A stretch of 64,000 nucleotides of DNA from Polytrichum commune (lineage: Eukaryota > Streptophyta > Polytrichopsida > Polytrichales > Polytrichaceae). Position 1 is the stretch's first letter. Every line of letters starts with the position of its first letter. The translations under genes and the position numbers were made by a program. This document shows positions 1 to 64,000 of this stretch, piece by piece. Where the stretch lies: the NCBI GenBank assembly GCA_950295325.1, contig OX485803.1, positions 66,727,554 through 66,791,553 on the forward strand. The letters run 5' to 3'. The notes under the pieces were generated by a model that saw nothing but the letters and a program-made list of their open reading frames with translations, had not been told where the DNA came from and made no database searches.

Positions 1-1721
1 GCGTGGCTTAAAGGTGGATGAGGGTAATCCAACACTTTCATCTCAAATTGGTATTATGGCACGCAATCCTAGTCCTTCAACATCTACACCTAACACTCAA
101 GGCAATGATGGACCTAAGTTTTCTCATATTTCGAGATCACAACGATCTCAACATGTGTCAAAAACCATTGTCAATGGTGCTTCATCTTTTGGGCCAATTT
201 CTTCAGTGATGTTGGAGAAGATTTCAATACAAACATTGATAGAGAATGGTTGTCATGAAAATCTATTAATGTTGAAAACATTCGAATTTGTGACTAAGGT
301 TAGTATACTGAACATTGAACTTATTTTTATTTTATAAAATATGGTGTTGATTTTGCAACATGCTTTGGACTTGAATGTAATTATTATTTTTTGGTTCTTT
401 TGATAGGTGGGTTCCGGACGCAAGAGGAGGGTTTCTTCAGAGGATTGTAATTTTGGAGGTTTTGATCTTGTTATTGCAGATTTGCCAGAAGGTTTACCTG
501 TACCTAACGTTTCATCTCCTCCACATGTAATCCCAGGTTGGAACGACCACAAAAGAAAGAACATTGAGGCTCTATTTGAATTTGCATGTGCATATCTCAC
601 CAATGATGGCCCCTTGCTTTTGTTTGTCCCTGAGAAGAAAGATGTCAGAGACGATGTAAGGACATTCGCAGCCTCCTATGATTTTGTATTGCGAAAAGAT
701 TGATGGGGCTTCAACGAGTTGCCTTTGTGTTATCCACTTGACACGTCGTTGACGGTATACATTAAATTTTATTATTTATTACTTTGATTTCTATTTTTTC
801 ATTGTATTGCAATGTTCTCCTCAATTTTGCAATCGAATCCTCCGCTAAAGATTTGCTTGTGATTTATAGACTCATCGTTTCCGCATCATGTTGTTTCTTC
901 GTTCTACTCCCAAGTCGGAGTTTGTTTTTCAAAAAAGAAACGCAAATACTGAGGTGGATGTGGAGGCCTTGGATGTGTTCTTCAATCTCACATCGGCGAG
1001 CACTCAACTCATGAACGGAAAAGTGCCATGGAGAGGTGGTAGGGAGAAGGACTCGGAATCTATGCAAATCTTAATAGAGGCTTTAACAACCCCCGCATCG
1101 GTTGTCCTCGATGCTTACGCATCTACAGGTCGGTTTATTTCTTACTCAAGGACCTATTATATCATCTCTCAATGTGTTTTAATGAAGTCACTATAGTGTT
1201 GTCAGTGGTTTTTGCAAATTAACTGACATTGCAATATTTTATTGGCAGGTGCATCTATTCATGCTTGTAGAAATAGTGGCCGCCATCTAGTTGCATACGA
1301 GGAAGATTTTGCATTGTTTGATGCTATTCTATCCCCATTAAGTGATCCACTACCAACTACTAGTGTAGGTGGATTTATGCCACCTAATGCCTCCATCGAT
1401 TCCGATGAAGAGCTTGTTAAGAAGGTTGCGAGAAAAAATCCATTGAGAACGTAAGTTTTTAATTTCTCCATATTGTTTGCTAACTTGGCCTCCAATGCCT
1501 GGTATGTGTGCACTAGAAGTCTAACACTTATGATTTTATTTCGCAGAAAAAAGAACAACATGACTTCATCTCCAAATATGGGTTTGCCAATATATACTAA
1601 AAATGTTGCTCAAATCATGGCAAGATCAGTGACGCCAACACCTCGCCGTATGTCTGCACGAATTGTCTGTAACCCGTACGTAGATGATGAAGCGATTCAA
1701 TGCGATGATCTAAATGATTAA
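1..1721 (+). pseudogene. N4/N6 DNA-methylase-like gene, 3' part, five exons, one in-frame stop
   Basis: Seen: five exons join in one frame with GT/AG borders: before 1 to 298, 407-754, 870-1128, 1249-1450 and 1547-1721 (stop TAA). Exon 2 encodes FDLVIADLPEGLP, in the place of the catalytic (D/N/S)PP(Y/F/W) motif IV. Exons 3-4 encode WRGGREKDSESMQILIEAL, then VVLDAYASTGASIHA and GRHLVAYEEDFALFD. This matches the EKP, DPFxGxG and GR-xxGIE segments at the C-terminal side of beta-class (permuted) N4-cytosine/N6-adenine methylases. Known: these enzymes are mainly bacterial and methylate exocyclic amino groups in DNA. Inference: a eukaryotic, probably nuclear relative. Both core motifs are degenerate (DLPE for DPPY, DAYASTG for DPFxGxG), so activity is doubtful. 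Odd: TGA at 701-703 interrupts the frame between FVLRKD and WGFNELPLCYPL; a TGG-to-TGA change would explain it. The 5' end lies outside the window. It could be a pseudogene, or the stop could be a private allele. Confidence 0.68.
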
Positions 1722-2164
1722 GCTAAATTAGTTTAGGGACATTTAGGTAGTTGTCAATACCATCTACTATGTATTTGATTGGATTGGATATGATTGGATT
1801 GGATATTATTTGGTTGGATGTGTGACAATGTTTGGATTCATCATTTTAAATTACCACCATTAGTGAACATTGAATTGTGTGAGCAATTTCCTCTTATTCT
1901 TGAACCCTATATCCTAAAACTTAATTACCTCCATCAATTCATTTCTAAAACTTACATGAATTTTAGAAATACAGTTCAAAGCAATACTTGGAAGGTGCTT
2001 GCATTGATATTACAATTGGATGTTGAATCCAACAACAATATTAAAATTCTTTTTCAAACCCTCAAGCCAAGCTTGCAGTTGTTGAATTTAAAAATAGAGT
2101 TAGGCATTCATGAGGATAATTACATTTTTTTAACTCTCCATTAATTTTATTTTAGAAAAAATAT
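1722..2164. other. Gene-free stretch with GATTGGAT microsatellite
   Basis: This is the sequence downstream of the methylase-like gene. A short degenerate GATTGGAT/ATTGGATAT microsatellite lies at about 1773-1812. I see no coding similarity in the rest. Confidence 0.5.
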
Positions 2165-2227
2165 ATTATTATTTATGCCAAAATACCACGGATATAGGGT
2201 ACTAGTGCGTGTATTTCCAAAAATCTT

Positions 2228-2290
2228 TCCTCACTCACCGTTCACAAGTTACTGCTCATCGCTCACCGCTCATTGCTCACCGCTCACATG
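2228..2290 (+). repeat. Left arm of inverted GCTCACC-type repeat
   Basis: A run of short units built on GCTCACCGCTCA/TTGCTCACC. Its reverse complement, with units such as GTGAGCGGTGAG, occurs at 3671-3733. The two arms bracket the LTR-like segment at 2391-2890. Confidence 0.55.
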
Positions 2291-2390
2291 ATAGCACTCC
2301 CCCTCAAATTCCAAACCTATCAATATTTCCCAACAAATTTATCTACCTAGACTTAAATCGGCCGAAGCCTTCCCCAACAACGGTGCCAAA

Positions 2391-2890
2391 ATGTAGTTTA
2401 GATTTTGGTTACAAACAAACCCAAGGAAACACTCAAGGAAACTTAAAAGGTGACTTGTGTATCATCTAGGTGTCTCATATAAGGTTTATTAGAGAAAAAA
2501 ACAAGGTTATTTCACTTTATTTTGGGTTTAGACTGACAATTGGATTATGAGTGAGGTTTAAATATTTAGAAATTTCTTCATATCAGTACATGCAATTATG
2601 GCGGTCACTCACTTCACTCTAATTACCCAAGCAATAGTTTGGCCGTGAGTTCATTTTAATTGGACCAAGTGCGGTGCACAAGCATAGGCACAATCATAGT
2701 CAATTGTCTTGCATAAGTAACCCATTTTTGTCTCTTTACCGAAGCCAATGGCACTTCGGTGTAGTCAATAATCTTGTACTAATCAATTTCATTTAATGTA
2801 ACTTGAAATTGCAGTGCAGTCATCCTTTCAAGATTGTCAATATTTTTTGATTAAATACAATATTAATTTATTGTCCGACAATAATCTTTT
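2391..2890 (-). mobile_element. LTR-like repeat with adjacent primer-binding-site-like motif
   Basis: The segment starting TGTAGTTTAGATTTTGG recurs with clear similarity at 52864-53230, including the shared block around GCACAAGCATAGGCACAA. Directly outside its left edge, read on the minus strand, is TGGCACCGTTGTTGGGG. This resembles the TGGCGCCGTTGCCGGGG primer-binding site that follows the 5' LTR of many plant Gypsy elements. I infer a minus-strand LTR ending at 2391 with its internal region to the left. No gag-pol is visible and the far end of the LTR is not defined; similarity between the copies fades beyond about 2890. Confidence 0.45.
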
Positions 2891-3670
2891 ACTTGGTCTT
2901 GGCCAAAGTGATCATTAATTCCATGAATTGACGTGATAGGCCAAACCATGTTAAGGTTAATTGAACAATATTTAGTTGTTTAATTTATCTTGTTAAGTTT
3001 GAAGTTCAATTTTAAAGTTCATCAATTTGATCATAAGACATTGAAAATTTCCTCTAGTTATTATATGGTCAAGACAATGGTCTAGTGCGTTCAAATAATA
3101 TACCTCTAGGTTATTAGTCCAACATGTCTCTCTCTGGAGAACTCCCTTGCTTTATTAGAGGTTAAATACTTACCACTGGCAATTCACAAAGCCTTTTGGT
3201 CTCCTCAACCTTTCACTCCGTCGACTTCACGTGAACATGTCACCGCCAATGGTTTGGTTTCTTGTCTCTTATCCTTATCTAATCCTCTTTTCGATCAACC
3301 CTTATCTCTTCCTATTTACTTTTATTTTAATGCTACTTTAGTAAATGTAAATCCTAATTATTGTTAATAATTCATTTGCATTTGCATTTGAATTCTAGGT
3401 TTTTAATTGGACTTGGCTCTTGGAGCGCTCATGGGCTCACTTGAGTTTTGCTCTCCTAATTATGACTAGTGCTCTTAACTTTGTTTGCTTGATGCAATCG
3501 TTGTGTTACATGCTATAGATGACAAAATGTTCAATGACTTTCTCATTGGGAAGTGAAAGTGGATTTATATGTAATAAATGCTCATTTAGTTCAAGATTTT
3601 TATTTTTTATATGCAGAGGTGACATTAATCACATCACATTGAAAAACTTAGTATAAATACAATGGAAGTT
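2891..3670. other. Non-coding stretch, possible continuation of the LTR-like repeat
   Basis: AT-rich sequence between the LTR-like block and the right inverted arm. No open frame of note and no recognisable protein similarity. Confidence 0.4.
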
Positions 3671-3733
3671 AGCATGTGAGCGGTGAGTGATGAGTAGTGA
3701 GCAGTAACATGTGAGCAGTGAGCATTAACATGA
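3671..3733 (-). repeat. Right arm of inverted GCTCACC-type repeat
   Basis: GTGAGCGGTGAGTGATGAG and following units are the reverse complement of the array at 2228-2290. Both arms also share the CATGTGAGCGGTGAG block. This suggests terminal inverted repeats of a larger element of about 1.5 kb, or an inverted microsatellite expansion. No clear target duplication was found. Confidence 0.5.
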
Positions 3734-5625
3734 GATAAAAGTTCATTTTGAAAAATATATTTCATAAATTTTGAATAATTTGGCTTTAAATGAAATGCAG
3801 GGGGACATTTGACATTTGAAAAATAAGCCCTATTATAGTGGAATTCATGCTCTACATCTTGTCAAGGGGTCTATTACCATGTAATCAACATAGTATTTGT
3901 AGATTTGAAAATAAACCTTAATATATTATTGTATCTTGAATTTTATTAAATGCAACTTGAAACTAGCTATAATTACCTACATATATTGGAAGTTCATAAA
4001 AATTATATATCTACGGTGTACTAACATCACATCTGTATTATATATTATTAACGGTTGGTGCTCAATAATAATTGCACCCTATATGATTTGAATGTGATGC
4101 GCATAACCTTGTTGTGATACAAAGTTACAACTACATACATGAAGGTGTTCGCCATCATGTAGTCAACCTTGCATATAGATACATGAATACATGATACACA
4201 TGTGTTTGTAGTATAACTCATTGGCATTTCTTCCCAACCGTGGCAAGGTTGTAAGTGTTCTACTCTCCCATTTGTTCCTATGCTGTGCAACATGTAAGCA
4301 TTTGGAGTGTGCCAAGTCTTTTGAGTTGGAAACCAACATTTTCTAGATTAAATATCCTATCCCAAGGTCCACCTACAAATTAAATACCTCATCCCCATTT
4401 CACTTTTGCTTTCAAATTGAGAAAAGTTAGGTTTTTTTGATCATTCATACCATGTGGCTCATGAGAATTTGACCATGTACCATCCATCATTGAGGCTAGG
4501 GAAATGATAAAATCTAGATTTACCCACAAATATTTGTTTCATTCATAAGGTAAGCACAAAGACAATCAACCTTTTTTTTTATAAAAAAAGGATTGTGATT
4601 TGTACATTTACCTCTACTTTAAAAATTCTTAATAGGCATTTTATTTGAAGACAACAACAAATTATAATAAAAAAATAACTACCTCTTACATATATTATAA
4701 ATATCAATACCTCTAACCCTTTCATACACTCATGTTCTTTAATTTGTGACGTCCAAAGAACATAGTCATCTCGTCAAAAATAAATCATAACACTCTATTG
4801 ATTTGTACAAAACTAGGTGGAACAATATCCCTCCCATATGTATATGTACTTTGTAAGTCAAAGTTTCAATAAGAGCCTCAACTACTATTTTGTAGACTTG
4901 TAGTGTGTGTACTTTGTGCATTTTATGTTGGGTTATTGAAATTCAAACACAATCATGTTCCAAATCAACAAAATTATTAGTCAGAAACTAAAATCTGCAA
5001 CATGTAAAGTGTGGTAAAAATTTACGTCTCCTATATCGTCTAAATAACGATAGGATCAATGAAATTGACAAAAAAATGGTGTTATGTATAACAATTGGAT
5101 GCAATCAAAATCAAGATCATGCACTTTATATCTCCCGAATAAATACCCTCTTAACGCATATGTATGTCACAACACATATTATTAGTTGTCCTCCCTAAGA
5201 ACCTACCAAGAGCATGTGACCAATTCATTGTTTGTAATAAAAAGGTTGATTCATTGTGTCCATCATCGCTTGGAGTTGAGATATATTTCTTAGATTTCTG
5301 AATCAAATGCAATGTATCATCTACACTTGTGGTCAATCTACTTTAGATCTGTGATCATGGGATGCTGCAAAAAATTTATGCACAAGTTTTAGATTCAATG
5401 GAGGGACCCTGATCCCAACTACTGTTTTTCTGAAGTAACAGCTCTGAGTTTGAGACTGAGATGTCCAGACTGCCGAGAAAGAGTGAAAGGGACACCTAAT
5501 TACACTAATTTAGGTTGACATTGGGGTGGCTGCAATGAGCTCGAAGGGCTTTGTGAATACAAACTCCACAGCATTGAAGTTCAGGCAACAATGCCAACCT
5601 CTCCGCCACTGTACCTTGTTGATGA
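3734..5625. other. Gene-free AT-rich stretch
   Basis: Only short chance open frames. I see no protein similarity, tandem repeat or inverted repeat that I can defend. Confidence 0.5.
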
Positions 5626-5675
5626 CTACACTAAATATAATATCTAGTGTCATATGGTATCATATGTAGTGCAGT
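5626..5675. repeat. Remnant of the CACTAAATATG MITE family
   Basis: CTACACTAAATATAATATC followed by TAGTGTCATATGGTA matches the termini of the MITEs at 6955 and 8073. The interior is gone. It ends in a degenerate TATGTAGTG. Confidence 0.5.
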
Positions 5676-6954
5676 TCTCTCCAGAGAGAACCAATTTAAT
5701 CAGTTGGTGGCCCTTGCCTTTTGGTTGAATGAATTCACTTCGATTCTTTCCAACAAAACAGAAAAGAAAACTCTTCTACATTCACATCCACTGAGCATCT
5801 ACAAATGTAGGTGAATTGGCCAACAACAAACCTTGGTCCTGTTAAGATTATCATCATGAGCAAAAGTCTGGCGTATTACTTGACACTACAATGGATAATT
5901 TGATAGGTACGTAGTCTGTAAAAGGGACTTGGATGTGCACTGAATCTAAAGGTAACATTGCAAGTGTCAGAATTTTCTTAGTACTATGTAGTTTTGTGAA
6001 ACCCATGCAACTAGTTGCAGGGTTGTACGTGGATCATAGCAGTTCCCCTAAATTCATGTGCCCCACGCATATTCTACAGTCAGTCACATAGACACGATAG
6101 ACGTGCAGACAGACAATATTAAGTTTGGGAGGACTGTCCGGGGAGAACTGTCAGCTAGCTACAGATGAACCGGATGGGTTTGAGAAATAAGCGGTTGAAG
6201 TTTGAGACTTCATGAAAATTACTGATCATTTTAGAGGAATCTATAGAATATACCTCAAATGAATAAAAGCAAAACCGGAAGATGTCAACATGGAACCGGC
6301 TGGATTTAGAATCACTAGGATCTTGACCGACTCTATATGCCCAAAAACTTCCCGGGCACTGTTTTGGAGTTGTAACATCTGCTGAAGAAGAATTCAATGA
6401 TTTGTTGTCGCACAAACCCGATACTGAGAAGGTGGGTAGCTTAATCACTAGAGCTGATTTACTGCATGCGGTTGTAGAATATAATTGGGTGAGTGCGTGC
6501 GATGGATTATTAAGTTTTATAGGTAGTTGACTTGATTTGGGCTGGGTCATCTGATGCTTCCATTTGGACAGATGATCTAATTGAAGGCGAGTGAAGCCAC
6601 ATGAGCCACACATAGCTCAATGTCAAGCTCTGGCTCAAGTTTGCAAGTAAAGGAATTGGAGCCCTTCCTTAATAACATGTGCCTAAAGTGGTGGAGCTAA
6701 ATTTTGTTTCCTCCTTCTTTGGATTAATTTTCAGAAACTTCACATCTGAGCTTGGGCTTGTGCAGGGACTAACAGGCTTGAAACAACGTAGCTACATCAC
6801 CTTACAAAATAAAGTAAGGGCTCAAATTCTTTTTCCCTTGGCCAACTTGCAAGCTTGAGCTCAACGACCTAAGGGAGTTGTGTCTGGAAAGGGCTTGAGT
6901 TGTGGTCAGTTTTACATATTTGATCCTTGCAATAATTCTGAGCTGAATTAACTC
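5676..6954. other. Gene-free stretch
   Basis: A 152-codon open frame lies on the minus strand at 6155-6613. I recognise no family, its composition is unremarkable and no splice structure extends it, so I do not call it a gene. Confidence 0.4.
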
Positions 6955-7326
6955 CACTAAATATGATATTTAGTGTCACATGGTATTTGATGTCACTATG
7001 GTAACTTTTTGGATGACACTTCTGATGAATAAGTGATCAAATACTGTCATGGATGATGGATGAGTTCATCCATTGGCCAATACCCTACCTTCTATTGTCA
7101 ACAACTTGTGATGAAATATTGTCATGGATGATTGAAATTTGGATGAAAATTCACTTAGTAAGTGACAGTGATTGCAACACTGTAAATCTATAATCCCCGA
7201 AAAATTACAAGGAATGACAAATAATGTTGGGTTAACATTTAGCATTGGTGACACACTACACTGTGGTTTACAATTAGTATTGAGCAAGACAATTAGAATT
7301 GGTGACACTAAATATCATATTTAGTG
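6955..7326 (+). mobile_element. MITE, 372 bp, palindromic CACTAAATATG termini (copy 1)
   Basis: Both ends carry CACTAAATATGATATTTAGTG or its close reverse complement, so each terminus is itself a ~21-bp palindrome. The interior, from CACATGGTA to GTGTCACC, matches the inverted copy at 8073-8445 almost end to end. TA follows the right end; the left flank reads TC, so the expected TA duplication is mutated there. No coding capacity. TA flanks suggest a Tc1/mariner-related MITE, but the termini also begin CACTA and end TAGTG, so the superfamily is not settled. Confidence 0.75.
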
Positions 7327-8072
7327 TAGTCTCTCACAGGTTTCAGCTCAAAGATATCTTCACTTGGAAAACAAAATGGCCCATTTTCGTGACCACTCAA
7401 CTGAAAGTTTTAAGATTCTGAACCCAATTTCGTGCACTCCTAGAGAGAAATGATTTAGACTTTAATATAAAGCATCATGACACGTTATACAGGAAGTCTT
7501 GAAAATGGAAGAAGCAGGATATATAGTGACCATGTTTAAGACTACTTTGCCGATTCTGAGCTTCTTGAATTATTTATAAGTTTAATACACACAAATTTTC
7601 TCCTTCTTGAAGTAATTAGTTTAGCTATGGACACTAACCAGACATACCCAGCAGCTGGATCCAGATGTGAGCATATTTCGACATCTTGATTTGGATACAA
7701 ACTATTTAAGCACCTGCATTGACAAGCATGTATTGAAGATTTGACGATATTCAGTACAGTAGTAACCTGTGTGTGTCAGTTTGGAGTAATTTTTTTTCCC
7801 CCTTTTGTGCAGCTTTTGGCGATTCATGCAACTGTTATTTACAACATGGTACAATGGTAGCCACATGGAAAATATTGACTTGTTCAGTACTGATGGAAGT
7901 GCTTCCGTCCAAGAGAAACTTAAATTATGAGCTTGGTAGTACTGCTTCTGAATATAAACTGAAATACTTGAATTTGACAGGCCAACCAGAGTCACCTTTT
8001 CAGTCAACCTCACAGTTTCATCTGCATGCAGCACTGTTAGTTCTTTTACATTCTAGTAAATTTAAATAAGTA
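7327..8072. other. Spacer between two inverted MITEs
   Basis: About 745 bp. A 98-codon plus-strand frame at 7773-8069 resembles no family I know. I looked here for laccase exon 1 (signal peptide plus first strand) and could not identify it. Confidence 0.4.
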
Positions 8073-8445
8073 CACTAAATATGATATTTAGTGTCACCAG
8101 TTCTGATTGTCTTGCTCAATACTAATTGTAAAAACTGTGTTGTAGTGTCCCCAACACTAAATGTTAACCCAACATTATTTGTCATTCCTTGTAAATTTTT
8201 GGGGGATTATAGATTTACAGTGTTGCAATTACTGTCACTTACCAATTGATTTTTCATCCAAATTTCAATCATCCATGACAAAATTTCATCACAAGTTCTT
8301 GACAATAGAAGGTAGGGTTTTGGCCAATGGTTGAACTCGTCCATTCATCCATGACAGTAATTGTTCGCTTATTCATAAGAAATGTCATCTGAAAAGTTAC
8401 CATAGTGACATCAAATACCATGTGACACTAAAATCATATTTAGTG
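8073..8445 (-). mobile_element. MITE, 373 bp, palindromic CACTAAATATG termini (copy 2, inverted)
   Basis: Inverted copy of the element at 6955-7326, with the same termini and the same interior order reversed. It is flanked on both sides by TA (8071-8072 and 8446-8447), consistent with a TA target duplication. The two copies could pair over ~370 bp in a read-through transcript. Confidence 0.78.
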
Positions 8446-8694
8446 TAGCTTCAGCATTGATCACGATTGGAGATGAATATTTGTGAATCCTAAGAATGGC
8501 CAATTTAGGACTTACAGTTGCGCTGAATCTCTTCATAGTATTCTTGGTTGCATTATATACACAGCCAGCATCTGCTATGATGCGCCGGAAGTCCCTTTGG
8601 AGCGAATTTGCTGTCCCCAAAACACACTTCCTTCACTGGATGGTATGATTTCAACCCCAAACTCTGCCTGGAAATGTGTGATTTGAGGTCAGAG

Positions 8695-9655
8695 AGAAAT
8701 TTGTGCTTGTGGCAAGTTTCTGACCACCCAAATTTGCTTTGGGTTGCTATTATCAACAAATCATGGTGAAGGTCGTCATTGGAAATTATGGCTCCATCAC
8801 TATCCTGATTAGAGCAATTATATTGCTCAACTGTATAATTTGTGATCAGATGTAAATTTTTGCTAAATGCAAGGTTCAGACCAGGTCCTCAGTTTGCTTT
8901 GGATTTCTATGAAACAAAAATAAGAATTATCGTGCTGGTTACCATTGCGATGACTGTCTATTTTATTATGATGAGAGATAAGTTTGTGCTAAATGCAACC
9001 TTCTGATCACCCAAGTTTGCTTTGGATTGCTATCAACAAGCATAAAGTAACAGCCATCATGGTATGGTGGTCATTGTGATAACTCCATCAATATCTTGAT
9101 GAGACCATTCAAGCATAACTCTATGATTTGTGATTACAGATAAATTTGTGCTATCTGCAAGTTTCTGAACCCCCCAAGTTTGCTTGGGATGGCTATCAAC
9201 AAGATGAGAATCATGGCGATGGTGGTCATGGTAGTGATGATTAATTCCATCAAATATCCTGATTAGAGCATTACATAACTGTATGATTTGTAGTCAAAGA
9301 TAAAAATTTGTGCTAACTGCAAGCTTCTGGCCACCCAAGTTTGCTTTGGATAGCTAATGATCAACAAGATAAAAATCATGGTGATGGTGATCATTGTGAT
9401 GACTCCATCAATTTCCTGATTAGAGCAATATTGCATAACTGTATAATTTGTGATCAGATGTAAACTTGTGCTGAATGCAAGGTTCTGACCACCTCAGTTT
9501 GCTTTGAATTGCTAGATCAGTCAAGGACTTGATACCAATGATGATCAAGATAATCAATTAAGCGACTCGTCCAATGATATAATTTAATCCTGATTAGAGC
9601 ATTTCTGCATAATAAGTTTCTCTTGACAAAGATAATTTTGTGGACGGTTGTAAAT
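8695..9655 (+). repeat. Tandem array of ~160-bp units
   Basis: The phrase TTTGCTTTGG recurs at 8733, 8893, 9016, 9179, 9340 and 9498 (one copy slightly altered). Spacings are 160, 123, 163, 161 and 158 bp. Each unit also holds a phrase like GCAAG(G/T)TTCTGACCACC before it, and ATCAACAAG, CTGATTAGAGCA and AACTGTATAATTTG after it. The third unit has an internal deletion. The array ends about 25 bp before the laccase exon at 9681, so it probably sits in laccase intron 1. Confidence 0.8.
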
Positions 9656-9680
9656 TAATGCATGATGTTATTATTTGCAG

Positions 9681-9832
9681 GTGGAGAGCACGGAAGTGAC
9701 AAGAAACTGCGAAGCGGTGGTCATCCCAACTGTGAATGGGTTGCACCCTGGCCCCAATATAGATGTCAGGGAAGGTGATACTCTAGTCATCACCGTGTTG
9801 AGCAAAGTAGACACCGATGTCACAATTCACTG
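9681..9832 (+). other. Laccase exon 2
   Basis: Preceded by TTATTTGCAG and followed by the donor GTGAGC. Its 152 bp carry the first cupredoxin strands: TVNG-x-HPGP, REGDTLVI and the copper ligand in VTIHW. It contains no stop. The SKVDTDVT stretch replaces the usual N-x-A-x-Y-NVT segment. Confidence 0.82.
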
Positions 9833-10558
9833 GTGAGCCTCTCATCTCTAATTCACCATGTATATTGTCTCTAGAGATTATTTCTATGGAGTTCATTCCA
9901 TTAACATGCCCAGAACATGAGAGTTCAAACTCTCGACTTTCCTTCCCTACATCATGGAGGCAGTTCAGGATATGGACAAAAATTATGGTTTAAAGTTGTA
10001 AAAAATGACCGAGAGATTATTGTAGTTGTTTCATGTGGGATCCAGCATGGCACCATTTAAGTGGTGTAAGAAAGCTCAAGTTTGAAGTAGACTTGAGTTA
10101 GACGAGCATGTGTAAGAGGCTCCTTTTCGCTGGCAATGAGAAGGTTCTCATCAATCTAGGTGTTGTCAACCTTTTTAGTGTGTAGGGGGCCTAAGTGACA
10201 TAGATATTAATTAAGCTCATATGTAGATGCACTAAACATCTGGTTTGATGTGCCATTCAAATTGGTGTGCCAATTAGAGTGGTTTTTATGACTTGTCATG
10301 TAGTACCAAGTGTCATATGACAACCTCCTCTAATAATCACCTAGTGATTGCAAGATAATGAATTTTGGTCAATGATATATAGTTTGGGGCACACAATTGT
10401 TTAGTAAAATTACAATGGTGATTGAATGAGAATAGAATAGAATAGACTAAAATAGAGAAAATGTTGGACTTCTTGAGGAATCAACTGTGAATGAAGAGTC
10501 TACCCCTCATTCTACTTGCATTTAGAAGTGATATGCAAGTCCAAGGTCACTGATGGGC
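9833..10558. other. Laccase intron 2, left part
   Basis: Non-coding, starting at the donor GTGAGC. Contains a short AATAGAATAGAATAG run near 10430. No other structure seen. Confidence 0.5.
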
Positions 10559-10561
10559 TTA

Positions 10562-11141
10562 GGGCCGCTTCACACTATGGCCAAAGGTTAGGAGGCTGTC
10601 GATTTCTACCAATTAGATTGCATGAAACCAAGAATTCGCTTGACCCTTCACACTAGAGGCCAAAGTCCAAAGGCCATCATTCTCCATGGCAGTATGTTTT
10701 GACCAAGGCAACGAACTCTTGAAGGAAGTTAGGGTCGGATAAGAATGGAAACCCAAACTATAGTCAAGAGGCCGTCGGTTTTTTCCATTAAAAATTAAAA
10801 AATCGGCAAGATCTTGGCCGTTAGATTGGAGGGGTTGTTTTGGACAAGGAATAAAGTGGGATGCTTCTTCTTCCTCTCCATAAAGTGGTATGGGTTTGGA
10901 GTTTGGGCTTGGCCTTTGGAGGCTTCACACTATGGCCGTCCAAGTCAAGAGGCCGTAAGAATTCATGGCCAAGTTTGGACTTTGAACTTGGCCTTTGAAA
11001 GCTTCACATTATGCTTGGCCGAAGGCTCCAATTCCTATATTTTATTGGCTATTGTCAGCCCATTTCTTTGGACTCTTAACAAAGTTTGGCAATTCAATCC
11101 CCCAGCCTCTCAGCTTGGACAGCCATTGTGTGAAGCGGCCC
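10562..11141. mobile_element. PIF/Harbinger (Tourist-like) MITE, 580 bp
   Basis: Termini GGGCCGCTTCACACTATGG and CCATTGTGTGAAGCGGCCC are inverted and flanked by TTA on both sides (10559-10561 and 11142-11144). A TWA duplication with GGGCC ends is the PIF/Harbinger signature. The motif TTCACACTATGGCC or a close variant recurs inside near 10646, 10924 and 11000, so the terminal sequence has been duplicated inward. The open frame at 10814-11170 is just element sequence. Inserted in laccase intron 2. Confidence 0.83.
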
Positions 11142-11144
11142 TTA

Positions 11145-12240
11145 GTGAGGATTCGGGGACCCAATGCTGAATCTTGAAAAGTCTCTTGAAAGTTGTGGGC
11201 CCTTGATTTACTCCAAAAGCACTAAATTCCAATAACTTTCAACTTAACTTAGAGACCTTAAAATTGGCACAGGTGCAGCCTGTAAGAGGGGCGGCATTTT
11301 TATAGTTGAACAAACTCAGTATCCAATTAGGCCTCTTGAGCTCAGAATAATTTGCTTACCTCGTAAGAACTGCCTCAACTGGCAGTATTGTAGGTGAGGT
11401 GCACATAAAAGTTCTAATTATTATTCTCCTAATCTCTTGCACCAGTTTGTAGTGATGCCACAAGACAGAGAGAAGATAAGCAAAGCCCAAGTTAAGCCAG
11501 ATGTGGCCCAGTTACCAAAATATAATGTGTAGCTGCTTTTGAGAAAAATTGCTGGAAGTTTAGTACTACTTACAAAGACTAGAATACAGACTGTCTGTAC
11601 TTGTGCGGATGTTGAAATGCTGACTGTAAAGCGTGATTGGAATTATAAGATAGAACCTGGAAGGTCAGGTTTTAGCAAGCCTGGACTATGGAGTTTAGTC
11701 AACAGCAAATTTAATCGTTCTTTTCGGTCACTGTTTTGTAACATAGGACCAGCCAGGATTCAACATCTGCTCTCTGCAAATTAGGTAAGTTTGTGCTAAT
11801 TCCAAGGCTTGCAGTACACAACTACTAAATAAAGTCATGGCTGTATAAGGTGTGTTGGTGTTATAAGGTTTATTTTTCACATTTTCCAACCTCTATCAAT
11901 TAGATTTACACAATAAAATTTGTGTTGCATTAGTGAGTCTATGATGAAGCATCAACAAACAATGGATCAAAAATTGGACCTCCCATGATTTCGTTATGGT
12001 TCTCATAAGTGTATGTTTGTTGATTCTTTAATTGAATACATAGGTTCTCCCAATTGTGTTCAATATGATGTGAAGTAATTAATAAAATTTGATGAATGTA
12101 GTCTAATTTCTTTTAAACACATGTCTTTATGATGTTTGATCTATGATTCTCAACTAATATCACTCACCAATCAAATATAATAGGTTTCCAATTATGAAAG
12201 ATAACCAATCTAATATGACACCCACATACCTTATGTGCAG
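11145..12240. other. Laccase intron 2, right part
   Basis: Non-coding. It ends in the acceptor TTATGTGCAG. No further repeat recognised. Confidence 0.5.
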
Positions 12241-12480
12241 GCATGACATTTGGCAAATGCTGATGAATTGGGCAGATGGCCCAAGCCATGTAACAGAGTG
12301 CCCCATGAGCTATGGATAGTCAGACACTACAAGTTTATTGTGGTAGATCAAAGTGGGATGTATTTCTAGCATGCTCATGCACATTGACTATGAGCTACTA
12401 ATTATTGAGCTTTCATTGTTCATCCCTTGTCCAATTCCCATTACACCCTCTCCTAGCTACAAAATTTCCCATCCTATTTG
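12241..12480 (+). other. Laccase exon 3, broken
   Basis: 240 bp between the acceptor TTATGTGCAG and the donor GTAGAT at 12481. Frame 1 gives NWADGPSHVTECPMSYG and a stop at 12316-12318. After a shift of frame, DQSGMYF, TAG (12367-12369, where WHAH has TGG) and HAHAH follow. The Cu-binding HAH survives while the preceding Trp is a stop. Two further stops at 12385 and 12391 fall where W and R of the laccase WLRAT segment are expected. Confidence 0.72.
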
Positions 12481-12940
12481 GTAGATTTATCTCTTACATT
12501 ACCACTGTATTAAATAGTTGATTTAGTGTGACCACATCTAGAAAAATATTCCAGGTGTATGTCACATTAATATTGAACAAAGTATTTAAATTTTTAGTGT
12601 TGTCTTGTTACATATTATCTAAGTTCTTGTCACATTAAGTCCTAATCTTTATCATATATTAAGTTTGACACAGAATAATCTATGTTCATGATAAAACAAA
12701 ATATGGTGCACGATAGTATACATTACTGAGAAAAGTTGTTACTAGAAGAATAATTCAGTGACCAGCCACGATAATTAGCGTAATGTTCATGTGGTAGGTC
12801 GATGATAAAAAGTGTGGCCCGAACTAAATTAGATATATACAGGGTAGAAATCTCTGCCAGTTTCTGTCATAATTTTGTAAATACTGCAATGAGAGTGATC
12901 TCAGGTTGCGTAGAGGCCAAGCCCACAGCTTCTTAATTAA

Positions 12941-13462
12941 GGGCCGCTTTACACCTAGAGGCCGGGCCAATTTGTTGTGTAAGAGGCTTGAAATCCTCAC
13001 TTGTGATTGGCCAAAAGGCTGAAATCGGCCTCAACCCCTTTACACCTAGAGGTCGGATCGATTTGGTGGTATGATTTCCTTTTTTTATCAAAAAATGCAT
13101 GGTATGACATTGCCCGAGCTTGTTGAATTGGGTGCACCCAAAATGGAGGGCCAATGTCACATTTCAATACAAATTTTTTTTGTAATAAAATATAAATTTT
13201 CAACGAACTATATCCATTGGATTATGTGAAAATATGAACGGCTCTATCCTAGATTATGCTAGATCCGTTGGATTATGCTAGATTTATTGAATCAGCCTAG
13301 CTTCTTGGCCCTAAAGCCAGCCTTTACATATGGAAAAATTAACCCCCATTATAATCTTATTATAATGTGTAGTTGAGGCCGACCTCCAACCCAAAAGGGG
13401 CTGAAATTTCATGCAATTGGCCTCAAGGGAAATTGGCCCGGCCTCTAGGTGTAAAGCAGCCC
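12941..13462 (+). mobile_element. PIF/Harbinger (Tourist-like) MITE, 522 bp
   Basis: Ends GGGCCGCTTTACACCTAGAG and CTCTAGGTGTAAAGCAGCCC, flanked by TAA on both sides (12938-12940 and 13463-13465). A second, inward copy of TTTACACCTAGAGG lies near 13040. An inverted copy of the whole element, with the same interior, is at 46811-47344. Inserted in laccase intron 3. Confidence 0.87.
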
Positions 13463-13666
13463 TAACACCTCTTTTTCATATATTCTTCAATTCAAAGTGG
13501 GTATATATCTTGCTACTTCAAGGCCACAGGCGGCCTGCTTCTAGTCATGCCTGCTTCTATGTCTTAACATGATGTATGCTATGCTCACTGTCATGGCCCT
13601 TAATTATCTTACAGACTGTTTGCTAGCTTTGAATGAGTTGACCAGCGATTTCCAAATATTTGGCAG

Positions 13667-13740
13667 GTGAATGGATTCCAAATGATCCAAGTGCTATTGA
13701 AGCTGCTGGCCTCGAGTCACATGGTTTTGCTTTAATTTCA
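13667..13740 (+). other. Laccase exon 4, start only
   Basis: After the acceptor ATTTGGCAG the frame reads (G)EWIPNDPSAIEAAGLESHG. This matches the GEWW-x-D-P segment that opens the corresponding laccase exon. The SDAYTING block that should follow is absent. Confidence 0.5.
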
Positions 13741-16063
13741 ATGGCTCTACAGCCTTCACTGTTGGCGGCTGGCCTGGGCCCCTTTACAATTTGCTCGCTC
13801 TGCTGGTACTCTAAACGCATCTGAACGGGACCGTTTCTTGCGGAATTACGACTAAAAACCATAGTCAACATTCATAATAGTATTAAGTACTGTGCGTTCG
13901 TTCATGTGGGCCCTGAGAATATAGCCATGCCATGGCATGTCGCAGCCAGCTAGCGCAAATCGCTACTTAATAATGATATGTTTGTTGGAGACTTGTTTGA
14001 GTCTTGTTGATGGTAGATTAATAATTATTCCTTGGGGTGGCAACTCTCCCCTTCACAACAGTTGTTTCTAAATCATTTCCAAGACTTCTAATCACAAAGA
14101 GGAGGGCAACATGCTTCAAGGAAAGAGGGCATTGAGAGGAATCCATTGATACAATAAGTTTGTGTCCAAACTAGGAAAGTTTTGCACGATCAAATGTCAT
14201 TTTTTGAGCCAATCAGAAGCAAATTTTCCAAGATGTGGATCACCATCCAAACCCCTAGCTAGGTATTGAATTTCACTTGAAAAAAAATCTTTATAATTTT
14301 TTATAATTTTAATTTTAATAATTATGCTTATAATGTGAAAATGACTCCAGAATAATGCTTCTTAGAACTAATTTTGGCAGTTCCAAACCAAGTTCTAAAC
14401 ACAGTGACCCCTCCGAGTGCTACAAATAGTTGCCACCCTGGAAGTTGTTTACTCAATGCATGAATGTAAGTAAAGTAAGATATTGATTAAATTAATGTGG
14501 ACCTGGAAGAATGTCATCATGCTTTGGGCAAGCTACCGTTGAAAGTTACACAAACAAGTGGTCCTTTGTAGATTCACAACCTAGAAAGGTTGAACATGAC
14601 AACAACCTCGGAGAACACATACTTGCTCCGGCTTGTAAACACATCACTTAACAACCATTTTTTTGCCATTGCAAACCATTCCATGATGGTGGTCACAGCC
14701 GACATAAACTATCCAGACATGTAATTTATTTGTTAAAAAAAACTTTAAATTAATTTAGTCTCAATTGTCTTATAATTCTCTTGGCATGCGATTTGTTTGT
14801 GTGACTTTGTAGGAGTGCGGATGTTTCATTGTCTCGTTAACCGGCACATGGCATGGGGCATGCAAACAATTTTCATGACCAAGAATGGGAAGGGACCAAA
14901 TGCAATATTGCCACCCCCAACAACACATCTTACCACCTTGTGATTGAAAAATATTAAAGAATAGCTTATTTAATGTATGTCATATAGCTTCATGAATTTA
15001 ACCCAACAATATGTATGTATATGTCCATTTTTTTTGGCATGAGAGGCATCTCAATTTGTGCACCTCCACACCAAAAATTCACTATATCTGCTTAGTTGTG
15101 CACTGTGATCTCACAAATGAGAATCACAATGGTCCATAGCACTTCCCATCATAGTTTCAAAGTGAGTAGAAGGATCGCGTAAGAATAGGAGTTCAATCTA
15201 AAGTAGGAGTTCATCTGCAAGGATCACATATTTTGCACTGGAGATTGACGAATTTGACATTCCTATGAGATAATTTGGACAATGTGAGTAGAAGCTATAT
15301 TTCACAAGGTTCACTACAAAACTCAGTATGTAGATGTCATGTAAATGTGCCTCTTGGACATTCAAGGGTCCACTTTGAGGAGACCATAATTGTTGAATCC
15401 ACTTGGCACTGTGAACTTGAAGCAATAGATTAAGTTAGAGCATCACTCTGTGATGTTGTTTCTGGGAATTGTTTCAACACTGCAGTGTCTGCAAATTATG
15501 TTTAAACTTCTTAGAAAAATGATAAGCTAAGTACTCGGAGTATGTCATCCAACACAGTTGCTCTAAATTTCCCAGCTCCATTAGGGAGGAATTATTACGT
15601 TACATAGAAATTCAATGATTCTGAGCCAAGCAAAGAAAGTGCATGTGTCTGCTTCATCCATGGATTGAAATTCTTAACCATTTACAGAATATGAGGAACT
15701 TGATATGGGCAATATATCTTTAATTGAAAGTAAATTACATTCTAACTTATGTACTTGTACATAGTATTATAATGAACAGTTTCTCCAAATTCCAGGCTTT
15801 GAGACTGAATATTATTCCCACCCACCCATATCTATTCATACAGTTTGATCTTGAGATTTTTTCTCTTCTATGTTAAAGATTCAAGAATGTCAAATATTTC
15901 TTCAAAATATCATGCAAATCACCTTGTGCAGGATCCACCCATTTACATGGTCTTGTCTACAAGACAGAAGAATGCCCAGTGCCACCATTTGTGAGATTGA
16001 ACTTACAAGAATATTCACATTTTAATAGTTGATCGGCTACGTTCACCCCCATCGTGTACACTA
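13741..16063. other. Gene-free stretch
   Basis: No coding similarity that I can defend. I searched for the large laccase exon 5 and the last exon here and did not find them. Confidence 0.45.
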
Positions 16064-16462
16064 TGCCCCGATCACACCAACTTTCCGTCAACTTCCGGAT
16101 GTGAAATAGTTGGGGATGTGATGACGGCCGGATGCCAAGTTGTTCACACCAACATCCCGGTTTGGTCAACATTTTGGCGGCCGGTGGCCACCGTCATGAC
16201 CAGTCAAATGAGTTGGCATAGACTTTTAAGGTGTAGCAACCGGAATAGAGTGACCGGCAGAGGCTAATATTGGAGGGGTTACCGTTTTCGGTGGTGGGAC
16301 CCACATGTCCGACGGACATCCAAACGTGGATGTCATATTATAGATGGTGGCCATCTCCGGCGCCGTCATACATCATGGACGGCGATGGCCCACCATGAAA
16401 ATCACTATTAGAGACTTATTCATCTACTGAAAATGAACTTTAAGTTTGGTGTGATCGGGGCA
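16064..16462. mobile_element. MITE-like element, ~400 bp, TGCCCCGATCACACCAA ends
   Basis: Left end TGCCCCGATCACACCAACTT and right end AAGTTTGGTGTGATCGGGGCA are inverted repeats of about 20 bp. The interior is GC-richer than its surroundings (GGCCGG, GGTGGCC blocks) and non-coding. Flanks are CTA and TCA, an imperfect 3-bp duplication. The design resembles the Tourist-like elements in this window but shares no interior with them. Confidence 0.65.
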
Positions 16463-17794
16463 TCAGTATCTACTCCAAATGCACAAACAATGTACAAAGC
16501 TTGTTCCTCTCTCCTGCAGTTCTTCTTTGCATAATCATTTGCATAATAATCTTTGCATTATCACAATATAAGTTACTAAGCGAATTGCATGTGTGGAGAG
16601 GAGAATGACCTGTTGACAAGTCCATATAAATTGCACAACAAATTCTTCAATTCACATGTATTTGTCAAAGTAGATCCCAGGTCACACTGACTTTCCATTT
16701 CTCTTCTTGTTTATGAGGCACTTTGGCAACCCTAATTGACTGCTTTGGAACACTTCTGTAGCACCTGTATCTTTCTCAAACACATTTTCAAAATATTCCA
16801 GTGAAGTAAAACACTTGTCCATGACAACCACATGACCAACTCTATGCAACCCTCTCACCATATTCTAGACCACTTTCCCACCCACCGAAGATACCACCTG
16901 TGGTTCCATGTCACCCGAATACACAACACATTTGGAAGTTACATGTACTTCCCTACACCCACCTTCGTACCTTGTGTCACAAGAGAGCATTGATGGAGAG
17001 TTGGTGTGTAATCATTAATGTCTTGGATGTCCTTGTCACTTTTCAGGTGTGCGCAAACATAACTTATATTTAGTTAAATGAATTATATCTAACACTAAGA
17101 CCCCCAAAAAAACTCATGGTCGCATATATGTAACAAAATTTTGCATGGCATTGAAAGTGATAGAATTTTGAAAAGATTGAAAAGTTGTGAAATTAATATC
17201 CTCACAACCAAATTGAATCAAGGAACATATTATCTTAGTGCAGTACTATGTGCGCCCCTCTTGCTCGGTACTTCGTATTAAAGCAAAGTTTAATGTGCTT
17301 CTTTTGAGCTTGCAATCAATAGTTTGGTAGGTTAATATGTGAATGGAAGCTTGGCAGTTCAATATGTGTTAAACTATTGAAAACAATACCCTCAAAAAAA
17401 CAAAGTGTTGTGATTGTTGAGCTTTACATCGTTTGTATTGGAAGTCAATAGGACTAGAGATGAAAGTGCACAAGCAAGAATACATACACAAAGGCATATT
17501 ATGAACAATGCTTTAAGTGCGATGGTCTCATGCTCTCTTTGTTTTGCCTTTTTTTCCTTGGTTCATACAAACAATATAGGATAATTCTTATCCCTCTCAT
17601 ACCAATGTTGTGGCCTTATTCGAACCTTATTGTTCCTCATGCCTCTTTTATTACATTTCTATTGACTACGAGCAATCTAATGCTCCACCTTCAATAGTTT
17701 GTATGAACAAACAAACCCAAAAGAGAAGACGAAGATTGTTGAGCTTCATAATTTGCACTCAAATTCTAAATTCGTGTAGGTGGAGGTTTAATAC
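16463..17794. other. Gene-free stretch
   Basis: Non-coding as far as I can read; short chance frames only. Confidence 0.45.
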
Positions 17795-17797
17795 TGA

Positions 17798-18391
17798 CGG
17801 GTTGTTTACATCATGGATCATGAAGTTGTCCTATGTCAAAGGGCAATTTTCCATGGTCACACTTCATGGTAACACCTCCATGGTTCAATTTAAAAAAAAT
17901 ACATTCTTGAAGCCTTTGGGCCCCTAATTAGGTGTAAACTGAAGGTGAATAAAGAGAAGCGACCATGCACCAGAAAGTGGATGTGCTAAAATGAGTTTGA
18001 CCCTCAATTCCTTGATATAGAATGTTATTGGTTCAAACCTCCACACGACCTCCGACGCATGCACCTCAAGCTTGCCAAACATGGAAGGTTTTGTAAGAAA
18101 CTCCCTACCAAACTCCTTTGAGTTAAAGGATAACTCTATTATCCAGCCATGGTCCCCTGACATTTGAAGTGAGAGAACCTATTTTGCCTCTCTCACTGCA
18201 AAACCAGTTGGACCCTAATAGTGGATAATGTAGGCCTGAAAATAGACCTTTTTGGGACCTCAAGTTCAATAGTCATTCTTATATTTTTTTCCTTCAAGTA
18301 AATTGAAGTGGTCCCAAGACGAGTTCAATGGCCAATCACATATTTTAGAGGAGCAAAAGATGACTTCACGATCCAAGATGTAAACAACCCC
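17798..18391. mobile_element. MITE-like element, 594 bp, GGGTTGTTTACATC ends
   Basis: Left end CGGGTTGTTTACATCATGG continues with ATCATGAAGTTGTCC. The right end, read inverted, is GGGGTTGTTTACATCTTGG and continues ATCGTGAAGTCATC. So the inverted repeats extend over ~35 bp. Both sides are flanked by TGA (17795-17797 and 18392-18394). A 3-bp duplication fits PIF/Harbinger, though TGA is not the usual TWA. The 105- and 79-codon frames inside are element sequence. Confidence 0.7.
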
Positions 18392-18394
18392 TGA

Positions 18395-20658
18395 GTTTGG
18401 TCATATGTGTCACCCATTGTGTGAGAGCTTATTCTTAGCCTACCTACGATTTTGCAACTAGATATTAATAATTGCAATTTAGACATGTGATCAAATTTGG
18501 AGGTCATGTGACTGTCTGAATGTAACTCTTGTATGTGGCAGGATCTCATAGACACCAGAAATTCAAATGTCATATTTCAATTAAAAAAGTGTGGTGGACT
18601 TGCATGATAAAGACCAGTTCTTGAAAGAACTTGCTGATGAAGAACTAAATGCGATTGAGATTGAAAATATTTAAGAATATGCGGTCACTATTCTAAATTG
18701 CAAACCTAACATATCACAGTGGTTAAGTATGGACATAAAAAATAAATGTCGTACAATGAGATCGTACTAATTTTCACCCATTTTTCATTGCACTAAAAAT
18801 ATAGTTGACACCATTCTTGGCTCAATACCTAGTTATTAAGTAAACACAATCAGGAGGCCTCTAGGATGAGTCACTTCAAGACAAAAAACACTCCTCACTT
18901 TGACTTCCTATAGCTTTCGCATTTCAACTTCCTCAATTTTAAAACCTGAAACAACATTTTGCATGTTTTACAATTGCTAACCAAATGAGACAATTCACGA
19001 TTCGTTTCAATAGTCAAATTTTTTTGTGGAGCCACAAAAGGGCCATTTCGGAGTTGAAAATACTCATAATAGGGCTCTTGTCATTGCGTGTCCCAAGTTG
19101 TTATAGTCAAATATAAGCGTTCCAAATGCAATTGTTCGTTACTTCATTCCTAGCTATTTCTTTCACAAAACATTTTCTACATGTCATCCATGGAAAGCAT
19201 GTACCAAAGTGGGGTCCCATAGTGTAACCTTGGAAGCAACAATAGTCTCTTTGGTGGCCCTCTCTTGTTGAGCATATTTTTTTGGGTTGTGTGCAATGAC
19301 ATCACGAAGTGGCATCCATGTTCAAGTAAGTTAAAATATCTTTGGTCTTTATCATAAAGTTGGTACACCGGCAAGAGTATGAATTTCTTCCATTGACAAC
19401 CAATCAGTAGACAAAATATACACTAATTTAAGGTCAAAAGGAGCTCCCTTGTATTGTATCATTTCCCTCATATTAGGAATTATCGAAGGGTCTGAAATGC
19501 AATAGGGGTCCAAGCACCCTCTCGAGTGCATTGGGAGGGCCCATCACAAAACCATAACCCACCCTCACTCCCCACTTGCAAAAGCTTGGAGTGCGATATT
19601 CTAGGATAAATTGAGTTGAAGATACCTAACTTCGAAATAGAAATAAAAGTCAGTTCATATATTCCACGACCCCTTTTTGCAGATTTGTAATGTGAGCTCG
19701 GGGCAGGGTGGATTCCCTTTCAACACACGTGATTGCCAAAAGATTACAAAAGATGACCCTCGAGGATGTTGAGGGACCTATCATCTGAAGCTTGGCAGGG
19801 AAGCAACTGAGGTGAACACATTATTGCTCAAGAATGGTGGAAGAATGGATCCAAATAAATGACCGATTTGAAGAGAGACATGCAACCATTGCGTGACTTC
19901 ACTGTGTATCTTGCCAACCAGTGATTTCTTTCAGGTTTAAAATGTTTGGCATTGAAAAGCATTTGAACCTGACTTTGCCTCATGTGAATCCTTCGTGGTT
20001 GCGTATGTTGAGTTGATATTCTGTATGAATTCCAAGCAGGAACAAGAAATCAGACCCCAGAGGCTCAATGTTTGACAAACCTTTAGGAAAAAAAAGGGAC
20101 TCTAATGTTATCAGGAGGATACTTTCTTTGCATTTTCACAGAGTGAGCCGACCCATGAAAGCAACCGGCAACAAGCCACAGCTGCGTAACCACCCAAAAG
20201 CTCAAACGAAACTTGCATTGAAAGTCTTAGTCTTTTGCATGCAGGCTGATGATGTCCGAGAGTGGACTTGGCTAGTATTGATGCAACTTTGGAATTATAA
20301 TAGAAACTTCACACCGGCCTTGTGTGGCCGAACTTGAATGTTATCGTGGTAGACAATCTAAAAACACTCGTGAATGTCAAGTTACGTTTCAGTCTGCCCT
20401 GGGCAATCGATAACTTAGTCAAGAGTGTTCTGAAAAGTATAAGAGAACCATGCCATGAAAATACACTTGTCTGGCATGAGACCACAAGATAAAACTGTTT
20501 CTTATGGCACACGCCGTTCACCGAGACGAAGCAGTTGACAGCCCCATGTTGAAAACATTTCTTGTCAAATACTGTAATATGCTAGCCTGCTTCCACTTAA
20601 CTTCAGGCCCACCCCCACACTGACTTTACCAAATAACCAAAATCTTTCTTAAAAACTG
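18395..20658. other. Gene-free stretch
   Basis: No protein family recognised in any frame. The 89-codon frame at 20068-20337 looks like chance. Confidence 0.45.
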
Positions 20659-20666
20659 GTTAAAGC

Positions 20667-21746
20667 CAGGGTTGTCTATCGCGACGTCATGACGGGGTCG
20701 TGCCGTCATGACGCGTCGTGTCGGGTCGGACCCCTCCGTCACGACACAATAGGCTCCTCGTAGGGTCAAACTAGGGTCAACCTAGTAGGGTGGGTAAAAT
20801 ACTTACCTTCTTGCCAAGGTGGCGTCCTATGTGGCAAAAAATGCCGACGTGGATGTGCATATTTCCCTTGGCATGTAAACCATTTTGCCATTGTGTTTAC
20901 CATTTTGTTAAAATCAAAGTAATAAAATATTACTAAGGAGGGTGTAGGTCGGACGGGGGAGAGGGTCGGACGGGGGGAACGGGTGGGGAGCGCGGGCGGA
21001 CGTGTGGGAACGCGGGGGAACATGGGGTCGGACGGGGGTGAGGGTCGGGCGGGGGGGCGGACGGGGGGGGAAGGGTCGGACGGGGTGGGGGAGGGGGAGG
21101 ACGGGGAGGGAGGACGGGAAGGTACGGGGTTAGGGTACGGGGAATGGGGGGAAGGTAAGTGGGAACGGGGGGGGGGGGCGGACGGGGGGGAACGCGGGGA
21201 GCGTGTGGGAACGTGGGGAGCGGGGGATGGGAGCAGGTTTAGGAGGTTTGGATAGGACGGGATGGATGGGAACGGGATTAGGGGAACGGGGGGGAGGACA
21301 GGGGGGAGGATCGGACAGGAGGGTCGGACAGGAGGGTCGGACAAGAGGGTCGGACGGGAAAAGGGAGGACGGGAAAAGGTCGGACGGGGGGGTCGGACGG
21401 GAGGGAATGTAGGGAACGGGTTAGGGAACATGTTAATGGGCTAAGGGAGCGGGGTTAGGGTACGGGGAACGGGGGGAAGGGGGGAAGGGGGGCGGACGGG
21501 AGGGCGGACGGGCGCTAGTAATTTTATTCCCCACTTTACCTCTACTTTGCTGACATGTCATCACACGTGGACATCGTAACTCCTACGTGTCCGCAATGGG
21601 GTAATGTAAATACACAAAAAATTCGGTAAAATTCAAGTCCGGCAAGATAAAGACATCATCCGGCATAATGTCATGACGGATACGTGTCGTGACGGCACGA
21701 CATTATGTCGGGAGTACCCTCCGTCACGACACAATAGACAACCCTG
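20667..21746. mobile_element. Non-autonomous hAT element, 1080 bp, with G-rich interior
   Basis: Termini CAGGGTTGTCTAT and ATAGACAACCCTG are perfect inverted repeats with the CAGGG...CCCTG hAT signature. They are flanked by a perfect 8-bp duplication GTTAAAGC (20659-20666 and 21747-21754). Subterminal regions carry many CGTGACGG, CGTCATGACG and GTCGTGACGG motifs in both orientations, typical of clustered transposase-binding sites. No transposase is present. The 221-codon proline-rich minus-strand frame at 20766-21431 is the complement of the G-rich array and not a gene. Perfect flanks and ends suggest a fairly recent insertion. Confidence 0.92.
20940..21510 (+). repeat. G-rich degenerate minisatellite inside the hAT element
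   Basis: Tandem variants of GGTCGGACGGG and GGGGAACGGG fill about 570 bp. The plus strand carries many runs of three or more G and very few C runs. A phased block near 21308-21360 repeats GAGGGTCGGACAG. Closely spaced G-runs give strong G-quadruplex potential on one strand. Confidence 0.85.
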
Positions 21747-21754
21747 GTTAAAGC

Positions 21755-24700
21755 CCTCTTAGTTATCGCGGAGGCACTTGGCTATGCCGATGCACCTACA
21801 AGAATTTGCTCCTTAGATTTTCGAGTAAGTTGTAGTTAAGTAGCTTTCACAAACATTCATTGTTTTATCTACAGAGCAATGACATGTTGGATAGTTTCTG
21901 TCCCATCGCCAAATGCCTTCCACCTCATCTTTCTTATCAACGGTTTTTGTCAATCAAGCTCCTCGTGCCCTTCTAGCTAAGACTGAAAGCAACCAATCGC
22001 AAGGATCAGAGGTGAAACTTGTAAAGGTCCTACATTCTTGCCTCATCTCTAGATACCACCAGTGGGAGGGTCGGTGCTTGAGGCTTAAAACCTCTGCTTC
22101 TAAACCATACCACGTCCTTTGCCAACTAAGCTCAAGACTAGATACCGTCGATGATGTGAAGGCCATGTTTCTAAAACAAACTTTTAAGCTAAGCTATGCA
22201 ATAAAGGCATTAGTGACTTTTGAAGTTCCCTTCAAACTAAAAAATAGACTTATTTGTGAGTTTCAGAGGAATCTACTTGAAGGCAAAAATATGTTTTGTC
22301 ATCAGGCACTCAATACTACATTGTTAATGTTAGTTAGTGTCACTTACCATTTGGACTTACGCAAGGCTATAACTTCCCAACTATAGTTCATTCGTATTCA
22401 ACAAAGATTAAACAGATTGTGTGGATAATGTACAACATAAATGACTTTACTTGTTGAAAAATTACATTCTTAGCAAAAAGTTGTAGCACTGCGTAACTCC
22501 AGAGAGTAAGTGAGTTTCAATACCACAAATGGTGTAGCGATCCAGGAGTTTTTTAACTTACACATTGGATTTTAGGTCATCCGAAATGGAGTACTAAACT
22601 TGAGTATTAAACTTTCCATAACATTATTGGGCTCACAGATTGAGTTCCATCTAAACCTGGAATGGGGTTTAGGGTTTGAAGCCAAGTAGGGTTAAGGTTC
22701 AAAAAAATAAAATGAAAACATATGTGCAACCGCCAGTGGCCAACAATTGCGCCTTGACTTGGAGTCGGTTGTGTGAAGAACATGTGTATTTGAGGGCGGT
22801 GGGTAAGAAGAGACCTTCCGGCGAGGCCATGTCCTCCACACATGTATAGGTACCTGCTTGAACAGGGAGGTCACAAGTATGAAAGTGGTAGGACACTATG
22901 TAAACACTCAGTGTCGCAACTGGAAAGAGCAAGGTTGCACGGTGGCCTCAAATCCTATAGGAGTTCCAGAATGCATGAGGAGCATTTTCCACATCCACGA
23001 TTTAGTGCACATTTTTGTGTTGAATTGCAATTGCAATTAGATGGCTTTTACATCAAATTTTTGTTTAGGGAGACGTTGAATTTCCAACTCAAGAGTGCAT
23101 TTCTTGGTGGTGAGTTTATGTTCTAAGTGAACTATGGTTGCATTGTCGTCATTTGTGGTTGTGGTCATTACGCTTGATCTTGATTTCGCTGGATATATTG
23201 TTGTTTTCGTGTTTGCTTCAAATTTCATCATTGTCATGTATGTTTGGCTTGTTTTCAATGTGCTATGTGCACGCTGTCAAAGAATCATGGTCCAAGTTCT
23301 TGCTAGTTAGTTGAAATATTTGAGTTTGCGGCGTTGGAATCCAATCCCAATGCATTGTGTCCATGAATGTACTGAACATGTCCACGAGATCGCTAGTTTT
23401 CCCAATCAACCATGTGTTGTTGTTGTTCTTGTCCTTGCACCATCGCCAATCCACTTTGCCTTCATTGGCACATATGAATCACTTTAGACTCTCAATTCTT
23501 GTAAATGTGGATGGTTGACCTTCAATACCCCAATGTAGATGTACATCATATCCAATACTTGCTATAATTGGGGTACAAGGTCGCACGAGGCATTCGTACA
23601 AAGAGATCATTCGCCAATGAAGTTTCCTTCAGCGGAGGGGACGGCACCAAACTTTAACACTTTAACTTATGTCACTTGTCTTCTACATATTTCAAACCCA
23701 ATGTGGCCATTAAATTTAACCCACACTCCTCATCTCACGTTCTCTTTGCCGTGACAATGGTTCAGGTTTGGTTCACAAAGTATAAATGGGTCTTGCAGTG
23801 CAAGTCTGAAACGGGCTTCATCTTAGTGAGCCCCACCATTAATGAGAACTTGCCCTACCTTGATGGCTATGGTGGTGAACACGTTCTTGATGGCCACACT
23901 GAGAGGGCCCAACTACTTGAGCATGTGAAACCCAATATGCAGACCTGATCTTGAATTATTGGCCTTTCCCCATTGAATTCCATGTCACATTATGTGCCCT
24001 CCAAGGAATGCTCCTTGCCCATTCTGCCACATAAATCCCCCCTTCAACAAGGGCGAAGTTTAAAAAGAAGTGATCCCATCGCAAACTTTATAGAACAGTG
24101 TCTAAAGAGATTGACCACCCACCAACCCCTAACTAGTCTCGTGGTCCACCATGCATAGTGAGAAGGGAGGGAGGGGGACAACTTATCTTGCCCTAGGTAG
24201 ATGTCCCGTTTTGATCATCCCCACCATTTCCATCTCAATAAAAGCTATGTTGAGGATGGGCAATGGTATTAGATTCAATTCTCCCATGATGATTCCTTGG
24301 GAAACTTTACCCCCCCCCCCCTTCCCTTTCTTCAATTCCACCTTGACCACAATCGCACACCTCATTGTTATTACGAATACTACTCAATGATGTGGAGTTG
24401 GTTCATTGTGACAACGAGTGCTTCCTTCAAGTTAGGTATTAGTGTGTGGCCATATTCACAGCATGTATATCCATGTATGTGGCCCATTATTTTAAAATAA
24501 TTGCTATTTTAACTATTGGAAATTATATTAACTTACTTTTTTTGTGACAAGCTCCTATGCATGCACATGATTGCAGTCCCCAATGGTATTCTTCTTTGTT
24601 TCTTGTTGAGATTGTTATTATCGTCCTCCCCCCGCGCCCAATCCATGTCGATCTATAAAAAAATTCAATGATTGCGGGGAACTTAATTCCAATTCAAAAT

Positions 24701-27700
24701 CAACTCCGTGACCAATTTCGAAGTATTCAATGAATGTCACTTGTTTCAATTCTTGATGTCCACATGCCAATGTCGTGTTAGATTTTTAGGTATGATTGGT
24801 CCACATAAATTGTTCCCTATATTGACCGATTACATAGTGACATTTGGTCGACATGAGGTATACTCTGTGAACTTCTTTGATCCGATCAGTAATTATCATG
24901 ATGTCTACACTAAATATACCAGTTAGTGAAGGTGATACTAAATCCCTTCAAGCTATGAATAAGTGCCACCAAAAGATCTTAGATCTAAGATTAGCAAGCA
25001 TTGTTCATCTTGACACTAGGCATTATTTATTGATAAGCATGTGTCACACACTAATCACAAGCCTACACTAATATTCTTGAAATTTGTGGTGAATGAGCAT
25101 AGAATTTACTTTGCTCATGACTTTGGTGTCACCCAGTAGCAACTTCAGCCCTCGGCACTTCGAGATTCGGTTAGAATTTGTGCGTGACTTGAATCAGTAC
25201 CACCCTCACTAATTGGTATGTTTAGTGTCGTGAATATGATGGTGTTAATTATCATACCATTCCAGATTGTGTTTGCCTAGGGGGATGGGTCTTAAGTGGC
25301 TTGTCTTCTTAATCGTACCCCTAGAGTTGATTGGTACTATGTGGTTAGGTGAGGATCACAAAGCAAACATCATGAAGACACATATATTAAAGAGATTGGA
25401 CTAAGTTTTCAAATAGTGATAACCACTCTACACTTAATAGTGAACACAATTGGGAGGACCTATGTACACAGTCAACAAATCAACAAACATACACTTTCAA
25501 TAACCATAGGTATTTTCAATACCTAGGAAAGTCCGATTTTCAATATGGTTTTTGCATATGTTTTGTCGTAGATTTACTAATGCGACATGCATTTTGTTTG
25601 TATATCCAATCAGTATAAATTGGAGAACATGAAACCCAAACCATATATGCGCCCGCATATATTAAACAGTTGCTTTGAAGGTCTTGGCTGCTTCTCCTTT
25701 GTTCTGAAATATGCAATTATTGCAAGTGCATTACCTCAATGCATTACCTAAATGCTTGATTACACAGCTCCAAATGCTTGCCGTTCTAAAAGAATATAGC
25801 AGTTTGCACATTGAACTCATTTTGACTTCAATGACATTCTTCATTGTGGTTGGGTGTGTTTTGGTCATGGCTCTGTGTGGTGGAGTTTACATGTTTATGA
25901 AATTTTTGTATTGGTTTGCATCTTTCCACTCTTGCAACAGGGAGAGTGGAAAAATCACTTACATGTATTACTGCACATATTTTTTTAATGTATGTTGAGT
26001 TGGGTTTTTTTCTGATGCTTTGTTAATTATTATTATTATTTATTTATTAGGCCTTTGAATTTCCCCCTTTATTTGGTCATTGTCATGTCATATACTCATA
26101 TAAAGGAAAATGTGACCATTGGCACTTGCCGTGAGTGCAAAAAGGGGTATTCATTTGAGTTTTTTGTACTACGTATAGATATGCTACACACATTATAACT
26201 CGTAGTTATGTATATGTATGGAGGACCCCTAGAAAATGTACAACATTTGCGCTTATATCGTAGGGTCATTTATTGAGGCTCATTTATTTGGAAGTATGAA
26301 GGAGAATGAGGAGTGTAAATATGATCACACATTGATTAATGATTCTAGTGTACAAGGCGGTGACAAGGGAAAATGTATTGCTGGAAAAGATTGTAAGCCG
26401 AATTTTTGGCCAAATAGTTACCCTCTGGGCAAATAAGTAGCAAGAGGATGAAGTTAGTACATAGGTAGATGAAATTAATTAACTATAGGCTATAAAAGGT
26501 AGTTATAACTATAGGCACATGCTTAGGAGTCCATAGTTGGTTACAGGGTAACTATCGTTATTCCCGCCATGCCAAGAGGCAGGCAGAGAAGAGAAAGGCA
26601 TGCATTTCTTTGAAAATTTTGAGCACATTGTAAAACACATAGTCTTGTGTCCCTCAACACCAAGAGCGGGCGAGGTCATAGATAAATTATTTTATGTGTA
26701 ATTTGAGTAATCACTGCGATGATTGTGGGATTATTGATTTATGTTTAAGTACATTGTCATTTTGAATATAGCTACAATGAATGGCCGAGTATGGTCGAAC
26801 TATTTTCTTGCTTTGATTGTATGAATGCAAAGTTGGAAAACAATTGTCTATTATTGTGACTGCAATTGACTAAGTCTGAAGTTGTAAGAGGAATTGAGTG
26901 AGTCAAAATTATGAAAGTGAGTGTTTAAATTGATAAGAGTGATGTGGAATTGATAAGAAGATTGACCAACCTCTGAAGGAGAGAGGCTACGAACCATAGA
27001 GATAAGGTAACAAAGAATGGTAAAACCATTGTTGAAGAGTGAAGACTCTTCAATTAGAAAGAGAGAGACAGAAGGATAAGAACATTGAAAGTAAGAAATT
27101 AAAAAAACCATGGGCAGAGTGTCCATTTGAGTTAAGAGCATATGTAATATTTTTGGGCGAAGATAAGGTGGAAACAAAAATGAAAGAAAGTCCGGAAGCA
27201 AATACCTTGGGCAAGATAAACTATAGGCATGAATCGCTGAAGAGCAGAGTCTTCGGGCGACTAGGGCATACTTGATGGGTACTCGAGTTAAGTTGAAACC
27301 TTGACAAAACTATAGTTAAATGAAACTATTGAACTCCCTGTGAAAAGGTGGAACATAGTGCTCAAGGGTTACCTGAGAAGGGAGCCATTTGAAGAGTTAA
27401 GACCTGTGAAAGGTAGAGATCGTGTGAAGTAGCGAGAGGCCAAGCGTCAGCCTGAGAAGAAAACTATAGACCATTGTTGAAGCTCGAGAGAGGAAGTGAG
27501 AGGGAAAGGAAGGAACCATGGTAAATTGTGCAGCCAAGTTGTGATTATAGTTAAAGTAAACACTATATTATGGTAGTAGTAAAATTTGCTAAGTCTCTTT
27601 AATTAGAGAACCCCTTATCAACTGAAAGTGATGAGGGATTGTCTCTGATTAGTCGATTAGTGGTGGAAATGAGAGATTAAAAGTGATTAAGTGAATTTGA

Positions 27701-28768
27701 GAAAGGATAAACTATGAATTATCAAGAGTAATTAAGCATGAGTTATTCCATAAATATATATATATATGAAGGCATAGTCTAGAGACTTTGATCTTTGAGT
27801 ATGAAATGCAAGTTAACAAGATCAACTATTGTCTTGTGTGTTACCTTGGTTATTGTTGTTGCAGGTTGTGTAGGGCAGTCAAGACTATAGCTTGATAGCT
27901 TGAGCCTCATAATCGTTGTTAAGTGCATAAGTTGTGAGTAATGATTAAAGCTTGGAATGAATAAATAAACAATATGTCTTGTATTGAAATTAACATTGAC
28001 CAACTAATGAGGGAATTGTTGTGATTTGAAGATGTAGTGGCCAATGATCACCAAGACAATTATGATGCTCAAACTTAGACTATTGTTCTACAATCTCATG
28101 ACGAGATGGAAACTTACAACCCACTGATAAACATACAATATTGAATAAGAAACATTGAGAGGAAAACTAGAAAGAAAGGAGAGTAAAAGATGAATGAGTG
28201 ATGTTTTAAAGTGAAAATAACTACCCTATTGTCTGACTAATGAACTATAATATGACAAATGCATGTAATAAACATTAGTAAAGCCCTCCTTGAGAGTTTG
28301 TACCCTGGGTTCTGGTTTAGTTAAGTCAAACATGTGCAAGGATGTTGTGTTGTAGATGGAATTGTTGTAGGCACAATTTCAAAATGATTTTCATGAAGAT
28401 GTGGAGTTGTAAAGTGAGTTTCAACAAGCCTTGGATGTTTTAATCGATGAATGTAAAAATGTTGAAATGCACTTTCAATCTAATGCAAAGTCCATTGTCA
28501 CTTATGCAGAGGTAGGGGAGTGTAGAATTTCAAAAGTACATCTATTATTCAATTAAATGGCAATCCAAATTTATCTAAAGATTTATTGACTCAAATTAAG
28601 ACTAGCATATTATATATGAAGCCTAAATTCTTTACCGCCACAAATCTTGATACTATGTTAAATATTGGTTGTTATTGTAGAGTGCAAATTTTGAACATAC
28701 TTGAAGGTAGTATCTCAAGGAATGTGGTAGACCAAAGAAATTAGTTCCAATTAAGGTTTGGTTTGTTG
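21755..28768. other. Seven-kilobase stretch without a recognisable gene
   Basis: The longest frame is 157 codons (21913-22386, plus). It resembles no family I know, and no splice signals extend it. A poly-C tract lies near 24310, a TTA/TTTA run near 26025, and an (AT)n run near 27756. From about 26880 to 27700 the plus strand is markedly purine-rich (GAAGT, GAGAG, GTGAAAGG runs). No terminal repeats found. Confidence 0.45.
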
Positions 28769-28773
28769 GGAGG

Positions 28774-30384
28774 TGTGAGGCCAAATCCACCACCCTTAAG
28801 CGTCCTAGTCCGGGTGATGGCTTTGCGAGTCACATGTATCTCTTACAAACTTGAACCATGTGCAAAGTAATTTTTATGTCCAAAAGAACACATATTGTTT
28901 CCACTCATTGTACTTTATTAATGTTAGCCTCTTGGCTTGTGGTAGAGTTGGCTTTCTCAAGCGTCCAACCCGTGGCTTTAGCCACACATGCCCTTAAGGA
29001 CATTTCCCTCGCTCGTTTAATCTTCACTTCCTTTTTCTTGCCATTGCAAGAATCTTCCACATTCTCCATTAATAATGCAAGTGAGTTATTTTGACCAAGA
29101 GGTGCAAGTGTTGAAAAACACTTTTCTCAATGGTTAAACACACTCATACAAACCCACACGTGGCACCAACTAGCCTAAATGAATATAACTTCTTAGCTAC
29201 CACTAAAGATGGCCTAATGTGATCTAGTTTTTTATGTGCTAATACTTACTACTTGAGCTAGCCTTGCTAACCCCTAGATAGTCTAAATGAATTGTTGCTA
29301 GGCAACCCAGCTGCCTTCTGATTCCAGTCCCGGGTATGGTCTAACCTCCAAGCCCAGCTGCCTTTGATTCCAGTCCCGGGTGGTCTAACCTCCAAGCCCA
29401 GCTGCCTTCTGATTACAGTCGCGGTGTGGCCTAACTTACCAAGCCCAACTGCCTTCTGATTACAGTCGCGGTGTGGCCTAACTTACCGAGCCCAGCTGCC
29501 TTCTGTTCCAGTCCCGGGTGGTCTAACCTCCAAGCCCAGCTGCCTTTGATTCCAGTTGCGGTGTGGCCTAACTTACCAAGCCCAGCTGCCTTCTGTCCCA
29601 GTCCCGGGTGGTCTAACTTACCAAGCCCAGCTGCCTTCTGATTTCAGTATATGAAGTTATAATACCCGAATGGGTATCCCAACCACTAGTTGCACCCTAA
29701 TCCAAACTCTCTCCTTCCCTAATCACATGTTTTCTAAGTTTTTCTTCTTCTTTCTTTTTCCTTGCTCCTAAATAATAAACTAATCTAACACACTAATTCC
29801 ACTAACTACTAACTAATCAACACGTGCAACTTTAAACTCTAAGAGCTCCCTCAATTGGGAGGCATTGAGAGAGAGAGAGCTTAACTAATTAACTTCACTA
29901 AGAACTAATGTCTCACACACGTGGCTCAAGCTCTTTAAGAGCTTGCTCTCTTGAAAGCGCTTGATGGAGAGAGAGGAAAATGAGAGAGAAACCACCTTAA
30001 GTAGCAAAGACGGAGAGAGAGGTGAGAATAGGGTGAGAGGATTAGCACCTCCAATCACAATCCCTTAACCTTCACCTTCAAAGTAGGGACTAATCCCCTT
30101 CCACCAAGCTTCCTTCTTCCTAAACTACCAAGGTGGATCCAAAAGTGGGCATTTAACCCGCGGAGCTCACCTTGCTTCACCTTACCCCCTACTCACAATA
30201 TCAAGGCATACTCTTATTGAATTCAACCTTGAAATAATCACACAACACATTCTAAAGCCTAAACTTAAATCCAAACCACACTTCACTCATTTATGTTTTG
30301 TGAATAATCATAACACATCAAAGTCAAACTAAAATTGGTTTCGAAGAGTTAATCACCACATGTGGGCACCATTTTGGGCTCACA
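28774..30384. mobile_element. Solo LTR A, 1611 bp
   Basis: Starts TGTGAGGCCAAATCCACC, ends ATTTTGGGCTCACA (TG...CA). Flanked by a perfect 5-bp duplication GGAGG (28769-28773 and 30385-30389), as expected of an LTR-retrotransposon integrase product. The left end shares TCCTAGTCCGGGTG with copies B and C. No protein domain and no second LTR, so a solo LTR formed by LTR-LTR recombination is the simplest reading. Unusually, the two termini are inverted repeats of each other over TGTGAGNCCAAA. The phrase TTAGCCACACATGCCCTTAA near 28980 recurs in copy B. Confidence 0.8.
29303..29650 (+). repeat. Minisatellite of ~45-50-bp units inside LTR A
   Basis: About eight units of the form GCCCAGCTGCCTTCTGATT + CAGTCCCGGGTGGTCTAAC + CTCCAA. 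Two unit types alternate, CAGTCCCGGGT and CAGTCGCGGTGT. Copy B lacks this array at the matching place. Confidence 0.9.
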
Positions 30385-30389
30385 GGAGG

Positions 30390-30830
30390 GTTTATAAGAT
30401 GTATAGAAAATATGATAATCATTGGGTGGACTATAAGAATCCAACATACTTGATGGACTGTCCATCAAACATGGAGATTGGCTTATGTTGGTGCCAACAA
30501 TGAACCAACAATATGCGAACTTATAATCTTACATATCATTTGATAGTAGATTTAGAAACAATAATTATAATAACTTCTATGACATATATTATAGACTTAG
30601 ATGCTTATAAGTTACATTTGGTGGTAGGAAAGTCTTCAATGGCTCTAGTAACAAATGCTCGGGTTTTACATTATACATATGATAGGGGTTCAGTATTATT
30701 CAAAAGTATATTTGTATACTTATGTTAGTGACTATATAAGAATGTAATTCATTTTTATGTATACATATTGTGACTTGTATATTCATCATTAAAATTGTAT
30801 GTATATTGCATGTTTTTACAAAAACAATAA
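30390..30830. other. Spacer between solo LTRs A and B
   Basis: About 440 bp, AT-rich. I looked for a primer-binding site or polypurine tract that would join A and B into one element and found none. Each LTR also has its own target duplication. Confidence 0.5.
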
Positions 30831-30835
30831 TTTGT

Positions 30836-32509
30836 TATCACCAAAAAGCCTCCACCCTTCAATTTCATCCTAGTCCGAATGGAGAAGTTTATAATGACAT
30901 GTAGAGATTTCTCTTTTTATAACACAATGTATGATTCCAATCTATCGTTGGAATATACACAACTTAGCCAAGTCTATACTATGTCTTCTTACACTCCTTA
31001 ATCTCGGGTAATGTCACATCCTTATACTTCTCTAAAGTCCACCCGGCCGCTTTGGCCACGCATGCCTTCAAAGATATCCTTCTTGTGAAGGGAGTCCTTG
31101 CCGTCGACTCCACACTACTACATGAGTTCTCGTTTATTGATTCCATGAATTACACAAGTTTAAGTATTGATAAATACTTGTCACTTATTGTAGTTTTCTC
31201 CTCACGCTTCAACCACTATATTGGTTTAATGAACTAATGGTTATCCCTAATGGAACCAAGCAAACTTCTTTTGTTCCCCTAGACTTTACTAGCTAATAGT
31301 GTAACTTTCCCATTACTTCTCAGAATGTCCTGAAATTTTATCTGTAACTAGGGAGACAAAGCAAAAAACATCTCACCAATTTGTGAGCCTATCCCATTTT
31401 CTGTCCGACAGTTATGACTATTTTAGTGTATCAGTCTACCCAGATTTCAGAATGTCATAACTTCCTCTCACAGGCTCCAAAGAACTTCAAATTTTAGGAG
31501 CAATCACAAAAACTAATTGTTTATGACCCCCTGAAATTTCAAACTACTTTCATTTTCTGCCAAAACGTTATGGCCTTTTTAGTCTGCAACTCTTGAAAAC
31601 ACTTCAGAATGATATATCTCCTTCTCATCTACTCGGAATGACTTGAAATTTGTACCACAACTAGGAAACCTAATAACAAAGCATCCCTCAAAATTTCATG
31701 CGTTCCCAAGCCTCTGTCCAGGAGTTATGCCCATTTCAGCTCGAAAATGTAGGCGAAGTTCAGAATGTCATAATTGCTGCTCCAGTACTCCAAACATCCT
31801 CAGATTTTGACCATGTTCATATAAAAAAGTTTTTTACTAATCCTCTAAATTTCAATGAAGTATCTTCTTTTGCTCGGAAGTTATGCCGCTTACAACCTAG
31901 ACTACTCAAAAAATACCCAAGAAATATGAATTCAAATACTACAACTTGAAGCCATAAAATATCTTAAAATTATTCACACCAAAACTAATTCTAACAAGAG
32001 GTCAAGCCCTCTTCAAGGCCAACTAGCCTTGGCTCTCCAACTAAAAACTAAGCACACATATGTGTTCCAATCTTGCTTCCAACACACCCACACTTATAAC
32101 ACGTGGGGTGCCTTGGAGCACGAAGGGAAGAGAGGATGAGTGAGTGAATAATGAGGGATTATATAGTGAATTTGAGGGGGTGAGCACCCTCAAGGCTCAC
32201 GATTAGCCCTCGAGATCTCTTCCTACTTTGTAGGCTCTAATCCTATCTCCTAAGCCTTCCTCCCTCAAATGATCAAAAATGATCCTAATTCAAACATTTA
32301 ACTAACCTTGGTTTTCTACCTACCACACTTTACCAAGGTTTGTCCTTCTCCTACTTAAATCCACTCCACAAAAGCCTAATGCTTCAAACTAAGTTTTCTT
32401 CAAGCTTCACTTTTTTTATATTTTTGTGAATAATCATAAATCACCAAAACACCACTTGTAATGTTTTACAAGTGTTAACAACCAATGTGGGCATCAATTT
32501 GGGCTCACA
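30836..32509. mobile_element. Solo LTR B, 1674 bp
   Basis: Same orientation as A. The left end is worn (TATCACCAAAAAGCCTCCACC, then CATCCTAGTCCGAATGG); the right end CAATTTGGGCTCACA is intact. Flanks TTTGT (30831-30835) and CTTGT (32510-32514) are a 4-of-5 match, consistent with an older insertion than A. It shares with A the GGCCACGCATGCCTT segment near 31056. Confidence 0.72.
31322..31890 (+). repeat. ~156-bp imperfect tandem repeat inside LTR B
   Basis: The phrase CAGAATG(T/A) recurs at about 31322, 31449, 31605 and 31761 (spacings ~127, 156, 156). Each unit contains a TGAAATTT phrase, a CAAAATTTCATGC-like phrase and a GTTATGCC or GTTATGAC phrase. The units are diverged, so the array is older than the one in copy A. 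Confidence 0.6.
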
Positions 32510-32514
32510 CTTGT

Positions 32515-34284
32515 ATATAGGGATTTTTAAGAATATGTTTGAATGCACGTGGTTCTTGGCTTTCAATGAAAGATACACCCCTGGATTTGGTATGTCTAGT
32601 GTTTTTCTTAGAACCGGAGAAGATTTGGCTAACACATGAAACACAATATGTGCTTATCATTTTTAGAAGCACTTAAATAGATCACAAACCAAAATAAGGT
32701 AGATAGTGCTAGAAACAACACCCCATCCAAAACATATATCATCCTATCTTGCACAATTGGTACATATTGAATATAATAATTTCCACTACCTAACATGAGA
32801 CTTGTGTGTTGGCTCCTGGTTATCTACCAACAAAGCTTTAAACCTTTCTAACTTTTGCATATGTATCAAATAAGATATGCTTTGTGCATTTAATTTCCTT
32901 ATCAATTGCTAACAAGAATATCTTTTAAATTTTCTAATAATACTATATACACTTTGCTCTTGAAGTGACGGTTTTTAATAACACCTTGATTTGTTGAAAT
33001 TTAGTAAGAGCAGTGTGACGTTTCACCCTAACATTACTTAACCCAATACTCTTTAAAGCAAGCCCAATTCCTAATGTGCTTGCCAACAAGCACAACTACA
33101 TAACTTTATATATTGGGCAGGTTTACACATTGATGCTCCAAATATAGCTCAGATGCATGTTATATTGGGTGTTAGGGTGACAATTTACATCTTAAGGCAA
33201 CTCCGAAGTGCTCTCATTTCTACCCCTGTCTGGCTACTTGCCCTTTGATTGCTCTTTCCCCATGTTCCTTTAATCAACTAAAAATTATTTATAAATAAAC
33301 TTTAAAAAATAAATAAAACTCCTCTTCATTTCACGCCTCAACCACTAAGTATACTCAACCCGTCTCCACAGTCATTGTCCTTGTTCCGCGGCATGCCACT
33401 ACAATCCAGTATTGCAAGTGCGTGCCTCATTTAATCCTCCTGACCTTCATCGGGTCAAAAAAAAAACAATACGAGACCCTCACACCCAAGGGCACCACCA
33501 AGTAACCTGAATTTTCTTCAGAGAACATGTCGTTTTTCTATGGCAGTTGGCATGGCCAAGTCTAGACTATCAATTCATTCCCCTTCAACACCCAATTGCT
33601 TGCTTGGTCAGGACCCACCCATTCTACCATCGAGTCAAGCCGAACACTCTACTCCTTACCAGTGCAGCTGCTACTCCCACCACTTCTCTCACAGATCATT
33701 TGATCTATTCAATGGTGGCAAGAGTGTTCCATCACCGTACTAAATCGCCCCGATTACTGTACCCTATTGGTATGATCGTCCCTAGTACTTCTAGTGAATG
33801 ATTTGTGGCTGCATATTCCTGGCTCACCAGACTCAAATCTCTTCCACAAAGCAAGGAGATCAGCCCACTAATTTATTGTTGAGTACTTAGCCGATGTTTC
33901 TACCACCAAGTCGGTCGCACAGATTGGTGTGGAACTAGGCCCTTCAATCCCCGCGTTGCCGGCAAAAGCATCCAATGAGGAGTGCGACCAATGCATGGAG
34001 GAACCGCCCCATTAGTTGTAGAAGCACCCTGTGCTCATGACAAGTCACAGGCTGGAGTCCCACACATGATCATCTCCGATTGTTGCAAGTTCGCCCTTGA
34101 ACTCACCGCCCCGATGCACTATCATGGCAGCCCATATCTCTCCTCCCTTCCCCCTTGTCTTTTCTCATCTCCCAACCAATGTTGCAACCTCCCTCGCTTT
34201 AACCCTTCCGACCAGCAACCAACCCTACTCTCCTCCTTTCCTCCGGTAGAGAACACCACGCGCAACTCATGGAGGGATGGCTGT
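32515..34284. other. Sequence left of solo LTR C, probably part of LTR copy D
   Basis: From about 33200 the sequence becomes pyrimidine-rich (CTCC, CCTTCC), like the stretch right of LTR C at 35814-36240. I infer that C inserted into an older family member, D. No protein similarity. Confidence 0.35.
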
Positions 34285-34289
34285 CGGAG

Positions 34290-35808
34290 TGTGAGCCCAA
34301 AAATTGGCCTCACATGTCTCATTAACTGTTAAAATATCAAAACAAAAAGAATTGTGTGGTGTGAGTATGGGGAAGGTGCAAGAGGTTGGGTTTGATTAAA
34401 GATAGGTGTTTGGTGTGTTAAGTGTATTTAGTTGGGTTAGGGGCGTGACTTGTTGATTAATGGGAAAAACCAAAACATTAGTGAATTAGCTAGGATGGGG
34501 TTTTTGCAATGTTGAGTCCGAAGGGGGGTAGATCACGGGGTTAATGTCCGTTTAGGGGGGGGGGGGCAGAACAAAGGGATAACTCGGGGAATCCAGGGGG
34601 TTTAGGAGGGCCCCCAGAGAGCTCGGCTCTCTCTTTCTCTTGTCTGCCGAACGTTTTGAATAGGGAACAGGGGAGGTGCCGCGGGGATGGCCGGAATGAG
34701 AGGCAGAGGGTGCCCATATGATGTCGCAGGAAAATGAGAAAAAACCAGGGGGATCGACCTCCCAGAGGGAGGCGAAGTCAGAATGGGTAGAGGCTGAATG
34801 ATGGGCCGAATTTGGCATTGCATTCATTTGAATGTTCATCAAAGTCAGGAGCTAGTGCGGCGCTGGAATACGGCGTTGAGAGTGCAGATTTCAGCCTTAT
34901 CATGCGGCATTTGAAGGATGCTTGGTGGCAGTTGCAGGTAATGACCAGGATGCACGGGCAGCAAGAAGAAATTACAACAAGATTAGGAAGGAAGGGAAAA
35001 CAACGAGCACAGCCCTTCAACCACTGAAATTGCAGATTCTGGCCAAGCTGCAAGTGAATCTAAGGATTGCCAATGCCGGCACTGGGGGTCGATAGCTAGT
35101 TTAGCCTGCAACCGTCAAATTCTGGGCACCCGCACATCCACAAGGTGGGTGCATAGGAGGGTTCAGCCTATAAACCTTTCAAGGGCGAGTGAAATTCCAG
35201 TCGCCGAATGGCTGAGGATTGGGACATGACCGAAGAGGTGCTGGAAGGAGGAGTGTTAGAGGAGCAGAGGAGACAGGGGCAGCAGGGGGTGCCGGGGAGG
35301 CAACTGCCTCCACAAGGCTGCCAGTCCGAGAGCTGCCAAGGTGGCATAGCAAGGCCTCAGTTGGGTTGTGACTGCTGGAATTACAGAGTGAGGGTGGCAG
35401 AAATGGGACAGCATGGTGACAGTTGGTGGTGATTGGTTGATAAATGGGACATTAGTCATATAGTAAGTAGAGCACCAAGTAGGATTTAATGTACAAGCTG
35501 GGCTAACCAATTGTGTGAATTGGTGGTGCTATAAGGCTATTAGTAAGTAGCTTGGATCGCTTGTGGTCCAAGTGATGAGGGAAGGGGTTAAGTAGGGGAG
35601 TTGAGAGTTAGTAAAGAAAGGGGGTAGCTGGATCCACGAGGTAAAAGAGTATTTCTAAATACTTATTCCTTGTGTACGTTGAATAAAGCATTGGTTTGAC
35701 ATTTACCTCATGGGAGTATTGGAAGCTGAGTTGAGTCAGGTAAGAGTATGTGAGTTCTAGGCTCCCACCCGGACTAAGACGCATGAGGGTGGGGGTTTTG
35801 GGCTGACA
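34290..35808. mobile_element. Solo LTR C, 1519 bp, inverted relative to A and B
   Basis: Starts TGTGAGCCCAAAAATTGGCC and ends GGGGTTTTGGGCTGACA, with CACCCGGACTAAGACGC just inside the right end (the inverted counterpart of GCGTCCTAGTCCGGGTG in A). Perfect 5-bp duplication CGGAG at 34285-34289 and 35809-35813. No coding domain; the short frames inside are not genes. A G-run lies near 34555. Confidence 0.82.
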
Positions 35809-35813
35809 CGGAG

Positions 35814-36357
35814 TCGATTCTCCCTCTCGTGCCACCCAGTTGCCACCCAGAGTATCCGCTTCCCCGTTTTTCTTCTTGAAGCAGCACACCATTCTCAATC
35901 CTCACGACACTTTAGTTCTTGCTCACCGCCTACATGTTGTTCAAATCCACCCTAGTTATGTTCCTAACGGCACTGCCATCGCCCTTGCTCCGCACCGCAG
36001 AAGGGTTTCCGCATGGCCCTCCTTGCGTTCCCCCCCCCCCCCCATGCCGAATGAGCTCTCTTCTTCCTACCTCCCGAGACCCCTCCAACCTCCTCCTTTT
36101 TTGTCGCGCTACTCGGCATCTTGGGGCTGCCCGAAGAAAAAAACAGGCTTGACCCTTCTTAATGACCTTTTCTCCTTTTTTTTTAACTCCGCCCCCCCCC
36201 CCCTTTCCCGTGCACCTCCTACCTTATGGTAATTCTACTTAACTATTGGCTTTTCTCTTATCCTTAGGGTGAGTTTCACCACTTTTGCTTGCTTCTTACT
36301 TCCGGATACTTCATATTAGGATTAATTAATATGTGGGTACGGCTTTTTGGGCTCACA
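35814..36357. mobile_element. LTR fragment D, same family
   Basis: The right end GTACGGCTTTTTGGGCTCACA matches the right ends of A and B. Its left part is missing or lies on the other side of LTR C. Contains poly-C tracts near 36030 and 36190. The 130-codon frame at 35840-36232 is low-complexity and probably not a gene. Confidence 0.6.
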
Positions 36358-36413
36358 AGGCGGTCCAGTGGAGCTTTGGCATCACTGACTCGGACATTTG
36401 GATGTGAGGGAAC

Positions 36414-36716
36414 ATTTATGCACTAGAAAGCATAGTAAGAGGCATGAACCTAGGTAAAATTCTTTGTCCCACCTCTACATTGGGTTGCGAAGCATGCACG
36501 GAGGGTAAGCAATATGCGGTGAAGTGGGACAACGATGCGGAGAGACAAACAACAAAACAATCGGAGATTATGCATTCGGGTGTTTGTGGCCCCATGAGGA
36601 ACGTGTCCGTGGGAGGGACAAGGTATCTTGTTACTTTCATTGATGATTTTTCAAGGAAGGTGTGGGTTTACATGATGAAATGCAAAGAATGGTGTGAATG
36701 CAAAAGGATTGTATGA
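36414..36716 (+). pseudogene. Ty1/copia gag-pre-integrase/integrase fragment
   Basis: The frame encodes GCEACTEGKQ, then IMHSGVCGPMRNVSVGGTRY, then LVTFIDDFSRKVWVYMMK. These are the end of the GAG-pre-integrase zinc region (CxxC...GKQ) and the start of the copia integrase core (HSDVCGPM, FIDDFSRK). In the family the first catalytic Asp is in H-S-D; here it is Gly (SGV). The frame ends in a stop after about 90 codons, and nothing of RT or RNase H follows. It abuts LTR fragment D, but D belongs to another family, so the adjacency looks accidental. Confidence 0.85.
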
Positions 36717-37690
36717 ATGTAGATTTTTCTATGTTCAAGTATATGTCATTATCTCAAAATCTCAAAAAAAAATTAATTTCCCAATATAGTGTTATGTGCT
36801 CAGATTTTAAACACCAATAGACTATATTCAATACCCAAAACAATTGAATGGATCTACAAATGTGATCTCTTGAACATAATAAAAAAAACTCTAAACTCTG
36901 GTCCCCTACAACTTTTGCTTGTCAACTCCAATTTTGAAACTTGAAATGACGTGTCTCCATGATTCACAATTACTAACTGGATGGGACTGTATTTTATTTC
37001 AGACCGATCCAATGGCTGAAATGGTTTGTGAAGTTGGAAGGGGCCCACAATATGCCCTCCATATATACCTGAGGTGCAAACCTCACCTCCGAAAAGTCGT
37101 CAACTGTGCAATAATCTTACAAGCATGGGTCTCCACTCATGAGCCTGTCGGACCTTTATAATTCAACCTCCATTGTACATCCGACACCTGCACCTGACAT
37201 AAAGACAGTCTTATGTTGTACACATCACCTAAGTGGGTCTGCCACTTCCCATTTTGTGGCCCTTGAAAGCAGCTTATGTAACAGAAATGTACCACAAGTT
37301 ATTATGTGGTCTCTACTTGCCTCAGTAATACAATGAAATAAAAAGACAAAATTGTTACAAAATGTGGCTGGCCCTTCACATAACATTACCCAGCATCACA
37401 GCTGAGTTGGTTGGCCCATGTGCCCTGCAATATAATGCATCACTTCACCATGTGAACAAGTGTCAGCCTTACCTAAAACATCCATGTTGGGACCAGTGTG
37501 TATGTTTGACAAAGTTTTTGCAAGTTTTTCACTTTTGACACGCAAAAAATCACACACCAAAAAAACAAAATGTCAATTGACACGCTCAATTTAGAAGTTG
37601 ACACGTACTGTGACTTGTGAAGGAAAAAAATACATGTTAATTGACACGCTAGAAATTGAAATGACACGTAGTACTAGGCAACTTAAGTAC
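36717..37690. other. Gene-free stretch
   Basis: No coding similarity. TTGACACG recurs several times between 37520 and 37670 (GTTGACACG, ATTGACACGC, ATGACACGT). Confidence 0.4.
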
Positions 37691-37696
37691 TATAAA
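37691..37696 (+). promoter_or_regulatory. Possible TATA box of the peroxidase relic
   Basis: TATAAA in an ACTATAAACTG context lies 65-70 bp upstream of the first peroxidase-like codons. Position is plausible; nothing else supports it. Confidence 0.3.
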
Positions 37697-37760
37697 CTGC
37701 AGCTCAAGTATCCGAAAAACATAACCCATAACACTAGGAGAATTTCCTACATTCACTTAC

Positions 37761-37917
37761 AAACTTAAGTTTAGCCTTGTTCTTGTTATTTCCTTTGTGA
37801 TCGGGAAGGCTCTAGAGTTGAGATGGGATTAGAGAGGTGGTGGAGACTAAGTACAAGGCTAACAATACCATTGTTCTTGGTCTCTTGCAGATGTATTTCC
37901 ACGACTATGTTGTGCAG
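37761..37917 (+). pseudogene. Class III peroxidase pseudogene, first exon
   Basis: Known: class III peroxidases are secreted haem enzymes with the distal histidine in FHDCFV; their first intron falls just after FHDCFVQ. Seen: 37761-37830 encodes a hydrophobic, signal-peptide-like FSLVLVISFVIGKA, then LRWD. A further frame from 37825 gives IREVVETKYKANNTIVLGLL, then QMYFHDYVVQ, and a donor GTATATG at 37918, exactly at the family intron site. The distal His is kept, but the disulfide Cys is Tyr (C-to-Y). The FYxxSCP...E segment expected between LRWD and IREVVE is deleted, with a frame change. No start codon and no GCDASVLL exon downstream were found. Confidence 0.72.
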
Positions 37918-38634
37918 GTATATGAATGAACAACTTGCCCCAACAGATCTCGAAGAGTGATGCTTTGGTTGCTTAAATACTGGATTTATTATGAGCCGTC
38001 TCAGCTTGACACTGGGAAGATTTGAGGTGGATTTTGCATAGTGTAGAGGTCCCCTTCAAATTGAGTTTAATGTACAATGTACAATTCACAATGCTTGAAT
38101 TGAAGCTAGATTGGAAGCAATAATGTTGTTGGGTCTGTGATTTGAATGCCATCAACTTTTACAAGTCCTTAAAGTTTGTTACGTTCCCTAGGCCAGTGGG
38201 TGGGCCGTAGTACAAATTGATGCAACGAGCTGAAACGATTGTTGAAGGATGTATTTGAAGAAGATTATTTAGTGGTTTTACAAATTCATGTAGTATAGTG
38301 GCTTTCTTGAGGTAATGTCATGACCCGCTTACTATTCAAGCATGAAAAGCAGATAATGAAGGAGGCGTGGGAGGGGCGGGGCCCAATTGAATGAAGATGT
38401 GATCTAGCCCAAGGCATATCAAACCCATCAATAAAGCAAACTAAGTGCAATATTGTTATATCTCAAGTTGTAATCCCCCAACAAAGAATACTCACATGAT
38501 ATCACATCCAAAAGTCATATGTCCACTCCTAGCCAATATCCAACACTTACTTAGACTTATTGATTTACTTTTTTTTCATAACATTATTCAATTGCATGCT
38601 TGTGTTCCACTAAGCATGGATATCTATATCAAGC
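37918..38634. other. Gene-free stretch downstream of the peroxidase exon
   Basis: Searched for the second peroxidase exon (GCDxS, haem-binding His) without success. No repeat recognised. Confidence 0.4.
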
Positions 38635-38925
38635 ATCGAGCATGGGCCTTCACTATCTTACCTTCATGGGAAGAAACTTAGAAAATAGGAAGAAATTGAC
38701 GCTGATATGAATAATGGAGTACCGGTATGAATAGTATAAACACTGTGAATAGTGTTCATATTTTCAATGATAGTGTTGCTATAAATAATATTTTTTGTGA
38801 ATAATACTGAGATGAAGAATGTTTCTTGTTAATAATGTCGGGATGAACATTGATTGATGTGAATGGTGTCAGGAGTATAACTCCGCCCAAATTTCCAAGT
38901 GGTAGCTAAAATTTATGGATAATTA
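38635..38925 (+). repeat. Left long inverted repeat of a ~2.8-kb element
   Basis: The block from GGGCCTTCACTATCTTACC through GAAGAAACTTAGAAAATAGG to AACTCCGCCCAAATTTCC recurs inverted, with indels, at 41125-41418. It contains many short GAATAGTGTT/GAATAATA phrases. Confidence 0.75.
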
Positions 38926-41124
38926 AATAAATATTCTTATTTTTCTTGGGTTCCAAATAATATAATTAACATATTCCAAGATCATGGAGCGGACCCACAT
39001 GGCTAAATAATGTTTTGTCTTCACCCAAGTCTCATCCATCTTATCCTATTCATACCTACACATTTCAGACTTCTTGAACCCTTTCTTAATATCAAGGATA
39101 TCAATATATTTAGATGAAAGTCCAATAAGATGAACAGGAGATGAACCCAAGTAACTCAACGACATTGGATTATCATCTTCTACTCATGGTCAATGTCCCC
39201 TAAATTAAGAATTAATAAATAAATCAATCAAGTTACTCTACGTCCGCTTGGCTGGTCTATTTTAACGATTGGCACCTATTTGACAGAGTCAATCAACCGG
39301 ACTAAGAAAATCACAAAATCAAAATTGACTTGTCAATTTTATTGATCAAATGGGCAACCAAACAAGTCGACCATTTTTCTTATTCAACCGACAAAATCAA
39401 CAGAGACTTCAATTACTAAAGTGATTGAATTTGCTCATTCCACTTGCAGATTTAACCAAATATTTTTTCCCCGACCTTGGTCCATTCTTGCAGACATCCA
39501 TCCCAAACTGTTGTCACAAATGATGTGACGGTCAACAACAAAGTTAAGTGTCATGTAAAAAAAAACCAAAAAAAGAAAAAGAAAAAGAAAATTCAGTCAA
39601 TCTGACGTGACTTTGAGCCTGTTGGCTATATCATGTTCAAGAGTGTCATGTAGAATTTGACAAACATAATATACACCATATTATGGCACATCATACAATA
39701 CCAATGTTCTGGAAGCTTTTTGGACAAAATCGGTGGAGATCCTAGTGTTTCCAAATCCAATTGGTTACATGTTTACATCTTACGGTTTCTCTTTTGTTAA
39801 ATTGAGGAATATTCTGTAAATTCCTCTAAAATCGATCGGTAATTTTCGATATAGTCTTGAATTTGAATTGGTTATTTTTCAAACCCAACCGGCTCATCGA
39901 TAACTAGCGGTTGGTTCTCCCCATTCATTAACTAAAACCTTGTGTATAAATAAGAGGCATAATGCTATATGAGGACTAGTGCACTCAAATAGCCGGGATC
40001 CTGTTGGGGCCCTAAATGGTGATACTTCTTACACACCTAAATGGATTATCGTTGTAGCCATGGTCTCACCATTCATGGTATATGGCGTCCTTCAAAGCCC
40101 AGATATCAATGTGAGCATAGGAAGTGCAACCTTCCCAATAAAATCACTTACACGAATACATGTGCGATATACATTGGAAGATGGTAGAATTTAAGAAGAA
40201 AACATACCTTAAAGATCTAAGGGCCTCAAGAGAACTAGAAGACCTACATACACCTGGTATTTAAGATTCTTGGAATCATGTTCTTGTATTTGTCTGGGTT
40301 GAAGCTATAATTATATATACATTATCTTATGACTCTTGAATAGGAATTTATGAAAACATACTTGACATTGATGATCAAAATATTAAGGACACTAATGCTA
40401 TGTATTGGAACCCAAATGTTTAATCCCAATGAGGATATTAACCGTTTGAAAAAACACACATTATGTATGACTTAATTTTAGATACAGAGATTGTATTTAC
40501 ACATTTACCTAAACTTAAATATGCATGTTTTAAGCTTGAAGAGGCCTAGATAGGGCCTTTTGAATGTTCATGGGTTAAACTCAATAGAAGCCCATCAATA
40601 TACCATGAACATTCCAATTGAATCAAGATAACCCTTTCTCATTATCCACTTTCATGCCAAAGCATGTGCAATATATTGAGTATAAGTCTATGCAAGAGAA
40701 CAAAAACCTTTCGGGATTAAGTGATTCCCATATAATGGAGTCTAGCTACCTTCTGAAGAAAGACCTATATTGCATCATGGATTCCCATGGTCTGTACAAG
40801 GTAAATGGGCTCACTTTCACGCTCAAACATTAACAAGCACATCCCTTGCACCCTTTGTGAAGGGAACAGGTAGGTCTATTTGTATGCTTAGTAAGCTGGC
40901 GAATATCTCAAATAAATTCCAGCAGTGATAAGTGTAGATGCATAATAAAAGCCGGTGGTGACCTACCCACCAAGTTGGCAAACTTGTGTGGGGTGTTGAC
41001 AAGCAAGCATGCCGGTTGTTAGGCCCCATAACATTATTCAACCATGTCAGTTAGTTCCATGACCATGGAATATGTCAAGGATATTACATGGACCCCTCAA
41101 ACAAACTGGGAATATTCGTCTACT
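38926..41124. other. Interior of the long-inverted-repeat element
   Basis: About 2.2 kb. Two 71-codon frames on the plus strand (39979-40194 and 40618-40833) are the longest. I recognise neither, and no DDE motif set can be traced. Near 39231-39365 are CCGCTTGGCTGG and CAACCAAACAAG phrases that may be a small MITE. If the element is a MULE-like transposon, its transposase is decayed beyond what I can read. Confidence 0.4.
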
Positions 41125-41418
41125 ATTCATACATTCAATGTGGCACTTGGAAATTTGGGTGGAGTTATACTCCAAGCACTATGTACACGAATTGTTGTTC
41201 ATCCCTAGAAGATTCGTAGGAAACAATGTTCATCCCAATATTATTTCCCCCCAATGACTAATAATAGAAAGAATATTATTGTAAACACCGACACTATTCA
41301 AAATATTCTTACGATTCAAACCAACACTTTTCATTATTCATACCAGCAACGGTTTCTTCCTATTTTCTACGTTTCTTCTTATATGAAAGTAAGATAGTGG
41401 AGGTCCATGTCAAAAACT
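41125..41418 (-). repeat. Right long inverted repeat of a ~2.8-kb element
   Basis: Reverse complement of 38635-38925. Shared blocks read, inverted, ACTCCACCCAAATTTCC, GGGATGAACATTG, CGTAGAAAATAGGAAGAAA and CACTATCTTAC. Similarity runs through the outer end GACATGGACC, where the repeat stops. No clear target duplication identified. Confidence 0.75.
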
Positions 41419-42499
41419 ATGTTCAATAGAAATAAAGAAACCAACATCATTAGTTTAAGAATATGTGATTTCAATAAGTTGTCATATATTGACCGTAAAG
41501 TTTCAAAGGCAAAGATTCTCTCCCAATTATATTCACAACATAGGTTGACCTACTTTCGACATATGGGAGATGAAAACTTGAGTGGCATTTGATCATGTAA
41601 CCACTCGGAAGTTACATCCAAACAAGTATCACAAATTCATGATTGTAGAAACATGATGACACAATAATGCAATCAGTCGGTTCTTGGATATTATGTTCAA
41701 ATGAAAGGAGCGAAGAATGTCAAACAACTGATTGCTTGGTGGATGTTCTGAGAACTTCAGTCGATTGTGAAGGCGGTGCAGTTGCTGGCTGTCAGCCTGA
41801 GGACACAAACTACTTTAATGCAGTTACACTTTGGGGCCATGCGCTGTCCACGTGAGCCCTGACAGGTTTGTTGTAGTTGACCAATGAAATGAAATTGGTT
41901 TTAGAGTCTGGAAATTGTTGAAACGGAGTTGAGGAAGATGTTGATTTAGGCTCTGGAATCAAGGATTCTCTACTTTCCAATGTGCTGTGATAAGGGGAAA
42001 CTATTTTATCATTCAATGTTGTGTAAGTGGACAACATCATTAGCAAATTCTACATGAGTCATTTGCCAATGAAATCCAAGTTGAATGTCAATATTGGTTG
42101 TGTCATGTCTCTAAAGTGGTCACATGTAAGATAAAATGTCACCAAATTGTTTTTTTTCAATATAGAATACCTACAAGACAACATGGTCAGCACCTCACAA
42201 CCACATGCCACCTCCTAATTTGCCCACCTTAGGCACAAAAATCAAGCATGTCATAGCTTGGTGGATGGCACTCCTAATTATGGAGGATGGCGGGTGTAGT
42301 TTGCAAAGGTGACTAACCCAAATATCATTAGGGTGGCGGCTAAATCATCATGTACTACTCACCCACCATATTAAAGCGATTGTATTGCCGATTAGGAGCC
42401 AAATATAGGTGTCCAATTAAGGAAGCTAACCGAATTAGCCTCATCTACCTTAGAGGCTAATATCAACCTGTTGATCTAATTGAAAGAAAGACTTGAGAC
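41419..42499. other. Gene-free stretch
   Basis: Short chance frames only. No family recognised. Confidence 0.4.
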
Positions 42500-45400
42500 T
42501 CCGTAAAATGGCCTTCTCAAAAAGTGATTGAAACTCATCCCTCATGGAGTTGTATAAGGGACATTCCATCACAAAATATGCTTTAGTTTCAACTACATTA
42601 TAAGAGAAAAAGTGGCATAATCTATTATCTCTAGAGATAGGGATAGTTGACCACCGTATGGTTTTGATGGCAGTCTATGATTTGAGGTGCCATAAGTGGC
42701 AATGATCTTGCGTTATGGTGGTGTCAATGGTTGCTTCAAGTACAAATCACATTCATATTTGAGAAAATCCTTGAGATGTAGGTAATCTGGTTTTTTCCCC
42801 GAGAGATGGAAAGAGTTCCACTCTTTAGCAAGAAAAACCTCTTTGATATTATCAAATGTGAATTTTGTTGTTGTTGGGTTGTCCCCATGATGAGATAGAC
42901 CCCATGATGCTTTCCACATGGTTGTAGATTTATGCCAGGTGTTTGCCTCTTGTTCAGCAAGGTGATGAGAAAGTGAGATTGCTTGATTGATTAACCATGA
43001 GGAGGGTAGGTGGGAAAGCCACTGTTGAAAAACAAAATATGATAGACTGTCAAAGAACGCACTTTAAGGTGAGACATATATGTATTTTCATGCCAATCTC
43101 AAAAACCTTTCAATAAGAGTTTTTCAAGTCACCTCCCCAAATTTCAGTCCCCTATGTGAAAGTCCCTTTTCTATAAAAACATTTGGAAGTTGAGTGTTCG
43201 GAACACAATGACCATTAATATCATGTGTAACCAAGTTTGGACATGTTCGTCTAGTGAATTGTAGGTTTCGTCTTGCATATAAGTGAGTTCATGTTTGACA
43301 TTAAGAACATATTGCTTCGCCTTCTTAATTAGGATTGGGACAAAGAACTTGATGTTGACTAGCCAAGGTTGGAAGCCTTCATCCTACACTATGACAAATT
43401 TAAAGAAGAGAAGACAATGCTATGAGTCGGGTTGTTTGAAACCTATGGAAAATTTTGAGATAGAATTGTGAAGGGAGTTGGGGTCACCTATTAGGTAATT
43501 GACTACACTAGCTTCACGCATACTAGAGAAACAAGTGAAATTATGGCATAGCTTATCTGCCTCATAAAGAATCCCAGGGCTAGAGAAGGACAATTTTGTC
43601 ATTAGAAATCAACCGAAAGTAGTATAATGGCCGATGTCTTTAGACTCTCTTGGTGAGTGTGGTCTAGGAACCTCTACCATGTTGATGTTCTTGACTTCAA
43701 GATGGAGATCATGTCCATGGTGAGAGCTAGTTCGGGTGTTGAAATCACCTATTAGAAAAACCCCCCTTTAGACTGATAAGAAATAAACTTGATGAAAAAA
43801 GAGTGTAAGGGGTCTATAGTTGTAGATTAATAGCTTTCGGTGCCAAAAGGTGGGAAGTAACATATACCAATATAAATACCTGTGAAGAGACCTATATCCT
43901 TGTGGATCCTAATCCACATATGTATGTCCATGTGTGTGGAGGGAAGATGGGAGACCCATGGACATATACATTTCTTAATGAGTACAACAATACCCTCATG
44001 TCCATGTGTAATGATGTTCTAATTTATTGTTGCCATATTCATATTATGCAGTGAAAAAATGACCAATATTGGGAATTTTGCTTATATTGATTCCATCTTT
44101 CTCCCAATTATAGATATAATATTTTTATTAGCAAAATTGCTATTAAGATGTTGTTATGCATAGAATAAACTTTACAATTCCAAGAGACACATGAGATGGG
44201 GCTCAACTTTTGAGGTTGAAGTTTGTCCCCTAATGTATTTTTAATTAATTTGGCTTGTGTGTCACTGTGCTTGACTGTATTTTTGGCCATCCTCAAATAC
44301 CACAATTTTTCCACATACAATCTTGGTTATTTTCCCCATCTTCCGAAGTTCTTTTGTTTGTTCCCATTTTTTTGGCAAATGTTGTATGTTGAGTTGGTGT
44401 CTATCCTCATCGAGTCCAATTTGTGTGCCTGAAATGTTTTTGCAGTCTTGCAAGTAGGTTATTTTTGTATCCCAACTATAACATTTAAAACAAATGGGTA
44501 AGGTCTAGTTAGATTGAACTTTCCTACCCTCCAAGCTTTTGTAATACATGGTGTGCCCCCAAAAGTGTGTTGTAAAAATCCTTGGATGTATTGGACAATG
44601 TTCTCGTGCTCCTATTCTTCCATGTTGATCAATTTTAGATGGAGGCCACATTTTTCCCTTTCCAATATTTCATAGACATGTTGTGTTGTTTGATCTTGAA
44701 GAGAAGTTGCTTTTTTGAGTCTAGATGCCCTTGTGCTAGTATATTTTCCATGGGATTTCAAATGGTTTTGTATTACCAAAATTTCACTTTCTAGCTTTGA
44801 CATGTGGAAAATTATCAGGTGATTTCATGTTGGGTGCAAGCACGGTAAAGTGGACAACTCCTGATCCCTGCCTAGTGTTAAGTGAAAGTGATTCAATTTT
44901 ATGTACTAACTTTGAATTTTGTGAAGAAATAAACCATAGACATTTTAAAAACATCTTGATCTACAAAGCCAAGCAATTTATGATGACAAAAATAATTCCA
45001 AGAAAAGTCTACCTATTTTAGAAGACGGTGCAAGTGGCGTGCAAGTAGGTGATATTGAATAAGTGACTGTCTAAAATTTGTTTAAAATATGATAAAATTA
45101 CATTAAATTGATGGTTTTTTACAAAGTTTTGTGGTGATGCCCTCAAGTAGATAATGAATTCAAGGAATATAAAAAAATTCTAACTTCAAAATAGTTAAGG
45201 TCATGAAATCTACATCCAAAACTGGACTCAACCATTTGTTTTTGAGCATCACTTTTGATGCTAAGTATTGAAGATCTCAACTTGATATTCTACATTTGAG
45301 TATTTAACACAACAATAGAGGTCATCATAAAAAAAATCCAATTTAAATAACTCTTTGCTACTACTTTTAGGCCTTTGACCAAAAAAATTATGGTTTTAGT

Positions 45401-46170
45401 ATACCAGAGCACTTTTTTGGTCCACTTTACCATGCTTGCACCCTGTTATCATAGATGTCTCAAAATGAGAAATGCAAAATTCCTTCATATGAGTGTGAAA
45501 TGTGACAATGGTATGCAGACAATGGTATGTGACAATTGTCTCCAGACGAAAAGTTGTTTTATGAATTTATTTGTTTTTTAATCCCCCCACCCCAAGTTTC
45601 AAGTGTGTTCCAAGGTTTGTACAATGCCTTGTAGACTATTACATGAGGCATTGAGCTCAATCATTTATTTTGTTTTATTTTTCTCCCCTTTCTCCCCTTT
45701 CTTTTCAAATTCAATAATTCTAGAGCAGGTGGGTTTTGCAAGTTTCTAACATCTTGGAAAGCTTTGCTTAAGGTTGCATGACTTGTATGAATAGACTTGA
45801 GCTCCAACCATATTTTTCCAAGTTCTTATGTGCTTGCACCATAGCTAGCTAGAGCATTGCCCTCTATGAGTGCTACATAAAATCCTTGAAGCTCATTAAT
45901 GGACACTTGATAGTCTTTTTTGAATTTATTGAGAATTTTCTCAAGCATATTGTATTCAAGCCGGTTTTTCTCATTATGTTACTTTAAAGTAGCCCATTGG
46001 ATCATGTCTGGTTGTTGGATAGTCACACCCAATGTGGAAGCCAAGCCCTTAAGAGTGTCTTCATCCACTCCCATAATAGATGCAAAATTGAAAGAGAAGT
46101 GAGAGTGATTTGTTATCCAATGAAGCCTTGATCTTGGAGTCTGTGTTTTCCATGTAGGAAGATGAACCAA
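42500..46170 (-). pseudogene. Decayed LINE (non-LTR retrotransposon) lacking reverse transcriptase
   Basis: Minus strand, 5' to 3'. 46170-45700: ORF1-like frames. 44803-44510: coiled-coil-like LKKATSLQDQTTQHVYEIL, then TPCITKAWRVGKFN. 44453-44262: ISGTQIGLDEDRHQLN and KKWEQTKELRKMGKI, resembling the LINE ORF1 RNA-binding fold. 44200-43420: AP-endonuclease-like segments ISCVSWNCK, GIYIGICYFPPFGT, GDFNTR and ASVVNYLI. 43300-42960: linker and post-RT tail. 42620-42505: zinc-knuckle-like VVETKAYFVMECPLY. Known: the EEP endonuclease nicks the target and the RT then primes on it. Only a few hundred bases separate endonuclease and tail, so the ~2-kb RT domain is deleted. Stops and frame shifts are frequent. 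A MITE at 44832-45443 splits ORF1. Confidence 0.75.
44832..45443 (-). mobile_element. MITE, 612 bp, GGGTGCAAGCA ends, copy 1
   Basis: Ends GGGTGCAAGCACGGTAAAGT and ACTTTACCATGCTTGCACCC are inverted repeats. TGTT flanks the right end and also precedes the left end (44828-44831 read TGTT), a possible 4-bp duplication. The interior matches, inverted, 53935-54515 and, with a large deletion, 46174-46559. Inserted in the ORF1 region of the LINE relic. Confidence 0.72.
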
Positions 46171-46173
46171 TTA

Positions 46174-46559
46174 GGGGAGCAAGCATGGTCAAGTATATGG
46201 AATAATTGCTATGGTATAGTAAAACCATAATGTTTTTGGTGAAACGCCTAAAAATAGTATCAAGATTTTCTCTGAATCGGGTTTTTTTTCATGGTGCCGT
46301 CCATTGTACTCTTAGGTACTCAAATATAGAATATACATGCTCAATATATCTACTTGCACATTGCTTGCACCGTCTTCTAGAATATGTGGACTTTGCTTGA
46401 ATTTTTTTTTCAACATAAATTGTTTGACTTTGTAGATCAATGTATTTTTCAAATGTTTATGATTTTTTTCCTTCACAAAATTCGAAGTTAGTATATAGTT
46501 TTGAATCACTTTTACTTAAACCTTTGCATGGTAATGGAGTTGTGTACTTTCATCTGGCT
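46174..46559 (+). mobile_element. MITE of the GGGTGCAAGCA family, internally deleted copy 2
   Basis: GGAGCAAGCATGGTCAAGT, then CTAAAACCATAA-like sequence, ATCTACTTGCACATTGCTTGC, TTGTAGATCAATGTATTTTTC and GGTAATGGAGTTGTGTAC follow the order of copy 3 (53935). About 200 bp present in the other copies are missing. Confidence 0.68.
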
Positions 46560-46810
46560 TTTAAGTTTGTTAATATTAGATTTGTTTGCTAGGTGCCAAG
46601 GGCAGACTTCATTGTATTCTTTAGATGTGCGGCCTCACGCAAGCATAATTGGGTAGAAGCTGTTGATGAAGTTCCGCAATTCGGGTTGTAAACTCCAAGG
46701 ATATTCATGAGTCCTTAATGCTATTGTGTCAGAATGAAGAGATTCTGTGTCAGAAATCTTGATGACATAATGCAACGATGTGTCAGGTTGAAGGAGGGCC
46801 AACTAATTAA

Positions 46811-47344
46811 GGGTCGCGTTACACCTAGAGGCTGGGCCAATTCCCTTTGAGGCTGATTGCATGAAATTTCAGCCCCTTTTGGGTTGGAGGCCAGCCTCAA
46901 CTACACATTATAATAAGATTACAATGGGGGTCAATTTTCCTATATGTAAAGGCCTTACTGCCAAGAAGCTAAGCCGATTCGATAAATCTAGCATAATCCA
47001 ACGGATCTAGCATAATCTAGCGTAGAGTCATTCATATTTTTACATAATCCAATGGATTCGGTTCACTAAAAAAACATATTTTATTAAAGAAAGTTTTTTT
47101 AATTGAAATTTGACATTGGCCCTGAGGCCAAGAATTGGCCTTCCATTTTGGGTGCACCCAATTCCATGAGCTCGGGCAGTGTTATACCATGCATTTTTTT
47201 ATTAAAAATTTCATACCACCAAATCGCCCCAGCCTCTAGGTGTAAAGGGGTTGGGGCCAATTTCAGCCTTTTGGCCAATCACAAGTGAAAATTTCAAGCC
47301 TCTTACACAACGAATTGGCCCGGCCTCTAAGTCTAAAGCGGTCC
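46811..47344 (-). mobile_element. PIF/Harbinger (Tourist-like) MITE, 534 bp, inverted copy
   Basis: Ends GGGTCGCGTTACACCTAGAG and CTCTAAGTCTAAAGCGGTCC, flanked by TAA (46808-46810 and 47345-47347). The interior is the reverse complement of the element at 12941-13462, including the inner CTCTAGGTGTAAAGG copy near 47234 and the CCATTTTGGGTGCACCCAA block. Right terminus more worn than left. Confidence 0.86.
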
Positions 47345-47347
47345 TAA

Positions 47348-50300
47348 TTGCTAATTGGTGGAAAAAAGAAGATGAAGATATAAAAAGATCTTCATGGAGC
47401 ACGGTAGCCAGGTTCATCAACCAAAAATCAAGGTTTATGATTTTTGAGAACAATCGAATTACCAATTCAAGAAAATGTAATTCTTGGAATGCAAGGCAAG
47501 TGTGTATTTCCAAGTGCTTATAATTTCCTCACAATATCTAAAAATAACCATTAAACATCCTCATCATAATATATGGGTAGCCATAAATATTGAGGTGGTG
47601 GAAATTGCTGGCACCAATCAATCCTCTCGGTAAGGATAACACTCCATAGTTGGATGAGTCCCCTATGGACAATGCTATAACACGAGTGTAGGAACTGGGT
47701 GTAGGGGATCAACCAAGATTTAGTGTTGAGAGTTCAAAGATGGTGTGATTACCACTTCAACGAAACTTGTGTCCAAGAAAATTCAAAGGCAGGTGTGTAC
47801 ATCTAATTGCCTCTATGTACCTTCACCATGAGATTGCCGCATAGGAAATTGTCGAGTCAAAAATCCTCTAAGATGCACATAAAATCTAAAAATTTATTGT
47901 GGCTGTGAAGATGGTCTGTGCCCATGGCCATTGCTTGGAGTTTGCTATGCAATGCCCATGTACATACATGGAGAACCGACTCTTAATTACATATGAACTG
48001 GTTTGTTTTCCCAAATCACTCCATAATATAAACCAAACCATATTTTGGGACATATCCTATTTACAACCTCTCAACCTTGAGAGGTGGCTTTTATCTTGAG
48101 AACCCCATAGCCAATGGTCCAATTGCCATATTGTAGACAAACAGGGAGACACGATGCCTTTGATAGCAGCCGGCCTGAATGAGAGAATCTTCAAGATTAC
48201 CAATTACCACGATTAGCCAGATCCATTAGAATTGAAGCAGAATTTCATAGAAATTGTATCCATGTTTGGTCAATTCCCTATTATTAATGTGTTTGTGAAA
48301 CCTTCTACAAAGCACAGTTAACTTGACTCCTAATGTAACAATAAGCTTGTAAAGCGAAGAGTACATGTCAAATGTCAATTCTAACCAACAACTTCGTGAC
48401 AACACCTGTTAGACTCATAATAGTGCACAATGTATCTTGCATGATGTGTTGTCCTTGCTATCACCAATCTTTGAGTTAATCATTGCAGCAGAAGTTCTAC
48501 TAGATCAAACTTATTGTCAGTTGCATAGTCATAAAAATAAGATATCTGACGCCATTGCAATGGGAAGGGATACACCTCCAACTCCATTAAAACCCTCTGT
48601 TTCCAACTCAAGCTCCCCCAAAATTTACATTATTTTGCAGTCACCAACATAACATTCCTCAGTACCTCATTAGTCCATTCCTTTTCCAAAAGGAGAGAGG
48701 ACTCAGAGGAGAGGTTGACACAGGTGGAACCGGTAAGCATGATTCTTGGGGCCCTAAAATGGCAGGTAAGCATGAATGTATGAAATCTACTTGGTACGTA
48801 GGGTGACAATAATCGGAGAATTTGGAAGGTGACACTTTATTGGCCCACACAAAACATGTAGTATTGTTGTGTTTCAATATTCCTGGAGATTTAGTAATTG
48901 GTTGTTGGTGATGAATGTTAGGTCGTGAATGGTACTTAGTATGAGTACATCCAAAATGTAAGCAAAATCCATAATAAATGAGACATAATACACATGATAT
49001 TCCCGGACCCATGGAACACTGATACACAGCTGAATCATACTATGTATAAACCCATCAAATATCTCACAATGCTAATGCTCAAACAATTTTAAATATGACA
49101 TCATCAATCATCTAGTAGTAAATAAACTTTCCACAATCACTTGATTACTTGACTCCAAATTATGAATAAATACCTTTATGACATGCCAAGTATAGTGTAT
49201 GTATACTTTCCAAGCTAGCATAGAGCCCAATGCGTGCAACAGTAATCATTGTCATATCTTGGGTCATTTGTAATAAAATTCAATAAAATTCTGAGCTTGG
49301 CATTTAGGTGGAGATAATAAGGAGTTGAGAAAATCACTTCTCTTGAACCATTATTGAACAAAAGGAGAGTCCAGGGGGAATGGCATGGAAAAAGGGCACA
49401 AGACAATAAGTTATTAGCGGGCACGGCAAGGTCTCCATTGATTCACACACACGACAAAAAATTGTACGAGTGTGCTTCCTTAGAAAACGTTTTCCAAGAT
49501 TTGAACTGGGATCCTGAAGTGCATCAGGCAGTACTCATACCAACGTTCATTTGCAAAAAGCACAACGGTGCCATACACTTGTGGAATAATGCAGCCAGGT
49601 GTGCATGCGGAGAGGAAATTGGCCACACACAAAGAAACAAAAGACCTATTTGCTCATCAACAAAATCTGCAGATATATACTCCTTTCCCCTCAAAGTGGA
49701 CGCGTATCTTGGCCGGTATGCCAATTTTCAAGTACCTTTTTCGCAATCCTGAAGGACACGACATTCAACACTTGACGCCAGGGCCCTAAATTCCAAGTCC
49801 CTGCTCGCTGCCAACAGAAACTTGAAGCAAGAGGATTTCTCAGTAGTTGCTTGAACACCCTAATTATTGGTTTCTCTCATTAAGGTAGCCCTTTCGTGGG
49901 CACTTCTAACTTCACAGACAATATTGGCCATTGGATCTGCTCAGCCACTGTTTCATCCAGTTAGCGATTGTGAATCCGACTGACTGTCGTTTTCAAGTTT
50001 CAGATTCGATCTAAATTGCAAAAATCACAGGTCTATATTAGAGTGAAGATTCTCTTTTTCTCTAAAAGATCACATATGCCCTCACAAACGAGTGAACAAT
50101 TGAACGTAGAATGGTCGCTAGTGTCTATATGTTGAGCACATTGAAACACGTGTGTCTTCCTGATGTTCTTTATCAACCAGAAGCCATGTGTGTCCTTAGA
50201 GCACAAGTCCAGACTCCTGTGCAAGTTACTGGGGACATGCAAATCTATCTTGATGGTAGAATTGAAAAAAGATATGTGTGCTATGAATATCGATCATATG

Positions 50301-52863
50301 TTGTTAGGTGATGCTTGAAATCAAGCACCAGCTCTCAGGACCTTCCACCTTCTGTCAGCTGATACGATGGTAAACTATTAGTGTCAAGAGATAGAAGATG
50401 CAACAATATAAATTTCTGCAAGGCTAGTATATATGTACATACGACGTATATATATGTGGTCAACCCATGCATCATCACCCATGTAATTTGTGTACATGGG
50501 TGACATCATCTTGGTTTTTGTAAACAAAATTGGTCCAGCTGTTTGCCATTAACTTAGTTCTATTTATATGTTTTTAAAAGGAAACAGGTTGACAAGCTGC
50601 CAAAGGTAGAGAAACACATATTACAGTGTACAGGTGGAAACTCAAGTCTGAAATTAGTTTTGTTTTGTTTATGGGACACAACTGGACAAAACATTATTCA
50701 GCTAAATAGATAGGCTAGAATATGTGAGGAAATGTTCTTGAATCATACTTGGGATGTTTCCTAGCCATCAAATTCAACCTGAAGAAGTATTTTTGTAGGG
50801 TGAAATCCACTGGTGGCAAGCATTGGTCACGGCCCCTGCCTGGTTTTGACCTACTACTAACATGCTAGTGCAGCCTCACATGTGCAACTTTCACCGAACC
50901 TAGGCCTGCAGTTGTCCAATCAACTACTCTATACATGCTCAATATATAACAACCGCTAGCCTATCGTTTTTCACATTCATGATGTTGCCATGGTTCCAAA
51001 TTCTAGATTGCAAGACATAGTATAATTTTTGAGAGGTGCCGACTTGCTTAGAGACTAATCGTGCTTAGAGTCACCAGATCATGCTGCATAAGGTTTTGAT
51101 TTTAAGTGCTCATATCACTAGAACTAGTGGCTAATTAGGTTGATTAGGCTAACTAGGGCAGCCTCCGAGCCCGACTTATTCTTTGATGTCATTAGCATTT
51201 ACTATGCATGACATCAACCCCCAGTTGTACTTCCTTCAATGTGTTAATAGAATTCCATTTATCATACTTGTGCCATTTTGTTGCAAGCACGTTCATAGAT
51301 ATTGGGTTCATCATTTTTTACCAAATACTTAGAAATGAGAGTTGCCATAAAATTTGTTCAAACACTTAGCCCCGAGTGAGTTTAATATCCACTGTACATG
51401 GTTGGATTTGGGACCCCTACTATGCTATACATTCCCATTATAATTGCATGATGTGTTTCATGACCGGTTGGAGTTGTGCCATCAATGCCCAATTTTTGTC
51501 ACAATGGAGAAGCCAATGTTTACATGATGTTGTCTAATTACCTAGGACGTGATTGCCAACCACCCATGAAACTGCATTTCATTCTTATATTTATTTATTA
51601 TATTCAAGACAATAATATGTGTGTTGAGTGTTTCATGTATAGGTTCTTGACGCCACATACCATGCCTTTCACTAAATGGGCGTGCGAAACATGAGTTGGC
51701 GCTACATCGCCCATTTGTCACAATGTGCACTCCTGTAATTGATTGTGTGATGTGGATAATGGTGGGTGGGGGAGGGGTTTAGGGGCACCCGCACCTAAAC
51801 CCCCACCCGAACACATATACATTGGTGTGCAACCATATGAACACCCACTTCACTCTAAAGTCCCACGCATTCTAGCTCCAAGAACTACCCGCTAATTTTA
51901 CTGCATAAAATCTTTTATGAATACATTCTCTCCAATGATTTATTTTCCTCCCTCATCTAAAGGTTTTTTGTTGTCTTCTTTGGTTTCCTATTCTAAACTT
52001 TGTTGGTACTAGATTCAAGGGCTATTATATAACATCTACAACCAAAACAATTGTGGTTTGAGGGTTTAGGCATTTTGCGGTCATTTTATTCATATAACTA
52101 TGTCTTCCTTTCCATGATTGCATGATTATATTTCTATTTCAAGATGTGGCTTGTGATACATTTGTTTTATGTGGTTTGTGGGTGTGCATGTACTTTTTTC
52201 TATGGTTTGTTCTTGTTTTGGATTGAATGCGGAATGCCCCATGCCATTCAAGGACCTTGTATTCATTCATACAATAATTAATTTCATGGTAGAAAAGAAT
52301 CTTCTGGCATTGTTATATCATTTTGAAGCACATAGGGTTTTTTTTGTTGCAGTTTTCATTTGCTTATTCTTGTTTTGGTCCATGATGTATTAAAATGCCT
52401 CCTTTGTCATGCATGACTTTATGGTTTGTTTTGGGTGCTCCACCAAACTCAAACAATTTGTTTTGATATTATTTTTGGTGTCTCATGCATCAAGTATTGT
52501 AATTGACCATCACAATTCTTCGGAGATGTGCTTACAAGAATTGCATCATGTGCATAAACGGACAACATACACATAGTTGTTATAGATAACACATATTTAT
52601 CTTTGTGGTTTTGAAGATATTCAGTGATCCATTGCCTTTGTGGTTTGCGTGCCATTTCATGGTGGATCCTTCATTTGGTAATCAAACTCCACAGCCAACC
52701 ATCCGTGATGAGCACTAGCATGCCCCCCTGCCCCCCTTGACCGGAACCTTGACTTTCACACATGCACTATGTCCCAAGGAGACATGGACACTGGTGTTGG
52801 TTGTGCGGCCACCTAAGGGAATTTTTGTTTAGAGACAACTCTGCCTTCATTCTTCATTGATTT
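47348..52863. other. Stretch of 5.5 kb without a recognisable gene
   Basis: The longest frame is 49354-49752 plus (132 codons), with CKKHNGAIHLWNNAARCACG. Four cysteines are visible but I know no matching family, and no splice partner was found. A GC-rich hairpin sits at 51763-51808. The rest is AT-rich and non-coding. Confidence 0.4.
51763..51808. repeat. GC-rich hairpin
   Basis: GGGTGGGGGAGGGGTTTAGG is followed after a ~10-base loop by CCTAAACCCCCACCC, its reverse complement apart from a small bulge. Nothing nearby identifies it as a terminator or element end. Confidence 0.6.
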
Positions 52864-53230
52864 GTGTAGTTCAGATTTTGGATATGACTAAATTCATGGA
52901 AACACTCATGGAATTTAAGAGTCTCTCAATCATGATATATGCATTTGTGATCGTCTCTCAGTATCACACTAATTCACTAGCGATATAGCTTGGCAATGAG
53001 TTTATTTGACTGGGACCTTGTGCAGTGTGCAAACATAGGCACAACCATTGTCTAAAATCTTGAAATAAGTGTCTTATTTTTATTTCTTTACCAAAGCCAA
53101 GGGCACTTTTATGTGGTCAATAATCTTGAAATGATTATTCTTTGTAATCTTATTTGAATTAGTAGTGTAGTCAACCTTGTAGGGTTTCAATTTTCTTTGA
53201 TTAAAATTACAATTTAATCATGATGTCAAG
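52864..53230 (-). mobile_element. Second copy of the LTR-like repeat of 2391-2890
   Basis: TGTAGTTCAGATTTTGG, GGAAACACTCATGG and CAAACATAGGCACAACCATTG follow the same order as at 2391. The primer-binding-site-like motif seen there is absent here, so this is probably a solo or truncated LTR. Similarity fades near 53230. Confidence 0.5.
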
Positions 53231-53934
53231 TAATTGACTTTATCCCATTACCAATTGCCAAGGTAAGTATCCTTGCTAGTGTGTAGTGCTCAAGGGTAAA
53301 ATCTCTTGTCAAGAGGGATCGCTTTGCCCTTCATAGGCAATAATCTCGCTTATTTGTCCTTTCAATGTCAAGCTTGCCAAATGTTAGAAATGTAGGAAGC
53401 CCAATAGTCCTAGGTTATGGAAGTTTATGGCCTCTTCAAATTTTAGACTCATAGTCGTGCAATTTATCAAACAATTGTACTACATGTGTAAGTGAAGGTC
53501 ATCGGTCACAATAACAACCAAACAACATGCTTTTTAAGCCTTCTTTGGTCCAACCAAACACTTCAACATTCTTAATAGATAATGGAATGATGATATGGAG
53601 TTCATTTGAAAATAGACTACTACATACTCTATAATCATACTCTGACATGATCAACTTACGGATTGATACCTTATTTTTCTCTTTAGTCTACGCAACTTAG
53701 ATGCAAAATTCATATCCACCCATATGATTTCAATCGAGAGACATAATACACAAACTACATTTGAAACATTGCATTGACCTATCTCCAAATTTTAGAGCCA
53801 TTCCTAGGTAATTGATTACTCTGGAACCAAAGAATCACTCCTCTTCCGCAAAATTCACTTTATAGGACATTCCCACACAATTTGAAGCTTCTCAAAAGTT
53901 CAACAAATAACTTATATATATGGAGAAAACACAA
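53231..53934. other. Gene-free stretch
   Basis: May continue the LTR-like repeat but I cannot align it further. No coding similarity. Confidence 0.4.
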
Positions 53935-54515
53935 TCAAGTATACGGAAAAGTGCTCCAAAATACTAAAACCATAATTTTTTCTATCAAATGTCTAAAATT
54001 AGTGTCAAAGTGTTGTTTAAATTAAATTTAAAAAATCATGGTGCCCTCTATTGTTGTGGTAGGTGCTCAATTATAGAATATCAAGATGAGATTTTTCAAA
54101 CTTATCATTAAAAGTAATGCTCAAAAGTAATGGCTAATTTTGGTTTTGGATGTAGATTTCATGACCTTAAATATTTTGAAGTTGGATTTTATTTTCATGT
54201 TCCTTGAATTCTTTATAATAATGAGGGAAAATTTATAAAGCTTCTAGAAATTCATCAATTCAATGTAATTTCATCATGTTTTAAACATATTTTAGACAAT
54301 TACATGTTCAATGTATCTACTTGCACATTGCTTGCATTGTCTTCTAAAATATGTAAACTTTTCTTGAAACTTTTTTTCAACATAAATTGTTTGGCTTTGT
54401 AGATCAATGTATTTTTCAAATGTTCATGATTTTTTCCTTCACAAAACTCAAAGTTAGTTATAGTGTTAAATCACTTGCAATTAAACGTATGCATGGTAAT
54501 GGAGTTGTGTACATG
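53935..54515 (+). mobile_element. MITE of the GGGTGCAAGCA family, copy 3
   Basis: CAAGTATACGG, ACTAAAACCATAA, ATCTACTTGCACATTGCTTGC, TTGTAGATCAATGTATTTTTC and GGTAATGGAGTTGTGTAC match copies 1 (inverted) and 2. The outermost inverted ends are eroded on both sides. Confidence 0.65.
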
Positions 54516-55514
54516 AACGTAATTACATCATATAATCCAGACAATAGTCATAGCATAATAAAGATTACACTGCCAATTTATCCTCAACAATACTACAATG
54601 TAAACCATAGTTTAGACATAGGTTATACATCCAAGGTAGGATCACAACCACGATTAAGGATTCACTTCCGGATCATGTATACATATATGAGACCGGCCTA
54701 CCCACTATGGCCTCCTTCACAAGAGAACAAATCTTTTTTATTTTTTATTTTTTATTTTAACCATAGACCATAGTCCAGATGTAAAACTCTATCTCGATTT
54801 GTCCACATGTAATGAGACTGTAGACTCAAACCACAATTCCAAAAAATTGATAGTACATCGACAGTCAAGGAATCACTCCAACCAAACTTCAACACTAAAA
54901 ATGTCCAAGAATAAATACCATCTAGTATAATCACCATGGAGAGAATTTAACCATTTATTCAAACACTAGGCAATGGACTTGCAATTAAGTATTACAAGTC
55001 ATTGATTCAGGATACAACTCTGTGTATGATAGTTAATTTACAATGACCAAAAAATTAAAAAATCCAACAAAGATTTGGCCTCACAATAAATGTTTTGGGC
55101 TCTCCATTTTTGTACAAATTTCTCTCCTCAAATACTATGTTCGTTAATCGGAGACTTTGGAAAGTCTCAAAATAGAATTTACTCAAAGTTTGGGATGCCA
55201 ATATTGTGAGCATACGGAACATAAGGAAACATCGGGAACATGACGGTTTATAAATTCGCATCCGAAGAATATTCACATTCCTAAATAGAATAAGTATTTA
55301 AATCATAATCAAAACATGAACTACTCGTGGAAATAATAATCTAATCCCAAAGACAAATGGTTTTATGTCATTATAGAGTCTAGGATGCGCATCCATACAT
55401 AAAGGTCTTATTGAATTGGATGGCACGTCCCAAACCTATCTATAAATTTGAATGTAGCCGCAATAAAACCAAGTCTAAAAAGTGCCCTATTTTTCAGACT
55501 AATTCCAACCTACA
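54516..55514. other. Gene-free stretch downstream of the DUF7869-type gene
   Basis: AT-rich, non-coding. A TTTTTATTTTTTATTTTTTATTTT run lies near 54730. Confidence 0.4.
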
Positions 55515-57950
55515 TTATGTTTCCCCATCTCCATCTTCCACTTCACATCCATTATTGGCATCATTTTCTACAACTGCAATGCGTGCCAAGTTGTCTTTGG
55601 CATGATCTATATGTTTTTTGGGGATGGTCATTGTTTCCGATTTGAAACCCTTGCACAGCTTCCAAGCACAAAAAATGGTATCCGTATTTATCCAAATTGG
55701 TCCGTGCATTGAGTCCATTCTCCACTTAAAACCTTTTTTGGTGTCCCAACCTAAATAGGTGAGGAGCATGTTCTAGTCTTTGGTGTTTGGACGGTAATAT
55801 TCCACTTCAATTTAACGAAAGTTGGGGCTAGTTTGAACAAAATTGGGTGAAGGCAATGCTTTCAGCAACCAAATTGGCTTGACATGCTCTTCATCTTTTG
55901 CACGTACAAGGACCATATAACCTTTGTGACAATCAACAACCACACAAAATGATGGAGCCGGACGATTGCACTCATGATCAACATAATGTTTGTCCACTGC
56001 GAACTCTTCACGGACGTCTGCATTGTTGAAGAATATGGCATCGGACTCCACAACTATGGGTCAATTTTGTAGCTAAAATCCTTGTGTCAAAGTTGTACGG
56101 GTGTCGACACAAAGTGTTCATAAGGCCAAACGAATGTGATCCCATGCAATCAATGGTTCATGAGTATCCCGAACTGTCTTGTGATGTTTACCTCACATAA
56201 CTCTTTCCAATATTCAATGAATCCAAATATACATTTGATGATTTCCGGCCCATTCCTCATGGGGTTGGGTTTGCAAATCTTCAAATTCCCATTTGGGAGC
56301 ATACATTTCTCATCTTTATCTTGAAGCTACACGAATATACCATCTTCCGGGCCCCAATTAGGGGATGTGCACAAAAAAATGAATTGCATGTTGGGGGACA
56401 CCATCATCTCTCATATAGAAGCGGAATTGTTGTGCTTTGGTATGTCCAACCAAACGGTCCACTCCTTAAGCATGTATGGCTTGATGAAGGCCTTGAAATT
56501 TGGTATTTTCTCAATCATGTACATGATCGTTGCCACATTGTTCAAATCCATGTATGATTTCATGAGAAATGATATGGTGGGAAAATCCTCTTCATGCAAT
56601 TTCATGCTCTTATGGCCGAATGACACATTAATGTCATCATGCGTGTGCCCCAGCATCAAGAAAGTCACAAACACCTCTTTGAAGATGTTTTTTTGCCATG
56701 AGCAACGACCAAAAACAAAACGTGTATTGATATTTGCTATTTTTAGTACAATTATCAAGTTGCATGTAGAATGTTGGAGGCAAGGGTTTAGCAAAAATGG
56801 GTTCTCTAGGTGGTTCTGGCAATGAAGACATACAAACATCCTTCCCCTGAAGCATTGCCTCATAAAGGGGTCTCGTTCCACAACCATCAAAAAGGGCATA
56901 GGTAGAGTGTACCGGCAGCTTCTCAAGATCGCGCAAGAGTCTTGTAAATGAACCGACCGTGTGGTTGGCACTGTTGGGGTAAATATCCAAACCATAATGG
57001 GCATATTTAACGTCCATATGGCCATGAGCAATCATACCTAAGAAAAACAAACAATGCATGAACAACAGAAATACGACATAAATACTATACGGATGGTTGA
57101 AGTTGGACATCTGGCAAACGCACCCAACACACATTTGGGATTCTCTACGAATTTGTGACAACTATGGGCAACTTGAAGACACCATCTGTGACTTTTTTTA
57201 CGTGAATAACAAGGGCATGCGGTCTTGGCATGGTCCACCTTATCATCGATGACTGTTAGAACCTCTGCGGGCCTTATTATGGATAATGCACGATTATTGT
57301 GGTAATCTTGACGGTGTGCCTTTTGATTGTTGACATGCTCAATAAATTTTTTTTGGTGTCTACTATGGGATTCAATGTCTATAGGATGGACATCTCGAAG
57401 ACCTTTATATTTTGTAATATGTTGTACACTAAGCAAACTTGTCTCCAAGTCTCTTCAAAATGTATTATGCAAACTGTTGGTTTTTAATTGCATTCAACTT
57501 TGACAAAGAAATGGGCCCACGTCTTGTTGTGCTACCCACTTCGTTGATGTCCGTCAAGATGTTCTTCATGTCACCATTTGAACAACTTTCTCCCCTTATG
57601 ACAATGTCTTGATCTTGTGGGCCATTGCATCGGTCAATGACACTATGATGGTGGAGAGTGTTGCAGAGGCTTGGAGTGCAGCCTCCCTAGGTTTCTTTGT
57701 GCCACAGTTGCTATAAAATCAAGAACGGCGACCCAACAAAAAATACTTCCGAAACCTATAAAAGTCAGCCTTGGAAACTATGTGAACGATGTGCCACGCT
57801 GTACAATACACTTTCATATTCTCAAGGATCACCACCTTATGGCCATGGGTATCAATGTGCAAATCTGTGTGGACCTCGAGGTTTTTTTGCCAACAATATA
57901 CAATATTCCGCAAGCCACATCTATTGACGAAGAAACTTAATTTTTTTGTG
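55515..57950 (-). pseudogene. Decayed DUF7869-type transposable-element gene
   Basis: Minus strand. 57850-57720: KVYCTAWHIVHIVSKADFYR, like the C-x3-W...I(S)xxxFYR segment near the start of such proteins. 57400-57230: FIEHVNNQKAHRQDYHNN and LTVIDDKVDHAKTACPCYS. 57036-56690: MIAHGHMDVKYAHYGLDIYP, NHTVGSFTRLLRDL and PTFYMQLDNCTKNSKYQYTF. After a frame shift at a T-run near 56690: FKEVFVTFLMLGHTHDDINV, KLHEEDFPTISFLMKSYMDL and IPNFKAFIKPYMLK. The pair QLDNC and GHTHDDI is the DUF7869 core as I recall it. The tail 56400-55515 (KAQQFRFYMRDDGVP, PNGNLKICKPNPMRNGPEII) is broken by more shifts and stops. Known: DUF7869 proteins are numerous in plants, algae and fungi and look like RNase H-fold element proteins; their role is not settled. 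No terminal repeats were located. Confidence 0.72.
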
Positions 57951-59717
57951 AGGAAAAAATTGGCAACATTTTTTCGTACAACAATCCTTTGCAAATACAA
58001 GACGGATAGATTTGTCTCCCAATATGTGATCCCGCCGATGCTACTTATCTCCACAAGACACGCGACTAGAATCGTATTTGCGTAGACCTTTGCAAGGACA
58101 CATTGTGGCCAACAAAACAAACTGCATTTGTTTATGCCGTCGACCATAATTCCATAGGCTTACTCCTTCATGGAGAACCTGTCGAAGGAACCATCAACGT
58201 AAGGAAAATCTCCATGTCAATGGAACCTCGAAAGGAGGCAAAGATGCACAAGCCAACATCGTCGACACCAAGGGGGTTGGCATCAACACATTCACCGGGA
58301 TAAAAGTTTCTATGAATGTTATCTGCCATCGAGACATCAAGCTTGTTAAACAAGACAACAACAAGTCCCACCTAATGCTCCTTCCCGAAACCGGCACACA
58401 ATGGAATGTCATTGTGGTCATCCCGAGAATGTTGAGATTGTTCGTACACTTCGTAAGGTCCACCGGAGGATGTATCCACATATACACCCACCACGTTTTT
58501 CTGTCAATATTGTCCGTTGACAGGGACAAGAGTTCACATTCATTATCTGAGAACGATGCATCCGTCTATAACTCAAAGGTATTATATGCTACATCCACTG
58601 CCATCCCACCTAAAAAAACAACCATGGAATGACCAACCACACAACCAATGCAATGCAGACAAGAGCGGACATGTTATCTGTGTATATATATGGCCCAAAG
58701 CACATACACTCTCTAAACATAGTGACAACAATGACTACCGCACCAAAGACACACTCACATTGTGAATATCAAGAAGTAGGTGTTGGGGTTCCATTGGAAG
58801 ACCTCATACATAAACACGATTGGGCATTCCAAAACAATACATTGTCATGTGCAAACAATCCATATTTTCCCATTTCAATAGACATGGGTATTCCATGGTG
58901 TTATTTATTATTATTTGGAAGCGTTGAAAAGATTTGTTGAATAACCATGGACATGGTTCTACATCAATAGAAGACATGATTTTTACATATGTTCACAAAC
59001 ACGCAGTCGTAAAACCTATCCCATTTCATGATCAAATGTGCACGGGACAGAGGGAGTGGATGTTCGGTCCAACGAAGGTGTCCCTCCCCCCGATGACAAG
59101 GTAACTCATCTCTGAGAATACCGAATGCATTGATGAATGTGCGTTCGTAACAATTTTAATCACATGCGTTGTTTTGTTGGCGCATTCTCTTCGTCGACAA
59201 ACCAAGACCTTTAAGAGATTTTTTTGCGAGCTCCCTTAGGTCCATCAATTTTGTAGAAAATGACATCATGTTGCCTTAGGAACCTATGTGATAAATTATC
59301 ATCTGAGATGAATTGTACATTTTCATCGAATTAATATATATGCAAATGAGCTTTACATCAGATCGCCCAAACATTGTGTCATGTTGTATATGTTAATGTG
59401 TGTTCATTTGCTCATGCAAATCCACCTTGTTCACAAACCACCGATCGTAAAAGGGAGTGAACCCGTGTCCACCTCTTTCACGAACGACCACTCGTGAATG
59501 TTTATTAAGTTGCGCTAACCAATGAGCGTTCGTAAATGATGCGCCTCGCCACATTTGGCCTTCATTCACAACCGTTGGTTCGTAAGTGAACCCTTCACTA
59601 CATGGTCCTTACACTGTTGTTCTTGCACCTCTTCATTTCTTTACTGGATCATAGCATTGAAATTTGAACTAGTGAAACTGTTAATCACATGATCCCCTGG
59701 AGATATTTTGCAATGCC
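57951..59717. other. Gene-free stretch, with GTTCAC/TTCGTAA palindromic units at its right end
   Basis: Minus-strand frames at 58529-58194 and 58371-58168 might be a 5' extension of the DUF7869-type gene, but I recognise nothing in them. From about 59440 to 59600 short imperfect palindromes recur. Confidence 0.4.
59430..59610. repeat. Cluster of short TTCAC...TCGT...GTGAA units
   Basis: GTTCACAAACCACCGATCGT followed by GGGAGTGAACCC, then TTTCACGAACGACCACTCGT followed by GAATG, then TTCACAACCGTTGGTTCGTA followed by AGTGAACCC. A further related phrase, GTTCACAAACACGCAGTCGT, lies near 58990. Each unit is an imperfect palindrome. Confidence 0.5.
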
Positions 59718-60440
59718 TTGGCCAGAGGACTTGAGCCCCGACCAAAACCCTTCATAGTTTTGGACCTCAATGGGGTGTTGTGTCACACCAAACACATCTC
59801 CAAAGTTCCCACGTGTCCTTTCCTTTATCCCAACGAGAGGGACTATGACGGCAAGCTCGACACTCTTATGAACCGCAAGGTTGTTCGTGCCCGTCCCGGC
59901 TTGTGAGACTTCCTTCGCGAGGTACTCGACTTAGCTCATGTCGTCATGTGGAGCTCTATGGTCTTGGAGAACACATAGCCCATCGTCAAGTTCCATTTTT
60001 GTGATCTCCCGAGCCCTTGACCCGTTCTTGGTCACGAAGCATGCGATGAGCTACTTGACAAAAAGGGTGTGATGGTGCCCAAGTTTTGTGGTCGAGGCGG
60101 AGGGCAACAATTCCTCAAGGTCTTGAGGTCCAAGTTGAGGGTAGGCATCCCCCACGGGTGTTGGCCAACTCTGGAGAACACCCTCCTCATCGACGACAAC
60201 CCCGCCAAGAGTGTTCTCAACCCCCCGGGCAACGTCATCTTCCTTGACCTATGGACTAGCAATAGGAAGGACACATTTTCAATCGATAGGCTAGCACCTT
60301 ACATTAAAAATCTTGTGGTCCACCCTAGAAGCGTCCCGGATATTGTGAGGTCCAATCCCATTGGCAATGTGGCATTAAGCCCCCGCGATAATGTATATAG
60401 GAGCATTGTTCAACTTGCGAGATTTAATAAATTAATTAGA
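59718..60440 (+). pseudogene. FCP1/NIF-type (HAD) phosphatase pseudogene
   Basis: Known: FCP1-homology (NLI-interacting-factor-like) phosphatases remove phosphate from Ser in targets such as the RNA polymerase II tail; the catalytic aspartates are in DxDx(T/V). Seen in one continuous frame: KPFIVLDLNGVLCHT (motif I; the second Asp is Asn, as in some plant relatives), VVRARPGL, DFLREVLDLAHVVMWSS (motif II), VKF, KFCGRGGGQQFLKVL, TLLIDDNPAKSVLNPPGNVI (motif III with DD) and FLDLWTSNRKD. Stops interrupt the frame at 59904 (TGA), 59976 (TAG) and 60018 (TGA), with no frame shift. Each could come from CGA or CAG by one C-to-T change. No ATG precedes the domain closely. It could be an intronless copy or one large exon. 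Confidence 0.78.
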
Positions 60441-62169
60441 AAAACCTCCGTGCATATGGTTGTGTCCATGTGGTTAACTTATCTAATGTTTGTTCCTTCT
60501 TTGGATGTTTTTGTTTCCCATAGTATCCCCCTGTATGTGACACCCTTGTTGTGACAGCCCTTCCCAACCCCCTCATCCCTTGGCTCCCCTTCCCGTGGCG
60601 TGACAAATTTCCAAATCCCCTTCCTCTACCAGTTCTCGGTAGATTACTCCAAGGACATCGGAATTGACGACGGTGTTGTGAACAACCCCCCCCTCCCCCG
60701 AGTTCTTGGCCACGTATATGCCCCGTCGCCCTCTCCCCTCTTCAAGGACAATTGAAGGCTTGAACGGTGCCGACAAGTTTTGCCCTCAAGAGATGACAAC
60801 TTCGCTCGTCGTGGGCTGAGCCAACGTCTCTGCATGGAAGCTCCACAGTGTGACCCCCCCCCCTTTGACTCCATTCCTCCTCCTGCAAACTCATCCGCGA
60901 TTCGTTTGCCCCATGCCGTGATTCATCCTGCAAACTCAAACTCATCGTTTGCCCCATGCCATGATTCCCCTCAATTATCGAACAATGCCACAATCCAATC
61001 GGCTCCGGATGCTTTTGGTGACACCCCCGTGGTGCCAATCGTGCCGCGCACTAATGTCCCCAAAACCAAGGTACCTTTCTTTGTCCCCTTTTGTTTTTTC
61101 ACCGTTGTTTTCCTTATCTTGCATTTGTGTGCCGTGCTCTTTACAAGCGCCCATCCCAAACCACCCCTCATTAATTTTCCCACTCCATTCTTCCTATGGT
61201 ATTGTTTCACAGGTCGCTCTGTGCTCGCTTGGTGGCTGGCCATCCTTGACTTCTTCATTGGATAGGCACGTCCTCAAGGCCACATCATCCGAGTCCGATT
61301 ATTGTTTGGCCGTCCGGAGGAGTGCATGACATTCCCTCTTGTAGATGCCCTCGTATTCCACTTACAATACGACGTCGTACAATTCGGGAGCACGTCGGGA
61401 TATCTGTCCTTGAAAATGCGCATCTACCATCCTCACTATCTTTGCCACATATTTTCAATCTTGATGCCAAACCTAGCAGTGTCTACGACTATGAGTACCG
61501 CTCGTCCTCCGGAACGCCTTCAAATCCATTTTAAGTTGATATACAATCTTCAAATATGTTATGAGGATACTCATGCATGGGCGTCAACGTGTACAACGGG
61601 CATTGACATCCAATGGAGGACTTGGACCCATAATGAAAAAGGTGTGAGTGATTTTTTTTAAGTTGTTTACATCTAGCACTATCATAAAAATTGGGGTATT
61701 GTCTAGACAAACATATGCTTCTGGGTGAGGTAGTTCTTTGAATAAATTTTCATTTTCATACTATTAATTTGCCAAACATGTTGAAGGTGAAGCATTAAAT
61801 TGCTCGTAATAATAGAAATGTAATACTAGAAGGAATAAATTTTCAATAAGCCTACAAGGTTGGTCCGTAGTGGAGAAGAGTTATCCCATTTTGTTTGTGA
61901 GAACCAAGTTGAAAATGAGCAATAAGAATCAAGGCAAGGGGTGATGATGAACATCTCACTCCAAACATTGTTCATATGCCTTTGTGTATGTGTTCTTGCT
62001 TGTGCAATATCATGTTTAGTCCTATTGACTTCCTATAGTTTATGGGCCCACGCATGCAAGTAGCCTACATATTTTGAGATTGTATAGTGGATCTTGAGGA
62101 GTTGGCACTTTGGAGCTTTGGAGTGTTGGAGGTGTCCAAGAGCGCATTTGGTTGTTGTAAGTGTTTCTT
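60441..62169. other. C-rich stretch 3' of the phosphatase relic, no clear gene
   Basis: Two 161-codon or shorter plus frames (end of 60069-60554 and 60780-61265) are rich in Pro and Ser. A possible intron runs from a donor GTACCT at 61072 to an acceptor TTTCACAG near 61212. This may be the 3' part of the phosphatase gene or a second gene scrap. I recognise no domain. Confidence 0.35.
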
Positions 62170-62990
62170 TGTGTTTTGCTATTGCTTGAATTTTTTTTTG
62201 ATACAAAGAGTGTTGACTTGTGAGCCTTGAGGGTTGAGAATCTTGTATGAGAGGTTTGGAGGTGTTCAAACTTTAAAAAAATATTAATTAAATGTTTTGA
62301 GTGTTGACAAGCTTATTTGAGAGGTTTGGAGGTGTTTAGACTTCGAACGCATCTGATTTGATTGTTTTGAGTGTTGAAAAGCTTATTTGAAAGTTTTGGA
62401 GGTGTTTAAATTTCAAAAGAATCCAACTTAAATGTTTTGAATGTTTGAAAGTGTACTTGAGAGATTTGGAGGTGTTTAGAGTTCAAAAGCATTTGACTTC
62501 AATATTTTGGATGTTTAAAGGCTCATTTGTGAGGGTTGATTGTTGAAAGGCTTGTTTGACACTATTCAAGGTGTTTTGAGTTGAAGGAAATGTTGTTTGA
62601 GTGCCTTGAGTGTGGAAAGGCTTATATGAATGCATTGAATGTGATTGAAGATAAAAAAAAAACATCTGAATTGAGTGACTGGAGAGTGCAAAGGGCCCAT
62701 TTGAGAGAAATACATTCATTTGAGTGAAACTAAATCTAACTTGAGTGATTGAAAGTCCTAACATACATTTGAGAGCAATTGGACTCATTTGAGGTGTGAG
62801 AGATCCGACTTGAGTGCTTAGAGTGTCTTTAGGCATTTTGGAGATGAAGTGGACTCATTTGAGGTGAAGAAGATCATACTTAAGTGATTTGATAGTTCTA
62901 GGGCATATTTGAGAGCAAAAGCTCTTATTTATTGTGATTTAGATATGACTTGAGTGATTTGAGAGTTTAAAAGTCCATTTGACACCACGA
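62170..62990 (+). repeat. Tandem array of 70-bp units
   Basis: The phrase GAGGTTTGGAGGTGTT or a variant recurs at 62251, 62321, 62391, 62461 and, weaker, 62531: exactly 70 bp apart each time. Each unit also contains TTTTGAGTGTTGA(A/C)AAGCTTA. Similar but diverged phrases (CATTTGAGAG, ACTTGAGTG) continue to about 62990, so the array once held ten or more units. No open frame spans it. Confidence 0.85.
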
Positions 62991-64000
62991 GAGCATTTAT
63001 GAGTCCCAGTGATCCGACCCAACACAACGTGGGAGCCATAATATTTTACGCACAAACCAAGCAACGTATGATGTCTACAACCCAACATGTAAGATTGGAC
63101 GTTCACACTACAATGACCTTGGACTAACTAGGACTGTGTGGTCCTTTATTGAGGATATGTGAATAGATATGACAAAATATCGCCGACTCTGGTACCAAAT
63201 GGTATTCTCCCCCTTGCAAATGTAAGAGGCGGGAAACCGTCAATTTAAAAGGACCCAACGTATGGTAAACATGATGGCAAAGATGCAACACAATAACTTT
63301 CTTACAATGGAAGAAAACAATGCTTTGCTAGACTTGGGGACACCAGAGCAAAAACATTCAACAAGTCGTTGAAATCTATAATGGTGAGCACAAAAGAAGC
63401 CATGGGAAATGTCGTCACAACACCGGAGGTGACATAGAACCCCTCTTAAAGTCGCTTAAAACTCCTTGATTACAAGCAATTGACCAGTGAACAATGGGAA
63501 GTCATAGATGAAGCCAAAAACAATATTAAGGACTAAAATGTTGTGCCTAATGATCACCATAGTGTGCAGGGTGGTGGGTATGGCAAGATCTTTGGAATTA
63601 CCATATAAGCACTACCACAACGGGACACAAACACTCAAATTATCACTACCTACATTTTGCATTACTGTTTCTAACTCAAGATATGTGTGCAATGTATGCA
63701 ATTAAACAATTTTGTCACATTACAGTAATAAAGTCATGAAAACAAGGAAATGCAATGAAAACTTACAAAAACAAGCACACATAAGCCCTAGGGGTTGCAC
63801 CTTTCATTAAAAGCAAAGAATCTCGTGCATTTGCAACATACTCTTAAAACCCCCTATATACAAGTTCTTTATTGTAAAATCATGCAATACAAATACACTT
63901 TCAATGATGAAAATATATGACAATATGTATACATAAAAAAATTTACATTCATGTATAGTCACTAACATAAGTAACATAAGTATACAAATATACTTTTGAA
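62991..64000. other. Gene-free end of the window with a possible copia primer-binding site
   Basis: On the minus strand, 63203-63192 reads TTTGGTACCAGAG, close to the TGGTATCAGAGC primer-binding site (initiator tRNA-Met) that follows copia 5' LTRs. The sequence to the right would then be a minus-strand LTR and that to the left its internal region, but no second LTR or coding part is seen. Confidence 0.3.

Follow-up and report, generated by a model that had tools for sequence, protein, structure and literature searches.

A probable young pseudogene for a permuted amino-methyltransferase-fold protein in the nuclear genome of the moss Polytrichum commune

Here we present an analysis of a methylase-like gene from the moss Polytrichum commune, situated at the start of a 64-kb stretch of DNA (the window, to which all coordinates refer). 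The locus is probably a young pseudogene. It would be a copy of a plant-type nuclear gene with spliceosomal introns, the product of which would have had the permuted (beta-class) amino-methyltransferase fold and would already have lost its catalytic activity. The lesion is a nonsense codon; no other lesion was recognised, and every splice site is intact. The details of the gene are unusual, but its class is an ordinary one. Bacterial-type amino-methylase domains have already been recorded in eukaryotic genes.

The gene occupies positions 2-1721 of the + strand as five exons, with its 5' end cut off by the window start. The visible part of exon 1 (2-298), defined by its open reading frame (ORF) and the intron 1 junction, encodes a Ser/Thr/Pro-rich N-terminal region, and its frame is open up to the first bases of the window, which places the true start codon outside it. 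Exon 2 (407-754) carries the half of the methylase-like domain that includes motif IV, as supported by hhalign against a 17-sequence methylase profile; alignment locates the motif itself, FDLVIADLPEG, at 461-493, with DLPE replacing DPPY, DLPY or DLPF, and reading of the spliced frame reveals an in-frame TGA at 701-703, 5' of motif I. The motif X region and the beginning of motif I lie in exon 3 (870-1128), recognised by the rank of its ORF against the methylase profile, where DAYAST and the first base of the following glycine codon align at 1110-1128; the codon for this last motif I glycine is split by intron 3. By alignment, exon 4 (1249-1450) completes motif I and contains the acid of GRHLVAYEED (1278-1307), and exon 5 (1547-1721), read from the spliced frame, encodes a basic tail and the terminal TAA (1719-1721). 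The names IV, X and I are those of the motifs that we take these segments to represent.

The four introns (299-406, 755-869, 1129-1248 and 1451-1546) are 96-120 nt long, all begin with GT and end with AG, and have phase-consistent junctions that keep a single frame. They are also compositionally distinct, with 24-36% GC and 41-49% T (24% and 49% in intron 1) versus 37-46% GC and 26-31% T in the exons. Ahead of the final TAA, the 426 codons of the spliced frame include a single stop. Each of the other five frames has 14-33, and 1000 base shuffles had 25.9 stops on average and never fewer than 10. An initial annotation of this DNA had described four introns with clean GT/AG borders in a nuclear gene; the intron ends and their consistent phase confirm the first point, and the second is supported. 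The in-frame TGA and the extension of the 5' end beyond the window had been overlooked.

The same annotation assigned the product to the N4/N6 (beta-class) DNA methylases, and searches of three protein libraries agree with that assignment, each matching the motif I half: Pfam PF01555 (N6_N4_Mtase) at E 2.2e-4, NCBIfam PRK13699.1 at E 3.3e-5 and PHROG_3008 at E 4.5e-7. The Pfam comparison, named at the outset as a check on which no significant match would count against the assignment, therefore did yield a match, but its 21.7 bits lie under the curated cut-off of 26.7. Exon 2 by itself had no Pfam match. PF01555 was the sole Pfam family returned at E values up to 10, and MT-A70 gave no match in that search, in which the HMMER filters drop most hits above about 0.1. 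In translated searches (tblastn), the best 20 of 145 phage matches and the best 20 of at least 5000 plasmid matches included only distant methylases, with lowest E values of 1e-2 and 4e-3 respectively, and the moss protein is 22-25% identical to six phage and plasmid methylases. Compared with PDB sequences, it matched seven entries, every one at an E value above 0.1: six were methylases, DpnA and RsrI among them, and the seventh was a SKP1-like protein. Exact-peptide scans with the core found no close relative in IMG/VR, where one stretch fitted a pattern and was not a relative, or in the GTDB genomes, where 49 stretches matched and none was a relative.

Custom profiles were used as well, each with shuffled controls. 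Against a first profile of seven methylases, with 200 shuffles per query, the spliced core scored 72.2 versus a shuffle maximum of 25.2, and exons 3-4 scored 70.6 versus 21.8; exon 2 alone, at 22.3, fell under the shuffle maximum of 24.8 and over the 95th percentile of 18.5. A second set was made of DLP[YF]G-type methylases from IMG/VR, retrieved because they resembled a phage protein with DLPF. The two members of this set that were tested, L011 (1e-24) and L026 (1.6e-31), are clear PF01555 proteins, and L011 matches the CcrMI, DpnA, RsrI and MboIIA structures by sequence. With the resulting 13-sequence profile exon 2 scored 29.3 versus a maximum of 21.9 in 80 shuffles. Removal of one stop-bearing row and addition of five phage and plasmid rows gave the 17-sequence profile, against which hhalign scored the spliced core at 60.2 (E 1.4e-8), a score reached by none of 100 shuffles; the spliced core thus exceeded all shuffles in each of the three series (200, 80 and 100). 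With 100 shuffles each, exons 3-4 scored 59.9 versus a maximum of 20.1, and exon 2 alone reached a local score of 31.0 versus a maximum of 20.3, with a global score of only 16.0. Also, among the 58 window ORFs of at least 95 residues, the exon 3 ORF (33.5) and the exon 2 ORF (31.2) ranked first and second, and the next scored 18.9. Swapping the two halves lowered the global score against the 17-sequence profile from 64.3 to 45.5 and left the local score at 60.2, because exons 3-4 carry the local score. The DLP-type sequences were picked after DLP had been seen in the moss protein, which gives exon 2 some advantage and makes its score less firm evidence than the one obtained for exons 3-4. A single-sequence fold prediction for exon 2 alone, with the TGA read as Trp, was of poor quality (pLDDT 48.8) and gave the element order E-H-E-H-E, which would suit the class but does not prove it.

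Sequence comparison shows homology in each half of the domain, with motif IV ahead of motif I; it is strong for exons 3-4 and weaker for exon 2. It is very improbable that the motifs are coincidental and the domain unrelated to DNA methylases: the Pfam score below the curated cut-off and the E values above 0.1 of all seven PDB matches would suit such a chance resemblance, but the three libraries and the custom profile concur, the last with controls from shuffled sequences and window ORFs.

The spliced product contains motif IV (FDLVIADLPEG) upstream of motif I (VVLDAYASTG...GRHLVAYEED), which is the permuted order of beta-class N6/N4 methylases, and so both the motif order and the GRHLVAYEEDF segment noted in the initial annotation are present as described. 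In beta-class methylases the glycine loop has a role with the cofactor, and the acid on the motif I side and the motif X histidine also have roles of their own; unusual motifs are sometimes compatible with retained activity. The moss protein differs from its relatives at three places. The fourth position of motif IV is aromatic in all 17 aligned methylases and Glu (DLPE) in the moss protein; the first glycine of motif I, present in 17 of 17 relatives, is Ser (DAYASTG); and the motif X histidine, again in 17 of 17, falls at a gap in the moss row. The last glycine of motif I, found in 16 of the 17 relatives, is retained, together with the Asp of motif IV, VVLD, GR and the acid of YEED. According to the portion of PMC5023411 drawn on here, the motif IV aromatic stacks the target base.

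Both core motifs had been said to depart from the active consensus. This holds for the lost first glycine of motif I and for the Glu of motif IV, but not for the DLPxG frame, which is compatible with normal members of the family, so that in motif IV the Glu alone is unusual: of the 17 aligned phage and plasmid methylases, 12 have DLP[YF]G. Those 12 were retrieved through a DLPF protein, and the fraction is therefore no guide to frequency. With the aromatic residue, the first motif I glycine and the motif X histidine all changed and the core of the fold and the YEED acid kept, we infer that methyl transfer was lost; catalysis was probably abandoned in this protein lineage, in line with the earlier suggestion of a non-catalytic protein, which the changes in motifs IV, I and X make probable.

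The TGA at 701-703 is codon 198 of the visible frame and its sole internal stop. It precedes motif I, and the gene as written therefore encodes a truncated protein; on this ground the copy is regarded as now broken. About 4% of all single substitutions in the methylase-like coding sequence generate a stop, a rate at which a lone nonsense codon corresponds to roughly tens of neutral substitutions, that is, to recent decay. One such codon, in a copy where no second lesion was recognised, is compatible with recent decay, with a polymorphism or with an error in sequencing.

An alternative is that the gene is intact, with the TGA either an assembly or sequencing error or skipped by splicing, and that the locus expresses a pseudoenzyme of the methylase fold or an enzyme whose motifs are atypical. 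In favour of this are the presence of just one internal stop in 426 codons, within a frame and a set of four introns that are otherwise sound, and a 63-nt in-frame segment, from GT at 656 to AG at 718, that spans the TGA. Removal of this segment, possible in some transcripts, would however delete part of the methylase core, since it contains YDFVLRKD, which in the global alignment is placed against the methylase stretch YDWIWEK; nor does the segment have a clear pyrimidine tract by eye. We regard an intact gene as unlikely, and recent loss by a nonsense codon as the better account.

The remainder of the window was surveyed by protein-library scans of selected ORFs; 59 further ORFs were judged by eye, two of which were scanned too. 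A DUF7869 domain (PF25273) was matched at 56414-57161 on the - strand in two overlapping frames (3e-12 and 2.1e-11), and hence appears to be frameshifted; ORFs out to about 58159 seem by eye to be related but have no Pfam match. On the + strand, an integrase fragment at 36408-36713 (rve, E 0.01, below the cut-off) is presumably copia-like, judging by eye, and 60021-60551 gave a weak match, also below the cut-off, to NIF/FCP1-like phosphatases (PF03031, E 5.3e-4). Repeats of several kinds are present. An inverted pair, 6969-7328 and 8071-8432, has arms that align as four pieces of 92-97% complementarity, the innermost of which lie 742 nt apart, and is possibly a foldback or MITE-like element. 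A dispersed repeat in opposite orientation (12940-13463 and 46810-47345) is 83-91% alike in four pieces, tandem arrays with units of about 47 nt and about 70 nt occupy 29306-29648 and 62214-62662, and the sequence at 2587-2867, which lies downstream of the methylase-like gene, recurs at 52936-53218 with 74% identity. Rfam and tRNA scans of the window returned nothing.

The DUF7869 domain, the copia-like fragment and the T-rich introns would suit the nuclear genome of a land plant. The introns and the element fragments make contamination by bacterial DNA unlikely. The same surroundings raise the question of whether the gene was carried or captured by a mobile element. In that case it would be one of numerous decaying copies encoding a methylase-like protein borne on a transposon. 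The DUF7869 match, the copia-like integrase piece and the repeat common to 2587-2867 and 52936-53218 would be in keeping with such an origin, but a second copy of the gene was sought within the 64-kb window and not found, and no element gene was recognised adjoining it among the neighbouring ORFs that were scanned, which were a part of the total. A mobile-element origin thus seems distinctly improbable, and we retain the reading of the locus as a decaying copy of a resident plant-type gene.

The closest systems for comparison are the phage and plasmid N6/N4 DNA methyltransferases of the DLPYG type (PF01555, PHROG_3008), for example the adenine-specific methyltransferase of Aeromonas phage vB_AsaM_LPM4, which have the same order of motifs, IV, X, I. 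The DLPxG frame, VVLD, the last motif I glycine, GR and the acid that follows are common to these enzymes and the moss protein; the moss protein differs in having Glu for the motif IV aromatic and Ser for the first motif I glycine, in lacking the motif X histidine, and in its introns and its N- and C-terminal extensions.

Within eukaryotes, genes with an N6_N4_Mtase domain are counted in red algae in the section of PMC12115072 consulted, which gives 66 for Asparagopsis taxiformis, 6 for C. crispus, 5 for P. umbilicalis and 4 for G. chorda. These are eukaryotic genes described as having the domain found in the moss gene, and they make the moss gene less surprising. In its relevant passage PMC8885841 describes the N4CMT of bdelloid rotifers, a eukaryotic amino-methylase of bacterial origin with the motif SPPY, as well as a Marchantia 4mC methyltransferase, also of bacterial origin and recently duplicated; the Marchantia enzymes bear the names MpDN4MT1a/b in the corresponding part of PMC8566409. 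Both MpDN4MT1a/b, likened here by description, and the bdelloid N4CMT are active, unlike the moss protein, which is predicted to be dead. PF01555 hits are given as absent from Acanthamoeba castellanii, Cyanophora paradoxa and Naegleria gruberi in the portion of PMC12344493 that bears on them. A limited literature search, judged mostly on titles and abstract openings, found no published description of this moss gene.

A precedent for a maintained inactive subunit is provided by METTL14, which has a beta-class fold and, like the moss protein, a motif IV that lacks the aromatic residue. It belongs to the MT-A70 family, a family different from that of the moss protein, which MT-A70 did not match. 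Its motif reads EPPL, and the protein is inactive and has non-catalytic roles, as set out in part of PMC5023411. On this model a sequence of events may be proposed. The protein of this lineage would have kept the methylase fold and lost methyl transfer, as suggested by the retention of fold residues, the change of catalytic residues and a frame that is otherwise open. The catalytically dead protein would then probably have acted as a nucleic-acid-binding subunit or partner, by analogy with METTL14 and METTL3. The nonsense codon would have been acquired by this copy afterwards, and its present output would be at most a truncated product devoid of motif I, or an mRNA that is cleared by nonsense-mediated decay.

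More tentatively, it is conceivable, although we think it doubtful, that a nuclear family of catalytically dead proteins with the bacterial-type N6/N4 methylase fold is maintained in some land plants, serving as non-enzymatic readers of DNA or RNA or as partners of an active methylase, and that this copy is a freshly broken member of it. The locus is one damaged copy and matters as a lead towards relatives that are intact; the set of 66 genes in Asparagopsis taxiformis is a further place to look for members that lack the motif. A lineage in which the fold was kept and the chemistry lost would show that a domain, once acquired, can find a new use as a reader or scaffold.
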